From IMG/VR virus record IMGVR_UViG_3300030329_003887, positions 1 to 57,423 of that record: a stretch of DNA of 57,423 bases; one strand, 5' to 3'. Source of the DNA: a virus. A program made the position numbers and the translations under genes. Below are positions 1 through 57,423 of this stretch, piece by piece; within the stretch, counting starts at the first letter, position 1; each line of letters starts with the position of its first letter. The notes under the pieces were generated by a model. It saw only the letters and a list, made by a program, of their open reading frames with translations. It made no database searches and had not been told where the DNA came from.

Positions 1-100
1 ATGAATGAAGTGGCTGGATCTCCAACCATTCCACGAACAAGACGAAGAACAACAGCACCATCTGCATCAATAGCTTCTGCGGCTGCCAGCAATCGAGCGC
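1..100. repeat. Terminal repeat, left copy (circular contig overlap)
   Basis: These 100 nt recur at 57324-57423, identical over the first 98 and differing only at position 99 (g here, a at 57422). The MoxR-like reading frame on the minus strand passes from position 1 to 57323 without a shift when the ends are joined. The simplest reading is assembly overlap of a circular or circularly permuted genome of about 57,323 bp. Confidence 0.93.
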
Positions 101-914
101 AAGCAAACCAACTTCTTGGGCTGGGCCATGCTCTACCAGCAGACGCTTCGTCTTCAGGACAGTTCAGCAACTTCTCCGCGCCGAACCGTTTGATGTAGGA
201 AGAAACGAGTACTCGCTTTGAAGGAATGAGATCTTCCCATCCTTTCGGGAGCTTCGAAACTTCTGGGTCAGGAAAACCCGTAAGCATTCCGTCACACCAT
301 TCGTCTACGTTCAAAGAAAAATCAAGATGACACCAACGATTGGCAGCAGGTGGCGCAAGATCCCAACCACCGGCAGCTTGGTCCGCAGGATTTGCAGACG
401 CTGCGATGGAAAGATTCTCAGGCAACTGCAAGTCACCACACTTTCTTTCACCCACAATCTTCAGTGTCGCAGCTTGAACAGCAGGCGGCGTACAACTGTA
501 CTCATCCAAGTAAAGAAGAGCACCGCCAGATTCTGCAGACTCACAACAGTTGATGGCCCACTCAGGTGGGACACGAGAAAAGAAAGCGCCGCGTTTCGTT
601 TTTTCAGATTCACGGAGCTTCTGATATTCCTCAACAAGTTCTTTCGAAGAAAGATCACCAAGATCTTTATCGGAAAACTCGATGAGCTTCTCGAAAACAT
701 GCTTGTCGTCGTTTGAGTTTGCGTTTCCATCCAACATCGGAAGACCAACATCAGTTGGATCCCAAGTAGAACAGATCTGTTCAATAAGATTGAACTTCAA
801 CGACCTTGCGATTGCTTGTGTAATCATTGTCTTACCAACACCGGGCGGTCCCCACAAAAGTACGGGCTGCCCAGCTTGAATGCATATTGAATATGCTTGG
901 ATTACAGGGTTCAT
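1..914 (-). CDS. MoxR/CobS-like AAA+ ATPase, N-terminal part (gene split by contig ends)
   Basis: First ~304 codons of a MoxR-type AAA+ ATPase; the rest is at 57323->56999, giving about 412 aa on the circle. The ATG at 914 has GGAGGT 8 nt upstream. Walker A GPPGVGKT is at residues 22-29 and Walker B LLYLDE near 133-138, followed by a sensor-1 like AASANP segment. MoxR ATPases are chaperone-like enzymes that work with VWA-domain partners. Such a partner lies two genes downstream (54556-55830), and the pair resembles CobS/CobT in build. No cobalamin genes are present, so a metal-chelatase role should not be assumed. The Walker motifs and frame continuity are seen directly; the partnership is inferred from order and family precedent. 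Confidence 0.88.
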   Translation of the reverse strand, partial: MNPVIQAYSICIQAGQPVLLWGPPGVGKTMITQAIARSLKFNLIEQICSTWDPTDVGLPMLDGNANSNDDKHVFEKLIEFSDKDLGDLSSKELVEEYQKLRESEKTKRGAFFSRVPPEWAINCCESAESGGALLYLDEYSCTPPAVQAATLKIVGERKCGDLQLPENLSIAASANPADQAAGGWDLAPPAANRWCHLDFSLNVDEWCDGMLTGFPDPEVSKLPKGWEDLIPSKRVLVSSYIKRFGAEKLLNCPEDEASAGRAWPSPRSWFACARLLAAAEAIDADGAVVLRLVRGMVGDPATSF

Positions 915-933
915 TTTCTTTTACCTCCAAAAG

Positions 934-955
934 CACCAGACAAAATCGTCTGGTG
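934..955 (-). terminator. Hairpin plus T-run directly before the MoxR ribosome site
   Basis: A perfect 8-bp stem CACCAGAC/GTCTGGTG with a 6-nt loop, followed on the minus strand by CTTTT and then at once by the GGAGGT of the MoxR gene. It looks like an intrinsic terminator in the leader, so it may act as an attenuator. Just upstream is a GTGTG...CACAC hairpin (about 956-979). Confidence 0.5.
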
Positions 956-985
956 TGTGTGTTGATTTATTCAGCACACAGTAAG

Positions 986-1021
986 GGACATCTTCCATCC
1001 AATCGAGGACAGAAGATGTCC
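986..1021 (-). terminator. Long hairpin after the 226-aa gene
   Basis: Perfect 10-bp inverted repeat GGACATCTTC/GAAGATGTCC with a 16-nt loop, followed on the minus strand by CTTACTGTGTG. The T-run is weak, so termination is less certain than at the other spacers, but it holds the same place in the spacer as the strong terminators at 1779, 2516 and 55873. Confidence 0.45.
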
Positions 1022-1061
1022 GATACTTTGAGCTGAAGCTTGAGAAACCTTTCTCTACTTT

Positions 1062-1742
1062 CTACCCACTGGGCGAAACATGGTATGGCCGCCCAGTTCT
1101 CTGTGCTGGTGACATACTGCAGGAGTATTGTTGGCCTTTCTTTCTAAACCAGAAACCACATTCATGGGATGGCATATTGTATGACATACAAGAGAAAGTC
1201 AGAACCAGTTCCTCTCCGCACTCGGGCACAAGAATAGTCCAGTGTTTTTTCATACTGACACGCCAGCTTTCTTCTGGCAGATCAATGCGAGACCATTTCT
1301 CAGACAACATTGGGTACCAGTCAAGATCCGGTGCTTGCTTCCTGAAAAAAGAATGCAGGAAAAGCATCTGTTCAGCACGGAATCCCATGTTCCGGCTCCA
1401 ATGAACTGGCATCGGATAAAGTTTATCCAGAATCTTGCTCTTTCTTTCACTGAGCAGAGGCTTCCAACCTTCTCTATATTTCCCAGCGTTCTCTTTCTTT
1501 CTGTGCCAACGAATCCTTGCGCACATTTCAAGGTGTTGAGCCAAAGCACGCGGGACTCCCTTACGAGACTCGGCGTAACTGAATCCAGAGTAGTAAAGAA
1601 AAAGTCTCCGGACTTCTTCGCATCGGGCACGCCGACACTGAGTCCGTATCTTCCCATTCTTGATTTCTATACTGTGTTTTCTCGCATTACCGTCTTCGTC
1701 GAGACACATGACACGGAAAGACACATCAGTATTCTCATCCAT
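1062..1742 (-). CDS. Hypothetical protein, early region (226 aa)
   Basis: Not recognised. The ATG at 1742 is chosen because AGGAGGT sits just upstream; a longer open frame to 1796 runs back through the leader hairpin and ribosome site and is unlikely to be used. The product is basic and rich in Arg, Lys and Trp, with scattered cysteines and histidines (for example CRRARC near residue 36) but no clear metal-binding set, no membrane segment and no nucleotide-binding motif. It is one of a series of separate leftward genes, each with its own terminator and ribosome site. A role in host takeover is a guess from position only. Confidence 0.75.
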   Translation of the reverse strand: MDENTDVSFRVMCLDEDGNARKHSIEIKNGKIRTQCRRARCEEVRRLFLYYSGFSYAESRKGVPRALAQHLEMCARIRWHRKKENAGKYREGWKPLLSERKSKILDKLYPMPVHWSRNMGFRAEQMLFLHSFFRKQAPDLDWYPMLSEKWSRIDLPEESWRVSMKKHWTILVPECGEELVLTFSCMSYNMPSHECGFWFRKKGQQYSCSMSPAQRTGRPYHVSPSG

Positions 1743-1778
1743 TTTAGTTACCTCCTTGGTTGTGCAAAAGCGCACAGT

Positions 1779-1811
1779 AAAAAGCACCAGCCGCAAAGAC
1801 TGATGCTTTTT
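1779..1811 (-). terminator. Intrinsic terminator between early genes
   Basis: Minus-strand stem of 12 bp (AAAAAGCATCAG pairs with CTGGTGCTTTTT, one G-U) ending in TTTTT, followed by ACTGTG and a short TGTGC/GCACA hairpin (1761-1776) in front of the next ribosome site. The G-U pair exists only in the minus-strand RNA, which fits leftward transcription. Confidence 0.75.
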
Positions 1812-1822
1812 CCAACGAGCTT

Positions 1823-2476
1823 TTACTCTTCTTCCAAGATCGAACGATCGATCTCTCGGAGTACGCTGAGCAGACGATCAAAGTTTTTCTGATTGCCGAT
1901 GATTTTCTTTTCAGAAATCGACAGATCATTAAAGCTTTCGACATCTTGAAAAGAGTACTGAAGCAAGTCTGCCGCCATTACTCTGACATCAACATCATCT
2001 TCGAAAACATAGCTCCACTTTTCACCACGCTCTTCGAGTTCACTCTGCAAAAGTTCATAAGCAGAGCGCGCTGTCTTCAGCATGTACCGTTCGGGACGGA
2101 TCCGTTCCGCGTCAGGCCTCTCAGAAATCTTTTTCACAGCTTCTGTGAATGACTGAACCCAGTCGGGACTCATCGAACCCAAAAGATCGTAAGCAAAGTT
2201 CGCCGTTGCTTTCCGATTCGGAACGCCTTTCCATTCTGGATTATCATCAATCCATTCTTGGGCAGACTCGATTGCCTTCTTCTTCTTAGCCTCTCGGGCA
2301 TCGACACCAGCCTGAAAGAAATCAGACTCAGCTATATCGCCGAGAGTTTTCTCCTTGCCAGACTCCATAGGCAGAACCCCATCACTCTCATAAAAGTGAA
2401 GGCATTCCTGACTACACAAAGTCTCGCCCGCGATTTCTGATTCTTCGAAATCTTTTCCGCAGTGCATACACTGCAT
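1823..2476 (-). CDS. Zinc-ribbon protein of unknown function (217 aa)
   Basis: Begins MQCMHCGKDF; C-x2-C at residues 3-6 and a second pair CSQEC about 15 residues later form a small zinc ribbon. The rest is mostly helical and acidic, with no further motif that I recognise. The start is the ATG at 2476 with AGGAGGT upstream; an in-frame GTG at 2482 overlaps the ribosome site and is rejected. The ribbon suggests nucleic-acid or protein binding. It lies in the leftward early block between two terminator-flanked neighbours. Confidence 0.78.
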   Translation of the reverse strand: MQCMHCGKDFEESEIAGETLCSQECLHFYESDGVLPMESGKEKTLGDIAESDFFQAGVDAREAKKKKAIESAQEWIDDNPEWKGVPNRKATANFAYDLLGSMSPDWVQSFTEAVKKISERPDAERIRPERYMLKTARSAYELLQSELEERGEKWSYVFEDDVDVRVMAADLLQYSFQDVESFNDLSISEKKIIGNQKNFDRLLSVLREIDRSILEEE

Positions 2477-2515
2477 ATTCACCTCCTATTTGTGAGTCTT
2501 CATTGACTGCACAGT

Positions 2516-2545
2516 AAAACCCACCGACAAAAGCCGATGGGTTTT
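2516..2545 (-). terminator. Intrinsic terminator between early genes
   Basis: Inverted repeat AAAACCCA/TGGGTTTT with a short loop, ending in TTTT on the minus strand, followed by ACTGTG and a TGTG-AGTC/GACT-CACA hairpin (2491-2513) before the next ribosome site. Same plan as 1779-1811 and 55873-55906. Confidence 0.72.
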
Positions 2546-2560
2546 CCAATACATTCAAGG

Positions 2561-2806
2561 TCACGCCTCGATAAAAGAACCGAGCCGCTCTTCAATCTCT
2601 CGACAGACAAGACTGAACTTCTTCTGTCCGATGCGAAGGTTCTTCATTGCCCGCGCATGTTCGCCGAACTCATGTTCGACACAGTCCAGAATGTCTTGGC
2701 AGTTTGCATTGCTTCGACCAAGTCTTTGCCACTGTTCAAGAACATCCTCCAATGGACGTTTAAGTGGTGGCGGTTTCGGACGGTTTCTTTCTCTTTGTTT
2801 TCCCAT
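2561..2806 (-). CDS. Small hypothetical protein (81 aa)
   Basis: Not recognised. The ATG at 2806 follows AAGGAGGT with good spacing. It has a basic, proline-rich N-terminus (KQRERNRPKPPPLKRP), then a helical body with HEFGEHARAM. It is a soluble small early protein with its own leader and terminators on both sides, so it is probably expressed as a separate unit. Too short and too plain for a functional call. Confidence 0.7.
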   Translation of the reverse strand: MGKQRERNRPKPPPLKRPLEDVLEQWQRLGRSNANCQDILDCVEHEFGEHARAMKNLRIGQKKFSLVCREIEERLGSFIEA

Positions 2807-2841
2807 GTTACCTCCTTGTGCGCTTGGGAAATAGCAGCACA

Positions 2842-2872
2842 GAAAACCATTCCAATCTATAGAATAGTTTTC
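2842..2872 (-). terminator. Intrinsic terminator upstream of the 81-aa gene
   Basis: An 11-bp stem GAAAACTATTC/GAATGGTTTTC on the minus strand (one G-U, which would be an A-C mismatch on the plus strand), followed by TTTTCTGTG and a TGTGC/GCACA hairpin (2817-2841). The stop codon of a possible 11-codon leader ORF (2892->2857) falls in its loop. Confidence 0.68.
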
Positions 2873-3003
2873 TTTGTTTCTATTTCACTCATCGCACTAC
2901 CAGACTGTGCTGGACGTTTTATTTTCTGAGGCCGTGACGCAGGGCCGATAAAAAATCTACGCGCGCCAAGCTCTGCCGCCCAGTGGACCCAACAACGAAG
3001 AAA

Positions 3004-3027
3004 CCCCCCACCGTTTCCGGTGGAGGG
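3004..3027 (-). terminator. Intrinsic terminator of the 251-aa early gene
   Basis: Minus-strand CCCTCCACC, loop GGAAAC, then GGTGGGGGG and TTTCTT. A second GC-rich stem (CGCGGG/CCCGCG, about 3041-3067) lies between it and the gene's stop. Together they close the first leftward transcription unit. The remainder of the 2807-3136 spacer holds no credible gene. Confidence 0.75.
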
Positions 3028-3136
3028 TCTCTGATTGTGCGCGGGTCTCATTGTCCCGTGGCCCGCGTCCATAGATGACAGAACATGCCGCCAACTATGG
3101 CGAGGGTCGCCAGTTGAAGCAGAAACGGGTCCGGCA

Positions 3137-3892
3137 TTAGTTCGACGCCTTACCTTTTGCCCGTGGCTTTGCTCGCGGTTTGGGTTTCGGTTTTGCTTCC
3201 GGTTCCGGTTCCGGCATCGGTTCCGCGAGAACTTCACCATCATCGGACAAGTACCGGTCCCACGTTGTGCCATCGCTCCGGTTTTTTCGTTGCTTCAGGC
3301 TGTACCGGGCATCGTTCACCGCTTCCGGAACACCTTTGCCGCGTTTCTCGCAGTATGCAAGGCACGCGAGGTACTCTGCGCGAATCTCGCCGGGACGCGT
3401 CACGAACTCAGGCATGCCCGAACCGTAGCAAAGCAGACCGTCTGAATCCGCGTGTGAACCCCACTGACGGTTCACGGCTTCAAGGAACGTGGACCGCTTT
3501 TTGTCGCCCAGTTCCGCTTTCCATGTCGCCATCTGCTTCCGCGTCAGGTACATGGGAAAGCCCTTCGAGTTCATCAGTGGTTGGCCGATGAACTCTTCAT
3601 GCTTCACCACGGGTCGCCCTTCAGTCACGGTATCATCGAAGACACGTTTAACGAGCATCAGAACGCCGTTGTTCGCGGCGCTCGTTTCTCGTGGCGTCAT
3701 CCCCTGAGTCGGGACGAAATACACCGAATATCCGCACCCGATTTTATTATCGGGGTTGGATGGCTTCAGGTCATCGATGGCGAGCACTTGAAAAGAACCG
3801 GGCAACGCGGCACGGATGCCGCCTACGCGTCTCTTTTCGCCGTTTTCTTCGATGGTTTGAAAGGGAAAGGTTGTGAGTGTTGATTGTCGCAT
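3137..3892 (-). CDS. First leftward early protein, unknown (251 aa)
   Basis: Not recognised. It is the first gene leftward from the divergent hub, so probably among the earliest made. Start ATG at 3892 (MRQSTLTTF), with TTTGGAGAAAA upstream; an in-frame TTG five codons earlier lies before the GGAG and is rejected. It has a globular body and a C-terminal tail of alternating P with E then K/R (EPEPEAKPKPKPRAKPRAKG), likely disordered and nucleic-acid binding. Its third positions are much more GC-rich than those of neighbouring genes, matching the adjacent hub and suggesting that gene and hub have a shared and different origin from the rest of the genome. Confidence 0.8.
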   Translation of the reverse strand: MRQSTLTTFPFQTIEENGEKRRVGGIRAALPGSFQVLAIDDLKPSNPDNKIGCGYSVYFVPTQGMTPRETSAANNGVLMLVKRVFDDTVTEGRPVVKHEEFIGQPLMNSKGFPMYLTRKQMATWKAELGDKKRSTFLEAVNRQWGSHADSDGLLCYGSGMPEFVTRPGEIRAEYLACLAYCEKRGKGVPEAVNDARYSLKQRKNRSDGTTWDRYLSDDGEVLAEPMPEPEPEAKPKPKPRAKPRAKGKASN

Positions 3893-4260
3893 TGTGATTT
3901 TCTCCAAACGAGCCCAAAAAAGCGGGGCTCAATCGCTCCGGGTCTGAATGACCCGTGAAAACCCGCGACACTGTAAAGGCTCGCGGGGTCACAAGGGCCA
4001 GCGGACACAGGGCCCGCCAGCCGGAGGTTTGGAGGGGCCGCCCGCTATGGGCGACCGTCCACCATATCGCGCCCACTGGGGCCACCCGCCAGCCGGGCCA
4101 CCTGCTCACCGCGACCCCGTGGAACGGGGAGGGCGGTAGCTGGGTGACGCCTCTGGTAAGGTGGAGTCAATGGGCTGGACTGTCAAGGAGCGGGAGGGGT
4201 GACTCGGGGGCGGGGTCCGAAGACCGGCACCGCAAGGTCACTACCAGTGTATCAAACAGG

Positions 4261-4316
4261 TGGGCACTTGTCGACGGTGGACGACGGGTGAGCTTCACCC
4301 GAGCTTCAGGTGCCCA
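4261..4316 (+). ncRNA. Candidate structured RNA stem inside the hub
   Basis: Outer 10-bp stem TGGGCACTTG/CAGGTGCCCA (4261-4270 with 4307-4316) enclosing a perfect 7-bp hairpin CGGGTGA-GCT-TCACCCG (4285-4301). The single non-Watson-Crick pair in the outer stem is U-G in the plus-strand RNA but would be A-C on the minus strand, so the fold favours a rightward transcript toward the packaging genes. Whether it is transcribed is unknown. Confidence 0.4.
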
Positions 4317-4416
4317 GGGAGCTGTCAGCCCGGACGAATTTAGGCCGGCCGGCGAGGAGCTGGCCCGCACTGGGGTCCGCTCAGACGGGGAAAGAGCTGC
4401 AGCGAAAAGCATTCCC

Positions 4417-4438
4417 GGTTAGGGGGGGTGGGGGTTAG
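4417..4438 (+). repeat. G-rich tract with repeated GGTTAG-like ends
   Basis: A run of two, seven and five G's separated by TTA and T, flanked by GGTTAG and GGTTAG-like steps, at the right edge of the hub just before the packaging genes. It could form a two-layer quadruplex on the plus strand. It lacks four G3 tracts, so a stable canonical quadruplex is not assured. Confidence 0.4.
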
Positions 4439-4524
4439 AGCCGAAGGCGGAGTCCCGGTGAGCACACATTCAAAATAGGCGAAAATTCTTGGCGGTTAAA
4501 AATAGACCAGTTTCAACCTTGTTT

Positions 4525-5484
4525 ATGCGCGCAGGCAAATCCCAAGCAACTTGGGCGGACAACTTTGGAATGGAAAGTTTTCTGCAGGCGTTTGGATATG
4601 ACACGCCATTTCTACAGAATGAAAAGAAATATCAGCGGAAGTTAAATCCCAGCTTTTCTCGGGCCCTGAAACACATCCGTCAGTGGGCGCTGGACCACCC
4701 GATCTTGGGCTGCGGAATCTTAGATGAGCGATTCGGGGTCGCACCCCCAGAATGGGCTGGAAGAGTGCGGGATGCGTGGGGATTAGAAGAAATACCAACG
4801 CCATATGAAATGGCGTGTTCGTTTCTGTATACACCGGCACCGAGATTCTGGAAATCTTTGGAACGTAGCGACCCAAAATCTCTTTCTATGCTGTATTGGT
4901 TTCTGGCAGGAATGCCAACTCGGGCAATCGCGGAAATCTTCGAGGTTTCTCCGCCAACTGTCCACAATAGAATAGCTTCTGTTATTTCTTGGGCTATGAA
5001 GACGCCAAGATTTGCCTTATGGAGTCTTAGTACAGACTTGATTCCTTCGGCCACGAGTTTGACGAAGGCAAGAGCGGCGGCAGCTCTGTGGAGGGGCGAC
5101 CCAATGACGAAATGGCTGCCCGATCCCAAGGAAGCGCACAATGCGCTACAGGGAATCATGGATAGCCCCTATATTCGGGCCCAGTTAGCGAGTGGTCGGG
5201 CGTATCAGCCGATACCGAGGCCGATATACAGCCCCGATTTTGTATGGCCCGGCCTTGAGGCCAAGCGAAAGTGGGAATCCGAGGGCTCGATGTCCGCACG
5301 CTGGCTTATGCGCTGGCGTATGTACTTACGAGAGCGATTAAAGGGGGATGTGCCCACTTGGGTGCGCATTCCGGAGCGATGTCCGATATACTCAGTAGAG
5401 GATAGGGAGATTATCGATGTTCGACGACGACGAAAACGAAGAAAGCAGCTTGCAGCCAGCCGATCCGGCAATCCCCGGACTTGA
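4525..5484 (+). CDS. Helix-turn-helix protein next to terminase, possible small terminase subunit
   Basis: First rightward gene. A central helix-turn-helix reads WFLAGMPTRAIAEIFEVSPP followed by TVHNRI, of the sigma-region-4/terminase-small type, and the C-terminus is very basic (RRRRKRRKQ). Position directly before the large terminase and DNA-binding features fit a small terminase subunit that recognises the packaging site; a transcription regulator of the late block is the alternative. The start is uncertain: no good ribosome site is visible. I use ATG 4525; TTG 4489 extends it by 12 codons and ATG 4570 shortens it by 15. Its last 68 bp overlap the next gene. Confidence 0.7.
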   Translation: MRAGKSQATWADNFGMESFLQAFGYDTPFLQNEKKYQRKLNPSFSRALKHIRQWALDHPILGCGILDERFGVAPPEWAGRVRDAWGLEEIPTPYEMACSFLYTPAPRFWKSLERSDPKSLSMLYWFLAGMPTRAIAEIFEVSPPTVHNRIASVISWAMKTPRFALWSLSTDLIPSATSLTKARAAAALWRGDPMTKWLPDPKEAHNALQGIMDSPYIRAQLASGRAYQPIPRPIYSPDFVWPGLEAKRKWESEGSMSARWLMRWRMYLRERLKGDVPTWVRIPERCPIYSVEDREIIDVRRRRKRRKQLAASRSGNPRT

Positions 5485-5794
5485 GGAACTGTTCTCAGAG
5501 AAGGTTCGGTCGATTGACCATGTGCTAGATTACGCCTCTACATGTGCGCTGGCTATTGCAAATGGGAATGTACCAGTAAAGTTTTCGAAGGAGCTAAGGC
5601 TTTGGGGTGAGCTTATGTATAGCTGCATTCAGGCACAGAAGGTCCAAGAGACAGATGGCGATGTCAACTTCATCGGCCAGTTAATCCAGATTGCAGGGAC
5701 TCCGGGGGAGGCGCTATTGAAGGATGCGCTTCCTGAGAAGGAAATCGAAGCAATCGAGATGGTACAGGATAAACCGATTGTGGTGAATGAGTAA
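5417..5794 (+). CDS. Small acidic protein before the large terminase (125 aa)
   Basis: Starts MFDDDENEES with GGGAG upstream; acidic and mostly helical, with no clear HTH. It overlaps the HTH gene by 68 bp in another frame, and its TAA shares a base with the ATG of the large terminase (TAATG), so the two are likely co-translated. Small terminase subunits are often short and acidic, so this gene is the rival candidate for that role, with the HTH protein as recogniser. No motif decides between them. Confidence 0.72.
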   Translation: MFDDDENEESSLQPADPAIPGLEELFSEKVRSIDHVLDYASTCALAIANGNVPVKFSKELRLWGELMYSCIQAQKVQETDGDVNFIGQLIQIAGTPGEALLKDALPEKEIEAIEMVQDKPIVVNE

Positions 5795-7590
5795 TGTCTA
5801 ATCCGGGCAAACCGTCTACACCTATTGGGCAGCAACTAGGGGGAGGGGGGAGTCAAGTGGGGTCTCAGACGCCGCAGACAAACCCAAAAGCCCAGCAGGT
5901 TCTGTCCTTTCTCCAATCGCCAATCAAGTCATTGCCTGCGTTCGGTCAAGTACATGATCAGCGAACGGGTCAATTTGTGAAGTATGATCCTTACCGACTG
6001 ACCAAGACGTTGCAAGCAGAGATTCTAGAATACCTATCAAATCCACCACTTACGAATGCAAATCAAGCTAAGTTTCTGACTGTCCTCACGGCGCGTCAGA
6101 TGGGTAAGTCTCTGACATCTGAGTACGGGTGTTACCCAAAAGCGGCTTTTACCCCCGGACATGACCATGTTTGTATTGCGGATACTAAAGATCGAGCCGA
6201 GTATCTCCATAAACGTGTTCACCATCTTCATGAGCGCTGGCCAACAAAAGTTCGTAGTAGGCAGATCCCGAATCGAGAAGCGCGGCAGTTGACCTTCCGC
6301 CCCATGGAAGGGGGAAAGATGCGTGTCCTCTCGGCAGAGACCGGAGCTGTAGGTATCGGGCAGAGTCCCGATACGTTTCACGCTTCTGAGTGCGCATTCT
6401 GGGCTGACTTCGCTGGATCAATGTTCCTTATCTGGCCGTCTCTCATGAACCGAGACCATGCTCTTGCCATCTTTGAGTGTACGCCTTGGGAAGCTAGAAG
6501 TGATTGGCATAACCACTGCTTAGAAGCCAAGAATGGGGTAGGTCGCCACACATACTTGTTTAAACCTTTCTGGGATGGGCACTTGAATGCCCGTCCTTGG
6601 GATAAAGACTGGAAGCTCACAAATGAAGAAGTAGATCTGATGAACCAGTACGGTTCAGTTGGTTTAGAGTTGGAGAACCTCGCCTTTCGTCGTTTGATTA
6701 TGGAGACAGACGTAAAGATTCGACGGCATCCAGAGTTCTTCCGGGTTTTCTACCCATTCGACGATGTGAGTTGTTGGCTAGCAAGCGCACAGTCTGCCAT
6801 CCCGTCACATGTGTTGGAACGTCATCAGAATAAGAAGCTTGTTCCGTGGAGAGGTCCGTATAAAGAGTATGAGCAACCGGATCCCAACGCTTATTACGTC
6901 ATGGGAGTTGACCCTTGCGGTCATGCTGCCCGAGATCATGCATCTTTTCAGATCCTGAAATGCTATGACGGTGAGTGGACCCAAGTTGCGACATACGCAG
7001 AACACAGCGATCCGATCGTGTTCACAAGAGAGATCGTTCGCGCCGCGAAGAAATACAACAATGCTCTGGTCGTCGTAGAATCTAATGGTGTTGGGCAATC
7101 TGTTTTGGCCCTTCTTCGAGACTGGGACTATTCGAATGTTTTCTACGAAAAATTAAAGCGACCGGGCTTTACAACAACCTCCAAATCTTTGGGCCAGTGC
7201 ATGGGTTGGCTCACTGACGCCCTCATGGATGAGCTTGTTCTGAATGATGAGAACACTGTTGAGCAGCTTCTAAGTTATCGTAATGACAAGATTATTGAGG
7301 AAAACGTAGCTTCAGAAATTGCGCGAGGCCAAGCATCAAATCGGCGAAGAGAGCGTCATCACTGGGATAAGGTTTCTGCGCTCAGTATGGCAGTTGTTGG
7401 TGCGCGCTGGGCCCCACGTCGCCAAAAAATGAGTCCTGAAAAGCGGGATGTGGATAAGAATGTTGTGCTCTTCCCTACATGGGACTCTTGGAATGCGTAT
7501 CAAAAGAGCGCAGAAGAGCAAAAATCGCGTCGTCCTTCCTTGCGGAAGAGCCATGGATCGTGGTACAGAAAAGGTCCAAAGTGGAAATAG
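5794..7590 (+). CDS. terL: Terminase large subunit (ATPase-nuclease)
   Basis: 598 aa DNA-packaging motor. The N-terminal ~60 residues are Gly/Pro/Gln-rich and probably disordered. The ATPase domain has a Walker A-like TARQMGKS at about 99-106 and an acidic beta-strand segment (ASECAFWAD) in the Walker B place. The C-terminal RNase H-like nuclease shows the expected three acidic residues: D373 in VMGVDPCGHA, E429 in VVVESNGVG and D525 in HHWDKVSALS. It translocates DNA into the procapsid through the portal encoded two genes downstream and cuts it into unit lengths. Length and domain order are normal for the family. Confidence 0.95.
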   Translation: MSNPGKPSTPIGQQLGGGGSQVGSQTPQTNPKAQQVLSFLQSPIKSLPAFGQVHDQRTGQFVKYDPYRLTKTLQAEILEYLSNPPLTNANQAKFLTVLTARQMGKSLTSEYGCYPKAAFTPGHDHVCIADTKDRAEYLHKRVHHLHERWPTKVRSRQIPNREARQLTFRPMEGGKMRVLSAETGAVGIGQSPDTFHASECAFWADFAGSMFLIWPSLMNRDHALAIFECTPWEARSDWHNHCLEAKNGVGRHTYLFKPFWDGHLNARPWDKDWKLTNEEVDLMNQYGSVGLELENLAFRRLIMETDVKIRRHPEFFRVFYPFDDVSCWLASAQSAIPSHVLERHQNKKLVPWRGPYKEYEQPDPNAYYVMGVDPCGHAARDHASFQILKCYDGEWTQVATYAEHSDPIVFTREIVRAAKKYNNALVVVESNGVGQSVLALLRDWDYSNVFYEKLKRPGFTTTSKSLGQCMGWLTDALMDELVLNDENTVEQLLSYRNDKIIEENVASEIARGQASNRRRERHHWDKVSALSMAVVGARWAPRRQKMSPEKRDVDKNVVLFPTWDSWNAYQKSAEEQKSRRPSLRKSHGSWYRKGPKWK

Positions 7591-7599
7591 GAGTTTCTA

Positions 7600-8373
7600 A
7601 TGGCTGATGCTGACGAATATCGAAAAGCGCGCCAAGCGGCTGTTCAGAAGGCTCTAGGGGATGAGAATCAGAAGGCTCTAGGGGATGAGAAAGAAGATCC
7701 TGCTTTCGCTGAGCTTGTAGCGGACATCGGTCAACGCCGCAAAAAGGAAGATCGTGAAAAGTTTCTGAAGGAAGCTGCGGGTACAGTGGCAGAGGGTGCA
7801 AAGTCTCTGGGTCTAACAGCATCAGTAACCCCATGGGATCTGGGCATTGGTGATTATCTCTATGCCGTAGGTGAGTTGATTGACCCGGAAGGCGACCCTA
7901 AAACAGCAGCATTAGCAGCAGGCGCAGGTTTGGCAACAGGGGGAGTAGCGTCAGGCGCATTACTGGCAAGGACATTAGCTGCGAGAAAAGCATTGGCTGC
8001 GAAAAAGGCAGCATCCGCAAAGAAAGCGGCATCCGCGAATAAGGATATAGACCCTAAATTTTTGATATCCGATGACCCTCTGGAAGGGGGGAAAAAGATA
8101 GTAAAAACTAAAAAAGAAATGCTGCCAAGAAAATATGTTGACCCGCGCTTTCAGCCAGAAAAGGTGAAAGAAAAACTTCTAAATGAGTATTTTGAGAAAA
8201 TGGAGGCTGGGCAGGAGATACATATGCCAAGATTTCTGAATTTCTTATATACCGCCGGGTTAACCCAACATCCTAAAGTCCAGCACTATCTTAAGAAAAT
8301 GGGTATAGAGACAGATCCTCAAAGAAGAAGAGAAGCGCATCTACAGAAACGTGATCTTCTTGGAGAAGAATAG
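7600..8373 (+). CDS. Putative virion protein with N-terminal docking-type motif (257 aa)
   Basis: Unknown structural-region protein between terminase and portal; ATG 7600 follows TAGGAG. It opens with KARQAAVQKALGDE (residues 9-22), a motif found again in three other head proteins. The part QKALGDEN is tandemly duplicated by a 24-bp repeat (7646-7693). The middle has an Ala/Gly-rich hydrophobic stretch (about 104-126) that could cross or insert in a membrane, then a Lys/Ala-rich coil (AAKKAASAKKAASA) and a basic C-terminal half. It is possibly an ejected or head-interior protein; inference only. Confidence 0.75.
   Translation: MADADEYRKARQAAVQKALGDENQKALGDEKEDPAFAELVADIGQRRKKEDREKFLKEAAGTVAEGAKSLGLTASVTPWDLGIGDYLYAVGELIDPEGDPKTAALAAGAGLATGGVASGALLARTLAARKALAAKKAASAKKAASANKDIDPKFLISDDPLEGGKKIVKTKKEMLPRKYVDPRFQPEKVKEKLLNEYFEKMEAGQEIHMPRFLNFLYTAGLTQHPKVQHYLKKMGIETDPQRRREAHLQKRDLLGEE
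7646..7693 (+). repeat. 24-bp tandem duplication in coding sequence
   Basis: Two consecutive copies of a 24-nt unit beginning cagaaggctctaggggatga, encoding QKALGDEN then QKALGDEK. The near-identity of the copies implies a recent duplication of half of the docking-type motif. Confidence 0.8.
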
Positions 8374-10200
8374 ATGGGGCTTACGGGAAAACAGGTTCGA
8401 GATCTCATTAATGTCCACAAAACCCGCACCTCGGGTGAACGTGCGAAATGGGATCGGTATCTTCGGTATTACCGCTCAGAGTTCTGGGGCGAAAATGCTG
8501 ATATGAAAGATATCTATAGTGACGCCGAAGTTGCTATGGAGACTAACTATCCGTATTCATTTGTGGATTCGATGGTGAGTTCTATCGTTCCACCGAATCC
8601 ACAAGTCACAGTAGTTGCTAGGAACTCTGAGAAAAAAGAGTTTGCCCGCTATCGGGAAGCTCTTGTTAATGACACGCTGAAGAGGGAACGGGCGTCAACT
8701 CTTCTTTGGCGTCTCGCAACTTATGTGTCGGTCTATGGGCGTGGATTCCTAAAAGGTGTCTGGCGTTTCTCCCGCCAAAGGACTGAATATCGCGTTATCG
8801 ATCCTCGATTCGTTTTCTTTGACCTGTCGGCTGAACGGTGGGAAGACATTCGCTACCTTGTAGAGGTAACGACACTTACTCGGGATGAGTTCAAGCGGAG
8901 AGCGAAAGCTCCCCTTGATCCGAATAAGCCTCGGGGTAAGCGCCGATACAATGCTGACCAAGTAAAGCGGGCTAACTTCGGACACTACCCGGCATGGCTT
9001 AAACCCGCTTTGAAGAAGAGCCGGGATATCAGTTCGGAAGCTTTTGACTGGATTACGGTCTACGAAGTCTATGATTTTACCGGGAAGAAGTACTACCATT
9101 ATCTTGAAGACGAAACTGAACCGTTATTCAAGGATGATCTTCCATATCGTTTTGTGGAGAATCCGTATCGTCTACTGACATTCAATGACAATATGCAGAG
9201 TCTTGAAGGTATTTCAGACGTACAGTTGATCGACCGTCAACAGCAGATGCTCAATGAGTTGGATACTCTTGAGCTTCGGCATGCACAGTCTTCGATTCCA
9301 GTAACGCTGTTTCAAGCTGGGCTTGTCGATAATCCGGGAGCCTTTATTAAGGATTTGCTGGATGCGACTAGTCCCGGTGATGCAGTTGCTCTTCACGCAA
9401 AACCGGGCATCGGCATTAATGAGATCATCGCTAATACTCCCACAACGCAGTTGTCTCCCAGTTTCGAGACTATGCGGGAGCGGATTACGAAGACAATCGA
9501 ATTCACTCTTGGGCTACCCCAGTTTCAACGGGGTGTTGTCGGTGTAGCGGATGTGGCGACAGAAGTTGCTTTAGCAGAAACGGCTGTTCGAACTCGAAAT
9601 GGTCGTCGATTACAGGCACTCCAAGATGTAATTGAGTGGATGTGTCGAACTACTGTTGGTTTATATGAAGAGTTCCTTCCTTCGGAAAGTGATCTTCCAA
9701 TTCGATTGACTGGGCGAAGAGAAGCCCTAGTAGTAAATCGCCAATCTATGAATGCTCGGAATCCTCTACAGGCGGAAGACCCTTATAGTCAGCCGCATCC
9801 GATGGATTATGACTACGACGTAGTTCCATACTCTCCTACCGAGAACAGTCGGACCATCCAGTTACGCAATTTGGCACAGGTGTTGGATTTATTATCCTCT
9901 TCTGTTGATGTGGATAAGCGCCGTTTGGTCTCGGCTGTAATTGATCTACTTAATCTGGATCCTGACCTTTTAATCAGCGAAGAAGAGAAAGCAGTAATCG
10001 AACAGCAGATTCAAGCGCAACAGATGGGCATGGCCCCAGTTGGTCCGGGTGCTCCAGAAAAAGAAGTTTCTCAAGTAAATCAGCGAAACATTCGTGATAC
10101 AACTACAGCAGGTGGTCCTGTTGCAGCAACAGGTCCGCGTGTCGTTCTTCCCACAGGGGCCGCAGGTGGTCCCGGTGATCCCGCTCCCAAGTCGAGGTAA
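8374..10200 (+). CDS. Portal protein (head-tail connector)
   Basis: 608 aa portal protein forming the dodecameric vertex through which DNA is packaged and ejected. The ATG follows the previous stop directly (TAGATG) with GGAG upstream. Evidence is the characteristic order: N-terminal helices (KWDRYLRYYRSEFWG), NYPYSFVDSMVSSIVPPNP near residue 58, the YRVIDPRFVFFD clip/wing region near 148, and a long C-terminal helical barrel followed by a Gly/Pro/Ala-rich tail (about 560-608). Placement right after terminase and before scaffold and capsid is standard. Confidence 0.92.
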   Translation: MGLTGKQVRDLINVHKTRTSGERAKWDRYLRYYRSEFWGENADMKDIYSDAEVAMETNYPYSFVDSMVSSIVPPNPQVTVVARNSEKKEFARYREALVNDTLKRERASTLLWRLATYVSVYGRGFLKGVWRFSRQRTEYRVIDPRFVFFDLSAERWEDIRYLVEVTTLTRDEFKRRAKAPLDPNKPRGKRRYNADQVKRANFGHYPAWLKPALKKSRDISSEAFDWITVYEVYDFTGKKYYHYLEDETEPLFKDDLPYRFVENPYRLLTFNDNMQSLEGISDVQLIDRQQQMLNELDTLELRHAQSSIPVTLFQAGLVDNPGAFIKDLLDATSPGDAVALHAKPGIGINEIIANTPTTQLSPSFETMRERITKTIEFTLGLPQFQRGVVGVADVATEVALAETAVRTRNGRRLQALQDVIEWMCRTTVGLYEEFLPSESDLPIRLTGRREALVVNRQSMNARNPLQAEDPYSQPHPMDYDYDVVPYSPTENSRTIQLRNLAQVLDLLSSSVDVDKRRLVSAVIDLLNLDPDLLISEEEKAVIEQQIQAQQMGMAPVGPGAPEKEVSQVNQRNIRDTTTAGGPVAATGPRVVLPTGAAGGPGDPAPKSR

Positions 10201-10202
10201 TC

Positions 10203-12083
10203 ATGGCAATTCCCCCACCTAAGCCCCCGCCCGGTGCAGTTAAACGCGAATGGGGTGTTCCCGATGCGCCTCCACCAGAAGGGCCCGTTCCCCCTCAGAG
10301 GCAAAATATCGAATTTCCGACTATCCAGTCAGGACTTTCGCCTGAAATGGCTCGACTTGCAGAGAGCGTTAAGAATTTCCGCTCAATGTATACAAATCGC
10401 CCAAGTTTGGGGGAAGGCTCTCTTCGGGCTCTCGCAGATATGTATCCGCTTGCCGATTCGTTGATGAACCGCCTTAGTGCTGAGATTCAACAAGATCCAG
10501 ATTATAAGGCAGCGAGATCGGGATCGATTGAAGATGCGACAGCAGCCCAAAGGGGTAAAGCCCGAGTTTACGATAAGCTTTTAAGCGATGTCATGGACCT
10601 TCGGGGCCGAGCATTGACTGCGCGACAAGAAGTCGCAACTATGCCTACCGTTGCAGAAGGTAGAGAGGAAATGCTGGTAACAGCAGACCGCCCCGATCCA
10701 GCAGATGTGCAAGCTAAAAAAGAGGCAGATGCTCTCGCTGGAAGCGGCATGGTATCGGTCGCGGATCCAGCCCCTCCCCGGCCTGAGTTCATGAAAGAGG
10801 GGGTTCGGCTTCGAGAAGCGGCAAGACAAAAAGGGGAATACCCTCCAAATGAAAAGCCCCTCACCGACGCAGAAATGATGGCGAAGTACGGAAAGCCGAA
10901 AGCGGAAGCAAAGCCCGCCCCCCGGACTTCCCAAGAAGCCGCACCCGAAACTGTCGATCCTCTTGGAACATCTGAGCAACCAGAAGAGCTTGGAGAATCC
11001 CCTCAACCAGAAGAAGAACTTGGGGAATCTCAACAACCAAAGCTTGCTGCTCGAACCTCTGAAGAAGCTGCGCCTGAGCCGACCCCGAAAGAAACGGAAG
11101 CTGGAACAGATGCAAAGATAGAAGAAGAAGCTGATGCTGCGGAAGCGAAAACGCAGGCTGCTAAAGCTGAAGCAGACGAGGATCTTCCGGAATGGGTAAA
11201 AGAACTCGGAGAAGACGACGAAACTCTGAATGCTTATCAGCAAGCTCAAAAAGCTCGACGTGCTGCTGTAGAAAAAGCTCTCGGTGAGTCTCCGACGCCG
11301 GAACGATTAGAACTTGGCGAATCTCCAACACCGGAAAGGTTGGAGGAAGAAGAGCTTGGTGAAAGTCCATCGTGGTTCGGGGAGGGTCAACTTAAAAAAC
11401 TTCCATTACCTGCGGACGAGCCGCCCGGAGAACTCAAAACACTCCCACAAGAGTCTTATGCTCCGCCCGTAGACGCGGCGGAAGAAGCAGAACTTGGCGA
11501 ATCTCCGACGCCGGAACGATTAGAAGAAGAAGAGTTTGGGGAATCCCCACAAGACTGGATGGATGATTTTGGCGAGTCTCCAACAGAGCGCGTTTTCGAT
11601 GCATACCCGGACATTCCGGAAAGTATTCGCCGCCCTGATACTCCAGCAGAACCTGCTTGGATGGGCATGTCCGACGATGCGCTGAAGGCAGGCTCGGGTA
11701 TTGTCTCTACGCCGGATGCACGAAAAGCGGCAGTTGCAAAAGCGATGCGTCCGCAAAAGATTCGAGCCCCAGAAGGCTCTCGGGTCATTAGAGGTGACGG
11801 CGGTTGGGCGTATGCTGTTCTTCCTAATAAAGACATTAAGATTATCGGAGCCCCTAAAGGCCATCGACCGGGCGCATTATTGAAAGCGGGCTCTGACGGA
11901 TACTGGTCAGCTATCGCTAATAAGTTCGGTATCGATACTGTACCTGAAGTTTCGATGAAGGGTATTGAGCCCGATGAGCCCCTTACTCCAGAAAAGGGAA
12001 CACGGAAAAAAGGTGTTGGTAAGGCCCTTACCCGACTCCTAAGTGAGGGAATTAACATGCCTGAAAAGTTGCCAACGGATTAA
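10203..12083 (+). CDS. Repeat-rich head protein with GESP repeats and two docking-type motifs (626 aa)
   Basis: Acidic, low-complexity protein between portal and scaffold. It carries about eight copies of (L/F)GES(P/Q), often extended to LGESPTPERLEEEE, spread over residues ~260-465. Two copies of the head-protein motif are present: KARRAAVEKALGES (350-363) and DARKAAVAKAMRP (505-517). The N-terminus is Pro-rich. No enzyme motif is visible. The design (disordered linkers plus repeated short helices) suggests a flexible protein carried in or on the head, perhaps a scaffold accessory; this is inference. Repeat number is likely to vary between relatives. Confidence 0.75.
   Translation: MAIPPPKPPPGAVKREWGVPDAPPPEGPVPPQRQNIEFPTIQSGLSPEMARLAESVKNFRSMYTNRPSLGEGSLRALADMYPLADSLMNRLSAEIQQDPDYKAARSGSIEDATAAQRGKARVYDKLLSDVMDLRGRALTARQEVATMPTVAEGREEMLVTADRPDPADVQAKKEADALAGSGMVSVADPAPPRPEFMKEGVRLREAARQKGEYPPNEKPLTDAEMMAKYGKPKAEAKPAPRTSQEAAPETVDPLGTSEQPEELGESPQPEEELGESQQPKLAARTSEEAAPEPTPKETEAGTDAKIEEEADAAEAKTQAAKAEADEDLPEWVKELGEDDETLNAYQQAQKARRAAVEKALGESPTPERLELGESPTPERLEEEELGESPSWFGEGQLKKLPLPADEPPGELKTLPQESYAPPVDAAEEAELGESPTPERLEEEEFGESPQDWMDDFGESPTERVFDAYPDIPESIRRPDTPAEPAWMGMSDDALKAGSGIVSTPDARKAAVAKAMRPQKIRAPEGSRVIRGDGGWAYAVLPNKDIKIIGAPKGHRPGALLKAGSDGYWSAIANKFGIDTVPEVSMKGIEPDEPLTPEKGTRKKGVGKALTRLLSEGINMPEKLPTD
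11281..11578 (+). repeat. Degenerate GESPTPERLE coding repeats
   Basis: Repeats of about 33-36 nt encoding LGESPTPERLE with acidic spacers; the third positions differ between copies (for example cttggcgaatctccaacacc and cttggcgaatctccgacgcc). The amino acids are therefore kept under selection while the DNA has drifted. Confidence 0.75.
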
Positions 12084-12086
12084 TAG

Positions 12087-12515
12087 ATGCCCTTATATAA
12101 AATCGACTGTCCGAAGTGTGGGGTTGTAGACGATGTCTTCGCACATCGGGCTACGTCTGAGCAGGAGCATGAGTGTCCAGATTGTGGAGTTATGGCACCC
12201 AAGCTTCCCACAACATTTGCGACTGCAGGTATTATCTTTTCGAATGCTTTAGAGATTAACTCTGCTGGTTTAAAGTTAGAGTCGAACTCTGAGAAGAGAA
12301 AGTATCTAAAAGAAAATCCGACTTGCCGATTTGTAGAAAAAGATTCTCCATATTGGCAGCGTAAAGTGGAAAGGCTCCACGAACGTCGAGAGCAGAAAGT
12401 TCAGAAAAAGGGTTACAAGGATTGGAGAGAGTTTCAGTCTGAGAAAAAAATGGAAAAATCAGATTCGACTAAAGGCACAATTATGCTAGACGCAGGAGCT
12501 TCAAATGCCAGCTAA
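12087..12515 (+). CDS. FmdB-like zinc-ribbon protein (142 aa)
   Basis: N-terminus MPLYKIDCPKCGVVDDVFAH, then CPDCG about 20 residues on: two CxxC knuckles as in the FmdB family zinc ribbon, common as small proteins in phage head regions. The C-terminal half is charged and helical (WQRKVERLHERREQKVQKKG). It lies between two head proteins with tight spacing and overlaps the next start by 11 bp. The role is unknown; it may bind DNA or a structural protein. Confidence 0.82.
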   Translation: MPLYKIDCPKCGVVDDVFAHRATSEQEHECPDCGVMAPKLPTTFATAGIIFSNALEINSAGLKLESNSEKRKYLKENPTCRFVEKDSPYWQRKVERLHERREQKVQKKGYKDWREFQSEKKMEKSDSTKGTIMLDAGASNAS

Positions 12516-12918
12516 TGATCCCGCAGCTTACGACGCGATGTCTACAGACAAGTTGGGGGGAGATCTCTCGACCCAACTCGACCAGATGGTCCAGACCGCT
12601 ATGGATTTAGAATATCAGGAAACACCTCCGGGATCGGAGACTGATTTACCTGAAGACTTGTCAGCAACTCTGGAGGATGAAGTTGAGCCGTCAGTTGCCG
12701 CAGATGTTGAAGGTGCCGTTGCAGAAGTAATGGCAGCTTCCCCAGCTTCTCCAGAAGAGTTTATCAGCAATCTTCGGAGTGCTGGATATGAACTCGTAAA
12801 GGCGGGGGGACCGGCTGTTCCTGAGACAGCAGAAATGGCCCCAATCCCAGATGAAATGCCGATGCGTGAGGCAACTCGCGCTGCGGCTGAACGTGCTCTT
12901 GGTGGGGGTGTTGCATGA
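12505..12918 (+). CDS. Acidic head-region protein ending in a docking-type motif (137 aa)
   Basis: Begins MPANDPAAYDAM after AGGAGCTT. Very acidic, low complexity, with predicted helices. The extreme C-terminus MREATRAAAERALGG (from residue 120) resembles the short basic/Ala helix found at the scaffold C-terminus and in two other head proteins. Its TGA overlaps the ATG of the scaffold gene (ATGA), so it is probably made together with the scaffold. A scaffold accessory or second scaffold-like protein is a reasonable guess. Confidence 0.75.
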   Translation: MPANDPAAYDAMSTDKLGGDLSTQLDQMVQTAMDLEYQETPPGSETDLPEDLSATLEDEVEPSVAADVEGAVAEVMAASPASPEEFISNLRSAGYELVKAGGPAVPETAEMAPIPDEMPMREATRAAAERALGGGVA

Positions 12919-13778
12919 GCGAAGAAATTGGGGAAACTGTAGAGGCTTCGGGGGAAGTTGAAGCTGCAGAAACGATTGAGGCATCTGAGCCGGAAAGTGT
13001 AGAGTCTTCAGAAGAAACAACCGAAACGGCTGAACCGCTTGAGGCGGAACCTGCATTTAGTTTTGATGGGTGGGATGGTTCAATCGAAAGGCTTCCGTCT
13101 GACTACCATCCGGTCTACACCAATATCCATAATCGAGTCCAGTCTGAGATTGAAAGCTTGCGAAACTCGCTGACTTCAGACCGTGAGTTGTATCAAGCAT
13201 TGCTTGAGGGCGAGGATATTGGACAACAAGCTCGGGAAGAACTCGCTGCTGCCCGAAAAGAATTGGAGTCTATCAAAGGTGGCCAAACTAATTGGGAAAC
13301 AGAAAAAGCAAACTATGAGGCTCGAATTGCTGAATTTGAGTCTCAGGCTCAAGAAAGGCAAACCGCTGAACAAGCAGAAGCAAGCCGCTGGGCGCAAGAA
13401 TTCGAGACTAAACACCGTGATCTCCTTGGCGTGCCAGAATCTCGCGAAAAGTTTCTCGAATATTTAAACGCAGGATTTGCTCCTGAGACTTCGATTAGTC
13501 TTGCGAAAGAGCCGAACGAGGCAATCGTACACTCAGCAGTGTCTTATGTTGTTCAAGGTGTGCCTGAACATTATGCGCTCCGAATGGCTCGGGCAGACCA
13601 TGGTCGTCCTCAGACGGAGGCAGCAAAGCCCCGTGCTTCAGCTCAAATCACAGCCGGGGCAACAGCCTCAACAAACGTCCCTGATAGTGCCGAAAAGGGA
13701 GTTTCCGACAAGACTTTCAACATCCAAGACGCCCGAAAAATGGCGGTCTCCCGTGCATTTAAACGACGTACCGGGTAA
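12915..13778 (+). CDS. Capsid scaffolding protein
   Basis: 287 aa directly before the major capsid gene. It has an acidic disordered N-terminus (E/A/T-rich to ~50), a long central coiled coil (about 75-160, e.g. AREELAAARKELESIKGG), a globular segment and a basic C-terminal helix DARKMAVSRAFKRR (272-285). Scaffolds of tailed phages assemble the procapsid and contact coat protein through a basic C-terminal helix, so the last helix is probably the coat-binding part. Its motif recurs in three upstream proteins. Confidence 0.88.
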   Translation: MSEEIGETVEASGEVEAAETIEASEPESVESSEETTETAEPLEAEPAFSFDGWDGSIERLPSDYHPVYTNIHNRVQSEIESLRNSLTSDRELYQALLEGEDIGQQAREELAAARKELESIKGGQTNWETEKANYEARIAEFESQAQERQTAEQAEASRWAQEFETKHRDLLGVPESREKFLEYLNAGFAPETSISLAKEPNEAIVHSAVSYVVQGVPEHYALRMARADHGRPQTEAAKPRASAQITAGATASTNVPDSAEKGVSDKTFNIQDARKMAVSRAFKRRTG

Positions 13779-13813
13779 TCTATTTCTGCTAAAACGCTCT
13801 AAGGAGTAATTCA

Positions 13814-14890
13814 ATGGCCATTTCTGCCGAAGTTCTGAACGACGCTCTTCAGGAGCTTGCCCCCCGGTACCAAAATCTTTTTGAGACTTGGTCCCCCGTA
13901 ATGCAAAAGATTGTGAAAAACGGAAACGTTGAACGCAGTCGTCTTCGTGGTCCTTACAAGGAATTCCGCGTCATTACCGGCGGACCCGGTGATGTTACCC
14001 AGATCGTGGATGGCGGTGAGCGGCTTGCCGCAACTCGCGCTGACATCACGGCGAAGGGAAACACCTACGCTTCTCGCCTGATTTACTCTTTCCTTGTTCC
14101 TGATAAGGACATGGCAGAAGCAACCGGCCCGGCAGATGTTGAGCATCTTATCAAGCAGTATCCAGAAGCTGCTCTGATGGACTTCCACCAACGCATCACT
14201 AAGCAGTTCGTTAATGGTAACGGAAGTGGTTGCGGCGGATTCCTCACCCTGAATGGTGATACAACTTACAGCCCACAGGGAACAGCCCGTGCCGGAGCAA
14301 TCGACTTCGCAGCAAAGGCTTCCCAAACTGATACCGTCTTTGGCCTCGCCAAGGAAGGAACCTCGGGTACCACTGGCTGGTACAATGGTTATGGCAAGAT
14401 CACTTCCATGGCTTCCGATGGTATCTCAAAGCTTCGTCGGGAATACTTCCGCGCATCCCGTAAGGGCAAGCTTCTCGGCCCAGTCGATCTTCTGATGGCT
14501 GACGAGACAAGCTTCTCCAACTACATTGACCTTCTTGAAGATCGGATCATTGTCGAGGACGCTGTTAAGGGCGAAGCCGGTGTTGATGATGTGACTCAGG
14601 GTGTCAAGTTCCTTAAGGCCACAATGTACATCGAGGACTTCCTCGATACTGCGCAGTTCTCAAGCGGTGGCGCTGACGATGGCGTTATCTACGGACTGAA
14701 GACTTCTACTTGGCACATGTACACTCTCGGAAGTGATGACAAGATGGAAACCAAGGGCGACTTCTCAGTCCGTGGTCCTCTCCGTCGCCCCGACATGGAC
14801 GCCCACCAGTTTGAGTACGTTCTTTACATGGGAATGTACTGTGACTTCCTTGCCGCTAACTTCGCCGTTACCGGTGGAAACATCGCTTAG
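13814..14890 (+). CDS. Major capsid protein (HK97-fold type)
   Basis: 358 aa, expected size and position for the main shell protein, after the scaffold gene. ATG with strong TAAGGAGT. N-arm, then a long helix, E-loop-like region (RVITGGPGDVTQIVDGGERL), P-domain and A-domain; no transmembrane segment. Codon choice is visibly more C-ending and regular (aag, cgt, ctt, ttc) than in flanking genes, as expected for the most highly expressed product. The specific fold subtype cannot be named without structure prediction. Confidence 0.92.
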   Translation: MAISAEVLNDALQELAPRYQNLFETWSPVMQKIVKNGNVERSRLRGPYKEFRVITGGPGDVTQIVDGGERLAATRADITAKGNTYASRLIYSFLVPDKDMAEATGPADVEHLIKQYPEAALMDFHQRITKQFVNGNGSGCGGFLTLNGDTTYSPQGTARAGAIDFAAKASQTDTVFGLAKEGTSGTTGWYNGYGKITSMASDGISKLRREYFRASRKGKLLGPVDLLMADETSFSNYIDLLEDRIIVEDAVKGEAGVDDVTQGVKFLKATMYIEDFLDTAQFSSGGADDGVIYGLKTSTWHMYTLGSDDKMETKGDFSVRGPLRRPDMDAHQFEYVLYMGMYCDFLAANFAVTGGNIA

Positions 14891-14905
14891 TCTAGGAGAC
14901 TTACC

Positions 14906-15406
14906 ATGAGCGGAACTGCTTTTACATCTACTGTTACCCAAGTCGATCTGGGCACTACTGCTTCTCCGCAGCGGTTTCCTCTCGGCTACGAAGTGACTCT
15001 TCCTGCCACAAAGAGTGGTGCTAATAGTGTTGATAATAACGCCGGTATGCAAACTTGGATCTATGTCCATGCTTCAGAGGCTTTGGCCGCTGGAGAAGTT
15101 TGCTCATTCGCTGCCGGGGCGACAACCTACAGTGTTCGACTGATCCCTGCTAATACCCATGCTTGTACGGCTGTAGGTGTAGCGCAGCATACCATCGCTT
15201 CCGGCTCTTATGGATTTATCCAGAAGCGCGGAAAGGGCGCTGTTAAGGCTGACGGCGGTGGAGTTACCGCCAACCTCGGTCTGATTGCTGGTGATGTTGC
15301 CGGTACTGCTGATGCTGCTGGCGCTGTTACAGACGCAAGCTTCGGTGTCGCTACTGCTACTGGTGCTTCGGCAAATGTCGAGTGCTGGATCAACTGCGTC
15401 GGTTAA
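14906..15406 (+). CDS. Head decoration / capsid-associated protein (166 aa)
   Basis: Beta-rich, Gly/Ala/Thr-rich protein immediately after the capsid gene, also with expression-adapted codons. The pattern ASEALAAGEVCSFAAG...GVAQHTIASGSYGFIQKRGKG resembles the DUF2190-like decoration proteins of phage shells (a value, then 'G x V', then smooth beta strands). It probably binds the outer capsid surface. A second protein with the same type of motif lies 18 kb away (32812-33438). Confidence 0.78.
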   Translation: MSGTAFTSTVTQVDLGTTASPQRFPLGYEVTLPATKSGANSVDNNAGMQTWIYVHASEALAAGEVCSFAAGATTYSVRLIPANTHACTAVGVAQHTIASGSYGFIQKRGKGAVKADGGGVTANLGLIAGDVAGTADAAGAVTDASFGVATATGASANVECWINCVG

Positions 15407-15452
15407 ACTAAATCGGAGGGGTTGCCAGTCTGGTCCCCAAGGGACGTGAAAG

Positions 15453-17036
15453 ATGAACCGTGCCGACATTCGGCAAGCAGTCTTTGATCAGATTGATTGG
15501 CAGCCCGACACCTCCGAACAGTTAGAAGCAAAGTTAAACCGGTTCATTAACCGTGCATATTTGCAGCTAGCTCTAGAGGCACCTTATCTCTTCTTTGAAG
15601 ATAAGGTGTCTTTCCGTAGTCAGGTCACGATTACTTCGGCTGACTCGATTACAAATGACCGAGTAACTCAATCAACGAACGTCGAAACTGACGGAATCGT
15701 TTGGAAGAGAACTTATACCGTTTCTGCGGATAGAACTCCCGCTGGTGATGATGCGAACATTGTCCAATGGGATCCTGAAATCGCGGCCCATAGTGCTGAA
15801 GCTCTACAGTTAGGTCATCCTTTTGAGGGGAGAACCATTGAGATTACAGACTCTACTGGCCGAGTTCATCGCCGGAAGATTCGGAGTATCCGTTGGAAAG
15901 AAATTTCCCTTACGCACACCGACTACATTGTTCTGGATCAGCCCTTAGACTTAAGGACAGATTCTTCAGCTTCTTCTGAGTATTCGTCTTTAAAGTATCG
16001 CATCGTAACGCCTTCCTATTATCTTCCGGCTGACTTGATTGAGGTTCGGAGCATTCGTTTATGGGATGAAGCGCACCGTGATCCTGTAAACTTGATTTAC
16101 ACAGAAGAAGCGGAAGAGCAGTGGTGGGATGATATTCAGGGTTCCAACTCTTCGGGGAGTCCAAGAAAAGCTTTCCGCACAGACTTCTTCCAGCTACCCG
16201 CACCTACATATAAGCCTATTGTAGAGACGGAAGACGGGACATGGGACACAACCTTTGGGCAACCGCAGCTTGCAGGGTACGAGTTTTTCTACACAATCTG
16301 CTGGGGCAGCCTCGATCCTCTTGATGGTATCGCGGCTGGGGCAGAAGGGACTCCGACGTATCATCGTCGTCCCAAGTTCGAGAGTGCGCCTTCTCCGATC
16401 AGTGAAAAGATTAGAATCTCCAGCACATCCAAAGTCGTCAAGATTACGACTCCGGATCTTGGCGCAGCATACGGGTTTACTCCATCGACAACATCATATG
16501 ATGAGTACTACCGAAGTGGATATTGGAAACGGTTCTATGTTCGTCGGACAGACTCTACAGCAGACACTGTAGGCTCAACAAATCAAGACACCGAAGGTTT
16601 CTACTACTTCGATCGTGATCCGGGCCATGACGGGCAGAAGTATTACAAAGGTAATCTGATCAACCTGTCAGAGCCTTACACAGAAACTCACGGCTACTCG
16701 GGCATTCAATTATCCCCATTGCCCGACGCTGCGTATACCGTTGATGTTCGTTGTCTGAGAAAACCGAAGCCCCTCTTAGAAGATCAGGCTGTTCCAAAGA
16801 TTCCACCGGAAGCCATCGGCATTTTGATCCACAAGATTTTGGTCCTAGTTTATGAATCTTTAGGCGCTTACGAGCTTTCACAGGCCAGCCGTGCTGTATA
16901 CTTACAGCAGCTCACTACTGTCTCGAATAGGTATGGATCCTTACCGACTGGTGTATTCCGCAAACGGCTCGCAAGAGCGGGCGGACACGGTCGAAGAGGT
17001 TATCGATTCTTAGTCGATAAAACCGGAGAATCCTGA
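15453..17036 (+). CDS. Tail tubular protein A-like head-tail adaptor, enlarged (527 aa)
   Basis: The N-terminus (LEAKLNRFINRAYLQLALEAPYLFFEDKVSF) and C-terminus (PKIPPEAIGILIHKILVLVYESLGAYELSQASR) match the helical parts of T7 gp11-like adaptors, which sit beneath the portal. T7-type proteins are near 200 aa; here the middle (about 60-440) is a large beta-rich insertion with Tyr/Asp-rich segments and an Fn3-like stretch (FFYTICW...). Its stop overlaps the next start (TGATG). It should form the first ring of the short tail. Confidence 0.82.
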   Translation: MNRADIRQAVFDQIDWQPDTSEQLEAKLNRFINRAYLQLALEAPYLFFEDKVSFRSQVTITSADSITNDRVTQSTNVETDGIVWKRTYTVSADRTPAGDDANIVQWDPEIAAHSAEALQLGHPFEGRTIEITDSTGRVHRRKIRSIRWKEISLTHTDYIVLDQPLDLRTDSSASSEYSSLKYRIVTPSYYLPADLIEVRSIRLWDEAHRDPVNLIYTEEAEEQWWDDIQGSNSSGSPRKAFRTDFFQLPAPTYKPIVETEDGTWDTTFGQPQLAGYEFFYTICWGSLDPLDGIAAGAEGTPTYHRRPKFESAPSPISEKIRISSTSKVVKITTPDLGAAYGFTPSTTSYDEYYRSGYWKRFYVRRTDSTADTVGSTNQDTEGFYYFDRDPGHDGQKYYKGNLINLSEPYTETHGYSGIQLSPLPDAAYTVDVRCLRKPKPLLEDQAVPKIPPEAIGILIHKILVLVYESLGAYELSQASRAVYLQQLTTVSNRYGSLPTGVFRKRLARAGGHGRRGYRFLVDKTGES

Positions 17037-17347
17037 TGGAACAAGAAGCCTTACGTGAAGCCCTCGATCTACCTGTTGATGCCCCTATTCCGGGAGCAAT
17101 GTACCGACGCAAGCAGACCAATAATCATTGGGAGTTTGCCACTGTAATTGCGCTTGAAGTCCTTTCGGACAAGCGGTGGGTAGCTGTGTTTGCTTCTGTC
17201 CGTTTTGGAGAAGAACGGATCACAAGCGAGCACAACAACTTGCGTAGCTATGAGCTTCATTCTTTGCCTCAAGCTGCTACCGCAACTCTGGTTAGTCCTA
17301 CCCTCACATCCGAAGCTCTTGATAGTATCTTATCTGCGGAGGCGTAG
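17036..17347 (+). CDS. Small protein between the two tail tube genes (103 aa)
   Basis: Not recognised. It overlaps the adaptor stop by one base and abuts the nozzle gene (TAGATG). Globular beta-type sequence (HWEFATVIALEVLSDKRWVAVFASVRFGEERI) that looks like a small SH3/beta-barrel; charged N-terminus. A minor tail or tail-assembly component by position. Confidence 0.68.
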   Translation: MEQEALREALDLPVDAPIPGAMYRRKQTNNHWEFATVIALEVLSDKRWVAVFASVRFGEERITSEHNNLRSYELHSLPQAATATLVSPTLTSEALDSILSAEA

Positions 17348-19972
17348 ATGCCTTCAGATGAAGCAAAGCGAAAAAAGCTAGAGCCGCAAACGCTTCGGGT
17401 TTCTTCTGGGAAGATCTTTACGCCGATTGAGTTGGCGGAAAGGATCCACAACTTTGCCCGTACTGAAGAGAATACTCTTAAGTCATGTGCGGGCATTATC
17501 CCTTACTGCCCTAGGATGCCGGATTTTTCAGGTAGCTCTTCTTCTGACGAACTCTACGAAGTTAATGCGAAGGAAGAGCTGATCAGCATTGCCTATCAAG
17601 AAGACGCTTACGACGTAAAAACCTTTCAAACGAAAGAAAATGGGAAGCATGTTCCAATACACGGAATCTTCCACGCAAGACTACACCGTGGGCAGCGGGA
17701 CGTTCTGCTGGTCCAGCGTGGGGATAGCCTCCTTGTCCACAAGGGCTATACGCAGAGTTGGAGAGTCCTAGTCGGGCCAGAAGTTTTGAGTAGTCTTTAC
17801 ATAAAAACTGCCCTAGAAACAACGGCCTATGATTCACCCAAGGTCAGGTTTCCAACTCAGTTTGTAGCCACTCCCACCGGTATCATCATCGTCCCTCAAG
17901 GGGAGTCAGATCCCGGCGCATATTTTTATGACGGAGAAGTGATTCTTCCTTTGGGGTATCAGCAGCCACCGAGTGCTCCAACAATCCTAGGTCCAAATAG
18001 TTCGGATGATGATGGAAAAGATTGGAAAACTAATATGCAGGGGTACAGTGTACATAAAGGTACCCGAAGATACGACAGCAGCGGTACAAGCCATGTCCTT
18101 TTCGGTGTTGGTCAAATCGGAACAGTCGTTACTCAGCCCGATGGAAACCATAAAAAACCGAGCAAACTACGCTCTAGTGTTGGCCACCTAGAACCCGGAT
18201 CATGGCAAGTCGCAGTTCAGTGGGTTGACCATTGGGGAAACCTTTCTCCGATTTCTCCCCGAAGTGCCGCGCAACGCCTCGACTATAGGTCTTCTACATG
18301 GAATGGGACGGACGACTCTGCTGAGCCCGATTCTCCTGATGCGCTTCGGCAGTCTTTCCATGTCTCCGACATCCCTATCGGGCCCAAAGGAACAACAGGT
18401 CGGAATCTATTTCGGACAAAAGATCTGAGAAATGCTGGAACAGCCGCGCTCTACTCTTACCCGTCAGCGAGCATCAGTGGGTCACATGAAATCGAACTTT
18501 CAGACTTTGCTACAATACCTGAAAATATTTCTACAGATTTCCCTGACAACTATCCAGATGCACATCTAGCTGCGCAGCCAAAAAACATTGTAGCTGTACC
18601 GAAGTTTAAACTCTGTGAAGTAGCGTTTGGACGATTGTGGATTGCAAACTTCACAACCTTTCCGGGTAAAATCCGCTATTCCATTCCCGGTATGTGGGGA
18701 ACATTCGAGTTCGGATCAGAGCTTGTGCCTGACGCTACCGGGCAAATCACCGGAATGAAGGCGACCCAAGGTGGGCTTTTAGTCTTTACCGAGCACAGTG
18801 TTTATCTGGTTCGCCCAAACTCTGATAACTCAGGATTCACTTCAGCATCCCTCAATAATCAAATCGGCTGTTCCGCCCCAAGCTCTATTCAAACAATGCC
18901 TGATGGTTCAGTTATCTGGCTAGGGACGAATTACTTTTACCGGTTTGATGGTGAAAAGGTTGTTCCCGTTTCAGAGGCAATCCAACATGAGACCCGTCGA
19001 ATAAATCGCGCACGAGTCCCCCAAGCGTGCTCTGCAATTGATGAAGGCCGATTCGAGTATCTTTGCTGGGTAGCTGTAGATGAAAGCAACACGAACAATC
19101 TGTGCTTTGTTTATGATGGTCAAGGTTGGAAGACTCGTAATGGGGAAAACTTTCAAGCAGCGTGTCGAACATTAGACCACCGAAACTATATCTTAGGTGC
19201 GGGAAGGCCCGATGGAGAATTCCTCGGATATAAGGATGAGGTTATTTTTGATCTCCCATTTTCTGATCGTAGGGAAGGGGACCAAGATCCAGATTCACCC
19301 CCGATTACGACAAACGCATCAGAAACAAATGAACGTACCTTTAAGGTGGAGTTACCGAAGACGCCTTTAGTTTACCCAGATGTCTGGGTTCTCGACCATG
19401 AGTGGGTAGATTTTGAACTTCATCGAGATCACCCATTCATTGAGACTTCATGGATCAATGGTCTGAGTGAAGAGCGAAGCACTCCACTGACTGTAAAGGT
19501 GTGGTTTCGAGAAACGTCTACACAAGAAAAGATTGAAGTAGATATCTACCGAGACTGGAGAAAGAATAAAGCTGTAGATACAGTTGAGCTGGATCTCCAT
19601 AGTAATACTGATCCTCCTGCTACATGGGGCTCAGATGAAGGATCAGATGATTTACACACTTTCTTGGGCACCGATGATACCTATATCTCTAAGCGTCGGC
19701 CTTTTTGGGTACGAAAGGATATTTTCATCCCATCATGCAAAGCATTTAAGCTCGTCTTTAAGCGGACGTTGACTCACCCACTTTCTAAGGCAGCCCCGTA
19801 TACAGACTCTTCGGGGAAGATCCTAGGCTCGGCTTCTCCAACACATGTTTACCGAGAGGGTGCGTTAATCTCGAATAAGGCACGTAGATCGCCAATCGAG
19901 TTTATCGCATTCTCGGTTGAAGAGGCTGTTCGCCCGAGTGGTATGCGAATGAACCGCCCAAAGAAGGGGTAG
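17348..19972 (+). CDS. Tail tubular protein B-like nozzle (874 aa)
   Basis: Large beta-propeller type nozzle protein (T7 gp12-like), forming the distal tail tube. ATG after GGAGG. Typical features are seen in the C-terminal half: GLLVFTEHSVYLVRP, PDGSVIWLGTNYFYRFDGE, NLCFVYDGQGWKTRNGENF and NYILGAGRPDGEFLGY, the recurring 'value display' blades of these nozzles. T7 gp12 is 794 aa, so the size agrees. It works with the adaptor at 15453 and connects to the fibre and ejection proteins that follow. Confidence 0.87.
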   Translation: MPSDEAKRKKLEPQTLRVSSGKIFTPIELAERIHNFARTEENTLKSCAGIIPYCPRMPDFSGSSSSDELYEVNAKEELISIAYQEDAYDVKTFQTKENGKHVPIHGIFHARLHRGQRDVLLVQRGDSLLVHKGYTQSWRVLVGPEVLSSLYIKTALETTAYDSPKVRFPTQFVATPTGIIIVPQGESDPGAYFYDGEVILPLGYQQPPSAPTILGPNSSDDDGKDWKTNMQGYSVHKGTRRYDSSGTSHVLFGVGQIGTVVTQPDGNHKKPSKLRSSVGHLEPGSWQVAVQWVDHWGNLSPISPRSAAQRLDYRSSTWNGTDDSAEPDSPDALRQSFHVSDIPIGPKGTTGRNLFRTKDLRNAGTAALYSYPSASISGSHEIELSDFATIPENISTDFPDNYPDAHLAAQPKNIVAVPKFKLCEVAFGRLWIANFTTFPGKIRYSIPGMWGTFEFGSELVPDATGQITGMKATQGGLLVFTEHSVYLVRPNSDNSGFTSASLNNQIGCSAPSSIQTMPDGSVIWLGTNYFYRFDGEKVVPVSEAIQHETRRINRARVPQACSAIDEGRFEYLCWVAVDESNTNNLCFVYDGQGWKTRNGENFQAACRTLDHRNYILGAGRPDGEFLGYKDEVIFDLPFSDRREGDQDPDSPPITTNASETNERTFKVELPKTPLVYPDVWVLDHEWVDFELHRDHPFIETSWINGLSEERSTPLTVKVWFRETSTQEKIEVDIYRDWRKNKAVDTVELDLHSNTDPPATWGSDEGSDDLHTFLGTDDTYISKRRPFWVRKDIFIPSCKAFKLVFKRTLTHPLSKAAPYTDSSGKILGSASPTHVYREGALISNKARRSPIEFIAFSVEEAVRPSGMRMNRPKKG

Positions 19973-19976
19973 GATA

Positions 19977-20672
19977 ATGGCTTGGCGACATCCAAAATAT
20001 AAACATCAAGGATTCGAACCGGTTGATCCAGATGAAGTTAATGAAAACATTCGTCAGTTTACTCAAGAAGATGCTGACATTAATGAGCATAACTTTGTTG
20101 CTATTCCCGGTGGTCCAAGCCCTGTTTCAAAACGGATCATCGACCGGAATGCTTCAACCCTAATCCAAGAAGTTGCTTATACCCCATACGAGCTAGATCG
20201 AACTAGTTCGACAAAATTCGCTTACAACTCAGACACAGATTTTCTCGATACTGATTCATACGGCGGCTTTGGAAGGGTAAAAGTAAAAAACAACGCAAGC
20301 TGGACAACTCTCCAGAATCGGCAGTTCTCATCTGATGATTCCTTGTTGTGGGTTTTCGCGTCTTTCCAGCAAATAAGCAATGCGCGTGTGATGGGTTTCC
20401 GGTCTTCTGACGGCCCGTTTATGGTTCAGTATGCTCTACGTGTAAACGGAAAACTTATTACCGAGAGTATTACAGATGCTTTCGATTTAAGGGATGATCC
20501 AGCAGGGTGTGATGCGAACCCCGGTGCTGCTTGCTTTAGTTTAGATGCGCTTGTTCCAGTAGTTTCAGGAGAATGTGAGATCGAATTAGTTGGTCGGTGC
20601 GCTGACCCGAGTCTTTATAAGAGCACGTATGTCACCACTCGTGAACTTTTCTGCGTAGAAATGAAGAGGTAA
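19977..20672 (+). CDS. Tail-associated virion protein 1 (231 aa)
   Basis: First of three consecutive virion-type genes with tiny spacing. N-terminal VDPDEVNENIRQFTQEDADI then NEHNF is a motif seen in small podovirus tail/virion proteins; the rest is beta-rich (FGRVKVKNNASWTTLQNRQF...). No enzyme motif. Probably a tail-surface protein; the similar N-terminal helix plus 'N..H/N' motif in the next two genes suggests related roles. Confidence 0.72.
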   Translation: MAWRHPKYKHQGFEPVDPDEVNENIRQFTQEDADINEHNFVAIPGGPSPVSKRIIDRNASTLIQEVAYTPYELDRTSSTKFAYNSDTDFLDTDSYGGFGRVKVKNNASWTTLQNRQFSSDDSLLWVFASFQQISNARVMGFRSSDGPFMVQYALRVNGKLITESITDAFDLRDDPAGCDANPGAACFSLDALVPVVSGECEIELVGRCADPSLYKSTYVTTRELFCVEMKR

Positions 20673-20674
20673 CT

Positions 20675-21670
20675 ATGCCCGAGTTTGCTCCACCAGATCT
20701 CGAAGAAATAACAGTAGTTGAACTTCCCGGAACCGGGTCAACTATTGGAGAATCTTTTACTAATTTCTCCTTTACTCCCGTTTCAGACGGGCAGGCATTC
20801 ACTTCAGCTCCTTTCACCTCGATCTTTAATGATCTTCAATTTAAGCTGAATCGGATTGACCGCGATGTTGTATCAGTTGGGGCGCTTAATCACGAGCACC
20901 TTTCTGCTTCTTTTATTGGAGAAACAACAACCGGATCTCGCGGATACATTCTCCATTCTGGGTCTACCTCCTATTATGATAACGACTCACTACCTCCGGG
21001 TGTGTGGCTCCATTCTGCTTCTGATCCGGGTAATGTCCTGACTTCTTTTGCTGCAGGAGAATTAAACCACTGGAGTTGTGGGGCTGAAGGCCCAGTCGGA
21101 AAACCAACTCGACCCACATTCCTGAGAGGGCTTTCGGTTGCTGCAAACGCGGAACTCGTTGACTCATCAACGCGAGACTATATCGGCGGAATAGTTATTC
21201 TTTTTGACGGAGTTCTCCGCCTGATTGGAAACTACCACAATCAACAAGCACCAGACAATCCCGGACATGGCGCATTCTATATAGTCTTGTACGCATCCGT
21301 TTCAATAAACGGTGGAGACTACAAAGACTATCCGATTCCCGTAACAGAACGCTACATTGACTGTGTCCCAAAAAGCCCCAAGCTGGGCTATCCAGCAACT
21401 CGGGATGGGCAGAACTTTAGTTTCAGGCACCTATTTACATCAAGATCTATTCCGCTTTCTCATGAATATCCCGGAGATACAAAGCCCGACATTAAGAGTA
21501 TGAAAGTCAGATCTTTTCGAGTCGGTGTTTCACTCAATGCTAACAGCAGCGAGTTCGATCAATTGGGTTTTCATGTTTCAAGCACAGAGTTTTCCTACAT
21601 GGCCATATCAGGAAAACGAAATCGACTTTATTATGTTCCAAACTCTCATGGGAACTTGGGAACTGAGTAA
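20675..21670 (+). CDS. Tail-associated virion protein 2 (331 aa)
   Basis: Beta-rich, with NDLQFKLNRIDRDVVSVGAL then NHEHLS near residues 50-75 (compare NEHNF in the previous product), followed by a jelly-roll-like region and aromatic segments (SFRVGVSLNANSSEFDQLGF). GAGGT ribosome site; its TAA overlaps the next ATG. A tail or fibre-base component by context; not identified to family. Confidence 0.72.
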   Translation: MPEFAPPDLEEITVVELPGTGSTIGESFTNFSFTPVSDGQAFTSAPFTSIFNDLQFKLNRIDRDVVSVGALNHEHLSASFIGETTTGSRGYILHSGSTSYYDNDSLPPGVWLHSASDPGNVLTSFAAGELNHWSCGAEGPVGKPTRPTFLRGLSVAANAELVDSSTRDYIGGIVILFDGVLRLIGNYHNQQAPDNPGHGAFYIVLYASVSINGGDYKDYPIPVTERYIDCVPKSPKLGYPATRDGQNFSFRHLFTSRSIPLSHEYPGDTKPDIKSMKVRSFRVGVSLNANSSEFDQLGFHVSSTEFSYMAISGKRNRLYYVPNSHGNLGTE

Positions 21671-22452
21671 TGCCAAAAACAATTATTCCAACGATCGCCA
21701 CACCAGCATCAAAGCTCGATGCAGATAAGTTTAACCGGGCGCTATACTCGCCAACGCCCCGCGTAGCTGGCAGTAAAAGTCTCGATGTCATTAATGGGCA
21801 TATCGATTCTTCAAATCTGAATGAGCCAAGTGAAAACTACCCGGACTATAGAAAAGAAGAAGCGCAGATTCCGATGAACATGATTCGTCGGGGAGCATTA
21901 GCCCGGTCTAAAACTTCTTCTGATCTTGGGCCGACCCATTTTGATAGAAACCTCTGGAAGGGGATGACCATCCATGAAAAATATATCCCCATCCCCGGCT
22001 GTGGTGTCAGTATTTTTGTCCCAAGTTCAGGCCTAGTTGCTCTTACGTGGCAAGTTTCTATTGGGCATGATGGACGACCCGAAGGCCCATCTGACGGCGC
22101 TGCGTTTGATATAACGCGAGAAGAGAACTACCGAACTCATCCGTGGCAAACGGATTCTTTTAAGCCTGTGCCCAATTCTGTAGAGCGTTGTTTCCTTGCT
22201 CTATTAAAACGGGACGGATTTTCTCTAGATGTAGTACCGGGGCATAGGTTTGAGTTGCCTTTAGCAAGAGGAACCTATTCTAGTTTCCTGACAGATCCCG
22301 GATTGGGAAGAACATGGAGCGGCCATAAACTTATCCAGTTCAATGAGGAAAAGAACTTTGGATGGCACCACTACACAATTGGTGTATCTTCTCAGGCCTT
22401 AAATACGATGATTCGTGTTAGAAATATGAAGTACGTCTGGTTTAATAAATAA
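21670..22452 (+). CDS. Tail-associated virion protein 3 (260 aa)
   Basis: Third of the set. The N-terminal region KLDADKFNRALYSP...LDVINGHIDSSNLNEPS carries the same type of helix plus 'N..H/N..L' motif. The rest is beta-rich with GCGVSIFVPSSGLVALTWQV and a C-terminal strand pattern (HHYTIGVSSQALNTMIRVRNMKYVWFN) similar in order to the end of protein 2. Likely paralogous to its neighbours, though divergence is large. Confidence 0.72.
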   Translation: MPKTIIPTIATPASKLDADKFNRALYSPTPRVAGSKSLDVINGHIDSSNLNEPSENYPDYRKEEAQIPMNMIRRGALARSKTSSDLGPTHFDRNLWKGMTIHEKYIPIPGCGVSIFVPSSGLVALTWQVSIGHDGRPEGPSDGAAFDITREENYRTHPWQTDSFKPVPNSVERCFLALLKRDGFSLDVVPGHRFELPLARGTYSSFLTDPGLGRTWSGHKLIQFNEEKNFGWHHYTIGVSSQALNTMIRVRNMKYVWFNK

Positions 22453-22466
22453 CGGAGGAACCCGCT

Positions 22467-23093
22467 ATGTCGCTCGGTAAGCCGAACAAAAATGGAACTG
22501 ATCCCGCTGAAGGGGCAATTAGCCAAGCAAGCCCTTTGCAGTCAGCATTAGCAGGTTCGGCCCTTGGGATGGTCGGATACGGAGCCCTTAAGCCTTTTCT
22601 CGGAGAAGACCCCACAAAACAATTCTCGGAAGATCTTGCGGCTCGACGAAAAGATGCCCTTATGGGCCGCCTTGGGCCGAGCCGGGAAGAGCTGGAACAG
22701 AGAAAAGATTCTGCCTTTCGGGCTGGGATTAATCTCGCAAGTCAAGGGGGGGAGGAAGCCGAGCGGGCTGTGATGGCCAGTGGTACAAGTTCTGGAGTTC
22801 CGGCCCCCGGATTAAGCGAGACGGCAGCCAATATTCAATCTCAGTATATTGAAGCTGCTGGAGAAGGCGCAGCAAAAGCTGCCGCAGATGTTGAAAAGAC
22901 TGCTGCAACGGAGAGGCTGGTTCAGTATCAACAACTCCAAGATGATGAAAAATATCTTGCAGGTCTTAGGGCTCAGGATGATGCATTGGCATCAAATCTT
23001 CTATTGAAAGGCGGTAGACTGCTTTTTGGTTTAAGCGGATTAGGTAATCCCCTCGATGTTGTTGCTCCCGAGGGTGGGAAGCTTTCAGAATAG
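22467..23093 (+). CDS. Ejection (internal virion) protein, small, gp14-like (208 aa)
   Basis: Strong ribosome site CGGAGGAAC. N-terminal hydrophobic segment SALAGSALGMVGYGALKPFL, Ala/Glu-rich helical middle (EAAGEGAAKAAADVEKTAATERL) and a second hydrophobic patch near the C-terminus (LLKGGRLLFGLSGLG). Size and place match T7 gp14, the ejected protein that forms a channel in the outer membrane. The three ejection genes lie in the T7 order small-medium-giant. The homology itself is inferred from order and composition. Confidence 0.75.
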   Translation: MSLGKPNKNGTDPAEGAISQASPLQSALAGSALGMVGYGALKPFLGEDPTKQFSEDLAARRKDALMGRLGPSREELEQRKDSAFRAGINLASQGGEEAERAVMASGTSSGVPAPGLSETAANIQSQYIEAAGEGAAKAAADVEKTAATERLVQYQQLQDDEKYLAGLRAQDDALASNLLLKGGRLLFGLSGLGNPLDVVAPEGGKLSE

Positions 23094-23104
23094 GAACAAG
23101 AGTA

Positions 23105-24679
23105 ATGACTAAAAAAATGGATCCAGTATTAGAAGAAGCTCTTATCCGGGCGAGCCCTGAAATCAATCAGTACTTACAGGCTAGCAAGGGCAAAAGTGCG
23201 CTTGAAAAGTTTAGTGACTTTTTTCGGTTGGCTCCGGATACCCGACCAGAGGAGCTTCGCCAAGTTCGGGCGAGTTCGGATAGAGCCCGCGCTAATCGAG
23301 ACGCCCTTATTCAATCTAAAGAGGAACTCGAAAGGAAGTACTACGGTGAGTTCGTAGCACTCCAACAAGCAGCGCAAGAGGGCGATCGAGAGGCCAGAAA
23401 AGCTCTCATGTCAAAGACACCTGACCTCATCAAACATATTGTTGAAGTCATGAAAAGTTCCAATCAAGTTCGCGGCCAGAATGCAACTGCTCTCGCCAAT
23501 TTAGTTGGAAAAATGCACGAAGCAGACAATGAATGGGCTGCTGCAACGGACATAAATCACGCCTCATCGGATACTCAACTACGCTTTGCTGATGCGTGGA
23601 CTGCAATGACACAGTTCACAGATGCGGAGGGGAATCTCAATATCGCAGATATTGGATCACAACAGCAAGTCCTTAATCAACTAACAGAGCTTTTTACTGA
23701 GGCTAACGCTAGGGGAGATCATTCTAATGTTCTTGGGGCACTGAATGAAAACCTCAAACGGAGGGGAGTATCTGGTGGCGTGCGGGGACTTTATGATGCG
23801 CTGAATGCTGGTTCAGTATCGAATCCAGATGGCATGACCTATGTCGGCTCGACACCTGAGATTACAAACTTCAATAGAGCACTCGAACCTTCATTGAATC
23901 TAGAAGCAGCAGCCCTTGATGTTCGCCAACAAGCTAAGGATGAGTACTCTAAGTTTTCGACTAAGCTCTCAAAATCTTTGGGAGGGCAGGGGGCAGGCGC
24001 ACTCCTGAAGTACATAGATAAAGTTTCAGCACAAGGACACGCATCCCTCGTTGAGTACGATGAGTACATGAAAAAACGGGAAGCCGAACGGGGAGTGACT
24101 CCGGGAACGGAAGATCTGCTCAGTCGAGTTTCGGAAGATGCCCGAAAACGTCTTCCACATAACTTTGATAAGCTTGACCCAACGCAACAAGAGCTACTCA
24201 TTAGAGCCGGAGAACAATGGCAAATGGCCGAAGCTCTGAAGAATACGCCGATTTACGACACTCGAAAACAAGCAGCGTATGCGAGTATCCAGAATCATCC
24301 TGCTTTTATGGAATGGTTTGAGCAGTCCAATTTTACTGATCTGAATAAGGGTACCGAGCATTTTATCGGGCTTCAGCAGCAAAACATGGAACGCTTAGAG
24401 AATCAATACGGTGGAGAAGCCGGGTACCAAGCTGAGGTAAAAGAACGTCGAGGGATTGCAGGAGACCCCCGTACCGTCACTGGACCTAAGAAAGCTCGAA
24501 TGCAAGCTCTCAGACAGAGATTGCCGAGTCTTCCTGCAGAGGAACCAGAAAGTTCGCCTGCCGCATCGGTTGGTGGGGCAGTACTGCCCACAGATAAAGG
24601 GGGAGAAGAAAAGACGAAGACGGTTTCACCTGTGACTCAACATTATATGAAGCAGCTCCAACCGAGTAAGAGCGTATAA
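23105..24679 (+). CDS. Ejection (internal virion) protein, medium, gp15-like (524 aa)
   Basis: Soluble, strongly helical protein without cysteine clusters or membrane spans (EELERKYYGEFVALQQAAQEGDREARKAL...), as in T7 gp15 (747 aa), which builds the periplasmic tube during genome ejection. The C-terminal ~60 residues are disordered (PAEEPESSPAASVGG). Its stop overlaps the next start by one base. Function is by synteny with T7-like phages. Confidence 0.72.
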   Translation: MTKKMDPVLEEALIRASPEINQYLQASKGKSALEKFSDFFRLAPDTRPEELRQVRASSDRARANRDALIQSKEELERKYYGEFVALQQAAQEGDREARKALMSKTPDLIKHIVEVMKSSNQVRGQNATALANLVGKMHEADNEWAAATDINHASSDTQLRFADAWTAMTQFTDAEGNLNIADIGSQQQVLNQLTELFTEANARGDHSNVLGALNENLKRRGVSGGVRGLYDALNAGSVSNPDGMTYVGSTPEITNFNRALEPSLNLEAAALDVRQQAKDEYSKFSTKLSKSLGGQGAGALLKYIDKVSAQGHASLVEYDEYMKKREAERGVTPGTEDLLSRVSEDARKRLPHNFDKLDPTQQELLIRAGEQWQMAEALKNTPIYDTRKQAAYASIQNHPAFMEWFEQSNFTDLNKGTEHFIGLQQQNMERLENQYGGEAGYQAEVKERRGIAGDPRTVTGPKKARMQALRQRLPSLPAEEPESSPAASVGGAVLPTDKGGEEKTKTVSPVTQHYMKQLQPSKSV

Positions 24680-27600
24680 TGGCAGACGAAAAAGAATTCC
24701 CTGATTCAGGCTTTCAACCGGGATTTTTTCTGACGCTTGCCCAGCAGGCAGACGATGATAAGTTCTGGGAAAGAGCTGAAGCGGACTACAAGCGAGCTAT
24801 CGGAGAACCGGTAGACGAGCCTGTATTCGCCACAGGGGCTGTTCCTAAACCAAAAACACCAGCACAGATTGCTAAACAGCAACAAAATATAATTGATCTG
24901 GGCACCCCAGAATCAGAACTTCCTCAGCTTTCTCCGACTCTGGCTCGACACGCTAGCCCAGAAGTTGCTTTGAATCTTCGTCATAGTCTTTCTCAGGGTA
25001 CTCAGATTGACGAGAAAGAAAAGCATATGTATTTCACTCGACATTATATTCAGAGTGAGCCTTTTCGAAAGAGAGTTGATTTAGATTTCGAAGCGGGCAA
25101 TATGACGCCCGCACAACAAAATCGTGTGCAGTTTGCCCGTGAAGTTCTCGCTCAAATGGGAAAATCTTCTGAGCTTAAAGATCTTCAGAATGAAATTGAT
25201 TCTGTCGAAAAAGCCATAGCAAATCTTCCCCAAGCGCCCCGCGCTCGTACCGATGTTATTGTCGGCAGCTCTTACGACAAGGAAGACCAAAAGCTCATAG
25301 CGGAAAGGGGCACTCTTGTTCGGGAACTAAAAAAGAAAAAAGCAGAAATGCTTAAGTCCCAAGAAGGGGTAGAGTCTTTCTTAGCCGGGGTAGATAGTGC
25401 GGTTATCCAAACAACGGGGGTAGGCCCGTCTAAGCGTCTTCGTGTCAACACCACAAGAGATCCCCTAACAGGGAAAGTAGCACTGGATATTGATACAACA
25501 TTTCCACTGCTGACGAGAGCTTATACGAGAGACATTCTCCAAGATCGGGGTTTGTCCTACACAAATGCTTCTCCAGAACAACTGAGAGAAGTCCACCAGA
25601 TTGCACACGATAAAGCTGCTAGCGATATCATTTCAGTTGGCCTGCGAATGCGGGATTCGATTTTCTATGACTCGAATGTTCCGGTAGTTGAAGACCTTGC
25701 GGAAAAACCAGCATGGGAACGTCGTCTCCTGTCTTTCTCAAAACGAAAGGTTGGAACCGGAAATACCCACTGGATCGGCAGAAAGATTGGATTGCCCCAA
25801 GATACTTATGGTGTCTTCAACCCCACAGTTGACGAGCTTGCACGAGAAGGGACATTATCTTGGACAATGCGCATGAGTCCGATGGACTATCAAGCGATCA
25901 AGATGAAGATGATTCGAGATGTTCTAACAAAGAATGGCAAAGAGTTGATGGATATCGATGATGCGGCTCTATATGCTTACGCTTACATCAATCCTTTCCT
26001 ATCCTCAACAGTTGCAGCAGCTAATCTGCCAGCAGGAGCATTAGGGATAGAACTAAGCGCCCCTGATACCGATGATATTATGCGGGACTTGGGCATCACA
26101 CCCGAACAGGAAGTTGAAACCTTTCTTCGGGGCCACTACCACTTAGACGAAGGCCGAGCTATTCAGGGTGAAATGTCCGCCATGATGGCAAAAGCATTTG
26201 GGGCGTCGAAAGCGGAGCAGTTCAAAGCAAGGGAAAGCACAGAGAATAGTAAATGGTCTGCTGTCGCGCCATTCATGACGTACTTTGTTGATCCTGACCT
26301 GATCACACTGAGTCTTCTGGGCTTTGGAAAGGGCATCAGCATGGCCTTAAAGCTCCATCGCTTCCATAAACTGAACAAGTTTGCGGACAGGATGGATGAA
26401 GCAGCGGCTGATCCTGCCATGACCTATGATAAGTTTCGACAAACTTTGCGTGAAGAAGACCCAGCTAAAGCGCAGGTACTACAAACATACGTTGAGGGTA
26501 AACTGGGAGAACCTTCTGGGACAATCAGTTCTCTCGACGAACATCGCCGAACAATCAAACAGGCGTATCGTGATTCTCAGAAAGAACTAAAGAATACCGC
26601 CCCAGAAGCGGTTGATACGATTCCCTATAAGCAAGTGGAGACTATGCTGGAGCGGGAGCGCATAGTTGATACCATTACTGCGAAAGAAAAAATAGCCGCT
26701 AAGGCTATTGATAACTTTAAAAAAGCAGAAATAGCTTTAAACGACGCCAAAGCAAATGTTCTGCCAGTCCCCCGGAGGCAGACTCATTGGAGAACAGAGT
26801 TTGAGCCCGGAGGTGTGGCTCGACCAGCACCTAAGAGTGCTGAGGAAGCGGCCATCGCAGCTAAGGTTGATGCCCGAATTCCACATTCTCCGAAGATTGG
26901 GTCGATCACGTCAAAAGAGATTCGAGAAGCTGCTGCGGCGGTTCCCGAAGGTTCCCCTTCTGGTTTTGTTTCAGGTATTCGATTCCAGATGGATCTCGGA
27001 GAGTTGAAGATCCTTTCAGCCGAAATCCCGGAGAATCTTCGGCATAGGGGTATGGGCTTCGAACTCTACTTGCAGGCTTTGAAAGAGGCAAAAAACAAGG
27101 GGTATGGTTTCCGTTCAGGTGATGGACTTAAACAGCCCCCGGTTATGAAACTCTACAAGGATCTTGAAGAAGCAGGAGTCCCACTTCGAGTTTCCGTAGA
27201 AGATGTACCAAACACTACACTCCGTGTTCACGATTTTAGTCTTCCGGCCAATGACTTAGCCAAGCTTGATCTCGATAAAGTTCTAGAGGCGTATCAGGCT
27301 AAGCATGCGGACAAGGGTCCGGGTCCGCTCTTCAATCGACCGGGGATGGTTGTTCGAGAAACTGCGCCGCAGTTTCTTCTTCCACTATTCGATAATCTGG
27401 AAGAAGCGGCGTCTGCTGTCCAGAAGGCGAAGGGCCAAGTCAAAAAAGCTAAGGATGATCTGAGACAGTTCGATAATTCTTTGCCATACGGTCCAGAGCA
27501 TCCGTTTGTTGTGGACTCTATGGGCAGGCAGTTTGACATTAAAGATGTCATCAAACTGAGGAAAGCAGCCGAAAAAGACCCATACATCTACAAGATCCTT

Positions 27601-30600
27601 GATGACATGATTCAACTCAAGTCAGAAGAAGTAGCTCTCTTGCGCTTTGGTGTTGATGATATCCAAAAAGAAATGCGGAAATTGTATATCGAATACCGAA
27701 AGCAGAAAGGTATTCGGCGTGGGTTGGAGAAGTCAGCCGCAAAGCTTCGAGAATACGAGGCTCAACTGGCTATAGAGAACAGCCTAAGCGTACCTTTCCA
27801 GAAATACGTTTATATGCAGAACCAAGTTCAGCAAATGGTGGGTCAACTTTCACCTGTATCAGCTAAGATCGATGAACTTAATTCGATTGAAACTAGTTTT
27901 GTCGGGATATGGAAACATCAAAAAACTCTGGATGATTTTCGCAAAACAAAAGACCTTTCTCCTGATTTTGTTCAAATACAAAGAGATCCCCTTCCGGGCC
28001 AGATTATGGAAGGTCTTGAGACAAGTCCCGGAGATTTTAATCGCCGTATGGCAGACCTCTTTGATGAATCGGGGGCTTACCTAACAGCGGAAACCACTCG
28101 TCGGTCTTTGATTATAGAGCTTCAAACATTCCTAAATGAAAGGAAAAAGAATGCCCTGAAACAGCACAATCTGGTTGAAGCTCCCGCCTCCCATAAAGAG
28201 CTAATCGACCAGATTACTGACCTCAAAGCTATTAGAAAAGAAATAGAAGATACGATAAAGAAAACAGAAACCGAACTCCGGGTCATCGCATCCTCTTCAT
28301 CACGCCATCAGTGGTTTGAACTGCAAAGGAAAGTACTGAAGCTGCAAGATGCGCGTTCGGTTATCAAAGAAGAGCTGGACGCACATAAGGCTTCAAGTAA
28401 AGTCGATTACATCGGGACTCCCCAACTTCCCCGGATGTTGCGTGACGCAGGGTTAGAGCGGGAGTTCGAAGCAGCCACACAATGGATTGAAAAAAACGGT
28501 TCCGTAAAAGCGAGAGAGGTTCTTGAGGACTTAAAGATTGGGGAGAGAGGATCAACCTTTTTGGGGCTGAACCGGGTAGATTTCCAAAAAACTCTAGAAG
28601 CTATTCGGGAATCGAAAGGCCCAATAGGGTGGAATAAAAAGCTTAAAGAGATTGAAAGCCGCTACAAGGATGCGCACTGGGAACTTAAAGAGGCCCGTAA
28701 AGATCGGCGATACGTCAATAAGATGGCGCAAAAAGAATACGATCTGCTGACCGCTAAGGCGGAAGCGGGTGATGTGGCTGCCCAAGAAGCGCTGAAAGGT
28801 GTCATCACAAAAGAACAAGAAGATCTGTATAAAAAACTTCTGGACCAAAGCCGAGCAGAAAGCCGACGATTGAAGAAAGCAGAAGAGTTGTTCGTTGGGG
28901 ATGTTGCTCTTACAAAAATGGAAGAAAACTATGCGCTTTTAAATAAGAAGCGCCGGTCACTCTTACCTCAGATAGTTCGGGCAAACCGAGAGCTAAAATC
29001 TCTTGTCTCAAAAGCATATGCGGCCAACCCACAGAAGCTCAAAGCTGCCATTAATAAGCGAAAGGAAGACCTAAAGGGTACCAAGGATCAGAAAGCTAAA
29101 GCTAAAGGGACTACTCTGACTGGGCAGATCCTGTCAGAACAACAGAAAGTGATTGATGCTCTGTTCAGAACCCACCAAAAAGTAAAAAAGGCTAAGAAGG
29201 CTGCCCGTTGGCGGAAGATTGCAAAGCAGGGAGCTGATGATTTCCGTAAGCTGGCCGAAGTATCCCGCAAAAAAGCTTCTACGATAAGCCTATTCCCCCG
29301 AACGGGCCTTCAAACAGTAAAAGAGAATGCCCACATTGGGCAAAAAATCTTTGGCAAAGCCATCAAAGAAGTGGGTCCAGCGAATGTACCGATGCCCAAG
29401 ATGGCTCTTCGACTTACCCCAGATGTGACAGAAGCTTCCCTCGATACAGCAAATGGGATTAAGATTTCAGGCACCGTGGATGATGGGCAGTTTCTCATTA
29501 AAGAGTTTGAGGTTCCCAGTCCGCTGAAGAACTCGACAGAAGAAGCCCACGCTATCGCAGAAACATTCGACTTTGCTCATCGCAATAGCTATTCCTTAGT
29601 CCTCAGCCCTGAAGCTGGGAACATGCGCTTTAATCTACAAGCTGCGCAAGTCCGCTTCTCAGGCAAAAAGGGCCAGTGGACATCGACGAGAGAAATGATT
29701 CAAGAGTTGGAGTCCCCCATTGTTCGGGAATCATTAGAGTTCAATAGTTCTATTTTGGAAATCAATCCCGCTGGGCTACGGAATAAAATCGTCAAAGAGT
29801 TTGGAGAGGACGCTCTTGAGCAGACGATTGCCCGGAATGGGGCAGATGGTCAACTCCTGAAATCAGTCTTAGAATCCAGTGGACCCGTCAGGATTACAGC
29901 AAGAGAGGCGGGAGCCTTACAAGATGACTTAGCAACCTCTCTGGCTGTCTGGGCAGAAAGATTATTACCAGAGAATCAAGAGCTTAAGCTGGCATCTGAA
30001 ATGGCTGAAGCCAGTATTGCTTACTCGATCAACAATCCCGGTGTAAAGGGGCTTCTGTACAAAGGCCTTAATGCCCTTGTCTGGCAGTTTGACCCACAAC
30101 TTGCCCGAATCGGATTGGCCAGTAAGCATCAAGATGACATTTTAAAAGCGGGTGAAAATCTCTTTGACCAGTCCAAGGGGGAACTTGCCAGTATTCTTCG
30201 GGGTGTAGGCGACCAAGACGCAGCAGTCAGTAAAATACATATGTATTTGGATGGTACGCAATCTTACACAATGACGATGAATCGAACGACTGTAATGAAT
30301 GTCGGACCGAAGACGCATTTTGAGCGGGCAAAAGAGTATGCCGCTGCCGATAAGGGCACCTATGCCCTAAAAGGCGGGAAGAAAGGGGCAAAAGAAACCC
30401 AGAAAGTCGATGCTGCCCAAGGCTATGCTGATGTCCAAAGCCTTCTCCGGGACGGAGCGAACCCATTTATCCTTGGTGTATCCCGCATGTGGCTACCCCG
30501 AGGATGGACAGCTTCGCAGGGACTGGGAAAAACTCTCTACTCTCAAGCTCGGAAGGTTATCGCCAACTCAAGCTCATATGAAGAAATGGCGAAAAAGATG

Positions 30601-32736
30601 TGGGGTTTGACAGCAAAGCATCTTGAGCCACATGTCGGAAAAATAGAGTTGAAGGATGGCACAAAGATTACGAATCTTGATGCTCGTGTTGTCCGTGTCC
30701 ATACCCTTGGCGCAATGGCGACTCTTTGGGGCTCCATGACACATGATCTGGGCCGCATTGCCCGGAAATCTATGGGCGGTGTAATCACTTCGGCTGAAGC
30801 AAAAGACCTTACTCGGTTCTTTTCAGGCGAGTTTACCAGTGTCAAAGATGTGGATCTCGTATTCAACACCCTACGCACTCTTGGGCACTCATCCGCAAAC
30901 CCCAAGGTCAAGATACTATTTCGGGGCCTCGCACGAACATCAGAAGAACTCACCCAAAAACTAGTGAACACTGCTCTGGGCCCAGATGGGGATAATCTTC
31001 TGGCTCTTGCCCCGATCCGTCGTCAGCTTGCTAAGTCTCTGGATGGTGACATCAAGACTCTGGATGCCCTCCCAGCGTTAGACCCGGCTGCTGGAACTAA
31101 CTCGGCGTTCTGGCTTGGCCGAAAGTATCTATTAATATTGAAGCAGGGCCTTACTCGTGGATTCTTTATTCGAAGCGAAGGCCATATCCAATTCCAAATG
31201 GCTGGAGATTGGAATCAAATGTGGTTTGAAAAGAAGATCGGCTTTACCACAGCTTCAAAGATCTTCGCACAAAATGAGGTGATGACCATACCAGTACTTG
31301 GTCGAGCCCTACAAGACCACATTAGTAATACATCTAAAAAGGTCGGACATAAAAAACCAGTCTTAAGATCAACTGTGGAGACCATTTATAATCCACACAT
31401 CGCGGACTTCTGGCAGGGGAAAGATTTCTTTGTTCGAGTGGGCAAAGATGGCCCAATCCATTCGGGCGATCAAATCCGAAAGGCATTTATCGAAGGTGGA
31501 GTTCTGGAAACTCCGATCGCCGAAGACCTTGTCCGGGAAGCTCAACAGCTTTCACGAACGACTCCGGAGTTCAGAAAACTCAGTAAACTCATGGGCGCGG
31601 TTCCGGCCCGAGCAAAGAAGTTTCTTAAAGATTGGGATCGAATAGTTGAAGATTCTGTTGTCGCTATGCAACAGCGGCAGCGGGTGGGGACAGGTTTAAT
31701 CCTCATGAAAGAGGGCCACAGCCTCAGCGAATCCGTCAACTTAGTCAATAAAGCTATCTATGATTGGAAGCATGGGATTTCTCAAGCAGAGCTTCTTTAC
31801 CATCTTCAGATTCTTCCATACTATCGATGGTTCCGGCTTGCCCAAAAGCAGTTCTTCTCAGCCATTCTGGATCCCATCACTAAACCGAACATCCAAAAGA
31901 TGGCAGAGACCTTGGCGGGGCAGACACAGTTCAATGCTTTCCGACAAATGTATCGAGGGCAACAAGATGTGATGCCCATTCTCTTGGGGATGGAAAGTCC
32001 GGAAGAGCTTTTTGAGACTCGTTCATATCATGATGCTCTTGCGCCAGCCTATGTTCCACCTTGGATGAAAGAAACATATCCAGTAACTGGAATCGAGCCA
32101 GCTACTCAGGCGGAGATAGAACGAAAAGCCAAGACAGGGCGGACGGTTACCCACTGGGCAAGTATCGGCCCAATGCAATCTCTTGTAGATGTTGCTAAGA
32201 TTAATATGGGTTTCGCCCTCTTGGGGGGATCAATCATTGCCATGGCAAAGGGCGAATCGGCTGCAGCCAAAGACCTCCGAATCAAAGGTCTTGATGGTTT
32301 AACTGGGCTGATGTACCCCTTTCTTCGTGAAACAATTAATCCGATGGTAGGTGTTACCCAATACCACCCCGAACTGGGGGTTGAATGGCAGCCGATTAAT
32401 GATTCTCACGCTGCCATCATTCAAAGTATAGATCCTGATGGCGTAAGGATAGACCCAGAAACAAAAAAACCTTATGGCCATGCAAACTGGAGATTTCTTT
32501 TCTCGGCAGTCCCCGGATTCATTGGAACATTGCCAAGGATTGTTGATGCTGCATATGTAAAAAACCGAGGTTTAGATTCAGATATCTGGGATTATACGAA
32601 GAGCCTTATTGGTAACTATACTCGCTGGAATCGGACCTATCCAGTAGACATTAATGTCGAAGCCCAGAGGCGAAGAAGAGACGCGGCTGTCCACCTTTCT
32701 GGACTAAAAAGAAAGGCTGCTCTTGAAAAACAATAA
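24679..32736 (+). CDS. Giant ejection/internal virion protein with embedded GNAT-like domain (2,685 aa)
   Basis: The largest gene, in the place of T7 gp16 (1,318 aa) but twice as long. Long coiled-coil/helical stretches run over roughly residues 120-240, 610-720 and 900-1560. Residues ~755-850 look like a GNAT acetyltransferase core: a strand, then PENLRHRGMGFELYLQAL with the acyl-CoA-binding R-x-x-G-x-G form at 788-793. The C-terminal third is globular (for example HSLSESVNLVNKAIYDWKHG, then LPYYRWFRLAQKQFF) and ends in a basic coil. I see no lytic transglycosylase motif and no N4-type virion RNA polymerase motifs. It probably enters the host with the DNA, so the GNAT-like part could modify a host protein; inference. 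Confidence 0.85.
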   Translation: MADEKEFPDSGFQPGFFLTLAQQADDDKFWERAEADYKRAIGEPVDEPVFATGAVPKPKTPAQIAKQQQNIIDLGTPESELPQLSPTLARHASPEVALNLRHSLSQGTQIDEKEKHMYFTRHYIQSEPFRKRVDLDFEAGNMTPAQQNRVQFAREVLAQMGKSSELKDLQNEIDSVEKAIANLPQAPRARTDVIVGSSYDKEDQKLIAERGTLVRELKKKKAEMLKSQEGVESFLAGVDSAVIQTTGVGPSKRLRVNTTRDPLTGKVALDIDTTFPLLTRAYTRDILQDRGLSYTNASPEQLREVHQIAHDKAASDIISVGLRMRDSIFYDSNVPVVEDLAEKPAWERRLLSFSKRKVGTGNTHWIGRKIGLPQDTYGVFNPTVDELAREGTLSWTMRMSPMDYQAIKMKMIRDVLTKNGKELMDIDDAALYAYAYINPFLSSTVAAANLPAGALGIELSAPDTDDIMRDLGITPEQEVETFLRGHYHLDEGRAIQGEMSAMMAKAFGASKAEQFKARESTENSKWSAVAPFMTYFVDPDLITLSLLGFGKGISMALKLHRFHKLNKFADRMDEAAADPAMTYDKFRQTLREEDPAKAQVLQTYVEGKLGEPSGTISSLDEHRRTIKQAYRDSQKELKNTAPEAVDTIPYKQVETMLERERIVDTITAKEKIAAKAIDNFKKAEIALNDAKANVLPVPRRQTHWRTEFEPGGVARPAPKSAEEAAIAAKVDARIPHSPKIGSITSKEIREAAAAVPEGSPSGFVSGIRFQMDLGELKILSAEIPENLRHRGMGFELYLQALKEAKNKGYGFRSGDGLKQPPVMKLYKDLEEAGVPLRVSVEDVPNTTLRVHDFSLPANDLAKLDLDKVLEAYQAKHADKGPGPLFNRPGMVVRETAPQFLLPLFDNLEEAASAVQKAKGQVKKAKDDLRQFDNSLPYGPEHPFVVDSMGRQFDIKDVIKLRKAAEKDPYIYKILDDMIQLKSEEVALLRFGVDDIQKEMRKLYIEYRKQKGIRRGLEKSAAKLREYEAQLAIENSLSVPFQKYVYMQNQVQQMVGQLSPVSAKIDELNSIETSFVGIWKHQKTLDDFRKTKDLSPDFVQIQRDPLPGQIMEGLETSPGDFNRRMADLFDESGAYLTAETTRRSLIIELQTFLNERKKNALKQHNLVEAPASHKELIDQITDLKAIRKEIEDTIKKTETELRVIASSSSRHQWFELQRKVLKLQDARSVIKEELDAHKASSKVDYIGTPQLPRMLRDAGLEREFEAATQWIEKNGSVKAREVLEDLKIGERGSTFLGLNRVDFQKTLEAIRESKGPIGWNKKLKEIESRYKDAHWELKEARKDRRYVNKMAQKEYDLLTAKAEAGDVAAQEALKGVITKEQEDLYKKLLDQSRAESRRLKKAEELFVGDVALTKMEENYALLNKKRRSLLPQIVRANRELKSLVSKAYAANPQKLKAAINKRKEDLKGTKDQKAKAKGTTLTGQILSEQQKVIDALFRTHQKVKKAKKAARWRKIAKQGADDFRKLAEVSRKKASTISLFPRTGLQTVKENAHIGQKIFGKAIKEVGPANVPMPKMALRLTPDVTEASLDTANGIKISGTVDDGQFLIKEFEVPSPLKNSTEEAHAIAETFDFAHRNSYSLVLSPEAGNMRFNLQAAQVRFSGKKGQWTSTREMIQELESPIVRESLEFNSSILEINPAGLRNKIVKEFGEDALEQTIARNGADGQLLKSVLESSGPVRITAREAGALQDDLATSLAVWAERLLPENQELKLASEMAEASIAYSINNPGVKGLLYKGLNALVWQFDPQLARIGLASKHQDDILKAGENLFDQSKGELASILRGVGDQDAAVSKIHMYLDGTQSYTMTMNRTTVMNVGPKTHFERAKEYAAADKGTYALKGGKKGAKETQKVDAAQGYADVQSLLRDGANPFILGVSRMWLPRGWTASQGLGKTLYSQARKVIANSSSYEEMAKKMWGLTAKHLEPHVGKIELKDGTKITNLDARVVRVHTLGAMATLWGSMTHDLGRIARKSMGGVITSAEAKDLTRFFSGEFTSVKDVDLVFNTLRTLGHSSANPKVKILFRGLARTSEELTQKLVNTALGPDGDNLLALAPIRRQLAKSLDGDIKTLDALPALDPAAGTNSAFWLGRKYLLILKQGLTRGFFIRSEGHIQFQMAGDWNQMWFEKKIGFTTASKIFAQNEVMTIPVLGRALQDHISNTSKKVGHKKPVLRSTVETIYNPHIADFWQGKDFFVRVGKDGPIHSGDQIRKAFIEGGVLETPIAEDLVREAQQLSRTTPEFRKLSKLMGAVPARAKKFLKDWDRIVEDSVVAMQQRQRVGTGLILMKEGHSLSESVNLVNKAIYDWKHGISQAELLYHLQILPYYRWFRLAQKQFFSAILDPITKPNIQKMAETLAGQTQFNAFRQMYRGQQDVMPILLGMESPEELFETRSYHDALAPAYVPPWMKETYPVTGIEPATQAEIERKAKTGRTVTHWASIGPMQSLVDVAKINMGFALLGGSIIAMAKGESAAAKDLRIKGLDGLTGLMYPFLRETINPMVGVTQYHPELGVEWQPINDSHAAIIQSIDPDGVRIDPETKKPYGHANWRFLFSAVPGFIGTLPRIVDAAYVKNRGLDSDIWDYTKSLIGNYTRWNRTYPVDINVEAQRRRRDAAVHLSGLKRKAALEKQ

Positions 32737-32750
32737 AAATACGGTAGAAT
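32723..32750 (+). promoter_or_regulatory. Candidate host-type promoter before the decoration/fibre block
   Basis: TTGAAA (32723-32728) and TAGAAT (32745-32750) with a 16-bp spacer, at the end of the giant gene and 62 bp before the decoration gene start. It would give extra transcription of decoration, fibre and lysis genes. Only a consensus-like match; no start site is known. Confidence 0.45.
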
Positions 32751-32752
32751 AG

Positions 32753-32810
32753 TTTTACCTTTGATACTCCTTCTGTTTTGGTAGGAGCTGAAAACTTTCC
32801 CGAGGTAAAA
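32753..32810 (+). promoter_or_regulatory. 5' leader fold that pairs with the ribosome site of the decoration gene
   Basis: TTTTACCT (32753-32760) is complementary to AGGTAAAA (32803-32810), and the latter holds the Shine-Dalgarno bases (GAGG) just before the ATG at 32812. Between them CTCCT/AGGAG (32767-32771 and 32783-32787) forms an inner stem. The fold would hide the ribosome site, so translation could be regulated or need an activator. Confidence 0.5.
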
Positions 32811-32811
32811 A

Positions 32812-33438
32812 ATGCGTATTAAGCAGCGTCAAGTCCTTCCGTCCGTCGATAAACAACGCTCCGCAGCAGTCAAGGTAAAGGCTTCTGAAGCCTTGAGTGC
32901 GAACGACATCATCATGGCAACTGGTGTTTCCGGTGCCCACATGACTGTTAACCAAGCGGACGTTGATAACTTCACTGAGATCGGTGGAACTCTCTGGATT
33001 GCTGATTATGCAGTTGATAGCGGAACTACCGTCGCCTGTGCTGTCCCATGGAAGCTGATCACAGATATTGATACTTCAAGTGCTTCGGCTGTCGGACAAC
33101 CGGTTTACTTGTCAGATACTGAGGGCGCTTACACACTTTCGCCCACAGCCGCCAAACCCCATATTAAGATCGGCCATGTTGTTGCAGTTCACGCTTCAAC
33201 AGGCGCAATCCTTTTGAATCCCGGAGCTTTCTCTGGGCAGATCGGCGGGCAAGTAGCCTTCGGTGGTGGCACTACTGCAACAGTTTCAGTCGGCGCTGCA
33301 TTCAATGGTCGTCCGGTTGTCGCCACGATGAATGGCGGTAGTCGATATGTTACGAAAGCTGTTATCACTAGCGGCACACTGACGATTACGGCTAATGACA
33401 CCAACAGTGACACTGCTACATACATGATTATTGGATAG
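32812..33438 (+). CDS. Second decoration-type virion protein, DUF2190-like (208 aa)
   Basis: KVKASEALSANDIIMATGVSG...VACAVPWKLITDID...GQPVYLSDTEGAYTLSP is the 'G-D/N-x-V ... value' beta pattern of DUF2190-like decoration proteins, followed by a Gly/Thr-rich beta domain. Codons are expression-adapted like the capsid gene. It begins a new block after the ejection genes and has its own candidate promoter and structured leader. It may decorate the capsid or a fibre base. Confidence 0.75.
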   Translation: MRIKQRQVLPSVDKQRSAAVKVKASEALSANDIIMATGVSGAHMTVNQADVDNFTEIGGTLWIADYAVDSGTTVACAVPWKLITDIDTSSASAVGQPVYLSDTEGAYTLSPTAAKPHIKIGHVVAVHASTGAILLNPGAFSGQIGGQVAFGGGTTATVSVGAAFNGRPVVATMNGGSRYVTKAVITSGTLTITANDTNSDTATYMIIG

Positions 33439-33447
33439 GAGACCCCC

Positions 33448-33834
33448 ATGTCCTCAGAGCGAGTTTTCTGTCGGGTCTCCGGCACGCACGAGAATGTAGG
33501 ATCTTCTGAAGAGACCACACTCCAACTCCCTGCTCCGGGTGGGGGAGCTGGAATCTTTATGCTCCGTTCGTTCCACTATGTTCGAAGTGGTGGATCCGCT
33601 TCGGACTATACGCCCCGTCTTGGGCAAGCAGCTTCGTTTACTAATGGCGATATTAATGAGCGTATGGCGTACAGTACTACTCTTGTAGGTACACCAATTA
33701 ATGATGTGTTCAGCAGCGATATCCCAGTAAAGACGGACGCAAATGGTCGTCTCTACTTTCGGCCCGGTTTTGATGGTGGAGCAGATAACGATGGGGCATA
33801 CGAGTTTTTCTTTGAATATGTTCGAGGTGGGTGA
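33448..33834 (+). CDS. Small virion protein (128 aa)
   Basis: All-beta, with no cysteine pairs or membrane spans; ends DGAYEFFFEYVRGG. GGAGAC ribosome site. Its TGA overlaps the next ATG (TGATG). Located between decoration and fibre genes, so a fibre or decoration accessory is likely. Not recognised further. Confidence 0.7.
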   Translation: MSSERVFCRVSGTHENVGSSEETTLQLPAPGGGAGIFMLRSFHYVRSGGSASDYTPRLGQAASFTNGDINERMAYSTTLVGTPINDVFSSDIPVKTDANGRLYFRPGFDGGADNDGAYEFFFEYVRGG

Positions 33835-35438
33835 TGGGTCTTGAATCCCCAACAATTAATGCAACTGTTTCTGGAACAACTACTGCTACAGTCGTAAATG
33901 CTGATGACTTGGAGGTAGATAGCGGAACCCTATCCATCGATGCCGACAATAATCGTGTTGGTATCAATACTACGTCGCCCGCCAAGACTCTCGGTGTAGA
34001 TGGCGATTTACATTTTCAGCCAACCGCAATTAGCACTTCACATATAACGACTGCAGGTTCGCTCGATATTCGTGCAGACAACAATATTAAAATCGGAACA
34101 GATGGGGCCGATAGTATTCGACTGGGAAGAGTTAATTCTACTGCAGTCAAGGTCCACCTACGTTCGGGCACAGATAACGACGTAGTAATCTCGAACAGTA
34201 AAGTTGGCATCGGAACAGATAGCCCATCCGAAGCCCTTCAGGTGGTGGGTAACGTAACACTATCTGGCGAGTTGGACGCTGCTACGCTAGACATTAGCGG
34301 CAATGCAGACATCGATGGCACGCTGGAAGCAGATGCAATCACTGTAGATGGTACTGCTTTAAATGAGTACATAGCAGATACTGTTGGTGCGATGGTTAGC
34401 AGCAACACAGAGAGCGGTATTACCGTAGCTTACCAAGATGCCGACAATACTCTCGACTTCACAGTTGGAACACTGAATCAGGACACTACTGGCACAGCAG
34501 CCATTGCGACTGCAGTTACTGTGGCAGATGAGTCGTCTGATACTAGCTGTAATGTCCTGTTTACCACGGCTGCAACAGGTAATCTGGAGCCAAAAAGCGG
34601 GACAAACCTTACATTCAATTCTTCTGATGGAACACTGACCGCTACAAACTTCGCCGGTACACTGACCACAGCCTCTCAAACTAATATTACTGGTGTTGGA
34701 ACTGTCAGTACAGGCACTTGGCAAGGAACAGCAATTGCTTCCGCATATCTTGATGCAGATACTGCCCACTTAAGCGGTACGCAGACATTTACAGGAGCAA
34801 AGACATTCGATGCCGACGTTATTATTTCAGGCACTACACCGCAACTGACAATCGGTGATGCTGGTGCAGAAGACACAATGTTGTTGTTCGATGGCAATGC
34901 ACAAGACTTTCGTATTGGTATTGATGACGGTTCAGATATGCTTGAGTTTGGTATCGGCAATGCCCATGGTACCACCACAACAATGGCTTTTGATGCGACC
35001 CAAAACATAGATGTTTTTAGGGCCATTAATTTAGACTCTGCTATTCCCGACAACAGCATTTGTGGAATTACAGCCGTGTTTACTGCTGGCGAATCCCTCA
35101 ATCGTGGAGACGTAGTTTACTTCAAGGCATCTGACTCAAAGATGTACAAGGTAAATATGACCGCTGGGAATGCAGACGCCATTCCCGCAGTTGCTATGGC
35201 TGGAGCAGACATTTCAGCAGATGCTTTGGGTAAGTTTGTTCTTCAAGGATTCGTTCACGATGCCGGTACATTCCCAACCTACACGGTGGCCGGAAGACTT
35301 TACGCCCCTGAAGCAGAGGGTCCGCCGACCCAAACTGCCCCATCGACAGACGGCGACTTAGTTCAAGTTATTGGTTGGGCTGTTACGGCAGATAAGATTT
35401 ATTTTAACCCAAGCCCAGATTACATTGAGGTTGCTTAA
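33834..35438 (+). CDS. Tail fibre-like protein (about 534 aa)
   Basis: Repetitive Thr/Ser/Asp-rich beta structure: N-terminal NNRVGINTTSPAKTLGVDGD and SKVGIGTDSPSEALQVVGNV are the 'VGIGT-SP-L-V-G' repeats typical of phage tail fibres and their trimeric shafts. Middle repeats LSGTQTFTGAKTFDADV; the C-terminal ~100 residues form a DUF2190-like head (AGESLNRGDVVYFKASDSKMYKV). ATG 33834 overlaps the previous stop; GTG 33831 is the alternative. The C-terminal region ends exactly one base into the next gene. Likely binds the host surface. Confidence 0.82.
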   Translation: MGLESPTINATVSGTTTATVVNADDLEVDSGTLSIDADNNRVGINTTSPAKTLGVDGDLHFQPTAISTSHITTAGSLDIRADNNIKIGTDGADSIRLGRVNSTAVKVHLRSGTDNDVVISNSKVGIGTDSPSEALQVVGNVTLSGELDAATLDISGNADIDGTLEADAITVDGTALNEYIADTVGAMVSSNTESGITVAYQDADNTLDFTVGTLNQDTTGTAAIATAVTVADESSDTSCNVLFTTAATGNLEPKSGTNLTFNSSDGTLTATNFAGTLTTASQTNITGVGTVSTGTWQGTAIASAYLDADTAHLSGTQTFTGAKTFDADVIISGTTPQLTIGDAGAEDTMLLFDGNAQDFRIGIDDGSDMLEFGIGNAHGTTTTMAFDATQNIDVFRAINLDSAIPDNSICGITAVFTAGESLNRGDVVYFKASDSKMYKVNMTAGNADAIPAVAMAGADISADALGKFVLQGFVHDAGTFPTYTVAGRLYAPEAEGPPTQTAPSTDGDLVQVIGWAVTADKIYFNPSPDYIEVA

Positions 35439-36685
35439 TGGCTGACTATGAAAAAGTCAGTAATGTTGCATCTGACGACATTGAAAAGGTCAACAATATT
35501 GCAAAAAGCAGTATTGAAAAGATCAATGGTTTAACTACACCCTCTGGCACTACTACTGCCACCCGATGGGTTGTTGGTATTCACAACGGCTTTGTAGCAT
35601 ACGCCGAAAACTCTGATCTTACGTCATGGACTTCTTATTCAAGCACTGATCATAGCAACACTGCGTATGATATTGGGTTTGGTAAGGACAATAGCGGAAA
35701 CGGTATTTATATCGTTACCCGAGATCATGATGACCGTGAGCTTGAAGTTTCTGGTACAGACGTAACTTCAACGGATAACTGGACTGAAGTTGATTTGTCT
35801 TCTGACTTAAGTAGTGTTCGACAACAATACGTGATTATGTGGGGCGCACGAGCCGATGGCACGGCTGCGGGAACCTGGATGTCAGCCGGGAAACAAAACG
35901 GTCAGCGGATTCACAGGTCTACTGACGGAGGAGCAAACTGGACAAATGTAGATTTGTCGGGCATTTCAAATCATGACGCCAACCGAGGCATCCAATCAAT
36001 GGCGTCGGACGGCCAAGGAAATTGGGCATTCGCTCAGGAAAATCGCTGGTATTATTCTACAAATGACGGAGCGAGTTTTTCTGCTACAACTCCAATTACC
36101 TCGGATGTTCCGGGTCAGTCCCGTGGCGTCGTGTTCACAAATAATAGTTGGGTTTGGATCTACAGCCGATCCAGCCAAATTTATGTTCGCTCATGCGCTG
36201 CATCAGATATTACTGATTGGAGTGATGAGGTTAGACCTGAGTTAACGTATAACAAAGCGACAACGGATGGTTCTGGAACAGCCGACACAACTGTGCATCC
36301 GTTAAATCCAAGCAATACAAATGAGCAACGAGCAAGCGTGTGTGCTGCAAACGGTCGCGTGTGTTTTGCGACTACAAATGACCAAGAAATCTTTTACTTC
36401 GACGTTGACGGTAAAACAATCAGCAACCTGAACGGTAAAAAGTTTTCCGCTCATGGTGGAGGCCATGCATACGCTGGAGTCACTAACTTCGACGCAGCCG
36501 ACACGATGCAGGACATTGCAACAGACGGCACCACATGGATTGTGGTTTGTAAGGATGGGGATGCGTTTAAGAGCACCGACAACGCCGTGTCTTGGTCGTC
36601 AATTGTAACTGGGTTTGATGGTGGTGATGTTGCTGCTACAGATGACTGGAAAGCAATCACTTGTGACGTAGTCTTACCACTTTAA
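35438..36685 (+). CDS. Fibre-associated beta-propeller protein with Asp-box repeats (415 aa)
   Basis: The N-terminus has three short repeats of the type VSNVASDDIEKVNNIAKSSI then EKINGL, a connector seen in marine phage fibre proteins. The rest is a BNR/sialidase-like propeller with Asp-box motifs STDGGANWTNV, STNDGASFSA and STDNAVSWSSI. No catalytic Arg triad or Glu pair of sialidases is evident, so glycan binding is more likely than hydrolysis. It starts within the stop of the fibre gene and probably forms part of the same receptor-binding apparatus. Confidence 0.8.
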   Translation: MADYEKVSNVASDDIEKVNNIAKSSIEKINGLTTPSGTTTATRWVVGIHNGFVAYAENSDLTSWTSYSSTDHSNTAYDIGFGKDNSGNGIYIVTRDHDDRELEVSGTDVTSTDNWTEVDLSSDLSSVRQQYVIMWGARADGTAAGTWMSAGKQNGQRIHRSTDGGANWTNVDLSGISNHDANRGIQSMASDGQGNWAFAQENRWYYSTNDGASFSATTPITSDVPGQSRGVVFTNNSWVWIYSRSSQIYVRSCAASDITDWSDEVRPELTYNKATTDGSGTADTTVHPLNPSNTNEQRASVCAANGRVCFATTNDQEIFYFDVDGKTISNLNGKKFSAHGGGHAYAGVTNFDAADTMQDIATDGTTWIVVCKDGDAFKSTDNAVSWSSIVTGFDGGDVAATDDWKAITCDVVLPL

Positions 36686-36701
36686 CGATTAAGGATTCTT
36701 C

Positions 36702-37073
36702 ATGGCACTCACTGTTACTGGATTCACCTCTAATACTCTCCCATACAAACTTGTGATGGAAGATGGCACAAGTCAGAGTTCGGCTGTGTCTTTTAATGGC
36801 AATGTCACGGGGACTTCTGGCAGCTTGTTTTCAATCAATATTGTGAACAACAGCAACAAAAACTATCTGAAGATTTGGGTAGGGGCCTCTGCCGCATATT
36901 CAGATGATCCCGATGTAAAAATTGAAATCTTAGCTTCACAAACTGAAGAAATCATTATCCCGAGCGGTCTACCTTTTACTGAGCTGAGCTTTATGGTCAC
37001 CCAAACTTCTGCTTCGGGCAGTAGTCAAACAGCTCCGGGCAACTCAGCTTTAGTTAAGCTTGTCACTTCGTAG
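36702..37073 (+). CDS. Tandem paralogue 1 of a ~125-aa beta protein family
   Basis: First of four neighbouring related genes (with 37082, 37690, 38073). Shared plan: NNSNKNYLKIWVGASAAYSD, then a strand, an 'IIPSGLPFTELSFMVT' turn and a C-terminal LVKLVTS. Small all-beta, cysteine-free. Probably repeated tip or decoration subunits added to fibre or capsid; the family is not one I can name. Confidence 0.78.
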   Translation: MALTVTGFTSNTLPYKLVMEDGTSQSSAVSFNGNVTGTSGSLFSINIVNNSNKNYLKIWVGASAAYSDDPDVKIEILASQTEEIIIPSGLPFTELSFMVTQTSASGSSQTAPGNSALVKLVTS

Positions 37074-37081
37074 GAGCTACC

Positions 37082-37486
37082 ATGGCATTCACCACAACTA
37101 CTTTATCCAATCCCGTTGGGAGTACGATTTACATCGACTCCGATGCCAACGCTACTGTTGAAGTCGTAGCTACAAGCGCAAAGACCGCATACCAACTCTA
37201 TATTAATAATGCGGGCAATGATGCCCCATGTTGGGTTCGGGTCCACAACAACACGGCAGCAACACCGGGCACCACAGAAGAAGACTTTAAGTTTTACGCG
37301 CCTGCTTCAGCAGCAATCAGCTATGTCATCCCGACAGGTTTAGGTTTCAGTGCGGGAATCTGTGTCTGGGCGACTGCTGCTGGGACAACCGTAGCCAACA
37401 ATGTCAGTTCAACGACTACAGGAAAAGCGGTTGGAGACACGACTGCTCCAGAAAATGCTGTAGAAATCCGCCTCCACACTTCATAG
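37082..37486 (+). CDS. Tandem paralogue 2 of a ~125-aa beta protein family
   Basis: 134 aa with YQLYINNAGNDAPCWVRVHN, then PGTTEEDFKFYAPASA, then IPTGLGFSAGICVWATA and a terminal EIRLHTS, aligning in order with the other three copies. ATG 9 nt after the previous stop with GGAG. The copies have diverged strongly, so the duplication is old or diversifying selection has acted. Confidence 0.78.
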   Translation: MAFTTTTLSNPVGSTIYIDSDANATVEVVATSAKTAYQLYINNAGNDAPCWVRVHNNTAATPGTTEEDFKFYAPASAAISYVIPTGLGFSAGICVWATAAGTTVANNVSSTTTGKAVGDTTAPENAVEIRLHTS

Positions 37487-37494
37487 GTGATTCC

Positions 37495-37686
37495 ATGAAA
37501 GATATTATTAATTCTCTTTTTTGTTCTCAGAAGCGTATCTCTTGGCGTCGGCTTGCTGTTCTGGCTCTTGGCACTGGGCTGCTTGCTCTCGGTATGCTTG
37601 CTTCGGAGCAATGGCTGTACTTAGCCTTGGCTTACATTGCCGGTGACTCCGCAGAAAAAGCCATGGCTGCAATCTCAAAGAAGTGA
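37495..37686 (+). CDS. Small two-span membrane protein, possible holin (63 aa)
   Basis: Hydrophobic spans RLAVLALGTGLLALGMLA and QWLYLALAYIAGDSA, with a basic N-terminus (KRISWRR) and a Lys-Lys end. Short size and two spans fit a class II holin or other lysis-membrane protein. It lies inside the set of four beta-paralogues rather than with the endolysin 2 kb downstream, so the holin call is only likely. Confidence 0.65.
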   Translation: MKDIINSLFCSQKRISWRRLAVLALGTGLLALGMLASEQWLYLALAYIAGDSAEKAMAAISKK

Positions 37687-37689
37687 CGA

Positions 37690-38070
37690 ATGACCCTAAA
37701 GGCAACAGCGTTTGATGCTGCTCTGGATTTTAAGATTATCCAGCAGGATGACTGCGTCAATACAGCAAATGTGAATGTTGCTGGTGGCCCATGCCGACTA
37801 CTGTATTTTGAGATCGATAACCAAGGTGGCGCTGCTCCATGCTTTCTGCGAATCTTTGACGGAGAAGCGGTAACGGTCGGATCCACTACCCCAGAAATGA
37901 CTTTCAAATGCTTGGCTGAAGACGTCTCTAAAGTCGCCATTCCAAATGGTAAGCATTTTAAGAACCTTACTTTCTGGGCAACCCGAAACGCTACACCCAC
38001 AGACAACACTGCCCCCTCAATGAGTGGCAGCAATAAACTGCTGGTAACCATTATTGTTCAGCCGGATTAA
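37690..38070 (+). CDS. Tandem paralogue 3 of a ~125-aa beta protein family
   Basis: 126 aa: CRLLYFEIDNQGGAAPCFLRIFDG, VGSTTPEMTFKCLAED, IPNGKHFKNLTFWATRNA, ending LLVTIIVQPD. It aligns in order with copies 2 and 4, and has two extra cysteines. It follows the membrane-protein stop by 3 nt and lies in the same reading block as the lysis genes. Confidence 0.78.
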   Translation: MTLKATAFDAALDFKIIQQDDCVNTANVNVAGGPCRLLYFEIDNQGGAAPCFLRIFDGEAVTVGSTTPEMTFKCLAEDVSKVAIPNGKHFKNLTFWATRNATPTDNTAPSMSGSNKLLVTIIVQPD

Positions 38071-38072
38071 GT

Positions 38073-38444
38073 ATGCCCCATAGTACTGCTACAACTCCGA
38101 CTGCCTTAGCTGGAACTCTCGTCACCATAGAGTGTAATGCTTCAGCAGAAAACAATGTCTCTAATGATAGTTCAGGAAAGCTCTACCAAATAAAGGCAGA
38201 CAACTCCCTGAACACAGACCTGCCTGCTTACGTGAAAATCGTAGATGCAGCAAGCGCAACTGTTGGAACAACAAATCCAGATATTATGATTGAAGTCCCA
38301 GCGGGAGAGACCGCGCATTACCTATTTGAGGCTGGTTGGACTTATTCTTCCGGATTGTCAGTCTGGTGTACATCTGGTCCTGAGTCCATTAGTAACTCTC
38401 CCATGGGCAATTCTGTTTCCGTTGCCCTGTTAGCATCGACGTGA
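38073..38444 (+). CDS. Tandem paralogue 4 of a ~125-aa beta protein family
   Basis: 123 aa: KLYQIKADNSLNTDLPAYVKIVD, VGTTNPDIMIEVPAGET, WTYSSGLSVWCTSG, ending VSVALLAST. The motif VG(S/T)T-x-P-(D/E) is most clearly shared with copy 3. Ends the virion block before the membrane and lysis genes. Confidence 0.78.
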   Translation: MPHSTATTPTALAGTLVTIECNASAENNVSNDSSGKLYQIKADNSLNTDLPAYVKIVDAASATVGTTNPDIMIEVPAGETAHYLFEAGWTYSSGLSVWCTSGPESISNSPMGNSVSVALLAST

Positions 38445-38451
38445 GGTAGTT

Positions 38452-38694
38452 TTGGATGGTGTATTCCCCATTTTGGGTGCCCTCATATTGGGAATCTTTA
38501 CGCTCATATTCGCAAAGAAAACTTCCAAGAAAGAGGCGAAGCCCATGGTTCCGCCCAAGAACACTGCTGCTGAAATTGCTGGCGAAGCTGTCCAGCAAAC
38601 TTTCGAGGAAGAGGTAGCCCGAATCAAGAAAGCTAAAGAGGGAGACGACGCAGCGTCAGCTCTTGCTGATCTGGGCAATGCGAGAAAAAGATGA
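38452..38694 (+). CDS. Small membrane-anchored coiled-coil protein (80 aa)
   Basis: TTG start at 38452 with GAGGT 5 nt upstream; the ATG at 38456 is in another frame and the next in-frame ATG would remove the membrane span. N-terminal span VFPILGALILGIFTLIFA followed by KKTSKKEAK and an acidic helical tail. Possibly a lysis (inner spanin or antiholin) or membrane accessory; uncertain. Confidence 0.62.
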   Translation: MDGVFPILGALILGIFTLIFAKKTSKKEAKPMVPPKNTAAEIAGEAVQQTFEEEVARIKKAKEGDDAASALADLGNARKR

Positions 38695-39128
38695 TCTTCT
38701 TTCTCCTTTCAGCCGCTTTGGCCGGTCCACTTTTAGAGCGCCCGCCCGTAGGGGAAGCTGTAAAAGGACAGTGCAATAAGGTATACCCTGTCCAGAAAGG
38801 TAAGCCTTTGCCCGCCCAAGTTGTGGGGCAGGATGGGACACCCAATTGTTACGCAGTTCTAGTCCCACTCTCTGATTACTCAGATCTTTTGGCGACAGAA
38901 GTCTGGGCAACGTCGATTGCGCAACAATACCAAATAGATACGACAGTGTTGAAGTCTGATATTGATTGGTATAAAGCCAAGTTGGAACTGGAAACTAAGC
39001 CCTCACCATGGCTGGAAAGACCAGCAACACAGCGTTGGCTTGGTAGAATAGAAACGATAGTGGTCGTCGGAGTTGTCACCGCTGGGTTAGGGACTACTTA
39101 CTACTACGCGGCAGGGGCAGGAAAATGA
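38691..39128 (+). CDS. Lysis-region protein with signal-like N-terminus and C-terminal membrane span (145 aa)
   Basis: N-terminal hydrophobic start MIFFLLSAALAGPLL, a globular middle with two cysteines (GQCNKVYPVQKGKPLP and PNCYAVLVPLSDYSDLL) and a C-terminal span IETIVVVGVVTAGLGTTYYYAAG. Overlaps neighbours by 4 bp on each side (ATGA type). The order just before an endolysin-like gene fits a spanin/holin class protein, but I cannot place it in a known family. Confidence 0.65.
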   Translation: MIFFLLSAALAGPLLERPPVGEAVKGQCNKVYPVQKGKPLPAQVVGQDGTPNCYAVLVPLSDYSDLLATEVWATSIAQQYQIDTTVLKSDIDWYKAKLELETKPSPWLERPATQRWLGRIETIVVVGVVTAGLGTTYYYAAGAGK

Positions 39129-39412
39129 ACTTCAAAGACTTTATTGTTCCCACAATCACTGTGGTATTTGCTGCCGGAGTTTCTTTTGCTTCATTTGAAT
39201 CTGCAGCAAAAGACACAGAAGAGCTGGATAAGCGGGTCACCAATCTCGAATCTAAGTCAGGAAAACAAGAAGTTGTAGACCTGAAAATCGAAGGCGTTGA
39301 GAAGCGGCTCGATAAGATGGAAGACCTGATGGCCAAGATGTTGGAAGTTCAACAACAACAAGCGATTAATCAAGCCAAGATTTGCTCAGCTACAAACGCC
39401 GACTGTGACTGA
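39125..39412 (+). CDS. Inner-spanin-like protein (95 aa)
   Basis: Single N-terminal span (FIVPTITVVFAAGVSFASF) followed by a long charged coiled coil (DTEELDKRVTNLESKSGKQE ... EKRLDKMEDLMAKMLEVQQQQ) and a C-terminal cysteine pair region (KICSATNADCD). Membrane anchor plus periplasmic coil is the i-spanin design. Its stop is adjacent to and overlaps the endolysin-like gene start by one base. Confidence 0.68.
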   Translation: MNFKDFIVPTITVVFAAGVSFASFESAAKDTEELDKRVTNLESKSGKQEVVDLKIEGVEKRLDKMEDLMAKMLEVQQQQAINQAKICSATNADCD

Positions 39413-39987
39413 TGCGCCCATTCTTATTGGACTATGTTGCCTCTCTTGGGCATGCCGTATTTGAGAAGGGCCATTACAACCTGAATATTATTGGCATCCG
39501 CAGCAAAGATCATAAAGCGAATAGTTTCGATGATCGCATCTGCGTAGTCTTTAAGGATGAACAGGGCTGGGTCACACGTACTTGGGAATGTACAACAGAA
39601 CCGGGCAAATACTGGCTTGAGAATCCCAGTAATATCAATGGAACTGCTATCCTAGTACCGGGTCAATATCGTTCTGTCTGGAAGATCGATAAGCACCAAG
39701 GGAAATATGATGCGCTCTGCCAACGAAACGGCCCGGTCAGGACTTACCGAGATAGCAATAAAGACAGCATTATTGATGCTGATGTACAGTCTATTACTGA
39801 AGGCTGGTATGGAATCAATATCCACAAGGCTGGATCCGCGTCAACGCAAGTAGATAGATGGTCCGCAGGCTGCCAAGTGTTTAGCCACAGTGCAGACTTT
39901 GAAGAGTTCATGAGTATCTGCTATGCAGCAAAGAGTAAATGGGGCAATAGTTTTAGCTATACCTTGATTGATGAGCCGGAGTTTTAA
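39412..39987 (+). CDS. Putative endolysin with YkuD/L,D-transpeptidase-like active site (191 aa)
   Basis: The motif GINIHKAGS...WSAGCQVF places H138, S151 and C154 in the His-x(12-17)-Ser-x-Gly-Cys arrangement of the YkuD (L,D-transpeptidase) fold, where Cys is the nucleophile acting on peptidoglycan peptides; here SHGC is SAGC. No signal peptide, consistent with release by a holin. It is surrounded by membrane and spanin-like genes. The reaction (transpeptidase, carboxypeptidase or hydrolase) cannot be told from sequence; a muramidase motif is absent. Confidence 0.68.
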   Translation: MRPFLLDYVASLGHAVFEKGHYNLNIIGIRSKDHKANSFDDRICVVFKDEQGWVTRTWECTTEPGKYWLENPSNINGTAILVPGQYRSVWKIDKHQGKYDALCQRNGPVRTYRDSNKDSIIDADVQSITEGWYGINIHKAGSASTQVDRWSAGCQVFSHSADFEEFMSICYAAKSKWGNSFSYTLIDEPEF

Positions 39988-40296
39988 GTGGAAGCCCTCA
40001 TAGACACATTATTGTCAGGGGGCCACTTAGGAGTTTTTGCTGCCTTTTTGGTGTATCAGTTTATGGCAATGCAGAAACGCCTCGACAAACTGGTCAATGG
40101 ATTCCAAGAACAACTGGATGAAATCCGAAAAGAGTATGAAGCTCGATCAGAAAAGATGCGTGAACGCTATGACCGAGTCATCCAAGAGTACAGAGACAAC
40201 GCCGATAATCAGTCAAAAGATTTCCTGATTACACGGACCAAAGTCCATAATGATATCGTAGCTAAACTAGACCGACTCATAGAGAAGGCCAAGTAG
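39988..40296 (+). CDS. Membrane-anchored coiled-coil lysis-region protein (102 aa)
   Basis: GTG start directly after the endolysin stop (TAAGTG). N-terminal span GGHLGVFAAFLVYQFMAMQ, then a long coiled coil (EQLDEIRKEYEARSEKMRER...). Another spanin- or holin-accessory type protein; last gene of the rightward block. Its TAG abuts the TAG of the convergent leftward gene as TAGCTA. Confidence 0.7.
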   Translation: MEALIDTLLSGGHLGVFAAFLVYQFMAMQKRLDKLVNGFQEQLDEIRKEYEARSEKMRERYDRVIQEYRDNADNQSKDFLITRTKVHNDIVAKLDRLIEKAK

Positions 40297-40581
40297 CTAC
40301 AGTTTTGAGAACTCTTGGATTGTTCGGTATCGGAGTTCTCCGCCGACATCATCCTTGAGACAATGCTGCAGACCTTTAGAGTCTACGCCTTTGTGACGCC
40401 CCAGTTGGGCCAATGCTGCGTTGAGGCTTTCTTCTGAAGAGAAAGAAAGTGTACCACTTCGCCGACCTCCAACGACCTCGACCTTGAATAGCTCAACCTT
40501 TGGGGCAGCTTTTTTCTTTGCGGGGGCCTTTTTCTTTGCAGGCGCTTTTTTCTTTGCAGGTGCTTTTTTTGGGTCAGGCAT
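40297..40581 (-). CDS. Histone-H1-like basic repeat protein (94 aa)
   Basis: Starts MPDPKKAPAKKKAPAKKK with three to four APAKKK repeats (18-nt tandem repeats, about 40504-40570), then a globular part VELFKVEVVGGRRSGTLSFSSEESLNAAL. ATG 40581 has GAGGAAAG upstream; the longer frame has no ribosome site. Lys/Ala/Pro tails of this kind bind DNA electrostatically, so it may be a nucleoid-like DNA-binding protein. Last leftward gene, ending back-to-back with the rightward block. Confidence 0.75.
   Translation of the reverse strand: MPDPKKAPAKKKAPAKKKAPAKKKAAPKVELFKVEVVGGRRSGTLSFSSEESLNAALAQLGRHKGVDSKGLQHCLKDDVGGELRYRTIQEFSKL
40504..40570 (-). repeat. 18-bp tandem repeats coding APAKKK
   Basis: Consecutive near-identical 18-nt units (plus strand gcaggcgcttttttctttg type) encoding the basic tail of the H1-like protein. 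Homopolymer-rich and likely to expand or shrink by slippage. Confidence 0.78.
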
Positions 40582-40622
40582 AATACTTTCCTCGTGTGCA
40601 AGAATAACATAAAAGGATAAAA

Positions 40623-40662
40623 GCCCCAACCCTTGTCCATTCAACAAAACAAAGGTTGGGGC
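40623..40662 (-). terminator. Hairpin terminator upstream of the H1-like gene
   Basis: Perfect 9-bp stem GCCCCAACC/GGTTGGGGC, followed on the minus strand by TTTTATCCTTTT. It separates the H1-like gene from the leftward operon, so that gene probably has its own promoter or is read only by readthrough. Confidence 0.62.
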
Positions 40663-40705
40663 ACCTGTTACCACAATACTTCTACTCCTACAGGAAGGAG
40701 GTGGG

Positions 40706-40732
40706 AAAAAGCTGGGAACTACAAACCCCAGC
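40706..40732 (-). terminator. Intrinsic terminator of the leftward replication operon
   Basis: Minus strand GCTGGG, 10-nt loop, CCCAGC, then TTTTT: a standard rho-independent terminator. With the hairpin at 40623 it makes a double stop for leftward transcription. Confidence 0.72.
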
Positions 40733-40840
40733 GGATGAGAGAGATCGTTGTGATTACCGATGTTCCCTGATCCTCTATGCGAAACTATCTTAAGGCTTCT
40801 CTGATCAATATGGCGGACAGATTTTGACCGAAAGCCCCAA

Positions 40841-40911
40841 CCCCCTACCCGGTGGGAATCAGTTCAGTACCATTCCCTGCTTTGAAGATACTGAATGACG
40901 TGGGTAGGGGG
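40841..40911 (-). ncRNA. Long stem with alternative inner pairings after the last operon gene
   Basis: Perfect 10-bp outer stem CCCCCTACCC/GGGTAGGGGG (40841-40850 with 40902-40911) with two mutually exclusive inner pairings: TTCAGTA/TACTGAA, or GGGAAT/ATTCCC. It lies 17 nt beyond the stop of the 85-aa gene in a 346-bp gene-free spacer (40582-40927). It could be a stable 3' end, an ncRNA or a switch; no evidence of transcription. Confidence 0.4.
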
Positions 40912-40927
40912 AAGGGGAGACGGATAA

Positions 40928-41185
40928 CTATCCAACTAAAATACGCATTGACCTGTACAGCGCAATCTTCCCATTTTCAGTCGGATAGATTCGATCCTCC
41001 TTACTAGAGATTAGGTTCCGCCTTTGAAGTGATCGAACATTTTCAATGATGTTGGCTTTTTCTTGTTCAGTGTCTTCAATGATTCCACTTACGGTCCAGT
41101 ATCCCGGTTCAGACACGGCATAACTAAGAACCATTTGGGCTAGAGACCCACGTAAGACAAATCTCTGGCCAACTTTTGGAGCCAT
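40928..41185 (-). CDS. Small winged-helix-like protein (85 aa)
   Basis: Helical N-terminus, then SGIIEDTEQEKANIIENVRS-LQRRNLISSKEDRIYPTENG, the helix-helix-wing pattern of small winged-helix DNA-binding domains. Start: ATG 41185 lies one base after the upstream stop; an in-frame GTG 41200 inside the upstream gene is the alternative and neither has a strong ribosome site. Last gene of the replication operon; perhaps a regulator. Confidence 0.62.
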   Translation of the reverse strand: MAPKVGQRFVLRGSLAQMVLSYAVSEPGYWTVSGIIEDTEQEKANIIENVRSLQRRNLISSKEDRIYPTENGKIALYRSMRILVG

Positions 41186-41186
41186 C

Positions 41187-41456
41187 TCAGGCTTCTGCAC
41201 CCTGCAACATTAATAGCGTAATAAACAAACCACCCAACCTATCGATTGCATCACTGGGGCACTCAGAAGAATCATACTCGACTGACACTAAAACTTTATC
41301 ATTGGCAACTAACGAGAAGCCACAAAGTTTTCGGTATTTTGTAAGAAATTCTACTTTTGCTCCAGAGAGTTTCTCTAACTTAGCGATCAGAGTAAGGGCG
41401 TATCCCCAATCGCTGAGCTGGGAGTTTAAACCTAAACATTCAAAAGCTTTCATCAT
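41187..41456 (-). CDS. Small hypothetical protein (89 aa)
   Basis: Not recognised. ATG 41456 overlaps the TGA of the gene before it (ATGATGA), so translation is coupled. Mixed alpha/beta with one central hydrophobic strand (GFSLVANDKVLVSVEYDS) and no metal or nucleotide motif. Part of a run of small genes after the SMC-like ATPase. Confidence 0.65.
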   Translation of the reverse strand: MMKAFECLGLNSQLSDWGYALTLIAKLEKLSGAKVEFLTKYRKLCGFSLVANDKVLVSVEYDSSECPSDAIDRLGGLFITLLMLQGAEA

Positions 41457-41671
41457 GATTCTCTTAATCTTTCCATCCCCTTTAAGAGCAGCTCCGCAAC
41501 CTCGGTCAACTCTTGGGCACTGTCTTCGATATCAAGCATGTTCATAGCTGCCTCTGTTAGCCTCCCGGCTTTGTCTACAGATTTAAGCATGACGCATACA
41601 GGGCACCGATGCGGATGGTCTTGAAAAACAATAACCATGCCCTTGTGTCGGTCGCAACTATGAAGAGACAT
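41453..41671 (-). CDS. Small zinc-binding protein coupled to the SMC-like ATPase (72 aa)
   Basis: SLHSCDRHKG...HRCPVCVMLKS: C-x2-H and C-x2-C knuckles form a zinc ribbon; the rest is a helical acidic tail. ATG 41671 overlaps the ATPase stop (TGATG) with GGAGGG upstream; the in-frame start further upstream is inside the ATPase gene. Likely an accessory of the ATPase; inferred from coupling. Confidence 0.7.
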   Translation of the reverse strand: MSLHSCDRHKGMVIVFQDHPHRCPVCVMLKSVDKAGRLTEAAMNMLDIEDSAQELTEVAELLLKGMERLRES

Positions 41672-42996
41672 CAGTTCCCTCCAACATCGATGTAAGTCCA
41701 CTCTTTGCGGGGCTTACCTTTGGGGCGCGAAGTGCTCATAACAATGACTTGGCAGTCAATGGATTCGAGCGCGGCCATGGTCTTAGCCAAAGTTTTCATA
41801 TCCCACATTCGGTCATCTAAAATAATGACTGCGGGATTCTCTTCTCCCCTGAAAGAGACAAGAGCCGCCGCCATTGCGCCGAGTGTCCGAGCTTCTGTAC
41901 TACCGGACAGGGCCTGATGGAAACCACCTTCCCGCTCCAGTCCGATAGTTATCCCGCCCGAATCAGATATTTGAAATACATCACCCTTGGGCAGGAAGGT
42001 GTTGACTTTGGAAGAAAACTTTTCCCAAATATTATTCTTATTTAGGAGAGCTGCGCGAACTAGTTTTAATCCTTCTTCGAGTTCACTATAGACTTCAATC
42101 TCCTGAGAGAAGCCATCTGTAGTTTGTTTGATCTCTATGACAGATTGATAATCAGACAGCTCGCGCATCTTATCTAGCAGTCTCGCTCGGCAAACATTAA
42201 TGCTTCCCATCGCTTTGAGTTCTTCTGGCGAGCCCAAAGCTTGAAGTTGTTCGCGGACTACTCCCATTGCACGTTCTTTAAAGTCAGCCTCGCCCGGACC
42301 AGAAGAATAAGCCTGATACATATTCCGTAACTTGGCAAGTTTCTGGGCCTTTTCTAGATCTTCCCACAAAGGTGTGAGGTCAGCTTCGCTTACAGCGGTG
42401 ATGCTTTTTTGTTCCAGCATCTTTTTGCCCGAAGAGGCCAAAGAGGAATATTCTCTTTTCTTCTTACCCATTAAAGTAATGAGCTTATTCAGATCCGTTT
42501 CCTTAGCCTGAGTTCTGTCGGATAAGGATTCGCCAAACTCAGCGCCCAAAGCTTCCAGCAGGTCTTCCCAATCGAAGTCAATGGATTTATGGAACTCAGA
42601 ATAAAAGAAGCTCCGGATCGTATCATCACTTGACGACATCAAAGCTTTAAGCTCATTGATCGGAAGGGCGTGCCCCATTTGACCAGAGTTCTTTGGTGCT
42701 TTCCCAGCCTCTAGTCTCCACTCGGCAACCTCTCCAGTATCCAGTTGAGCGGTAGCCTTAACGCTAGCGTTTCCTTCGGGCATCAGACGGCCCAAAAACT
42801 TCCCGCTCTTAACGGGCTTATCTCGGTACAGGATTCCAGAAGCTGAACCTGTAAGGGCAAGCTGTACCGCTTCTGCGATAGTACTTTTTCCGCTCTCGTT
42901 CGGTCCAACCAGAAGGGTATACTGCCCTAGATGGGTTGTTCGGGGTAACCCATCCGGGCTTTTAACATTTGTCGTGATTACTCTTACAAAGCTCAT
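41671..42996 (-). CDS. Compact SMC/RecF/Rad50-like ATPase (441 aa)
   Basis: Walker A GPNESGKST (about 31-39), a short central coiled coil (roughly 165-300), ABC signature-like ALSGSTEARTLGAM, Walker B AVIILDDRMWD and a C-terminal D-loop/H-loop region (VIVMSTSRP). Unlike Rad50/SbcC (about 1,000 aa or more), the coil is only ~100 residues, closer to RecF or OLD-type ATPases. No nuclease domain is attached and no SbcD-like partner is nearby; the Cas4-like nuclease 5 kb upstream could be a partner. Probably works in replication or repair of phage DNA ends. Confidence 0.83.
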   Translation of the reverse strand: MSFVRVITTNVKSPDGLPRTTHLGQYTLLVGPNESGKSTIAEAVQLALTGSASGILYRDKPVKSGKFLGRLMPEGNASVKATAQLDTGEVAEWRLEAGKAPKNSGQMGHALPINELKALMSSSDDTIRSFFYSEFHKSIDFDWEDLLEALGAEFGESLSDRTQAKETDLNKLITLMGKKKREYSSLASSGKKMLEQKSITAVSEADLTPLWEDLEKAQKLAKLRNMYQAYSSGPGEADFKERAMGVVREQLQALGSPEELKAMGSINVCRARLLDKMRELSDYQSVIEIKQTTDGFSQEIEVYSELEEGLKLVRAALLNKNNIWEKFSSKVNTFLPKGDVFQISDSGGITIGLEREGGFHQALSGSTEARTLGAMAAALVSFRGEENPAVIILDDRMWDMKTLAKTMAALESIDCQVIVMSTSRPKGKPRKEWTYIDVGGN

Positions 42997-43205
42997 TGTT
43001 CCTCCCAGTACTTTTGAGCGTAGTTTCGGATTACAGCCTCATAGACTGCGCTTGGCTGGTTTTTGCCTGTTCGCCAGCGTCGAACACTTGTAGAACTCGG
43101 GTTGATATTATTGGGGAGTTCGCCTCCGATAGCTACAGCTATCTTTTCATCTGAGATACCCGCCCCCCGAAGCTCAACTAAGATTTCTTGGATTGCTTTT
43201 TTCAT
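42993..43205 (-). CDS. HTH regulator, Cro/CI-like (70 aa)
   Basis: GISDEKIAVAIGG...PSSTSVRRWRTGKNQPSAVY matches the helix-turn-helix of Cro/XRE proteins ('ISDEKIA ... S.TSVRRW..G...P'). Start overlaps the end of the 159-aa gene by 32 bp; its stop overlaps the ATPase start (ATGA). Its place inside the replication operon suggests a DNA-binding accessory or transcription timer rather than a lysogeny repressor. Confidence 0.75.
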   Translation of the reverse strand: MKKAIQEILVELRGAGISDEKIAVAIGGELPNNINPSSTSVRRWRTGKNQPSAVYEAVIRNYAQKYWEEQ

Positions 43206-43653
43206 TTTTAGGTCCGTTGACTATGACGCGATAACCACGGGTCCAGTCGTCCGCGTCAACCGCTTGAACCCCAGTAACTTTCATGAGTTTTTCGCCGTCC
43301 CTGTCCCAAAGGAACAGGTCTCTTTCGGCTTGAAGTGCATTATCGAGGATTCCGGCAGTGGCTCTCCCGCAATACTCACTGGGCACGACAAACATATGGT
43401 AACATATGTCGCCAGTTGTTGAGTGCCTTCGAGTCACTACTTTTTTCTGCCATGCTTCCCAGTCTCCACGCCATGTCATGCGATGCTCTTTGCGGCCCGA
43501 GATCACATAGACAGCGGGAGAAGAATCTCCGAACTTCTTTAAGAATCTTTTCTTCAGAAAGTCCTCAAGCTCGACACGCTGTGTAGCTATTTCGGATGGG
43601 CGGTCAGTCGCAGAGTGTGCGTAGAAAACACCTAGATGTTTTGGTCTAGCCAT
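43174..43653 (-). CDS. Hypothetical Rossmann-like protein (159 aa)
   Basis: Not firmly recognised. N-terminal KHLGVFYAHSATDRPSEIATQ is a strand-loop-helix start, and YHMFVVPSEYCGRATAGILD followed by NALQAERDLFLWD resembles the central 'G-x(3)-E-x(2)-A-x(3)-G ... D' of the nucleoside deoxyribosyltransferase or related SLOG/TIR-like folds. The catalytic Glu is not clear (position is ILD). A nucleotide-handling or signalling role is a guess. Confidence 0.68.
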   Translation of the reverse strand: MARPKHLGVFYAHSATDRPSEIATQRVELEDFLKKRFLKKFGDSSPAVYVISGRKEHRMTWRGDWEAWQKKVVTRRHSTTGDICYHMFVVPSEYCGRATAGILDNALQAERDLFLWDRDGEKLMKVTGVQAVDADDWTRGYRVIVNGPKNEKSNPRNLS

Positions 43654-43864
43654 CGTCTGCCCCCAAATATGCCAGCTTCTTTAGCTTTCTCTTGGCTGCC
43701 CTTTCTGCGCCAATCTTTGCAGTGTAGTGCCCAACAAAGACTGGAATAGCGAGCGGAGCGCTGGACTCTTCTGGGCGAAGCTCATCCTTACAGATGACTA
43801 GCCTCCAACACTTCCCATCTTTGGGGGCATCTTTCAGGTTAAATATTCGGTGGGTGTAGGGCAT
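43646..43864 (-). CDS. Small basic hypothetical protein (72 aa)
   Basis: Not recognised. ATG 43864 directly follows the DNA polymerase stop with AAGGAGGT. A beta-strand start (RIFNLKDAPKDGKCWRLVIC) and a basic helix (KIGAERAAKRKLKKLAYLG). Its stop overlaps the next gene by 8 bp. Likely a replication accessory by position. Confidence 0.68.
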   Translation of the reverse strand: MPYTHRIFNLKDAPKDGKCWRLVICKDELRPEESSAPLAIPVFVGHYTAKIGAERAAKRKLKKLAYLGADDG

Positions 43865-46420
43865 TTATACCTCCTTCCAGTTCATGCCTATTTCTGCCTC
43901 TGCTGTATAAGTCAGCCGTGGATTGACCCTTCGCCTTCGGGTCATGGCTGCTTGCAGAAACTCTCTTGTTTTTTCCGCATCCTTTTCCTCTACTTCGAAA
44001 AGGAGCGAGTCATGGCACTGATTAATCAGGCCGGTTTTCCCTTCAAAATCAAAGGGTATTGCTTCAAACTCGACATCATCAACGGCGGTCGTCGAATAGC
44101 CTACATTCCCAGTCACTAGCTGGAGCATAGACTCATGAACAACGACGGCACCGCCTGATTGGATTGGATGATTAACGAGTTCGTTTATCTTTTCTTCATC
44201 TTTGAAGTCCCGCCTTCGACCCCATAGCGGGTCGGCCACGAAACCGTCTTGTCGATAACCATTACGTGTTTTTTCCCACCATTCTGGTATTTCCGGGTCC
44301 GCTTTTTGTAGTCCTCGGACAACGTCTCGAATGTCACGCTTCGTAAGGTGCGCGTAGATGAGTTTCCCATCGTCGTCTTCGACACTGACAACCTGTTCCC
44401 AGATTTTGGGGACGCTTGCTGCGTATTGCCATGCGTATCGGACATTTTTGGTAACGCCTCGCGTAGATTTAAAAGTTCCTTTTCCTTTCTTTGTCCTTTC
44501 TTCCGGCGCGCCGTCGAGGGACCAGATGCTTTTGCCATAAACGATTTCCATTGTTTCATTGTGGGGGTCTAGGCCCGAGTTGATAATGTCTAGAAGCCGG
44601 TCAGCCTCCGCTGTTTCAGCGATGAACCGGAGTTCAAGTTGGTCAGCATCAGCCCCAACAAAGACATGACCTTCTTGTGGAACAAAGATATCCCTCAAAT
44701 CATAAGGAATATTCTGGGCATTCGGTGCACTGGAAGAGTATCGACCCGTAGCAGGCAAACGATTGTACGCGGGATGTACCCGCCCATCAGGCAAAACCAA
44801 TCCACCAGACTTCAGTGGGTTTATATATGTGCTCAATAGCTTAGAGTATCTTCTGATCAGCCTGATCGATTGAATAAAAGTATTCCGCTCTTCATCCAGA
44901 CCGTACTCTGTAAGTATCCGACGAAGAGAATCATCGTCTGTGCTGGGGTCGCCTGACTTCTCGTTGTACTTGACGGGAGACAGATTCCAATCAGAGAAAA
45001 GAATCTTTCGCACTTGGGCAGAGGAGTTGGGATTAAAGTCTTTCGGCCCTATCTGTAAGCATGTGTATCGATGCTCTCGAAGCTCTGACTGAAAGGCAAG
45101 CTCGTGTTGTAGCAGCTTACTCTGGTCTACAAACATTCCCATCTTCTGCATCTTGCAGCCGATATCTTGAAGCGTATGCTCACGCCCAATCAAAGATGTC
45201 TGCTCACGCTTTTTAATGACTCGCCCGAGAGGCTTGGCAATAGCAGCAGTTACTGCACAATCTTTTGCGCAATAAGTGTGCAGCTCATTGTCCGTCCGAG
45301 CATTAACGGCGGTGTGGTCTGACTTCCATGACTCAGTAAAATCAGTGTACCGGGAGCCTACGAAGCCCAAGTTATGGGGCATTTCGTTATTCGCAAGCAG
45401 GTGCAGAAGAAGCGTATCTGCAGAAAGGTGAGGTGTTATTCCGAAAAACCTTTCACAAACAAGGCGGTCATACTGCCCAGCGTTATGCCCAAGGAGTGGG
45501 ACAGGGGGATTCGTGAGATAGTCAGAGATTAAGTTCTTGACCATGTGTTCATCAAAGAGACTGAAGAACCGGGTTTTCCCATCAATACTCAAGATAGGGA
45601 TCACCATACTGAAGCTGGTATTGGCAAAACCGATACAACGTAGACGCGCCTCCATGGGATTCTTGGCATCGGTCTCAACGTCGTAGGCAACAGGCTTACC
45701 CATCTGGGTCAGCTTATAGAAGCCATCAACGACATCCTGAACAGTAGTGGGAAAGAAGAGTTGGGGATCTTTCCAAGAAAGTTTCCCAGCAAAAAACCTA
45801 CTACCCTTGGCGATGTCGTGTTGAAAAGTATCTCGCCACTTGGGCGACATGATTACGAATGCGGGGTGCAACGTGTGGACCACTTGGATCTCGATAGAAG
45901 AATCCCAAGGAGCCGGAATCGTCTCGCACGTCCCGCGAAGTTTCATTATTGAGGGGTTGCCACCCCTTAAAGCAGCAGAAGCATCTGCGCCTAAACATAT
46001 GAATTTATTGAATTTTTTAAGGTTAGAATAAAGTCGAGGGCGACATGCATTGTGGGGCGTTGGCCACTGCTCTTGGTCTTTATTCCTTCTGGTCCGGTTC
46101 CTTCTACCGAGTCGGAGCATGTAACCGGAGAGGTCATTCTCTTTGGGCCGACAGCCCAGAACATTATCCAGAAAACAATCTGTCCTCTTTATCCCAACCA
46201 GCTCCAGAGCAGCCTGAAGTTCTAGACCGCCCGGACCCACAAAGGGGCGTCCTTCTTGAACTTCATGTCCGCCGGGGAAGTCTCCGATAATCGCAATCCG
46301 ATCATCCGAATGTTCTTCCGCCCCGACTGGACTGAAATCGCCGGAGCGATGCAGGTCGCACCCCAAAGGGCACGACCTGCAAAGGGCTCCATTCAACGGT
46401 TGGAGTTGACTACTCATCAT
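43865..46420 (-). CDS. Uracil-DNA glycosylase / 3'-5' exonuclease / family A DNA polymerase fusion (851 aa)
   Basis: Three enzymes in one chain. Residues ~10-215 are a family-4 type UDG: Fe-S cysteines C14, C17, C90 and C126, GDFPGGHEVQEGRPFVGPGG at 46-65 and HTLHPAF at 182-188. Residues ~240-395 are a DnaQ-like exonuclease: D247/E249, N313...D318 and YCAKD (383-387). The rest is PolA: TGRYSSSAPNAQNIP (558-572), motif A DADQLELR (591-598), motif B R654, K658, Y662, Y666-A667 and motif C CHDS (802-805). Y662 equals Klenow 762, tyrosine as in T7, a replicative form. Unusual: A667 where Gly is expected, and Ser for Glu in motif C. ATG 46420 or 46417; overlaps the SSB gene. Confidence 0.93.
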   Translation of the reverse strand: MMSSQLQPLNGALCRSCPLGCDLHRSGDFSPVGAEEHSDDRIAIIGDFPGGHEVQEGRPFVGPGGLELQAALELVGIKRTDCFLDNVLGCRPKENDLSGYMLRLGRRNRTRRNKDQEQWPTPHNACRPRLYSNLKKFNKFICLGADASAALRGGNPSIMKLRGTCETIPAPWDSSIEIQVVHTLHPAFVIMSPKWRDTFQHDIAKGSRFFAGKLSWKDPQLFFPTTVQDVVDGFYKLTQMGKPVAYDVETDAKNPMEARLRCIGFANTSFSMVIPILSIDGKTRFFSLFDEHMVKNLISDYLTNPPVPLLGHNAGQYDRLVCERFFGITPHLSADTLLLHLLANNEMPHNLGFVGSRYTDFTESWKSDHTAVNARTDNELHTYCAKDCAVTAAIAKPLGRVIKKREQTSLIGREHTLQDIGCKMQKMGMFVDQSKLLQHELAFQSELREHRYTCLQIGPKDFNPNSSAQVRKILFSDWNLSPVKYNEKSGDPSTDDDSLRRILTEYGLDEERNTFIQSIRLIRRYSKLLSTYINPLKSGGLVLPDGRVHPAYNRLPATGRYSSSAPNAQNIPYDLRDIFVPQEGHVFVGADADQLELRFIAETAEADRLLDIINSGLDPHNETMEIVYGKSIWSLDGAPEERTKKGKGTFKSTRGVTKNVRYAWQYAASVPKIWEQVVSVEDDDGKLIYAHLTKRDIRDVVRGLQKADPEIPEWWEKTRNGYRQDGFVADPLWGRRRDFKDEEKINELVNHPIQSGGAVVVHESMLQLVTGNVGYSTTAVDDVEFEAIPFDFEGKTGLINQCHDSLLFEVEEKDAEKTREFLQAAMTRRRRVNPRLTYTAEAEIGMNWKEV

Positions 46421-46949
46421 CGATTAGAAAATCGTAGTCATCACCAGCAGCGGGTGCAGCCGAAGGTTTTTCTTCAGCTTTTGGTGCAGCAGCTTCAACT
46501 TCAAAATCAGCAGAAGAGTCTTCGTCACTTACGACAGGAGACCAAGCTGACATCTGATCCCACTGAGCCTTGGGATAGAAGACGTAGCGGGCGTAGCTAC
46601 CGTCTTTTCGCTGACCACTACTGTCAACTTCAGCAGGGGTGTACTGGAAGTAAACGGTGCGTCCAGTGAACTTGTGGAATGGGATCTTTCCACTACTTTG
46701 AAGCTTTGACTCGTCAACACCAGCGGACACCAGAAACGCCTTAACAAAAGGGAGTGTCTTAGGGTTAGCCAAACCAAAGCTCTCACGGTGGCGGATACCA
46801 TCTGTAAGAATATATGCATACAGGCGGTTCGAATCTTCGAAGTACTTAAACTCGACGATTGTTCCTTGGTGCAAACCTGCAGGCAAAATGCCGAGTCCCC
46901 CGGCAGTACTGACGTTCGTAAAATCTAAATCAAGGGCAATTGTTTCCAT
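46410..46949 (-). CDS. Single-stranded DNA-binding protein-like (179 aa)
   Basis: OB-like N-terminal ~125 residues (GILPAGLHQGTIVEFKYFED ... TGRTVYFQYTPAEVD) with an acidic, disordered tail ending DDYDFLIDDE, the layout of replication SSBs whose acidic tip recruits partners. TGGAGT ribosome site. Its stop lies within the polymerase start (11-bp overlap), so polymerase and SSB are translated together. Assignment is by architecture and context. Confidence 0.78.
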   Translation of the reverse strand: METIALDLDFTNVSTAGGLGILPAGLHQGTIVEFKYFEDSNRLYAYILTDGIRHRESFGLANPKTLPFVKAFLVSAGVDESKLQSSGKIPFHKFTGRTVYFQYTPAEVDSSGQRKDGSYARYVFYPKAQWDQMSAWSPVVSDEDSSADFEVEAAAPKAEEKPSAAPAAGDDYDFLIDDE

Positions 46950-47027
46950 TGGAAACTCCAGATGTTTATTGTGAAATGAGGTTTGATAGCCGCTCCCGCA
47001 CAGGGAGGTAAATCCATACGGAAACGA

Positions 47028-47930
47028 CTACCAATCCTCGGAGGTTTTCTCGACAAACATTTCGTCGAGAAGATTGTTGCGGGCGTTCAACAAGATGGCT
47101 CGATGAAGCGCGTCCTGCATAGCCCAACGAATATGGGGAAGTGGGTATTTCGATTGCAGCTTATCAGCAGCGGGCTTTAAAGTCTGCCGCCAGTCTAATA
47201 AGCTACCTTCCAATAGCTTTTTGCTGAGCTGGTCAACGATCTTTTCTTGCCACTCTAAGCCTTTGGGGCGGGGGAAATCGTAGCCCGCACAACGGAGAGC
47301 TTCGGCAAGGTTTATCGGTGCGGGGTCTGGAAAAACAGCAAGCCGGTCACCGCTTACGAACTCGGCATCCGGGCCAGTGCGCAACACATACTTCCAAGGC
47401 GAAGCGGTTGCATCAAACTGAACCCGAGCAACGACATCTGCAAAAGCAGAAAACTGTTCTGGAAGTTGACCCGGCAACTTTGGGCCACCCCGAACGTACT
47501 TACCCGATGAAGTCTTAGGTGGGGTTTCATGGCAGTTAAAGATAACGTGCGTTCCCTTGGCTGTGGCTGTCCGAGCAGCATCCCGCATCAAGAGAACTTG
47601 GTGCCGCAAAGCTCTCCACATGTCACCGAAAGAATGTTTTTGCTCAAGTTGTTGAACGGTCTGCTCAACGAGAAGGGAGAAATCATCCACCACAATCGTG
47701 GGGTATTTGCCTGCGTTAGAAGACACTGCTTTTGCAGCAGACTCCACATCTTTCGGGCAAAGATATTCTATGCCTTCGAGCCCCAAGAAGTTTGTGACGG
47801 GAAGTAATCCACCGGGCTGCGCAATAAACAAACCGCCCGCACCAGCAGCGCCAGTCGCTGTGCTCTTACCGGTTTTGGATGGTCCGTAGATTACGGCTAA
47901 GACTCCTGAACTATCTACTTTCTTAAGCAT
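47028..47930 (-). CDS. RecA-like ATPase of the Sak4/AAA_24 type (300 aa)
   Basis: Walker A GPSKTGKST (16-24), Walker B TIVVDDFS (78-85), then a RecA-like core with HVIFNCHETPPKTSSGKYVR, as in phage single-strand annealing proteins of the Sak4 group, which work with an SSB to pair DNA. Start overlaps the end of the nuclease gene by 8 bp; an SSB-like gene follows at 78 bp. The C-terminal ~90 residues are helical. It is probably the phage recombination/annealing ATPase. Confidence 0.85.
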   Translation of the reverse strand: MLKKVDSSGVLAVIYGPSKTGKSTATGAAGAGGLFIAQPGGLLPVTNFLGLEGIEYLCPKDVESAAKAVSSNAGKYPTIVVDDFSLLVEQTVQQLEQKHSFGDMWRALRHQVLLMRDAARTATAKGTHVIFNCHETPPKTSSGKYVRGGPKLPGQLPEQFSAFADVVARVQFDATASPWKYVLRTGPDAEFVSGDRLAVFPDPAPINLAEALRCAGYDFPRPKGLEWQEKIVDQLSKKLLEGSLLDWRQTLKPAADKLQSKYPLPHIRWAMQDALHRAILLNARNNLLDEMFVEKTSEDW

Positions 47931-48738
47931 TCTCTATTCCCCATTGGCATTGCTCAAACGCATCACACTTTCCATACTTGTGTGTGCAAATCATGTTGGA
48001 AAAAACTCCGGGCCATTCCATAGGAGGTCGGCCCTCATACTTTTGAACCATTTCTTCTACTTCACAGATGTTGGAAACAAACGTGGAGAGAGCGTGTGGA
48101 GCAGGCTCCAACGTGGCTCGATTAAACTGAAAGGGTGCCCGAGTTGTCAGGCGATTGATGATTACACCGCCGAAATCTTTTCCATAACGAGCACGCCCGA
48201 ACATTTGATAGCCAAGCATTTGACCATCGAGGATGTGGGGAGTGAGAGTAACAGAAGTGATTCTGAAAGCTGTCTTGTGGTCCACAATCCAGACTTTCCC
48301 GAACTGGTCTTTCACAATCAAATCGGCGCGTTGTGTATATAGCCACGTACCCCGGAGCTTAGCCCGCAACTCCTCTTCAACAGAAACAACTTCCCAGTTA
48401 TGGTCATCGCCCCAGTGCAGTTGGTATGCATTTACCATATCGCAACAGTGATCAACCAAGTCCATCCATTGTCCACCATTCTTTTCTGCCAACTTCAAGA
48501 TGGCATCCATCGGGGTGTAATAAAGGTTTGGATCACGTCCTGCATCGACTTGTTGTTTACGGGCATAGACATGGGCCAAACCGATATGGACTAAGGAACC
48601 CCGGATAAGCGGCTCGCTTTCTGGGAACGGGACAATACCACTTTCCCGCAAAGCAAACATGCGTAGGCAACGAGCAGCGGATTCGATTCGGTGCCAGCCC
48701 CTCTCAGATGGGCCAGCGTCTAGCAGTATTTTCGACAT
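47923..48738 (-). CDS. PD-(D/E)XK exonuclease with Fe-S cysteines, Cas4/AddB-like (271 aa)
   Basis: RecB-type nuclease: GSLVHIGL with H51, D139 in RADLIVKD, D153-H-K155 in VWIVDHKTA and QMLGYQ (173-178). Four cysteines C24, C251, C258 and C264 match the 4Fe-4S cluster of Cas4/AddB nucleases. It makes single strands for the adjacent RecA-like ATPase and SSB, a typical phage recombination set. AGGAAAC ribosome site; long structured leader upstream (48759-48912). No CRISPR array is present, so it is not an adaptation gene here. Confidence 0.9.
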   Translation of the reverse strand: MSKILLDAGPSERGWHRIESAARCLRMFALRESGIVPFPESEPLIRGSLVHIGLAHVYARKQQVDAGRDPNLYYTPMDAILKLAEKNGGQWMDLVDHCCDMVNAYQLHWGDDHNWEVVSVEEELRAKLRGTWLYTQRADLIVKDQFGKVWIVDHKTAFRITSVTLTPHILDGQMLGYQMFGRARYGKDFGGVIINRLTTRAPFQFNRATLEPAPHALSTFVSNICEVEEMVQKYEGRPPMEWPGVFSNMICTHKYGKCDAFEQCQWGIENA

Positions 48739-48758
48739 TGGTTTCCTGTGTAAAAGGA

Positions 48759-48800
48759 CTGGCTTTTAATCATGCTGGATTAAAGTGTTTTCAAAGCCAG
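48759..48800 (-). promoter_or_regulatory. Leader hairpin before the nuclease gene
   Basis: Outer 8-bp stem CTGGCTTT/AAAGCCAG with inner TTTAATC/GATTAAA around a short loop, about 20 nt before the nuclease ATG. Stable stem in the 5' leader; it may protect the transcript or set ribosome access. Confidence 0.5.
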
Positions 48801-48833
48801 AGAAAAGATTGACACTCGTTTGGAGATAGAAGA

Positions 48834-48912
48834 GGTGAAGGCCCCACACTCTAGATGGGGACATGCTCAGCCCCGAGCAGAGCCGACTTGAACGGCGCAT
48901 GAGGCCCTCACC
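48834..48912 (-). ncRNA. Candidate multi-helix RNA element in the helicase-nuclease spacer
   Basis: An 8-bp closing stem GGTGAGGG/CCTTCACC (48905-48912 with 48834-48841) holds three hairpins: GCCG-TTCAAGT-CGGC (48882-48896), TGCTC-GGGGCT-GAGCA (48864-48879) and CCCCA/TGGGG (48842-48860). The closing stem has a G-U only in the minus RNA (an A-C on the plus strand), which favours the leftward operon transcript. The GTTCAAGTC loop matches the tRNA T-arm consensus, but no tRNA acceptor or anticodon arm fits around it. It could be a riboswitch-like or processing element; unverified. Confidence 0.45.
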
Positions 48913-48941
48913 CCTATAGGTTATCAGGTGTACAACAGATG

Positions 48942-50552
48942 TCAACCACCTGATGCACGAATAATGCGAGAAAGTAGATCCTCGTCGGACGACGAAAACG
49001 ATTCTTCAAACTCACGGACCATTTCATCGCTTGCCACAGCCCCAACTGCTGGCAGCTTGTCGAGCAGTACCTCGCTCACGTCTTCATCGACTGTGCCCTC
49101 TGCGATGATGTACGAAATGAGAACTGGCCGATCTTGGCCGAGGCGAACAAAGCGCCCTTCCCACTGTCGTATCTGTCGGGGGGTCCAAGGAAGCATTACG
49201 ATTAATGCCAGATCTGTTTTCTGGAGATTAATGGATTCACCCATTGAGTCCCCGGTAGCAATCAGCACACCACTGCCCGGTGTCTTCATATACTCATCCC
49301 GAATCTCATCACGCCGGTCAGTCGTTATTCCACCATGGGCCCACCAAAGATTAGTCTTCAGCTTCTTCTTTCGGAAATGTTTTTCCACACTCTCCGCTAG
49401 CTGTTCACAGTCTTTGCGTCTGCCCGTAAAAACAGTGACCTTTTGTCCAGAAGCAACAGCCTCCGAAACTTTTTCCAGAACATACTTACGCTTCCGTGTG
49501 GCTGCCTCCTGTAAATAAACTTCGAAGAGACCTTCTTGATTTCCCATTCGAGAAGCTTTCTTTATCTCTTGTTGGAAGCCTCCCGCAGCACGGTTCTGTT
49601 CTTCTTGGCTAAGGTGAACGACCTGCCTCCGCTTGGGGGGAAGGTTTGCAACAATAGATTTCTGGCTGGTCTTGTATTTGACTGGAGCTAATCTCTTATT
49701 CAGCTCTGCTGCATTACTGAGGCCCTCGTACTTCCAGCCATATGTGTCTTCAAAACCAGCACAGTACCGAACACCGAACTGGTGGTAGGTGCCCCACTGC
49801 CATGGCTCCACTAAATCCAGTTGAGCCCACAGGTCTCGTGGTCGATTGGGTATGGGGGTAGCGGTCAATCCTAGACGACGCCCGGAATTTTTGGCAAGTG
49901 CGCTAGAACTTGCAGAAATGTTTTTACGGGATCTCCAAGTCTTGGTCCCGTCAGCTTGGATTACCGGGGTTACCCGCTTCGGGTTCTTGGCGCAGTGGAT
50001 CTCATCGAAGACCACACTGTCGGGAGCATACCTGCAGAGGGTAGGTGCCCAGTGAATCAGAGTTTCCCACGCCGTGATGTAAATGCAGTCAGATTTTGGG
50101 ATAAAGCTCTCTGCCTTTTGACCTGTCAAGACTACGGGCTGAAGTGTTGTGTACTTCCGAACTTCCTCTCGCCATGTACCCCTCGCCATAGCGCGGGTGA
50201 CAACCAACTTCATCCTAGGCCCAGCAGAACACAACCACACTAAACCGCAGAGAGTTTTCCCAGAACCGGGTGGTGCCCAGATGCTGGCAGCAGTTTGGTT
50301 CAAGACATGGGAAAGGGAAGTCAACTGGTGAGGCATCAGAAAGTTTTCGACCCAAGGGTGCAGAGCAGAACTCTTCAGCGTTTGGTTCAAGACTGCCTGA
50401 CCTGAGTAGGTTCGTCCCTCCCCCCACCCCAAAAGCCCTGCGGCATTGTTGGGTACTCTGTATCCAGATTTGTTTTTGTTCTTCCAAACACCGGGCACAC
50501 CTTCTGCCCATGCAGGTACAGAATCGGCCCATCTAAAAAGTTCATTAGGCAT
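48942..50552 (-). CDS. SNF2-type SF2 helicase (536 aa)
   Basis: Motif I PPGSGKT (about 94-100), motif II DEIH in VVFDEIHCAK, motif III LTATP, then a C-terminal RecA domain with VTVFTGRRKDCEQLAESV and motif VI QWEGRFVRLGQDRP. These are the motifs of SNF2/DEAD-like SF2 ATPases found in many phage replication modules. ATG 50552 has GGAGAA upstream, starting only 5 nt after the tRNA-Leu 3' end. Likely remodels forks or recombination intermediates. Confidence 0.9.
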   Translation of the reverse strand: MPNELFRWADSVPAWAEGVPGVWKNKNKSGYRVPNNAAGLLGWGEGRTYSGQAVLNQTLKSSALHPWVENFLMPHQLTSLSHVLNQTAASIWAPPGSGKTLCGLVWLCSAGPRMKLVVTRAMARGTWREEVRKYTTLQPVVLTGQKAESFIPKSDCIYITAWETLIHWAPTLCRYAPDSVVFDEIHCAKNPKRVTPVIQADGTKTWRSRKNISASSSALAKNSGRRLGLTATPIPNRPRDLWAQLDLVEPWQWGTYHQFGVRYCAGFEDTYGWKYEGLSNAAELNKRLAPVKYKTSQKSIVANLPPKRRQVVHLSQEEQNRAAGGFQQEIKKASRMGNQEGLFEVYLQEAATRKRKYVLEKVSEAVASGQKVTVFTGRRKDCEQLAESVEKHFRKKKLKTNLWWAHGGITTDRRDEIRDEYMKTPGSGVLIATGDSMGESINLQKTDLALIVMLPWTPRQIRQWEGRFVRLGQDRPVLISYIIAEGTVDEDVSEVLLDKLPAVGAVASDEMVREFEESFSSSDEDLLSRIIRASGG

Positions 50553-50566
50553 ACGTTCTCCATGTG

Positions 50567-50651
50567 TGGTGTCCGAGGCGGGAATCGAACCCGCATGGCA
50601 TAAGCCGAGAGATTTTAAATCTCTTGTGTCTACCTATTCCACCACTCGGAC
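50567..50651 (-). tRNA. tRNA-Leu(UAA)
   Basis: 85-nt class II tRNA with encoded CCA. Acceptor GTCCGAG/CTCGGAC (7 bp), D-arm GGAATAGGTAGAC, anticodon stem AGAGA/TCTCT with loop TTTAAAA (anticodon TAA), a variable arm GGC-TTAT-GCC and T-arm GCGGG-TTCGATT-CCCGC. Close in layout to E. coli leuZ. It lies inside the leftward operon between the primase stop (5 nt away) and the helicase ribosome site, so it must be processed from the mRNA. Confidence 0.95.
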
Positions 50652-50655
50652 GTGG

Positions 50656-52863
50656 TTAGTTAGCGGGAAACTGGACAACAGTGGACGCTTTTGCTTTCGG
50701 TTTGGATAGTCCGATGTAAGCTCGGAACCTTGTCCCAGCTAAGCGCGCCATCTTCGTCTCGACCTTGGGCAAAGAGATTACAGCTAAGTGAAACTCTGCC
50801 TCTGATTTAATGTCGAGTTGTCCAAGTCGTTCACACCATTCTCGATAAGAACCATAGAGCAGTTCGCAGGGTACGCAGTTCTCCAGAACTGAATCCGCAA
50901 TACGTGGTGCAAGTCTAGGCTTGTAGTTCTGAAGGATGGAGAGAAGACCGAACCTCTTCAGGTCATCCAAGAACCCATCAATGCTGGACTTACTGGCTTT
51001 CTGTACTCTTCGTCTTGCCTCTGTATCCAGAGGATTAGCAATCAACTTCCAATCAATGTTCATGTTGTAAAGCTGTTCAGCATAAGCATTTATTTCATCA
51101 CGAAAACTATTATCAAATGTTCCAGTGTGGGAGTTGAAGCACCCACGCAAAGTCTTTCGGTATTCAGGAGTTGGGTAAGCAGCAGCAAGCACAGTCACAC
51201 GTCGATCATTCTCATCAAGCACAAGGGGTCTTCTGTTATTGGAAGTCATCCACCAAGACATTCTATTCTTTACTTTCATTCGGGCAGCATAAGGGGCAGC
51301 GCAGTGAACTTCTTCGTCCGTGATGTACCCTTTAAGCTCATTGATTACGTCAGTTGACCGAGGGTCTACACCAACTTCATCTGCCAGCACAAGCAAAGCA
51401 GTGACATAGCTGGAGTTGAATCGGTCTCTCAAGGCACGATTGGAAACAACAGATACATTACCGGGACCAATAATCTCGGAAAGGATTCTCCCATACAGGC
51501 TCTTACCGATGCCTTGGTAGGGAGAGAGCGCAATCACAGCTACCATCGATCGCCGTTCAGGATTCTGAATCAGTGCTGCCGACCAGTTGATTAACCACTC
51601 CCGAGACTTCGGGTCATGGTTGCAGAGGACGTCTATTATCTTAGAGATTCTGTCCCAGCTCCCCGCTCTTGGCTCGACTTGTGGCTTGGCATACAGATTA
51701 ATCATCCGGCCACGCTTCGTTCTAAGAATCGATTCTCCCTTGGAGCTACAATCAAAACCATAAGCTTGGCGGGAAAGTATGTGGTCTACAAGAGAATGCG
51801 CATGACGACTGTCACAACCAGACGGGAGCAATCCAATCAGATGATCGACTAAAGTATCCTTGCGAGTAGGCATGGACACTTGCCATGCGCCCTGTTCTCT
51901 TCGGTAGAAAACTCCCTGCGGTGAGCAGTAGACTATTTTCTTTTCCGCATATTCAACAAGCTGTTCTGGAAGTTCTCCAAGTCGGAGCATCCGAGCATCT
52001 ACACTACGGGGTGGAGACTTCTTGGCTTTGTCTCTACCCTTCTTCAACCAGAACTGGTGGCCTTCATGTTTGTGCCGTTCGCTTGTACACTGAATGAACG
52101 CACGGCCATCAGCCATGACTCTAAGGAAAGCTGAACCAAAAGAGGATCCCTCTTCAAAGGGACAAGCACATCGAGTCTTTCCTTCCCCTTTAGCAATCAG
52201 GTCTTTGACTGTCGCAGTCCCAGACTGCAGTGACAGAACAGTTTCTGTAGATAACTCTGTAGACTTCTTAACCTTGGGCACAGCAAGAACATCTACGTCC
52301 ACAGCTTTTCCAGAAGTCTCAAAATCTCCCACGTATTCCTCCGCGTTTACTCGCTTAACAGGTAATGCGTAATGTCTCGCAACATCACGACATTGACTGT
52401 CCACACCATCGATAAAGTCGATAAGCGAAAGACCATTTTCCCATACGTGTTTGAACTCATGCGGGAGAATGTCTCTACTGGTGAAAAGTACCAGCCGGAA
52501 TCGTGGGTTAGATTTTGTGTGGCTCCAAGTCGTGTACAAGGCGAAGGCGCGTCTGTCCTTCCTCAGTCTCTGGGCAACCGCTTTCGGGTCTACTGTAGTA
52601 GAATCAAAATCATAGACGAGAGCAGTCAGCTTCTCGACGTTGCAGTTCTTTCTTGTTGTCCCGTCTTTGTAAATGGCGGGTGACCAGCAAGAAAGAAACT
52701 TTTTCTGGACACTCTCAGCTTTAACTGGTGGTGACTTGAATAGTTTTTCTAACTGACGTATATGTTTGACACTAACTTTTGCAGGGCTTACACTAGTGAA
52801 GCCACCTTTAAAAATAGATATCGCCCACGGAAGGTAACCTCCCGAATCTACTGTTCTCTGCAC
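50656..52863 (-). CDS. Primase-helicase (AEP primase plus SF3/D5-like helicase, 735 aa)
   Basis: N-terminal archaeo-eukaryotic-type primase: DFD catalytic pair D85/D87 in LVYDFDSTT, S114-H115 and basic RFRLVLF. A zinc-finger-like CACPF...C...H segment follows (about 233-275). The C-terminal SF3/D5-like ATPase has Walker A PYQGIGKS, Walker B LLVLADE and a sensor region (WWMTSNNRRPLVL). These are the parts of phage PrimPol-helicases that both prime and unwind. The GTG start at 52863 has GAGAGG upstream. Next to a DNA-binding protein (52929-53333) and the origin-like spacer. Confidence 0.87.
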   Translation of the reverse strand: MQRTVDSGGYLPWAISIFKGGFTSVSPAKVSVKHIRQLEKLFKSPPVKAESVQKKFLSCWSPAIYKDGTTRKNCNVEKLTALVYDFDSTTVDPKAVAQRLRKDRRAFALYTTWSHTKSNPRFRLVLFTSRDILPHEFKHVWENGLSLIDFIDGVDSQCRDVARHYALPVKRVNAEEYVGDFETSGKAVDVDVLAVPKVKKSTELSTETVLSLQSGTATVKDLIAKGEGKTRCACPFEEGSSFGSAFLRVMADGRAFIQCTSERHKHEGHQFWLKKGRDKAKKSPPRSVDARMLRLGELPEQLVEYAEKKIVYCSPQGVFYRREQGAWQVSMPTRKDTLVDHLIGLLPSGCDSRHAHSLVDHILSRQAYGFDCSSKGESILRTKRGRMINLYAKPQVEPRAGSWDRISKIIDVLCNHDPKSREWLINWSAALIQNPERRSMVAVIALSPYQGIGKSLYGRILSEIIGPGNVSVVSNRALRDRFNSSYVTALLVLADEVGVDPRSTDVINELKGYITDEEVHCAAPYAARMKVKNRMSWWMTSNNRRPLVLDENDRRVTVLAAAYPTPEYRKTLRGCFNSHTGTFDNSFRDEINAYAEQLYNMNIDWKLIANPLDTEARRRVQKASKSSIDGFLDDLKRFGLLSILQNYKPRLAPRIADSVLENCVPCELLYGSYREWCERLGQLDIKSEAEFHLAVISLPKVETKMARLAGTRFRAYIGLSKPKAKASTVVQFPAN

Positions 52864-52928
52864 TGCCTTACCTCTCCGTAGCTCCTCGATTCTTCCTTGC
52901 CAGTCGGATCGGGGAGCTTTTCTTTTGT

Positions 52929-53333
52929 TTAGATTTTTGTTTTCTCCCAGACAAGTGGCCGATCGCCACCTCTGACTCGAATCTGTCGTCGCTCATATCC
53001 CGCCGCTTTGAGTAAACGTCCCGCCCATATCTTTACGTCATGCTCTGCAATCAAAGGCTTGTCTGCGAAACAAGTAGAGAGCAAGTCATCCATAGTAAAG
53101 ACATTCCTTTCCGCACTCCCAGAACCCGAAAGCTCATGCGCTGTACGGAGCAAAGTCGCAGCGTCCAGAGTATCATAACGGCTAGCCGGAGCTTGTACAC
53201 TCGGGCCAACCTTACCGAAACTCGCAGAACACAGGGACAGAGCTAACTCAAGAATCTTTCCTTTGGAAAGTTGGGTGGATAACATCAAAGATTCTAGGGA
53301 TTCCTTAATGCTGTCGGCTGTTGGGTCATGCAT
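52929..53333 (-). CDS. Putative DNA-binding replication accessory (134 aa)
   Basis: ATG 53333 after GGAGGTGC; an open frame to 53378 has no ribosome site. A helical body and a C-terminal winged-helix-like end (IWAGRLLKAAGYERRQIRVR then GGDRPLVWEK) of the kind fused to primases and D5 helicases in other phages. It is separated from the primase gene by 65 bp with an AGCTCC/GGAGCT stem, and its upstream spacer holds the origin-like repeats. Probably helps load the primase-helicase. Confidence 0.72.
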   Translation of the reverse strand: MHDPTADSIKESLESLMLSTQLSKGKILELALSLCSASFGKVGPSVQAPASRYDTLDAATLLRTAHELSGSGSAERNVFTMDDLLSTCFADKPLIAEHDVKIWAGRLLKAAGYERRQIRVRGGDRPLVWEKTKI

Positions 53334-53348
53334 ATCGCACCTCCAGTT

Positions 53349-53545
53349 CTTGACTAACCCGGTCAACCGGGGTGTCAAGTAAGTATCTCAGTCTTGACTA
53401 ACATGACTACTATGGGGGGGATTAGTGACCCCTGTAACTTATCCTCTCTATATAATCTCTATATCCTATCATGTCTAAGATGTAGTAGATGGTTAGACCC
53501 CTTAGATGGTTAAGTCAGGGTGTACTAAGCACCCCCATAGTAGTC
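53349..53545. other. Repeat-rich spacer, candidate origin or control region
   Basis: Between the 134-aa gene and the terminator of the 271-aa gene. It holds two direct CTTGACTAAC copies (53349-53358, 53393-53402), a CCGGTCAACCGG palindrome (53359-53370), a perfect 14-bp inverted repeat GACTACTATGGGGG/CCCCCATAGTAGTC (53405-53418 with 53532-53545) with weaker matching flanks, direct AGATGGTTA copies (53488-53496, 53504-53512), and AT-rich TATATAATCTCTATATCC between the arms. The pattern suits initiator binding plus a melting site, or divergent promoters. No iteron protein or RNA start is known. Confidence 0.55.
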
Positions 53546-53582
53546 TTATTAGCCAGTCCAGAACTAATATTCAAAAATGAGA

Positions 53583-53617
53583 AAAGGGTTCCCCCAGAAA
53601 AACTAGGGGAACCCTTT
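53583..53617. terminator. Strong bidirectional terminator after the 271-aa gene
   Basis: 12-bp stem AAAGGGTTCCCC/GGGGAACCCTTT with an 11-nt loop; A's precede and T's follow on each strand. It ends the MoxR/VWA transcription unit leftward and separates it from the replication operon. Confidence 0.82.
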
Positions 53618-53623
53618 CTTTTG

Positions 53624-54439
53624 CTACAAAGCTTGCAGCGCGGCGACAACAGAATGTTTCTTTGTCTTCTCTACCGCATCATGCATGCCTTGAAGTGTTT
53701 CACCGAGGATAGCTTCGAAGCCTCGAATCTTTTCGCGAAGTTCATCCGACTTCTTCAGGCGATTCTTGAGGGCATTCTTCTTCATGTCCTTGGTGGAAAC
53801 ATCTTTCTCAATGAGAGCCAACTCCTTCTGGATGTCAGCATCAAGAGAAGCAATAACGCTCTTCACCGAATCATCATCAAGGACAGTCGTGAACAGGGTT
53901 GCTCTCGTCCGTCCATTAATGCTGCAGTTTTCAGCGCACCGGACCACACTCTTCCATTCCGGAACAGAGTTTTCTGGAATCCAGTAGGCACCGCCACCAC
54001 CAGAGAGTGCCGGAATACCATTCAGGCATCGGGTAGCAATCTCCACCAGCATTCCAGAAACTGCTTCCGGTGGAATGTACCCAAGCTCTCGCTGATACCG
54101 GGCATTGATTTCATCTTCAATATCGATCGGCTCAGAAAACTCAAGACCAAAGGTTCCCACCTTGACGGTCAAACGGGATTCACCCTTCCAAGAAGTAGAA
54201 GTGCATTCCGTCTTAATGACTGCGAAGTTTCCGTGGTTGTTCAGGGGCTTGACTTTGTCATTCCCGAACAGTCCCCGCAAAGTATTTCTCAGTGCAAGAT
54301 GCTTGGTTGTCGGTGATGGAACATAATCTGCCAGACCAAGTTCAGACATGCCTTGAAGCAAGCGGTCTCGGTCAGTTGATGATGATCTCCATGATGTGAG
54401 ACATCCATTAGTTTTGAGTTGAAAGTTATCTTCATTCAT
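53624..54439 (-). CDS. Unknown protein of the MoxR/VWA unit (271 aa)
   Basis: Globular N-terminal ~190 residues with a Gly-rich turn (ALSGGGGAYWIPENSVPEW) and a C-terminal coiled coil (about 195-260, KDMKKNALKNRLKKSDELRE). This type is annotated as DUF6744-like in some phages, which I note tentatively. ATG 54439 follows GGAGGT. It stands downstream of the VWA gene, with its own hairpins and terminator. May be the substrate or adaptor of the ATPase pair; inferred from position. Confidence 0.75.
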   Translation of the reverse strand: MNEDNFQLKTNGCLTSWRSSSTDRDRLLQGMSELGLADYVPSPTTKHLALRNTLRGLFGNDKVKPLNNHGNFAVIKTECTSTSWKGESRLTVKVGTFGLEFSEPIDIEDEINARYQRELGYIPPEAVSGMLVEIATRCLNGIPALSGGGGAYWIPENSVPEWKSVVRCAENCSINGRTRATLFTTVLDDDSVKSVIASLDADIQKELALIEKDVSTKDMKKNALKNRLKKSDELREKIRGFEAILGETLQGMHDAVEKTKKHSVVAALQAL

Positions 54440-54504
54440 TTTATTTTACCTCCAAAGTAAATGCGCAAAACGCGCAGTTGTATTGCTGAATGCAACACAC
54501 AAAA

Positions 54505-54530
54505 GAGCACCAATAAAACTATTGATGCTC
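54505..54530 (-). terminator. Terminator between VWA gene and 271-aa gene
   Basis: Minus GAGCATCAATA-GTTT-TATTGGTGCTC (11 bp, one T-G pair only on this strand) then TTTTGTGTG; followed by TTGC/GCAA and TGCGC/GCGCA hairpins before GGAGGT. Same spacer plan as in the early genes. Confidence 0.72.
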
Positions 54531-54555
54531 GATTGACTGGTGCATTAAGCGAAGT

Positions 54556-55830
54556 TCAGTCAGCCACCTGAACAACACGGGCCCATTCTGGGACTCTGCG
54601 TCTGCTCCCATTTCTGGTCAAGACAATGATTACCCTCATTCCTTTTGGGGCAACCCTTGGCCAAGGGGATTCGCCATCGGTAATCACGATACACAGATCA
54701 ATCTTGGGCCGAAGTTTTCTGGTAGCTTCGATACCGACACGCATGTCTGTTCCACCACCACCTAAAGTTTCTACTTTAGATGCTCGTGTAACTTTCTGCT
54801 GCGAGTGTACTTGAGAATCGGTTGCCAATACTCGTACACCCTTGCCTCCGAGAGCACGAATGACGCCTTGCGTTTCCGAAAGGGCATCATCCAAGTCACC
54901 GCCGAACATTGAAGCAGATGTATCCAATACAATAGCCGTATCGGGGATTGGTCTACGTGATGCGGGCATAACAAAACGCCCGTAAATAGATTGTCGGCGG
55001 CTCGGCTTCTTGTAAGTGAAGTCAACAGCACCAGCGACATCCGCTACGCAGGCTCGAACAGCCGAAGCCAACTCTTTCTGCCAAGGAATCTTAGGCGGGG
55101 AAAGGTTTTCTCTAGCTTTATTCAGGATGCCCAGAGGAACACGCCCTACATTCTTGGCATGCTCTTCAATCTTTTCCGAAGCTTGCTGCTTCAGAACTTC
55201 GAGCAATGCAGCAGAGATTTCTTCTACACCACTCTCAGCTTCGGGCCCGTCTTCCCAAGAACGCTGGCGTCCATCCATAGATGAACCCCCGTCTTCTTCA
55301 GGTGGAGAATCACCCCCTTCGGATGAGCCTTCACCTTCGCCTTCGCTTCCACTTTCTCCTTCCCCTTCCCCCTCTTCGTCTTCTTCGTTTTCATCTTCAT
55401 CATGAATATGTTCGAAGTAGTACTCGGCAAGCTTCCCATTTTCAAGGTCAAAGTTTGTCGGTAGATGGGGCGGGTAGGCTGAAGGGAAAGGGCAGCCTTC
55501 TGCTTGGAGATCGTCATTGATTTCACAATCAGCGGCGATGTTCCAATCACGAAAGCTACGACCATTGACACGTTTGTAGTGCTCAAGAAAAGTATGCAAG
55601 ACTTCATGCTGCCACATGGTAGCCAACTCTGGAACACTCAACTCCAGAACAAAGCGTGTGTTGAAGTAAAATCTTCCGAGGGTATCTGTACCCACAGTTG
55701 GAATCTCTTTCTTCGGCACAAGAGCCATTGCCATGAAGTTGGTATCAAAGTACGGCCAGCGTTTGATAGCCGCCAGCCTTGCAGCTTTGAGTTTAAACAA
55801 AGCTTCCTTAAGTTCTTTCTCTTCTTCCAC
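54556..55830 (-). CDS. VWA-domain protein with DUF2201-like metallopeptidase domain, CobT-like (424 aa)
   Basis: The N-terminal metallopeptidase-like domain has HEVLHTFLEH (75-84) and WNIAADCEIN (96-105), typical of DUF2201. An acidic linker (about 143-180, E/D/G/S runs) leads to a VWA domain with full MIDAS: D303-T-S-A-S307, T361 and D385. Works with MoxR ATPases, here the gene at 914/56999. The start is GTG 55830 with AGGAGGT; an ATG two bases upstream is in a different frame (64 codons) and is not used. Layout resembles cobaltochelatase CobT but there are no cobalamin genes. Confidence 0.9.
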   Translation of the reverse strand: MEEEKELKEALFKLKAARLAAIKRWPYFDTNFMAMALVPKKEIPTVGTDTLGRFYFNTRFVLELSVPELATMWQHEVLHTFLEHYKRVNGRSFRDWNIAADCEINDDLQAEGCPFPSAYPPHLPTNFDLENGKLAEYYFEHIHDEDENEEDEEGEGEGESGSEGEGEGSSEGGDSPPEEDGGSSMDGRQRSWEDGPEAESGVEEISAALLEVLKQQASEKIEEHAKNVGRVPLGILNKARENLSPPKIPWQKELASAVRACVADVAGAVDFTYKKPSRRQSIYGRFVMPASRRPIPDTAIVLDTSASMFGGDLDDALSETQGVIRALGGKGVRVLATDSQVHSQQKVTRASKVETLGGGGTDMRVGIEATRKLRPKIDLCIVITDGESPWPRVAPKGMRVIIVLTRNGSRRRVPEWARVVQVAD

Positions 55831-55872
55831 ATTAACCTCCTATTTGTGTGCGTTGTGGATTGTACACACAGT

Positions 55873-55906
55873 AAAAGACACCGACCTTTGCGGGCCGGTG
55901 CCTTTT
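55873..55906 (-). terminator. Terminator between 354-aa gene and VWA gene
   Basis: 14-bp stem AAAAGGCACCGGCC/GGTCGGTGTCTTTT with two G-U pairs that exist only on the minus strand, then ACTGTGTG and a TGTGTG/CACACA hairpin (55845-55870) before AGGAGGT. Confidence 0.78.
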
Positions 55907-55937
55907 CCTACGGATACAATCAGTCTACCGCCTAGCT

Positions 55938-57002
55938 TCAAACACCTTCCTCTGGAAAGGTTGATGGTTCCTTCATCAAGTTGGATGAGAATCCAATCTG
56001 TCTATGGATTTTCCATCGAACTTTTCTAGAAGGATGGGGTCTGATTTCAAGCAGATACTGATACCCATTCTTATCCATTGCCTCAATCACAAGGTGGTCA
56101 GGCGGAAGGGATTCAGGCCACCGGAATGGGAAGATGCGTATCGGAAATACCGGTATCATTTCTCTTCCATAGCCCTCCCGGTGGAATCCGGGAGTACGAA
56201 GATCTGCTTGAAAAATACCTTTCTCCATCAAAGGTTTTCTCCATCGATAGCCATCTTCATAAGCAAAGAGCGGGCCCAACCCAGCCTTCAGGTTTCTCAC
56301 ACCTTTCTCAATGTTGTCATTGAGTTGATGGGGGTATTTCCCAAAGACTTCTTCGAGCCTGTCATTGAATATCTTCTGAAAGCGGGGCCTTGCCCTTTTC
56401 TTCAGCAACTCAATCCGGTTTTCAAGGGTGAGTTCCCGTTCCACCAGTTGAGATTGCTTCATCCTTTCCGATACATACAGCTTACCTTGGAGTGTAGTCC
56501 TACGATGCCTTGTCTGCTGTTTGATGATCTTCAAGAGAGCCTTAGCTTTTTGGGGCAGCTTATCTTCTGAGAAGTGACGCCAGCCACCTCTAAACTCATG
56601 GATCCACTGCTCTTTAAAGCTTCGACAAGAACATTTTTTGCCGTTTGCAACTCTCCACATCTCATCTTTCATGAGTGCAGCTTTGCCCAGATGGGCAGTC
56701 AAAGTGACTGCACCATCGGGCCAAACAATAATGCGATGCAGTTTTTTCTGACACCGCATTCGGAAAGAGAATGCATTCGGAACCCAGCCTCCTGTCGGAG
56801 AAAAGAACTCAGGGTTTTGTTTCGCTACCCGGTCGAGGAAAGACCATCCAACACGGCCCCTATCCCAACTGAGAAAGGGGATTTTTTTATACTTTATCTC
56901 CCGAGTATGATCGAAACATTTAATAACCTGTGTTCCTTTCTGCCCAACTTCGAGTTCTTGAACATCATCCACGCCTACCTGAGTGAAAACATCATCCATC
57001 AT
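55938..57002 (-). CDS. Unknown basic protein of the MoxR/VWA unit (354 aa)
   Basis: ATG 57002 overlaps the MoxR stop (ATGA). Basic, Trp/Arg-rich, with GKKCSCRSFKEQWIHEFRGG near residue 137, a central helical, positively charged region (about 165-225) and a C-terminal beta part. No known motif. Translational coupling with MoxR makes it the best candidate for its direct partner or target. Not recognised in any family I know. Confidence 0.75.
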   Translation of the reverse strand: MMDDVFTQVGVDDVQELEVGQKGTQVIKCFDHTREIKYKKIPFLSWDRGRVGWSFLDRVAKQNPEFFSPTGGWVPNAFSFRMRCQKKLHRIIVWPDGAVTLTAHLGKAALMKDEMWRVANGKKCSCRSFKEQWIHEFRGGWRHFSEDKLPQKAKALLKIIKQQTRHRRTTLQGKLYVSERMKQSQLVERELTLENRIELLKKRARPRFQKIFNDRLEEVFGKYPHQLNDNIEKGVRNLKAGLGPLFAYEDGYRWRKPLMEKGIFQADLRTPGFHREGYGREMIPVFPIRIFPFRWPESLPPDHLVIEAMDKNGYQYLLEIRPHPSRKVRWKIHRQIGFSSNLMKEPSTFPEEGV

Positions 57003-57423
57003 TTACCTCCCGAAAAGAAACCAGCGGCTTCCATTGTGGGAAACAATTCGATGAACGAATCAGGAATCTCTACGCCGGATACTTGATTCTTCAACAGGTG
57101 CATCGCAGGAATACAGGCAATGTCGTGACCACCCTGCAGTGAAGCAGAACGGCAGATTTCCGACGCAGCCAGCCAGCGTTTTGCTGTTGGTTTCCTCAAG
57201 ACAGCAGCAACAACAGAGTTCAAAACCACATGAGCTTTGTCACCCCGAGTTGGATGCTCGTACATAGAAGGATCAGCAAGAAGAAGTTCAGGATCAGGAA
57301 GATCCAGATTCTCAATGAACGTCATGAATGAAGTGGCTGGATCTCCAACCATTCCACGAACAAGACGAAGAACAACAGCACCATCTGCATCAATAGCTTC
57401 TGCGGCTGCCAGCAATCGAGCAC
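56999..57423 (-). CDS. MoxR/CobS-like AAA+ ATPase, C-terminal part (gene split by contig ends)
   Basis: C-terminal ~108 unique codons of the ATPase that begins at 914. The frame is open to the right contig end and joins the left end without a shift. This part is the helical lid/C-terminal region and ends in ...SGGK. Its TGA stop overlaps the ATG of the next gene (ATGA at 57002-56999), and the next gene's GGAGGT ribosome site is formed by the last codons of this one. The two are therefore probably translationally coupled. Confidence 0.87.
   Translation of the reverse strand, partial: ARLLAAAEAIDADGAVVLRLVRGMVGDPATSFMTFIENLDLPDPELLLADPSMYEHPTRGDKAHVVLNSVVAAVLRKPTAKRWLAASEICRSASLQGGHDIACIPAMHLLKNQVSGVEIPDSFIELFPTMEAAGFFSGGK
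57324..57423. repeat. Terminal repeat, right copy (circular contig overlap)
   Basis: Second copy of the 100-nt end repeat (see 1-100), with one mismatch at 57422. The mismatch is two bases from the contig end, where assembly errors or strain variation are common. Confidence 0.93.

What the first reader, a model, noticed from the sequence alone, without database searches (positions are those of the whole stretch)
7600..13778. A shared short helix, (D/K)AR-x-x-AV-x-KA(L/M/F), in four head proteins
The motif occurs at the N-terminus of the 257-aa protein (KARQAAVQKALGDE), twice in the 626-aa repeat protein (KARRAAVEKALGES at 350; DARKAAVAKAMRP at 505), at the C-terminus of the 137-aa protein (EATRAAAERALGG) and at the scaffold C-terminus (DARKMAVSRAFKRR). 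Scaffold C-terminal basic helices contact coat protein in known tailed phages, so the repeat may be a common capsid-docking tag that draws several proteins into the procapsid. The sharing is seen directly; the docking role is inferred.
Basis: partly seen in the sequence, partly recalled or inferred. Interest (0 to 1): 0.78.

Follow-up and report, generated by a model that had tools for sequence, protein, structure and literature searches.

The report
Scaffold-type docking tag on head proteins
In a large group of uncultured phages, the short helix that ends the capsid scaffold protein is also found at the ends of many otherwise unrelated head-gene proteins, including predicted injected enzymes, so it is probably an address label that loads cargo into the forming virus shell.

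Summary
A 13-column profile built only from scaffold C-termini of the window and its IMG/VR relatives hits 60 of 149 accessory proteins encoded between the TerS-like gene and the capsid gene, against 8 of 504 other proteins. Hits at protein ends number 49, against about 1 in shuffled sequence. With the profile frozen, 44 further genomes gave 39 of 44 scaffolds and 35 of 195 accessory proteins, against 3 of 377 controls. Tagged proteins share little beyond the tag. They include ART-PolyVal ADP-ribosyltransferases, most with an N-terminal tag, and a GNAT acetyltransferase: kinds of effector that phages package and inject. The scaffold is predicted as disordered acidic arm, coiled coil, flexible linker and an isolated C-terminal helix, which is the tag. 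Best reading: the scaffold's capsid-binding helix doubles as a portable procapsid-targeting tag, functionally like T4's capsid targeting sequence but not a member of that family. Binding to capsid protein is inferred, not shown. In the window alone the signal is modest; comparison makes the case. Covariation with the scaffold tag holds in some clades, not in all.

The parts
7624..7656 (+). Tag copy KARQAAVQKAL at the N-terminus of the 257-aa protein (7600-8373)
   Evidence: (terminal score 14.3)
11250..11282 (+). Tag copy KARRAAVEKAL, internal in the 626-aa protein; weaker case
   Evidence: L001 homologue has MAEARSEAAKNAL; below 6 bits with the profile lacking this clade
11715..11747 (+). Tag copy DARKAAVAKAM, internal in the 626-aa protein, before a conserved domain
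   Evidence: (STPEARKDAVARAM in L001, STPEARKDAVAKAM in L005)
12868..12900 (+). Tag copy EATRAAAERAL at the C-terminus of the 137-aa protein (12505-12918)
   Evidence: the gene directly upstream of the scaffold ends in the tag in most relatives
13728..13760 (+). Tag copy DARKMAVSRAF, C-terminal helix of the scaffold
   Evidence: R274, A277, A281 invariant or nearly so; isolated helix 270-286
12915..13778 (+). Scaffold (287 aa): acidic disordered arm, coiled coil, linker, tag helix
   Evidence: position directly upstream of the capsid gene; AF2 model
13814..14890 (+). Major capsid protein, HK97 fold; presumed receptor of the tag
   Evidence: PHROG 9953; Foldseek of a relative's model to HK97-fold capsids E=1.3e-8
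7600..8373 (+). 257-aa tagged accessory protein, predicted cargo
   Evidence: first 19 residues match the start of the tagged ART-PolyVal protein of L007 (10/19 identical, pairwise E=0.027), the rest does not
10203..12083 (+). 626-aa tagged accessory protein, fast-evolving, predicted cargo or internal head protein
12505..12918 (+). 137-aa acidic tagged protein
8374..10200 (+). Portal protein (context, no tag)
   Evidence: PHROG 156 E=9.5e-14
12087..12515 (+). Zinc-ribbon protein in the same module, no tag (negative control: 0 of 26 homologues reach 10 bits)

Best explanation
The motif, roughly [D/E]-x-[R/Y]-x-x-A-A-x-x-A-[L/F/M/V], is a short amphipathic helix that targets proteins into the procapsid. 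In the scaffold it is the C-terminal helix, held on a flexible linker, which most likely grips the inner face of the HK97-fold capsid protein during assembly. Accessory head-module proteins carry the same helix at their N- or C-terminus, so they occupy some of the scaffold's binding sites (or join the scaffold core) and are trapped inside. At least some are then injected with the DNA as effectors. Shown here: the sharing, its restriction to accessory head-module genes, its terminal position, its conservation in scaffolds, and its presence on ART-PolyVal and GNAT proteins. Inferred: helix docking to the capsid protein, encapsidation and injection.
For: Profile from scaffold tails only: 60/149 accessory head proteins vs 8/504 others at 10 bits or more; 33 vs 0 at 14 bits or more. 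Terminal hits 49 vs 0.8-1.2 in whole or local shuffles, at most 6 in any of 200; reversed sequences 3. Frozen-profile test on 44 further genomes with capsid proteins under 90% identical to the first set and to each other: 39/44 scaffolds; 35/195 accessory vs 3/377 controls, p=1.5e-14. Homologues of TerL, the zinc-ribbon protein, the TerS-like protein and the proteins just downstream of the capsid gene give no hit at 10 bits. Scaffold columns R274, A277, A281 are among the few conserved in a 23-sequence alignment with identity to the window protein down to 20%. AF2 scaffold: long coiled coil, linker below pLDDT 50, separate helix 270-286. Seven distinct proteins of the family have Pfam ART-PolyVal hits; N-terminal tags are clear in L007, L154, L155 and L114, weak in L027, displaced to about residue 70 in L178, absent in L200. 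GNAT protein L009:1648 has an N-terminal tag. Accessory tags resemble the scaffold tag of their own clade best (1st of 120 clade pairings); where the scaffold has Tyr in place of Arg, 4/4 accessory tags do too, vs 1/70 elsewhere. Precedents: T4 capsid targeting sequences (PMC9026906), P1 DarB residues 1-30 sufficient for capsid targeting (PMC9024508), P22 scaffold C-terminus essential for assembly and cargo fused to scaffold 141-303 encapsidated (PMC9962691).
Against: No complex model, pull-down or virion proteomics. The fused scaffold-tail and capsid model had mean pLDDT 57 and showed nothing about docking. In the 21 genomes whose scaffold tag has Val at column 8, no accessory protein with a terminal V-type tag was found (0 of 98) and only one anywhere, so covariation is not general. 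More than half of accessory proteins have no clear tag. Fisher p-values treat homologous proteins as independent and are overstated. Ala-rich helices give some chance hits. The two copies in the 626-aa protein are internal.
Confidence: 0.72

Rival explanations
1. The tag binds the scaffold core (self-association) or the portal rather than the capsid protein, so cargo is recruited to the growing core, as T4 capsid targeting sequences do.
For: [quoted passage not shown] Tag genes cluster around portal and scaffold.
Against: The tag is the scaffold's own free C-terminal helix on a flexible linker, outside the coiled coil; in P22 that end is the coat-binding domain (PMC9962691).
Confidence: 0.2
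2. Chance or composition: alanine-rich helices look alike and the reader saw a coincidence.
For: In the window alone the separation from other matches is modest; an Ala-rich stretch at residue 120 of the 257-aa protein scores as well as the true tags.
Against:: enrichment 20 to 60 times over composition-matched shuffles, localised to protein ends and to one gene module, repeated on genomes not used for the profile.
Confidence: 0.02
3. The motif is a leftover of shared descent: accessory genes arose by copying the scaffold 3' end and the tag has no function.
For: Same module, same motif; in some clades the accessory tags resemble their own scaffold tag.
Against: Codons differ at shared residues; little similarity outside the tag; it sits at N-termini as well as C-termini; it is kept in proteins that otherwise diverge strongly.
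Confidence: 0.04
4. The helix does another shared job inside the head, such as DNA binding or marking proteins for removal or ejection.
For: Basic residues in many copies; scaffolds must leave before DNA enters.
Against: Residues outside the alanine face vary widely, while the conserved features are the alanines and one Arg or Tyr; no prohead protease was recognised among the head-module proteins searched.
Confidence: 0.08

Closest known systems
T4 capsid targeting sequence (CTS) of internal proteins IPI-III, with Alt as the packaged ADP-ribosyltransferase
   Same: Short peptide shared by otherwise unrelated internal proteins, used to package effectors (including an ART) that are ejected into the host
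   Different: T4 CTS is an N-terminal propeptide cleaved by gp21 that targets to the core. Here the tag lies at either end, is the scaffold's own C-terminal helix, has a different sequence, and no protease was recognised in the head module
P1 DarB N-terminal capsid targeting signal
   Same: N-terminal 30 residues direct a reporter into the capsid
   Different: One protein studied, not reported as shared with the scaffold; here dozens of proteins share one motif
P22 scaffolding protein C-terminal coat-binding domain, and its engineered use to load cargo
   Same: Scaffold C-terminus essential for assembly; cargo fused to scaffold 141-303 is encapsidated
   Different: P22 uses a helix-turn-helix (268-303); here a single helix, and the natural cargo proteins carry it themselves
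Encapsulin cargo-loading peptides
   Same: Short peptide on cargo enzymes directs them into an HK97-fold shell
   Different: Encapsulins have no scaffold or genome packaging; the peptides are not known to be related in sequence
Phage polyvalent proteins (ART-PolyVal and others)
   Same: Predicted packaged and injected effectors encoded near virion genes; same Pfam domain on tagged proteins here
   Different: No packaging signal was found in the passages of that survey read here; here the effectors carry the shared tag

Membership tests
T4-type capsid targeting sequence | N-terminal peptide of about 10-19 residues on internal proteins | tested here: not met
   Tag is at either end; of 60 accessory hits, 20 begin within 25 residues of the N-terminus and 28 end within 30 of the C-terminus
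T4-type capsid targeting sequence | Cleaved by a prohead protease | tested here: inconclusive
   No protease family hit among the ten head-module proteins searched; divergent proteases could be missed
T4-type capsid targeting sequence | Sufficient to carry a foreign protein into the head | not testable with these tools
   Needs a cultured family member; no capsid-protein match in 50,697 phage records
Coat-binding scaffold C-terminus (P22-like function) | Helical element at the scaffold C-terminus on a mostly helical protein encoded next to the capsid gene | tested here: met
Coat-binding scaffold C-terminus (P22-like function) | Helix-turn-helix | tested here: not met
   Single helix 270-286 after a disordered linker
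Coat-binding scaffold C-terminus (P22-like function) | Direct binding to capsid protein | not testable with these tools
   Single-chain models only; fused model too poor
Encapsulin cargo loading | HK97-fold shell protein | tested here: met
   Foldseek hits to HK97-fold capsids and encapsulins
Encapsulin cargo loading | Shell without portal, terminase or scaffold | tested here: not met
   Portal, terminase and scaffold present
Polyvalent or packaged phage effectors | ART-PolyVal domain in proteins encoded among virion genes | tested here: met
   Seven distinct proteins in relatives; none detected in the window's own tagged proteins

The most novel reading that the evidence does not exclude
A whole lineage of uncultured phages uses its scaffold's capsid-docking helix as a universal, end-independent address tag, so that new effector genes become virion cargo by gaining about 13 residues, and much of the injected-protein set of such phages can be read from sequence.
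Probability: 0.55. Interest if true: 0.82.

Novelty: new variant of a known kind. Interest (0 to 1): 0.72.

Why it matters
Which proteins a phage carries inside its head and injects is usually unknown without proteomics. A tag shared with the scaffold would let cargo, including effectors of unknown function, be predicted across a large uncultured phage group. It would also suggest a simple route by which effectors become virion cargo, and a portable peptide for loading proteins into HK97-fold shells.

Tried and rejected
Chance Ala-rich helix: rejected by shuffles, reversed sequences and the frozen-profile test. DNA-level duplication: codons differ. Shared larger domain: pairwise BLASTP among the four window proteins gives only weak alignments anchored on the motif or on low-complexity acidic stretches, no clear shared domain. 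Cultured relatives: capsid, portal and 626-aa proteins have no match in the phage collection; the nearest by terminase, Roseobacter phage CRP-7 (about 25% identity), lacks the tag in scaffold and neighbours. No capsid relative in 84,980 bacterial and archaeal genomes. A natural read-through of scaffold tail into capsid protein in L021 was modelled to look for docking: mean pLDDT 57, uninformative beyond the HK97 fold. The scaffold model found no significant structural relative in the PDB. V-type scaffold genomes do not show matching accessory tags. Literature searches for a tag shared between scaffold and cargo in natural phages found none in the open-access library, which is not proof of absence.

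Full report
Observation. They lie in four proteins of the head module of an uncultured phage (the window is a virus record). Gene order is TerS-like gene, small gene, terminase, 257-aa protein, portal, 626-aa protein, zinc-ribbon protein, 137-aa protein, scaffold, capsid protein. The four tagged proteins share no clear domain beyond the motif, and the codons of the copies differ.

Relatives. Scans of IMG/VR with capsid, portal and terminase alignments brought in many genomes with the same gene order. No cultured phage has a detectable capsid relative. The nearest cultured phage by terminase, Roseobacter phage CRP-7, lacks the motif.

Is it more than chance? A 13-column profile was made only from the scaffold C-termini of the first set (24 scaffolds, 21 distinct tags). 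Among non-core proteins encoded between the TerS-like gene and the capsid gene, 60 of 149 score 10 bits or more, against 8 of 504 other proteins; at 14 bits the counts are 33 and 0. Counting only hits near a protein end, 49 accessory proteins have one, against about 1 in composition-preserving shuffles and 3 in reversed sequences. With the profile frozen, 44 further genomes (capsid proteins under 90% identical to the first set and to each other) gave 39 of 44 scaffolds, and 35 of 195 accessory proteins against 3 of 377 controls. The p-values are inflated by shared ancestry, but the ratios are large and were repeated on genomes not used for the profile. In the window alone the separation is only moderate; comparison is what settles it.

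Anatomy. The scaffold alignment (23 sequences, 20-47% identity to the window protein) keeps few columns, among them R274, A277 and A281 of the tag and the PRxxAxxTxGA stretch before the linker. The AF2 model shows a disordered acidic arm (1-43), coiled-coil helices (62-166), a small helical region, a disordered linker (247-266) and an isolated helix 270-286, which is the tag. The capsid protein has the HK97 fold.

Which proteins carry the tag? Mostly fast-evolving accessory proteins: the gene directly upstream of the scaffold in most genomes, small proteins around the portal, and larger ones between the TerS-like gene and terminase. Core proteins (terminase, zinc-ribbon protein, adaptor, tail-region proteins) do not. 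HNH-like proteins and beta-rich proteins in the module show no convincing tag by eye. Seven distinct proteins of the family have ART-PolyVal domains. N-terminal tags are clear in four (L007, L154, L155, L114) and weak in one (L027); in one (L178) the tag is displaced to about residue 70, and in one (L200) it is absent. A GNAT acetyltransferase, L009:1648-2127, has an N-terminal tag; its homologues in L001 and L007 have only weak versions. Such domains are typical of proteins that phages package and inject; T4 Alt is the classical ART example (PMC5512222, PMC9026906). This links the tag to virion cargo by a line of evidence independent of the motif. No such domain was found in the window's own tagged proteins.

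Covariation. Between five clades of the first set, accessory tags resemble the scaffold tag of their own clade best (rank 1 of 120 pairings). In clade E (L035, L042) the usual Arg is Tyr in the one scaffold seen and in all four accessory tags. This suggests one shared partner. It is not universal: in 21 later genomes the scaffold tag has Val at column 8 and accessory tags do not follow.

Mechanism. The best-supported reading is that the scaffold's capsid-binding helix is reused as a targeting tag, so cargo rides into the procapsid on the sites or the core that the scaffold uses. The distribution, position and conservation are shown; docking to capsid protein, encapsidation and injection are inferred. 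The main rival is binding to scaffold or portal instead of capsid protein, as for the T4 targeting sequences that act on the core (PMC9026906).

Comparison with what is known. It works like the T4 capsid targeting sequence, the P1 DarB signal (PMC9024508) and engineered P22 scaffold fusions (PMC9962691). It is not a member of the T4 family: it lies at either end, differs in sequence and is the scaffold's own helix. In herpesviruses the protease and scaffold share a C-terminal tail because their genes overlap (from general knowledge, not checked here). Separate genes sharing a scaffold tag across a whole phage group was not found in the papers searched. I therefore rate it a new variant of a known kind.

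Noticed in passing
window 7644-7691: Perfect 24-bp tandem duplication right at the end of the tag in the 257-aa gene (QKALGDEN twice), probably a recent event.
   Followed up: partly
window 10203-12083 (residues 263-456 of the 626-aa protein): Nine copies of (L/F)GE(S/D), several followed by PTPERLE, in the acidic middle of the protein; similar LGES/LRES repeats in L001. Function unknown.
   Followed up: partly
window 24679-32736: A 2685-aa protein matches a profile of the stand-alone GNAT proteins of relatives (E=5.9e-18) but carries no tag; possibly a large injected or internal virion protein.
   Followed up: partly
L039:12175-15570: A 1131-aa protein carries tag-like helices at both ends (RRDQRQDAAKQAI and KQRQDAIRKAM).
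   Followed up: no
L165, L166, L169, L173, L181 and relatives (21 genomes): Scaffold tags of the type (W/L/F/Y)R-xx-VAR-x-AL, unlike the accessory tags of the same genomes.
   Followed up: partly
L003:1875-2117, L004:2543-2791, L032:10803-11039: Small HNH-like endonuclease genes (by eye) next to the portal gene, without convincing tags.
   Followed up: no
L038:5421-7419: Five small head-module proteins in one genome bear tag-like ends, several starting MP-(L/M/I) followed by DR-xx-AA.
   Followed up: no
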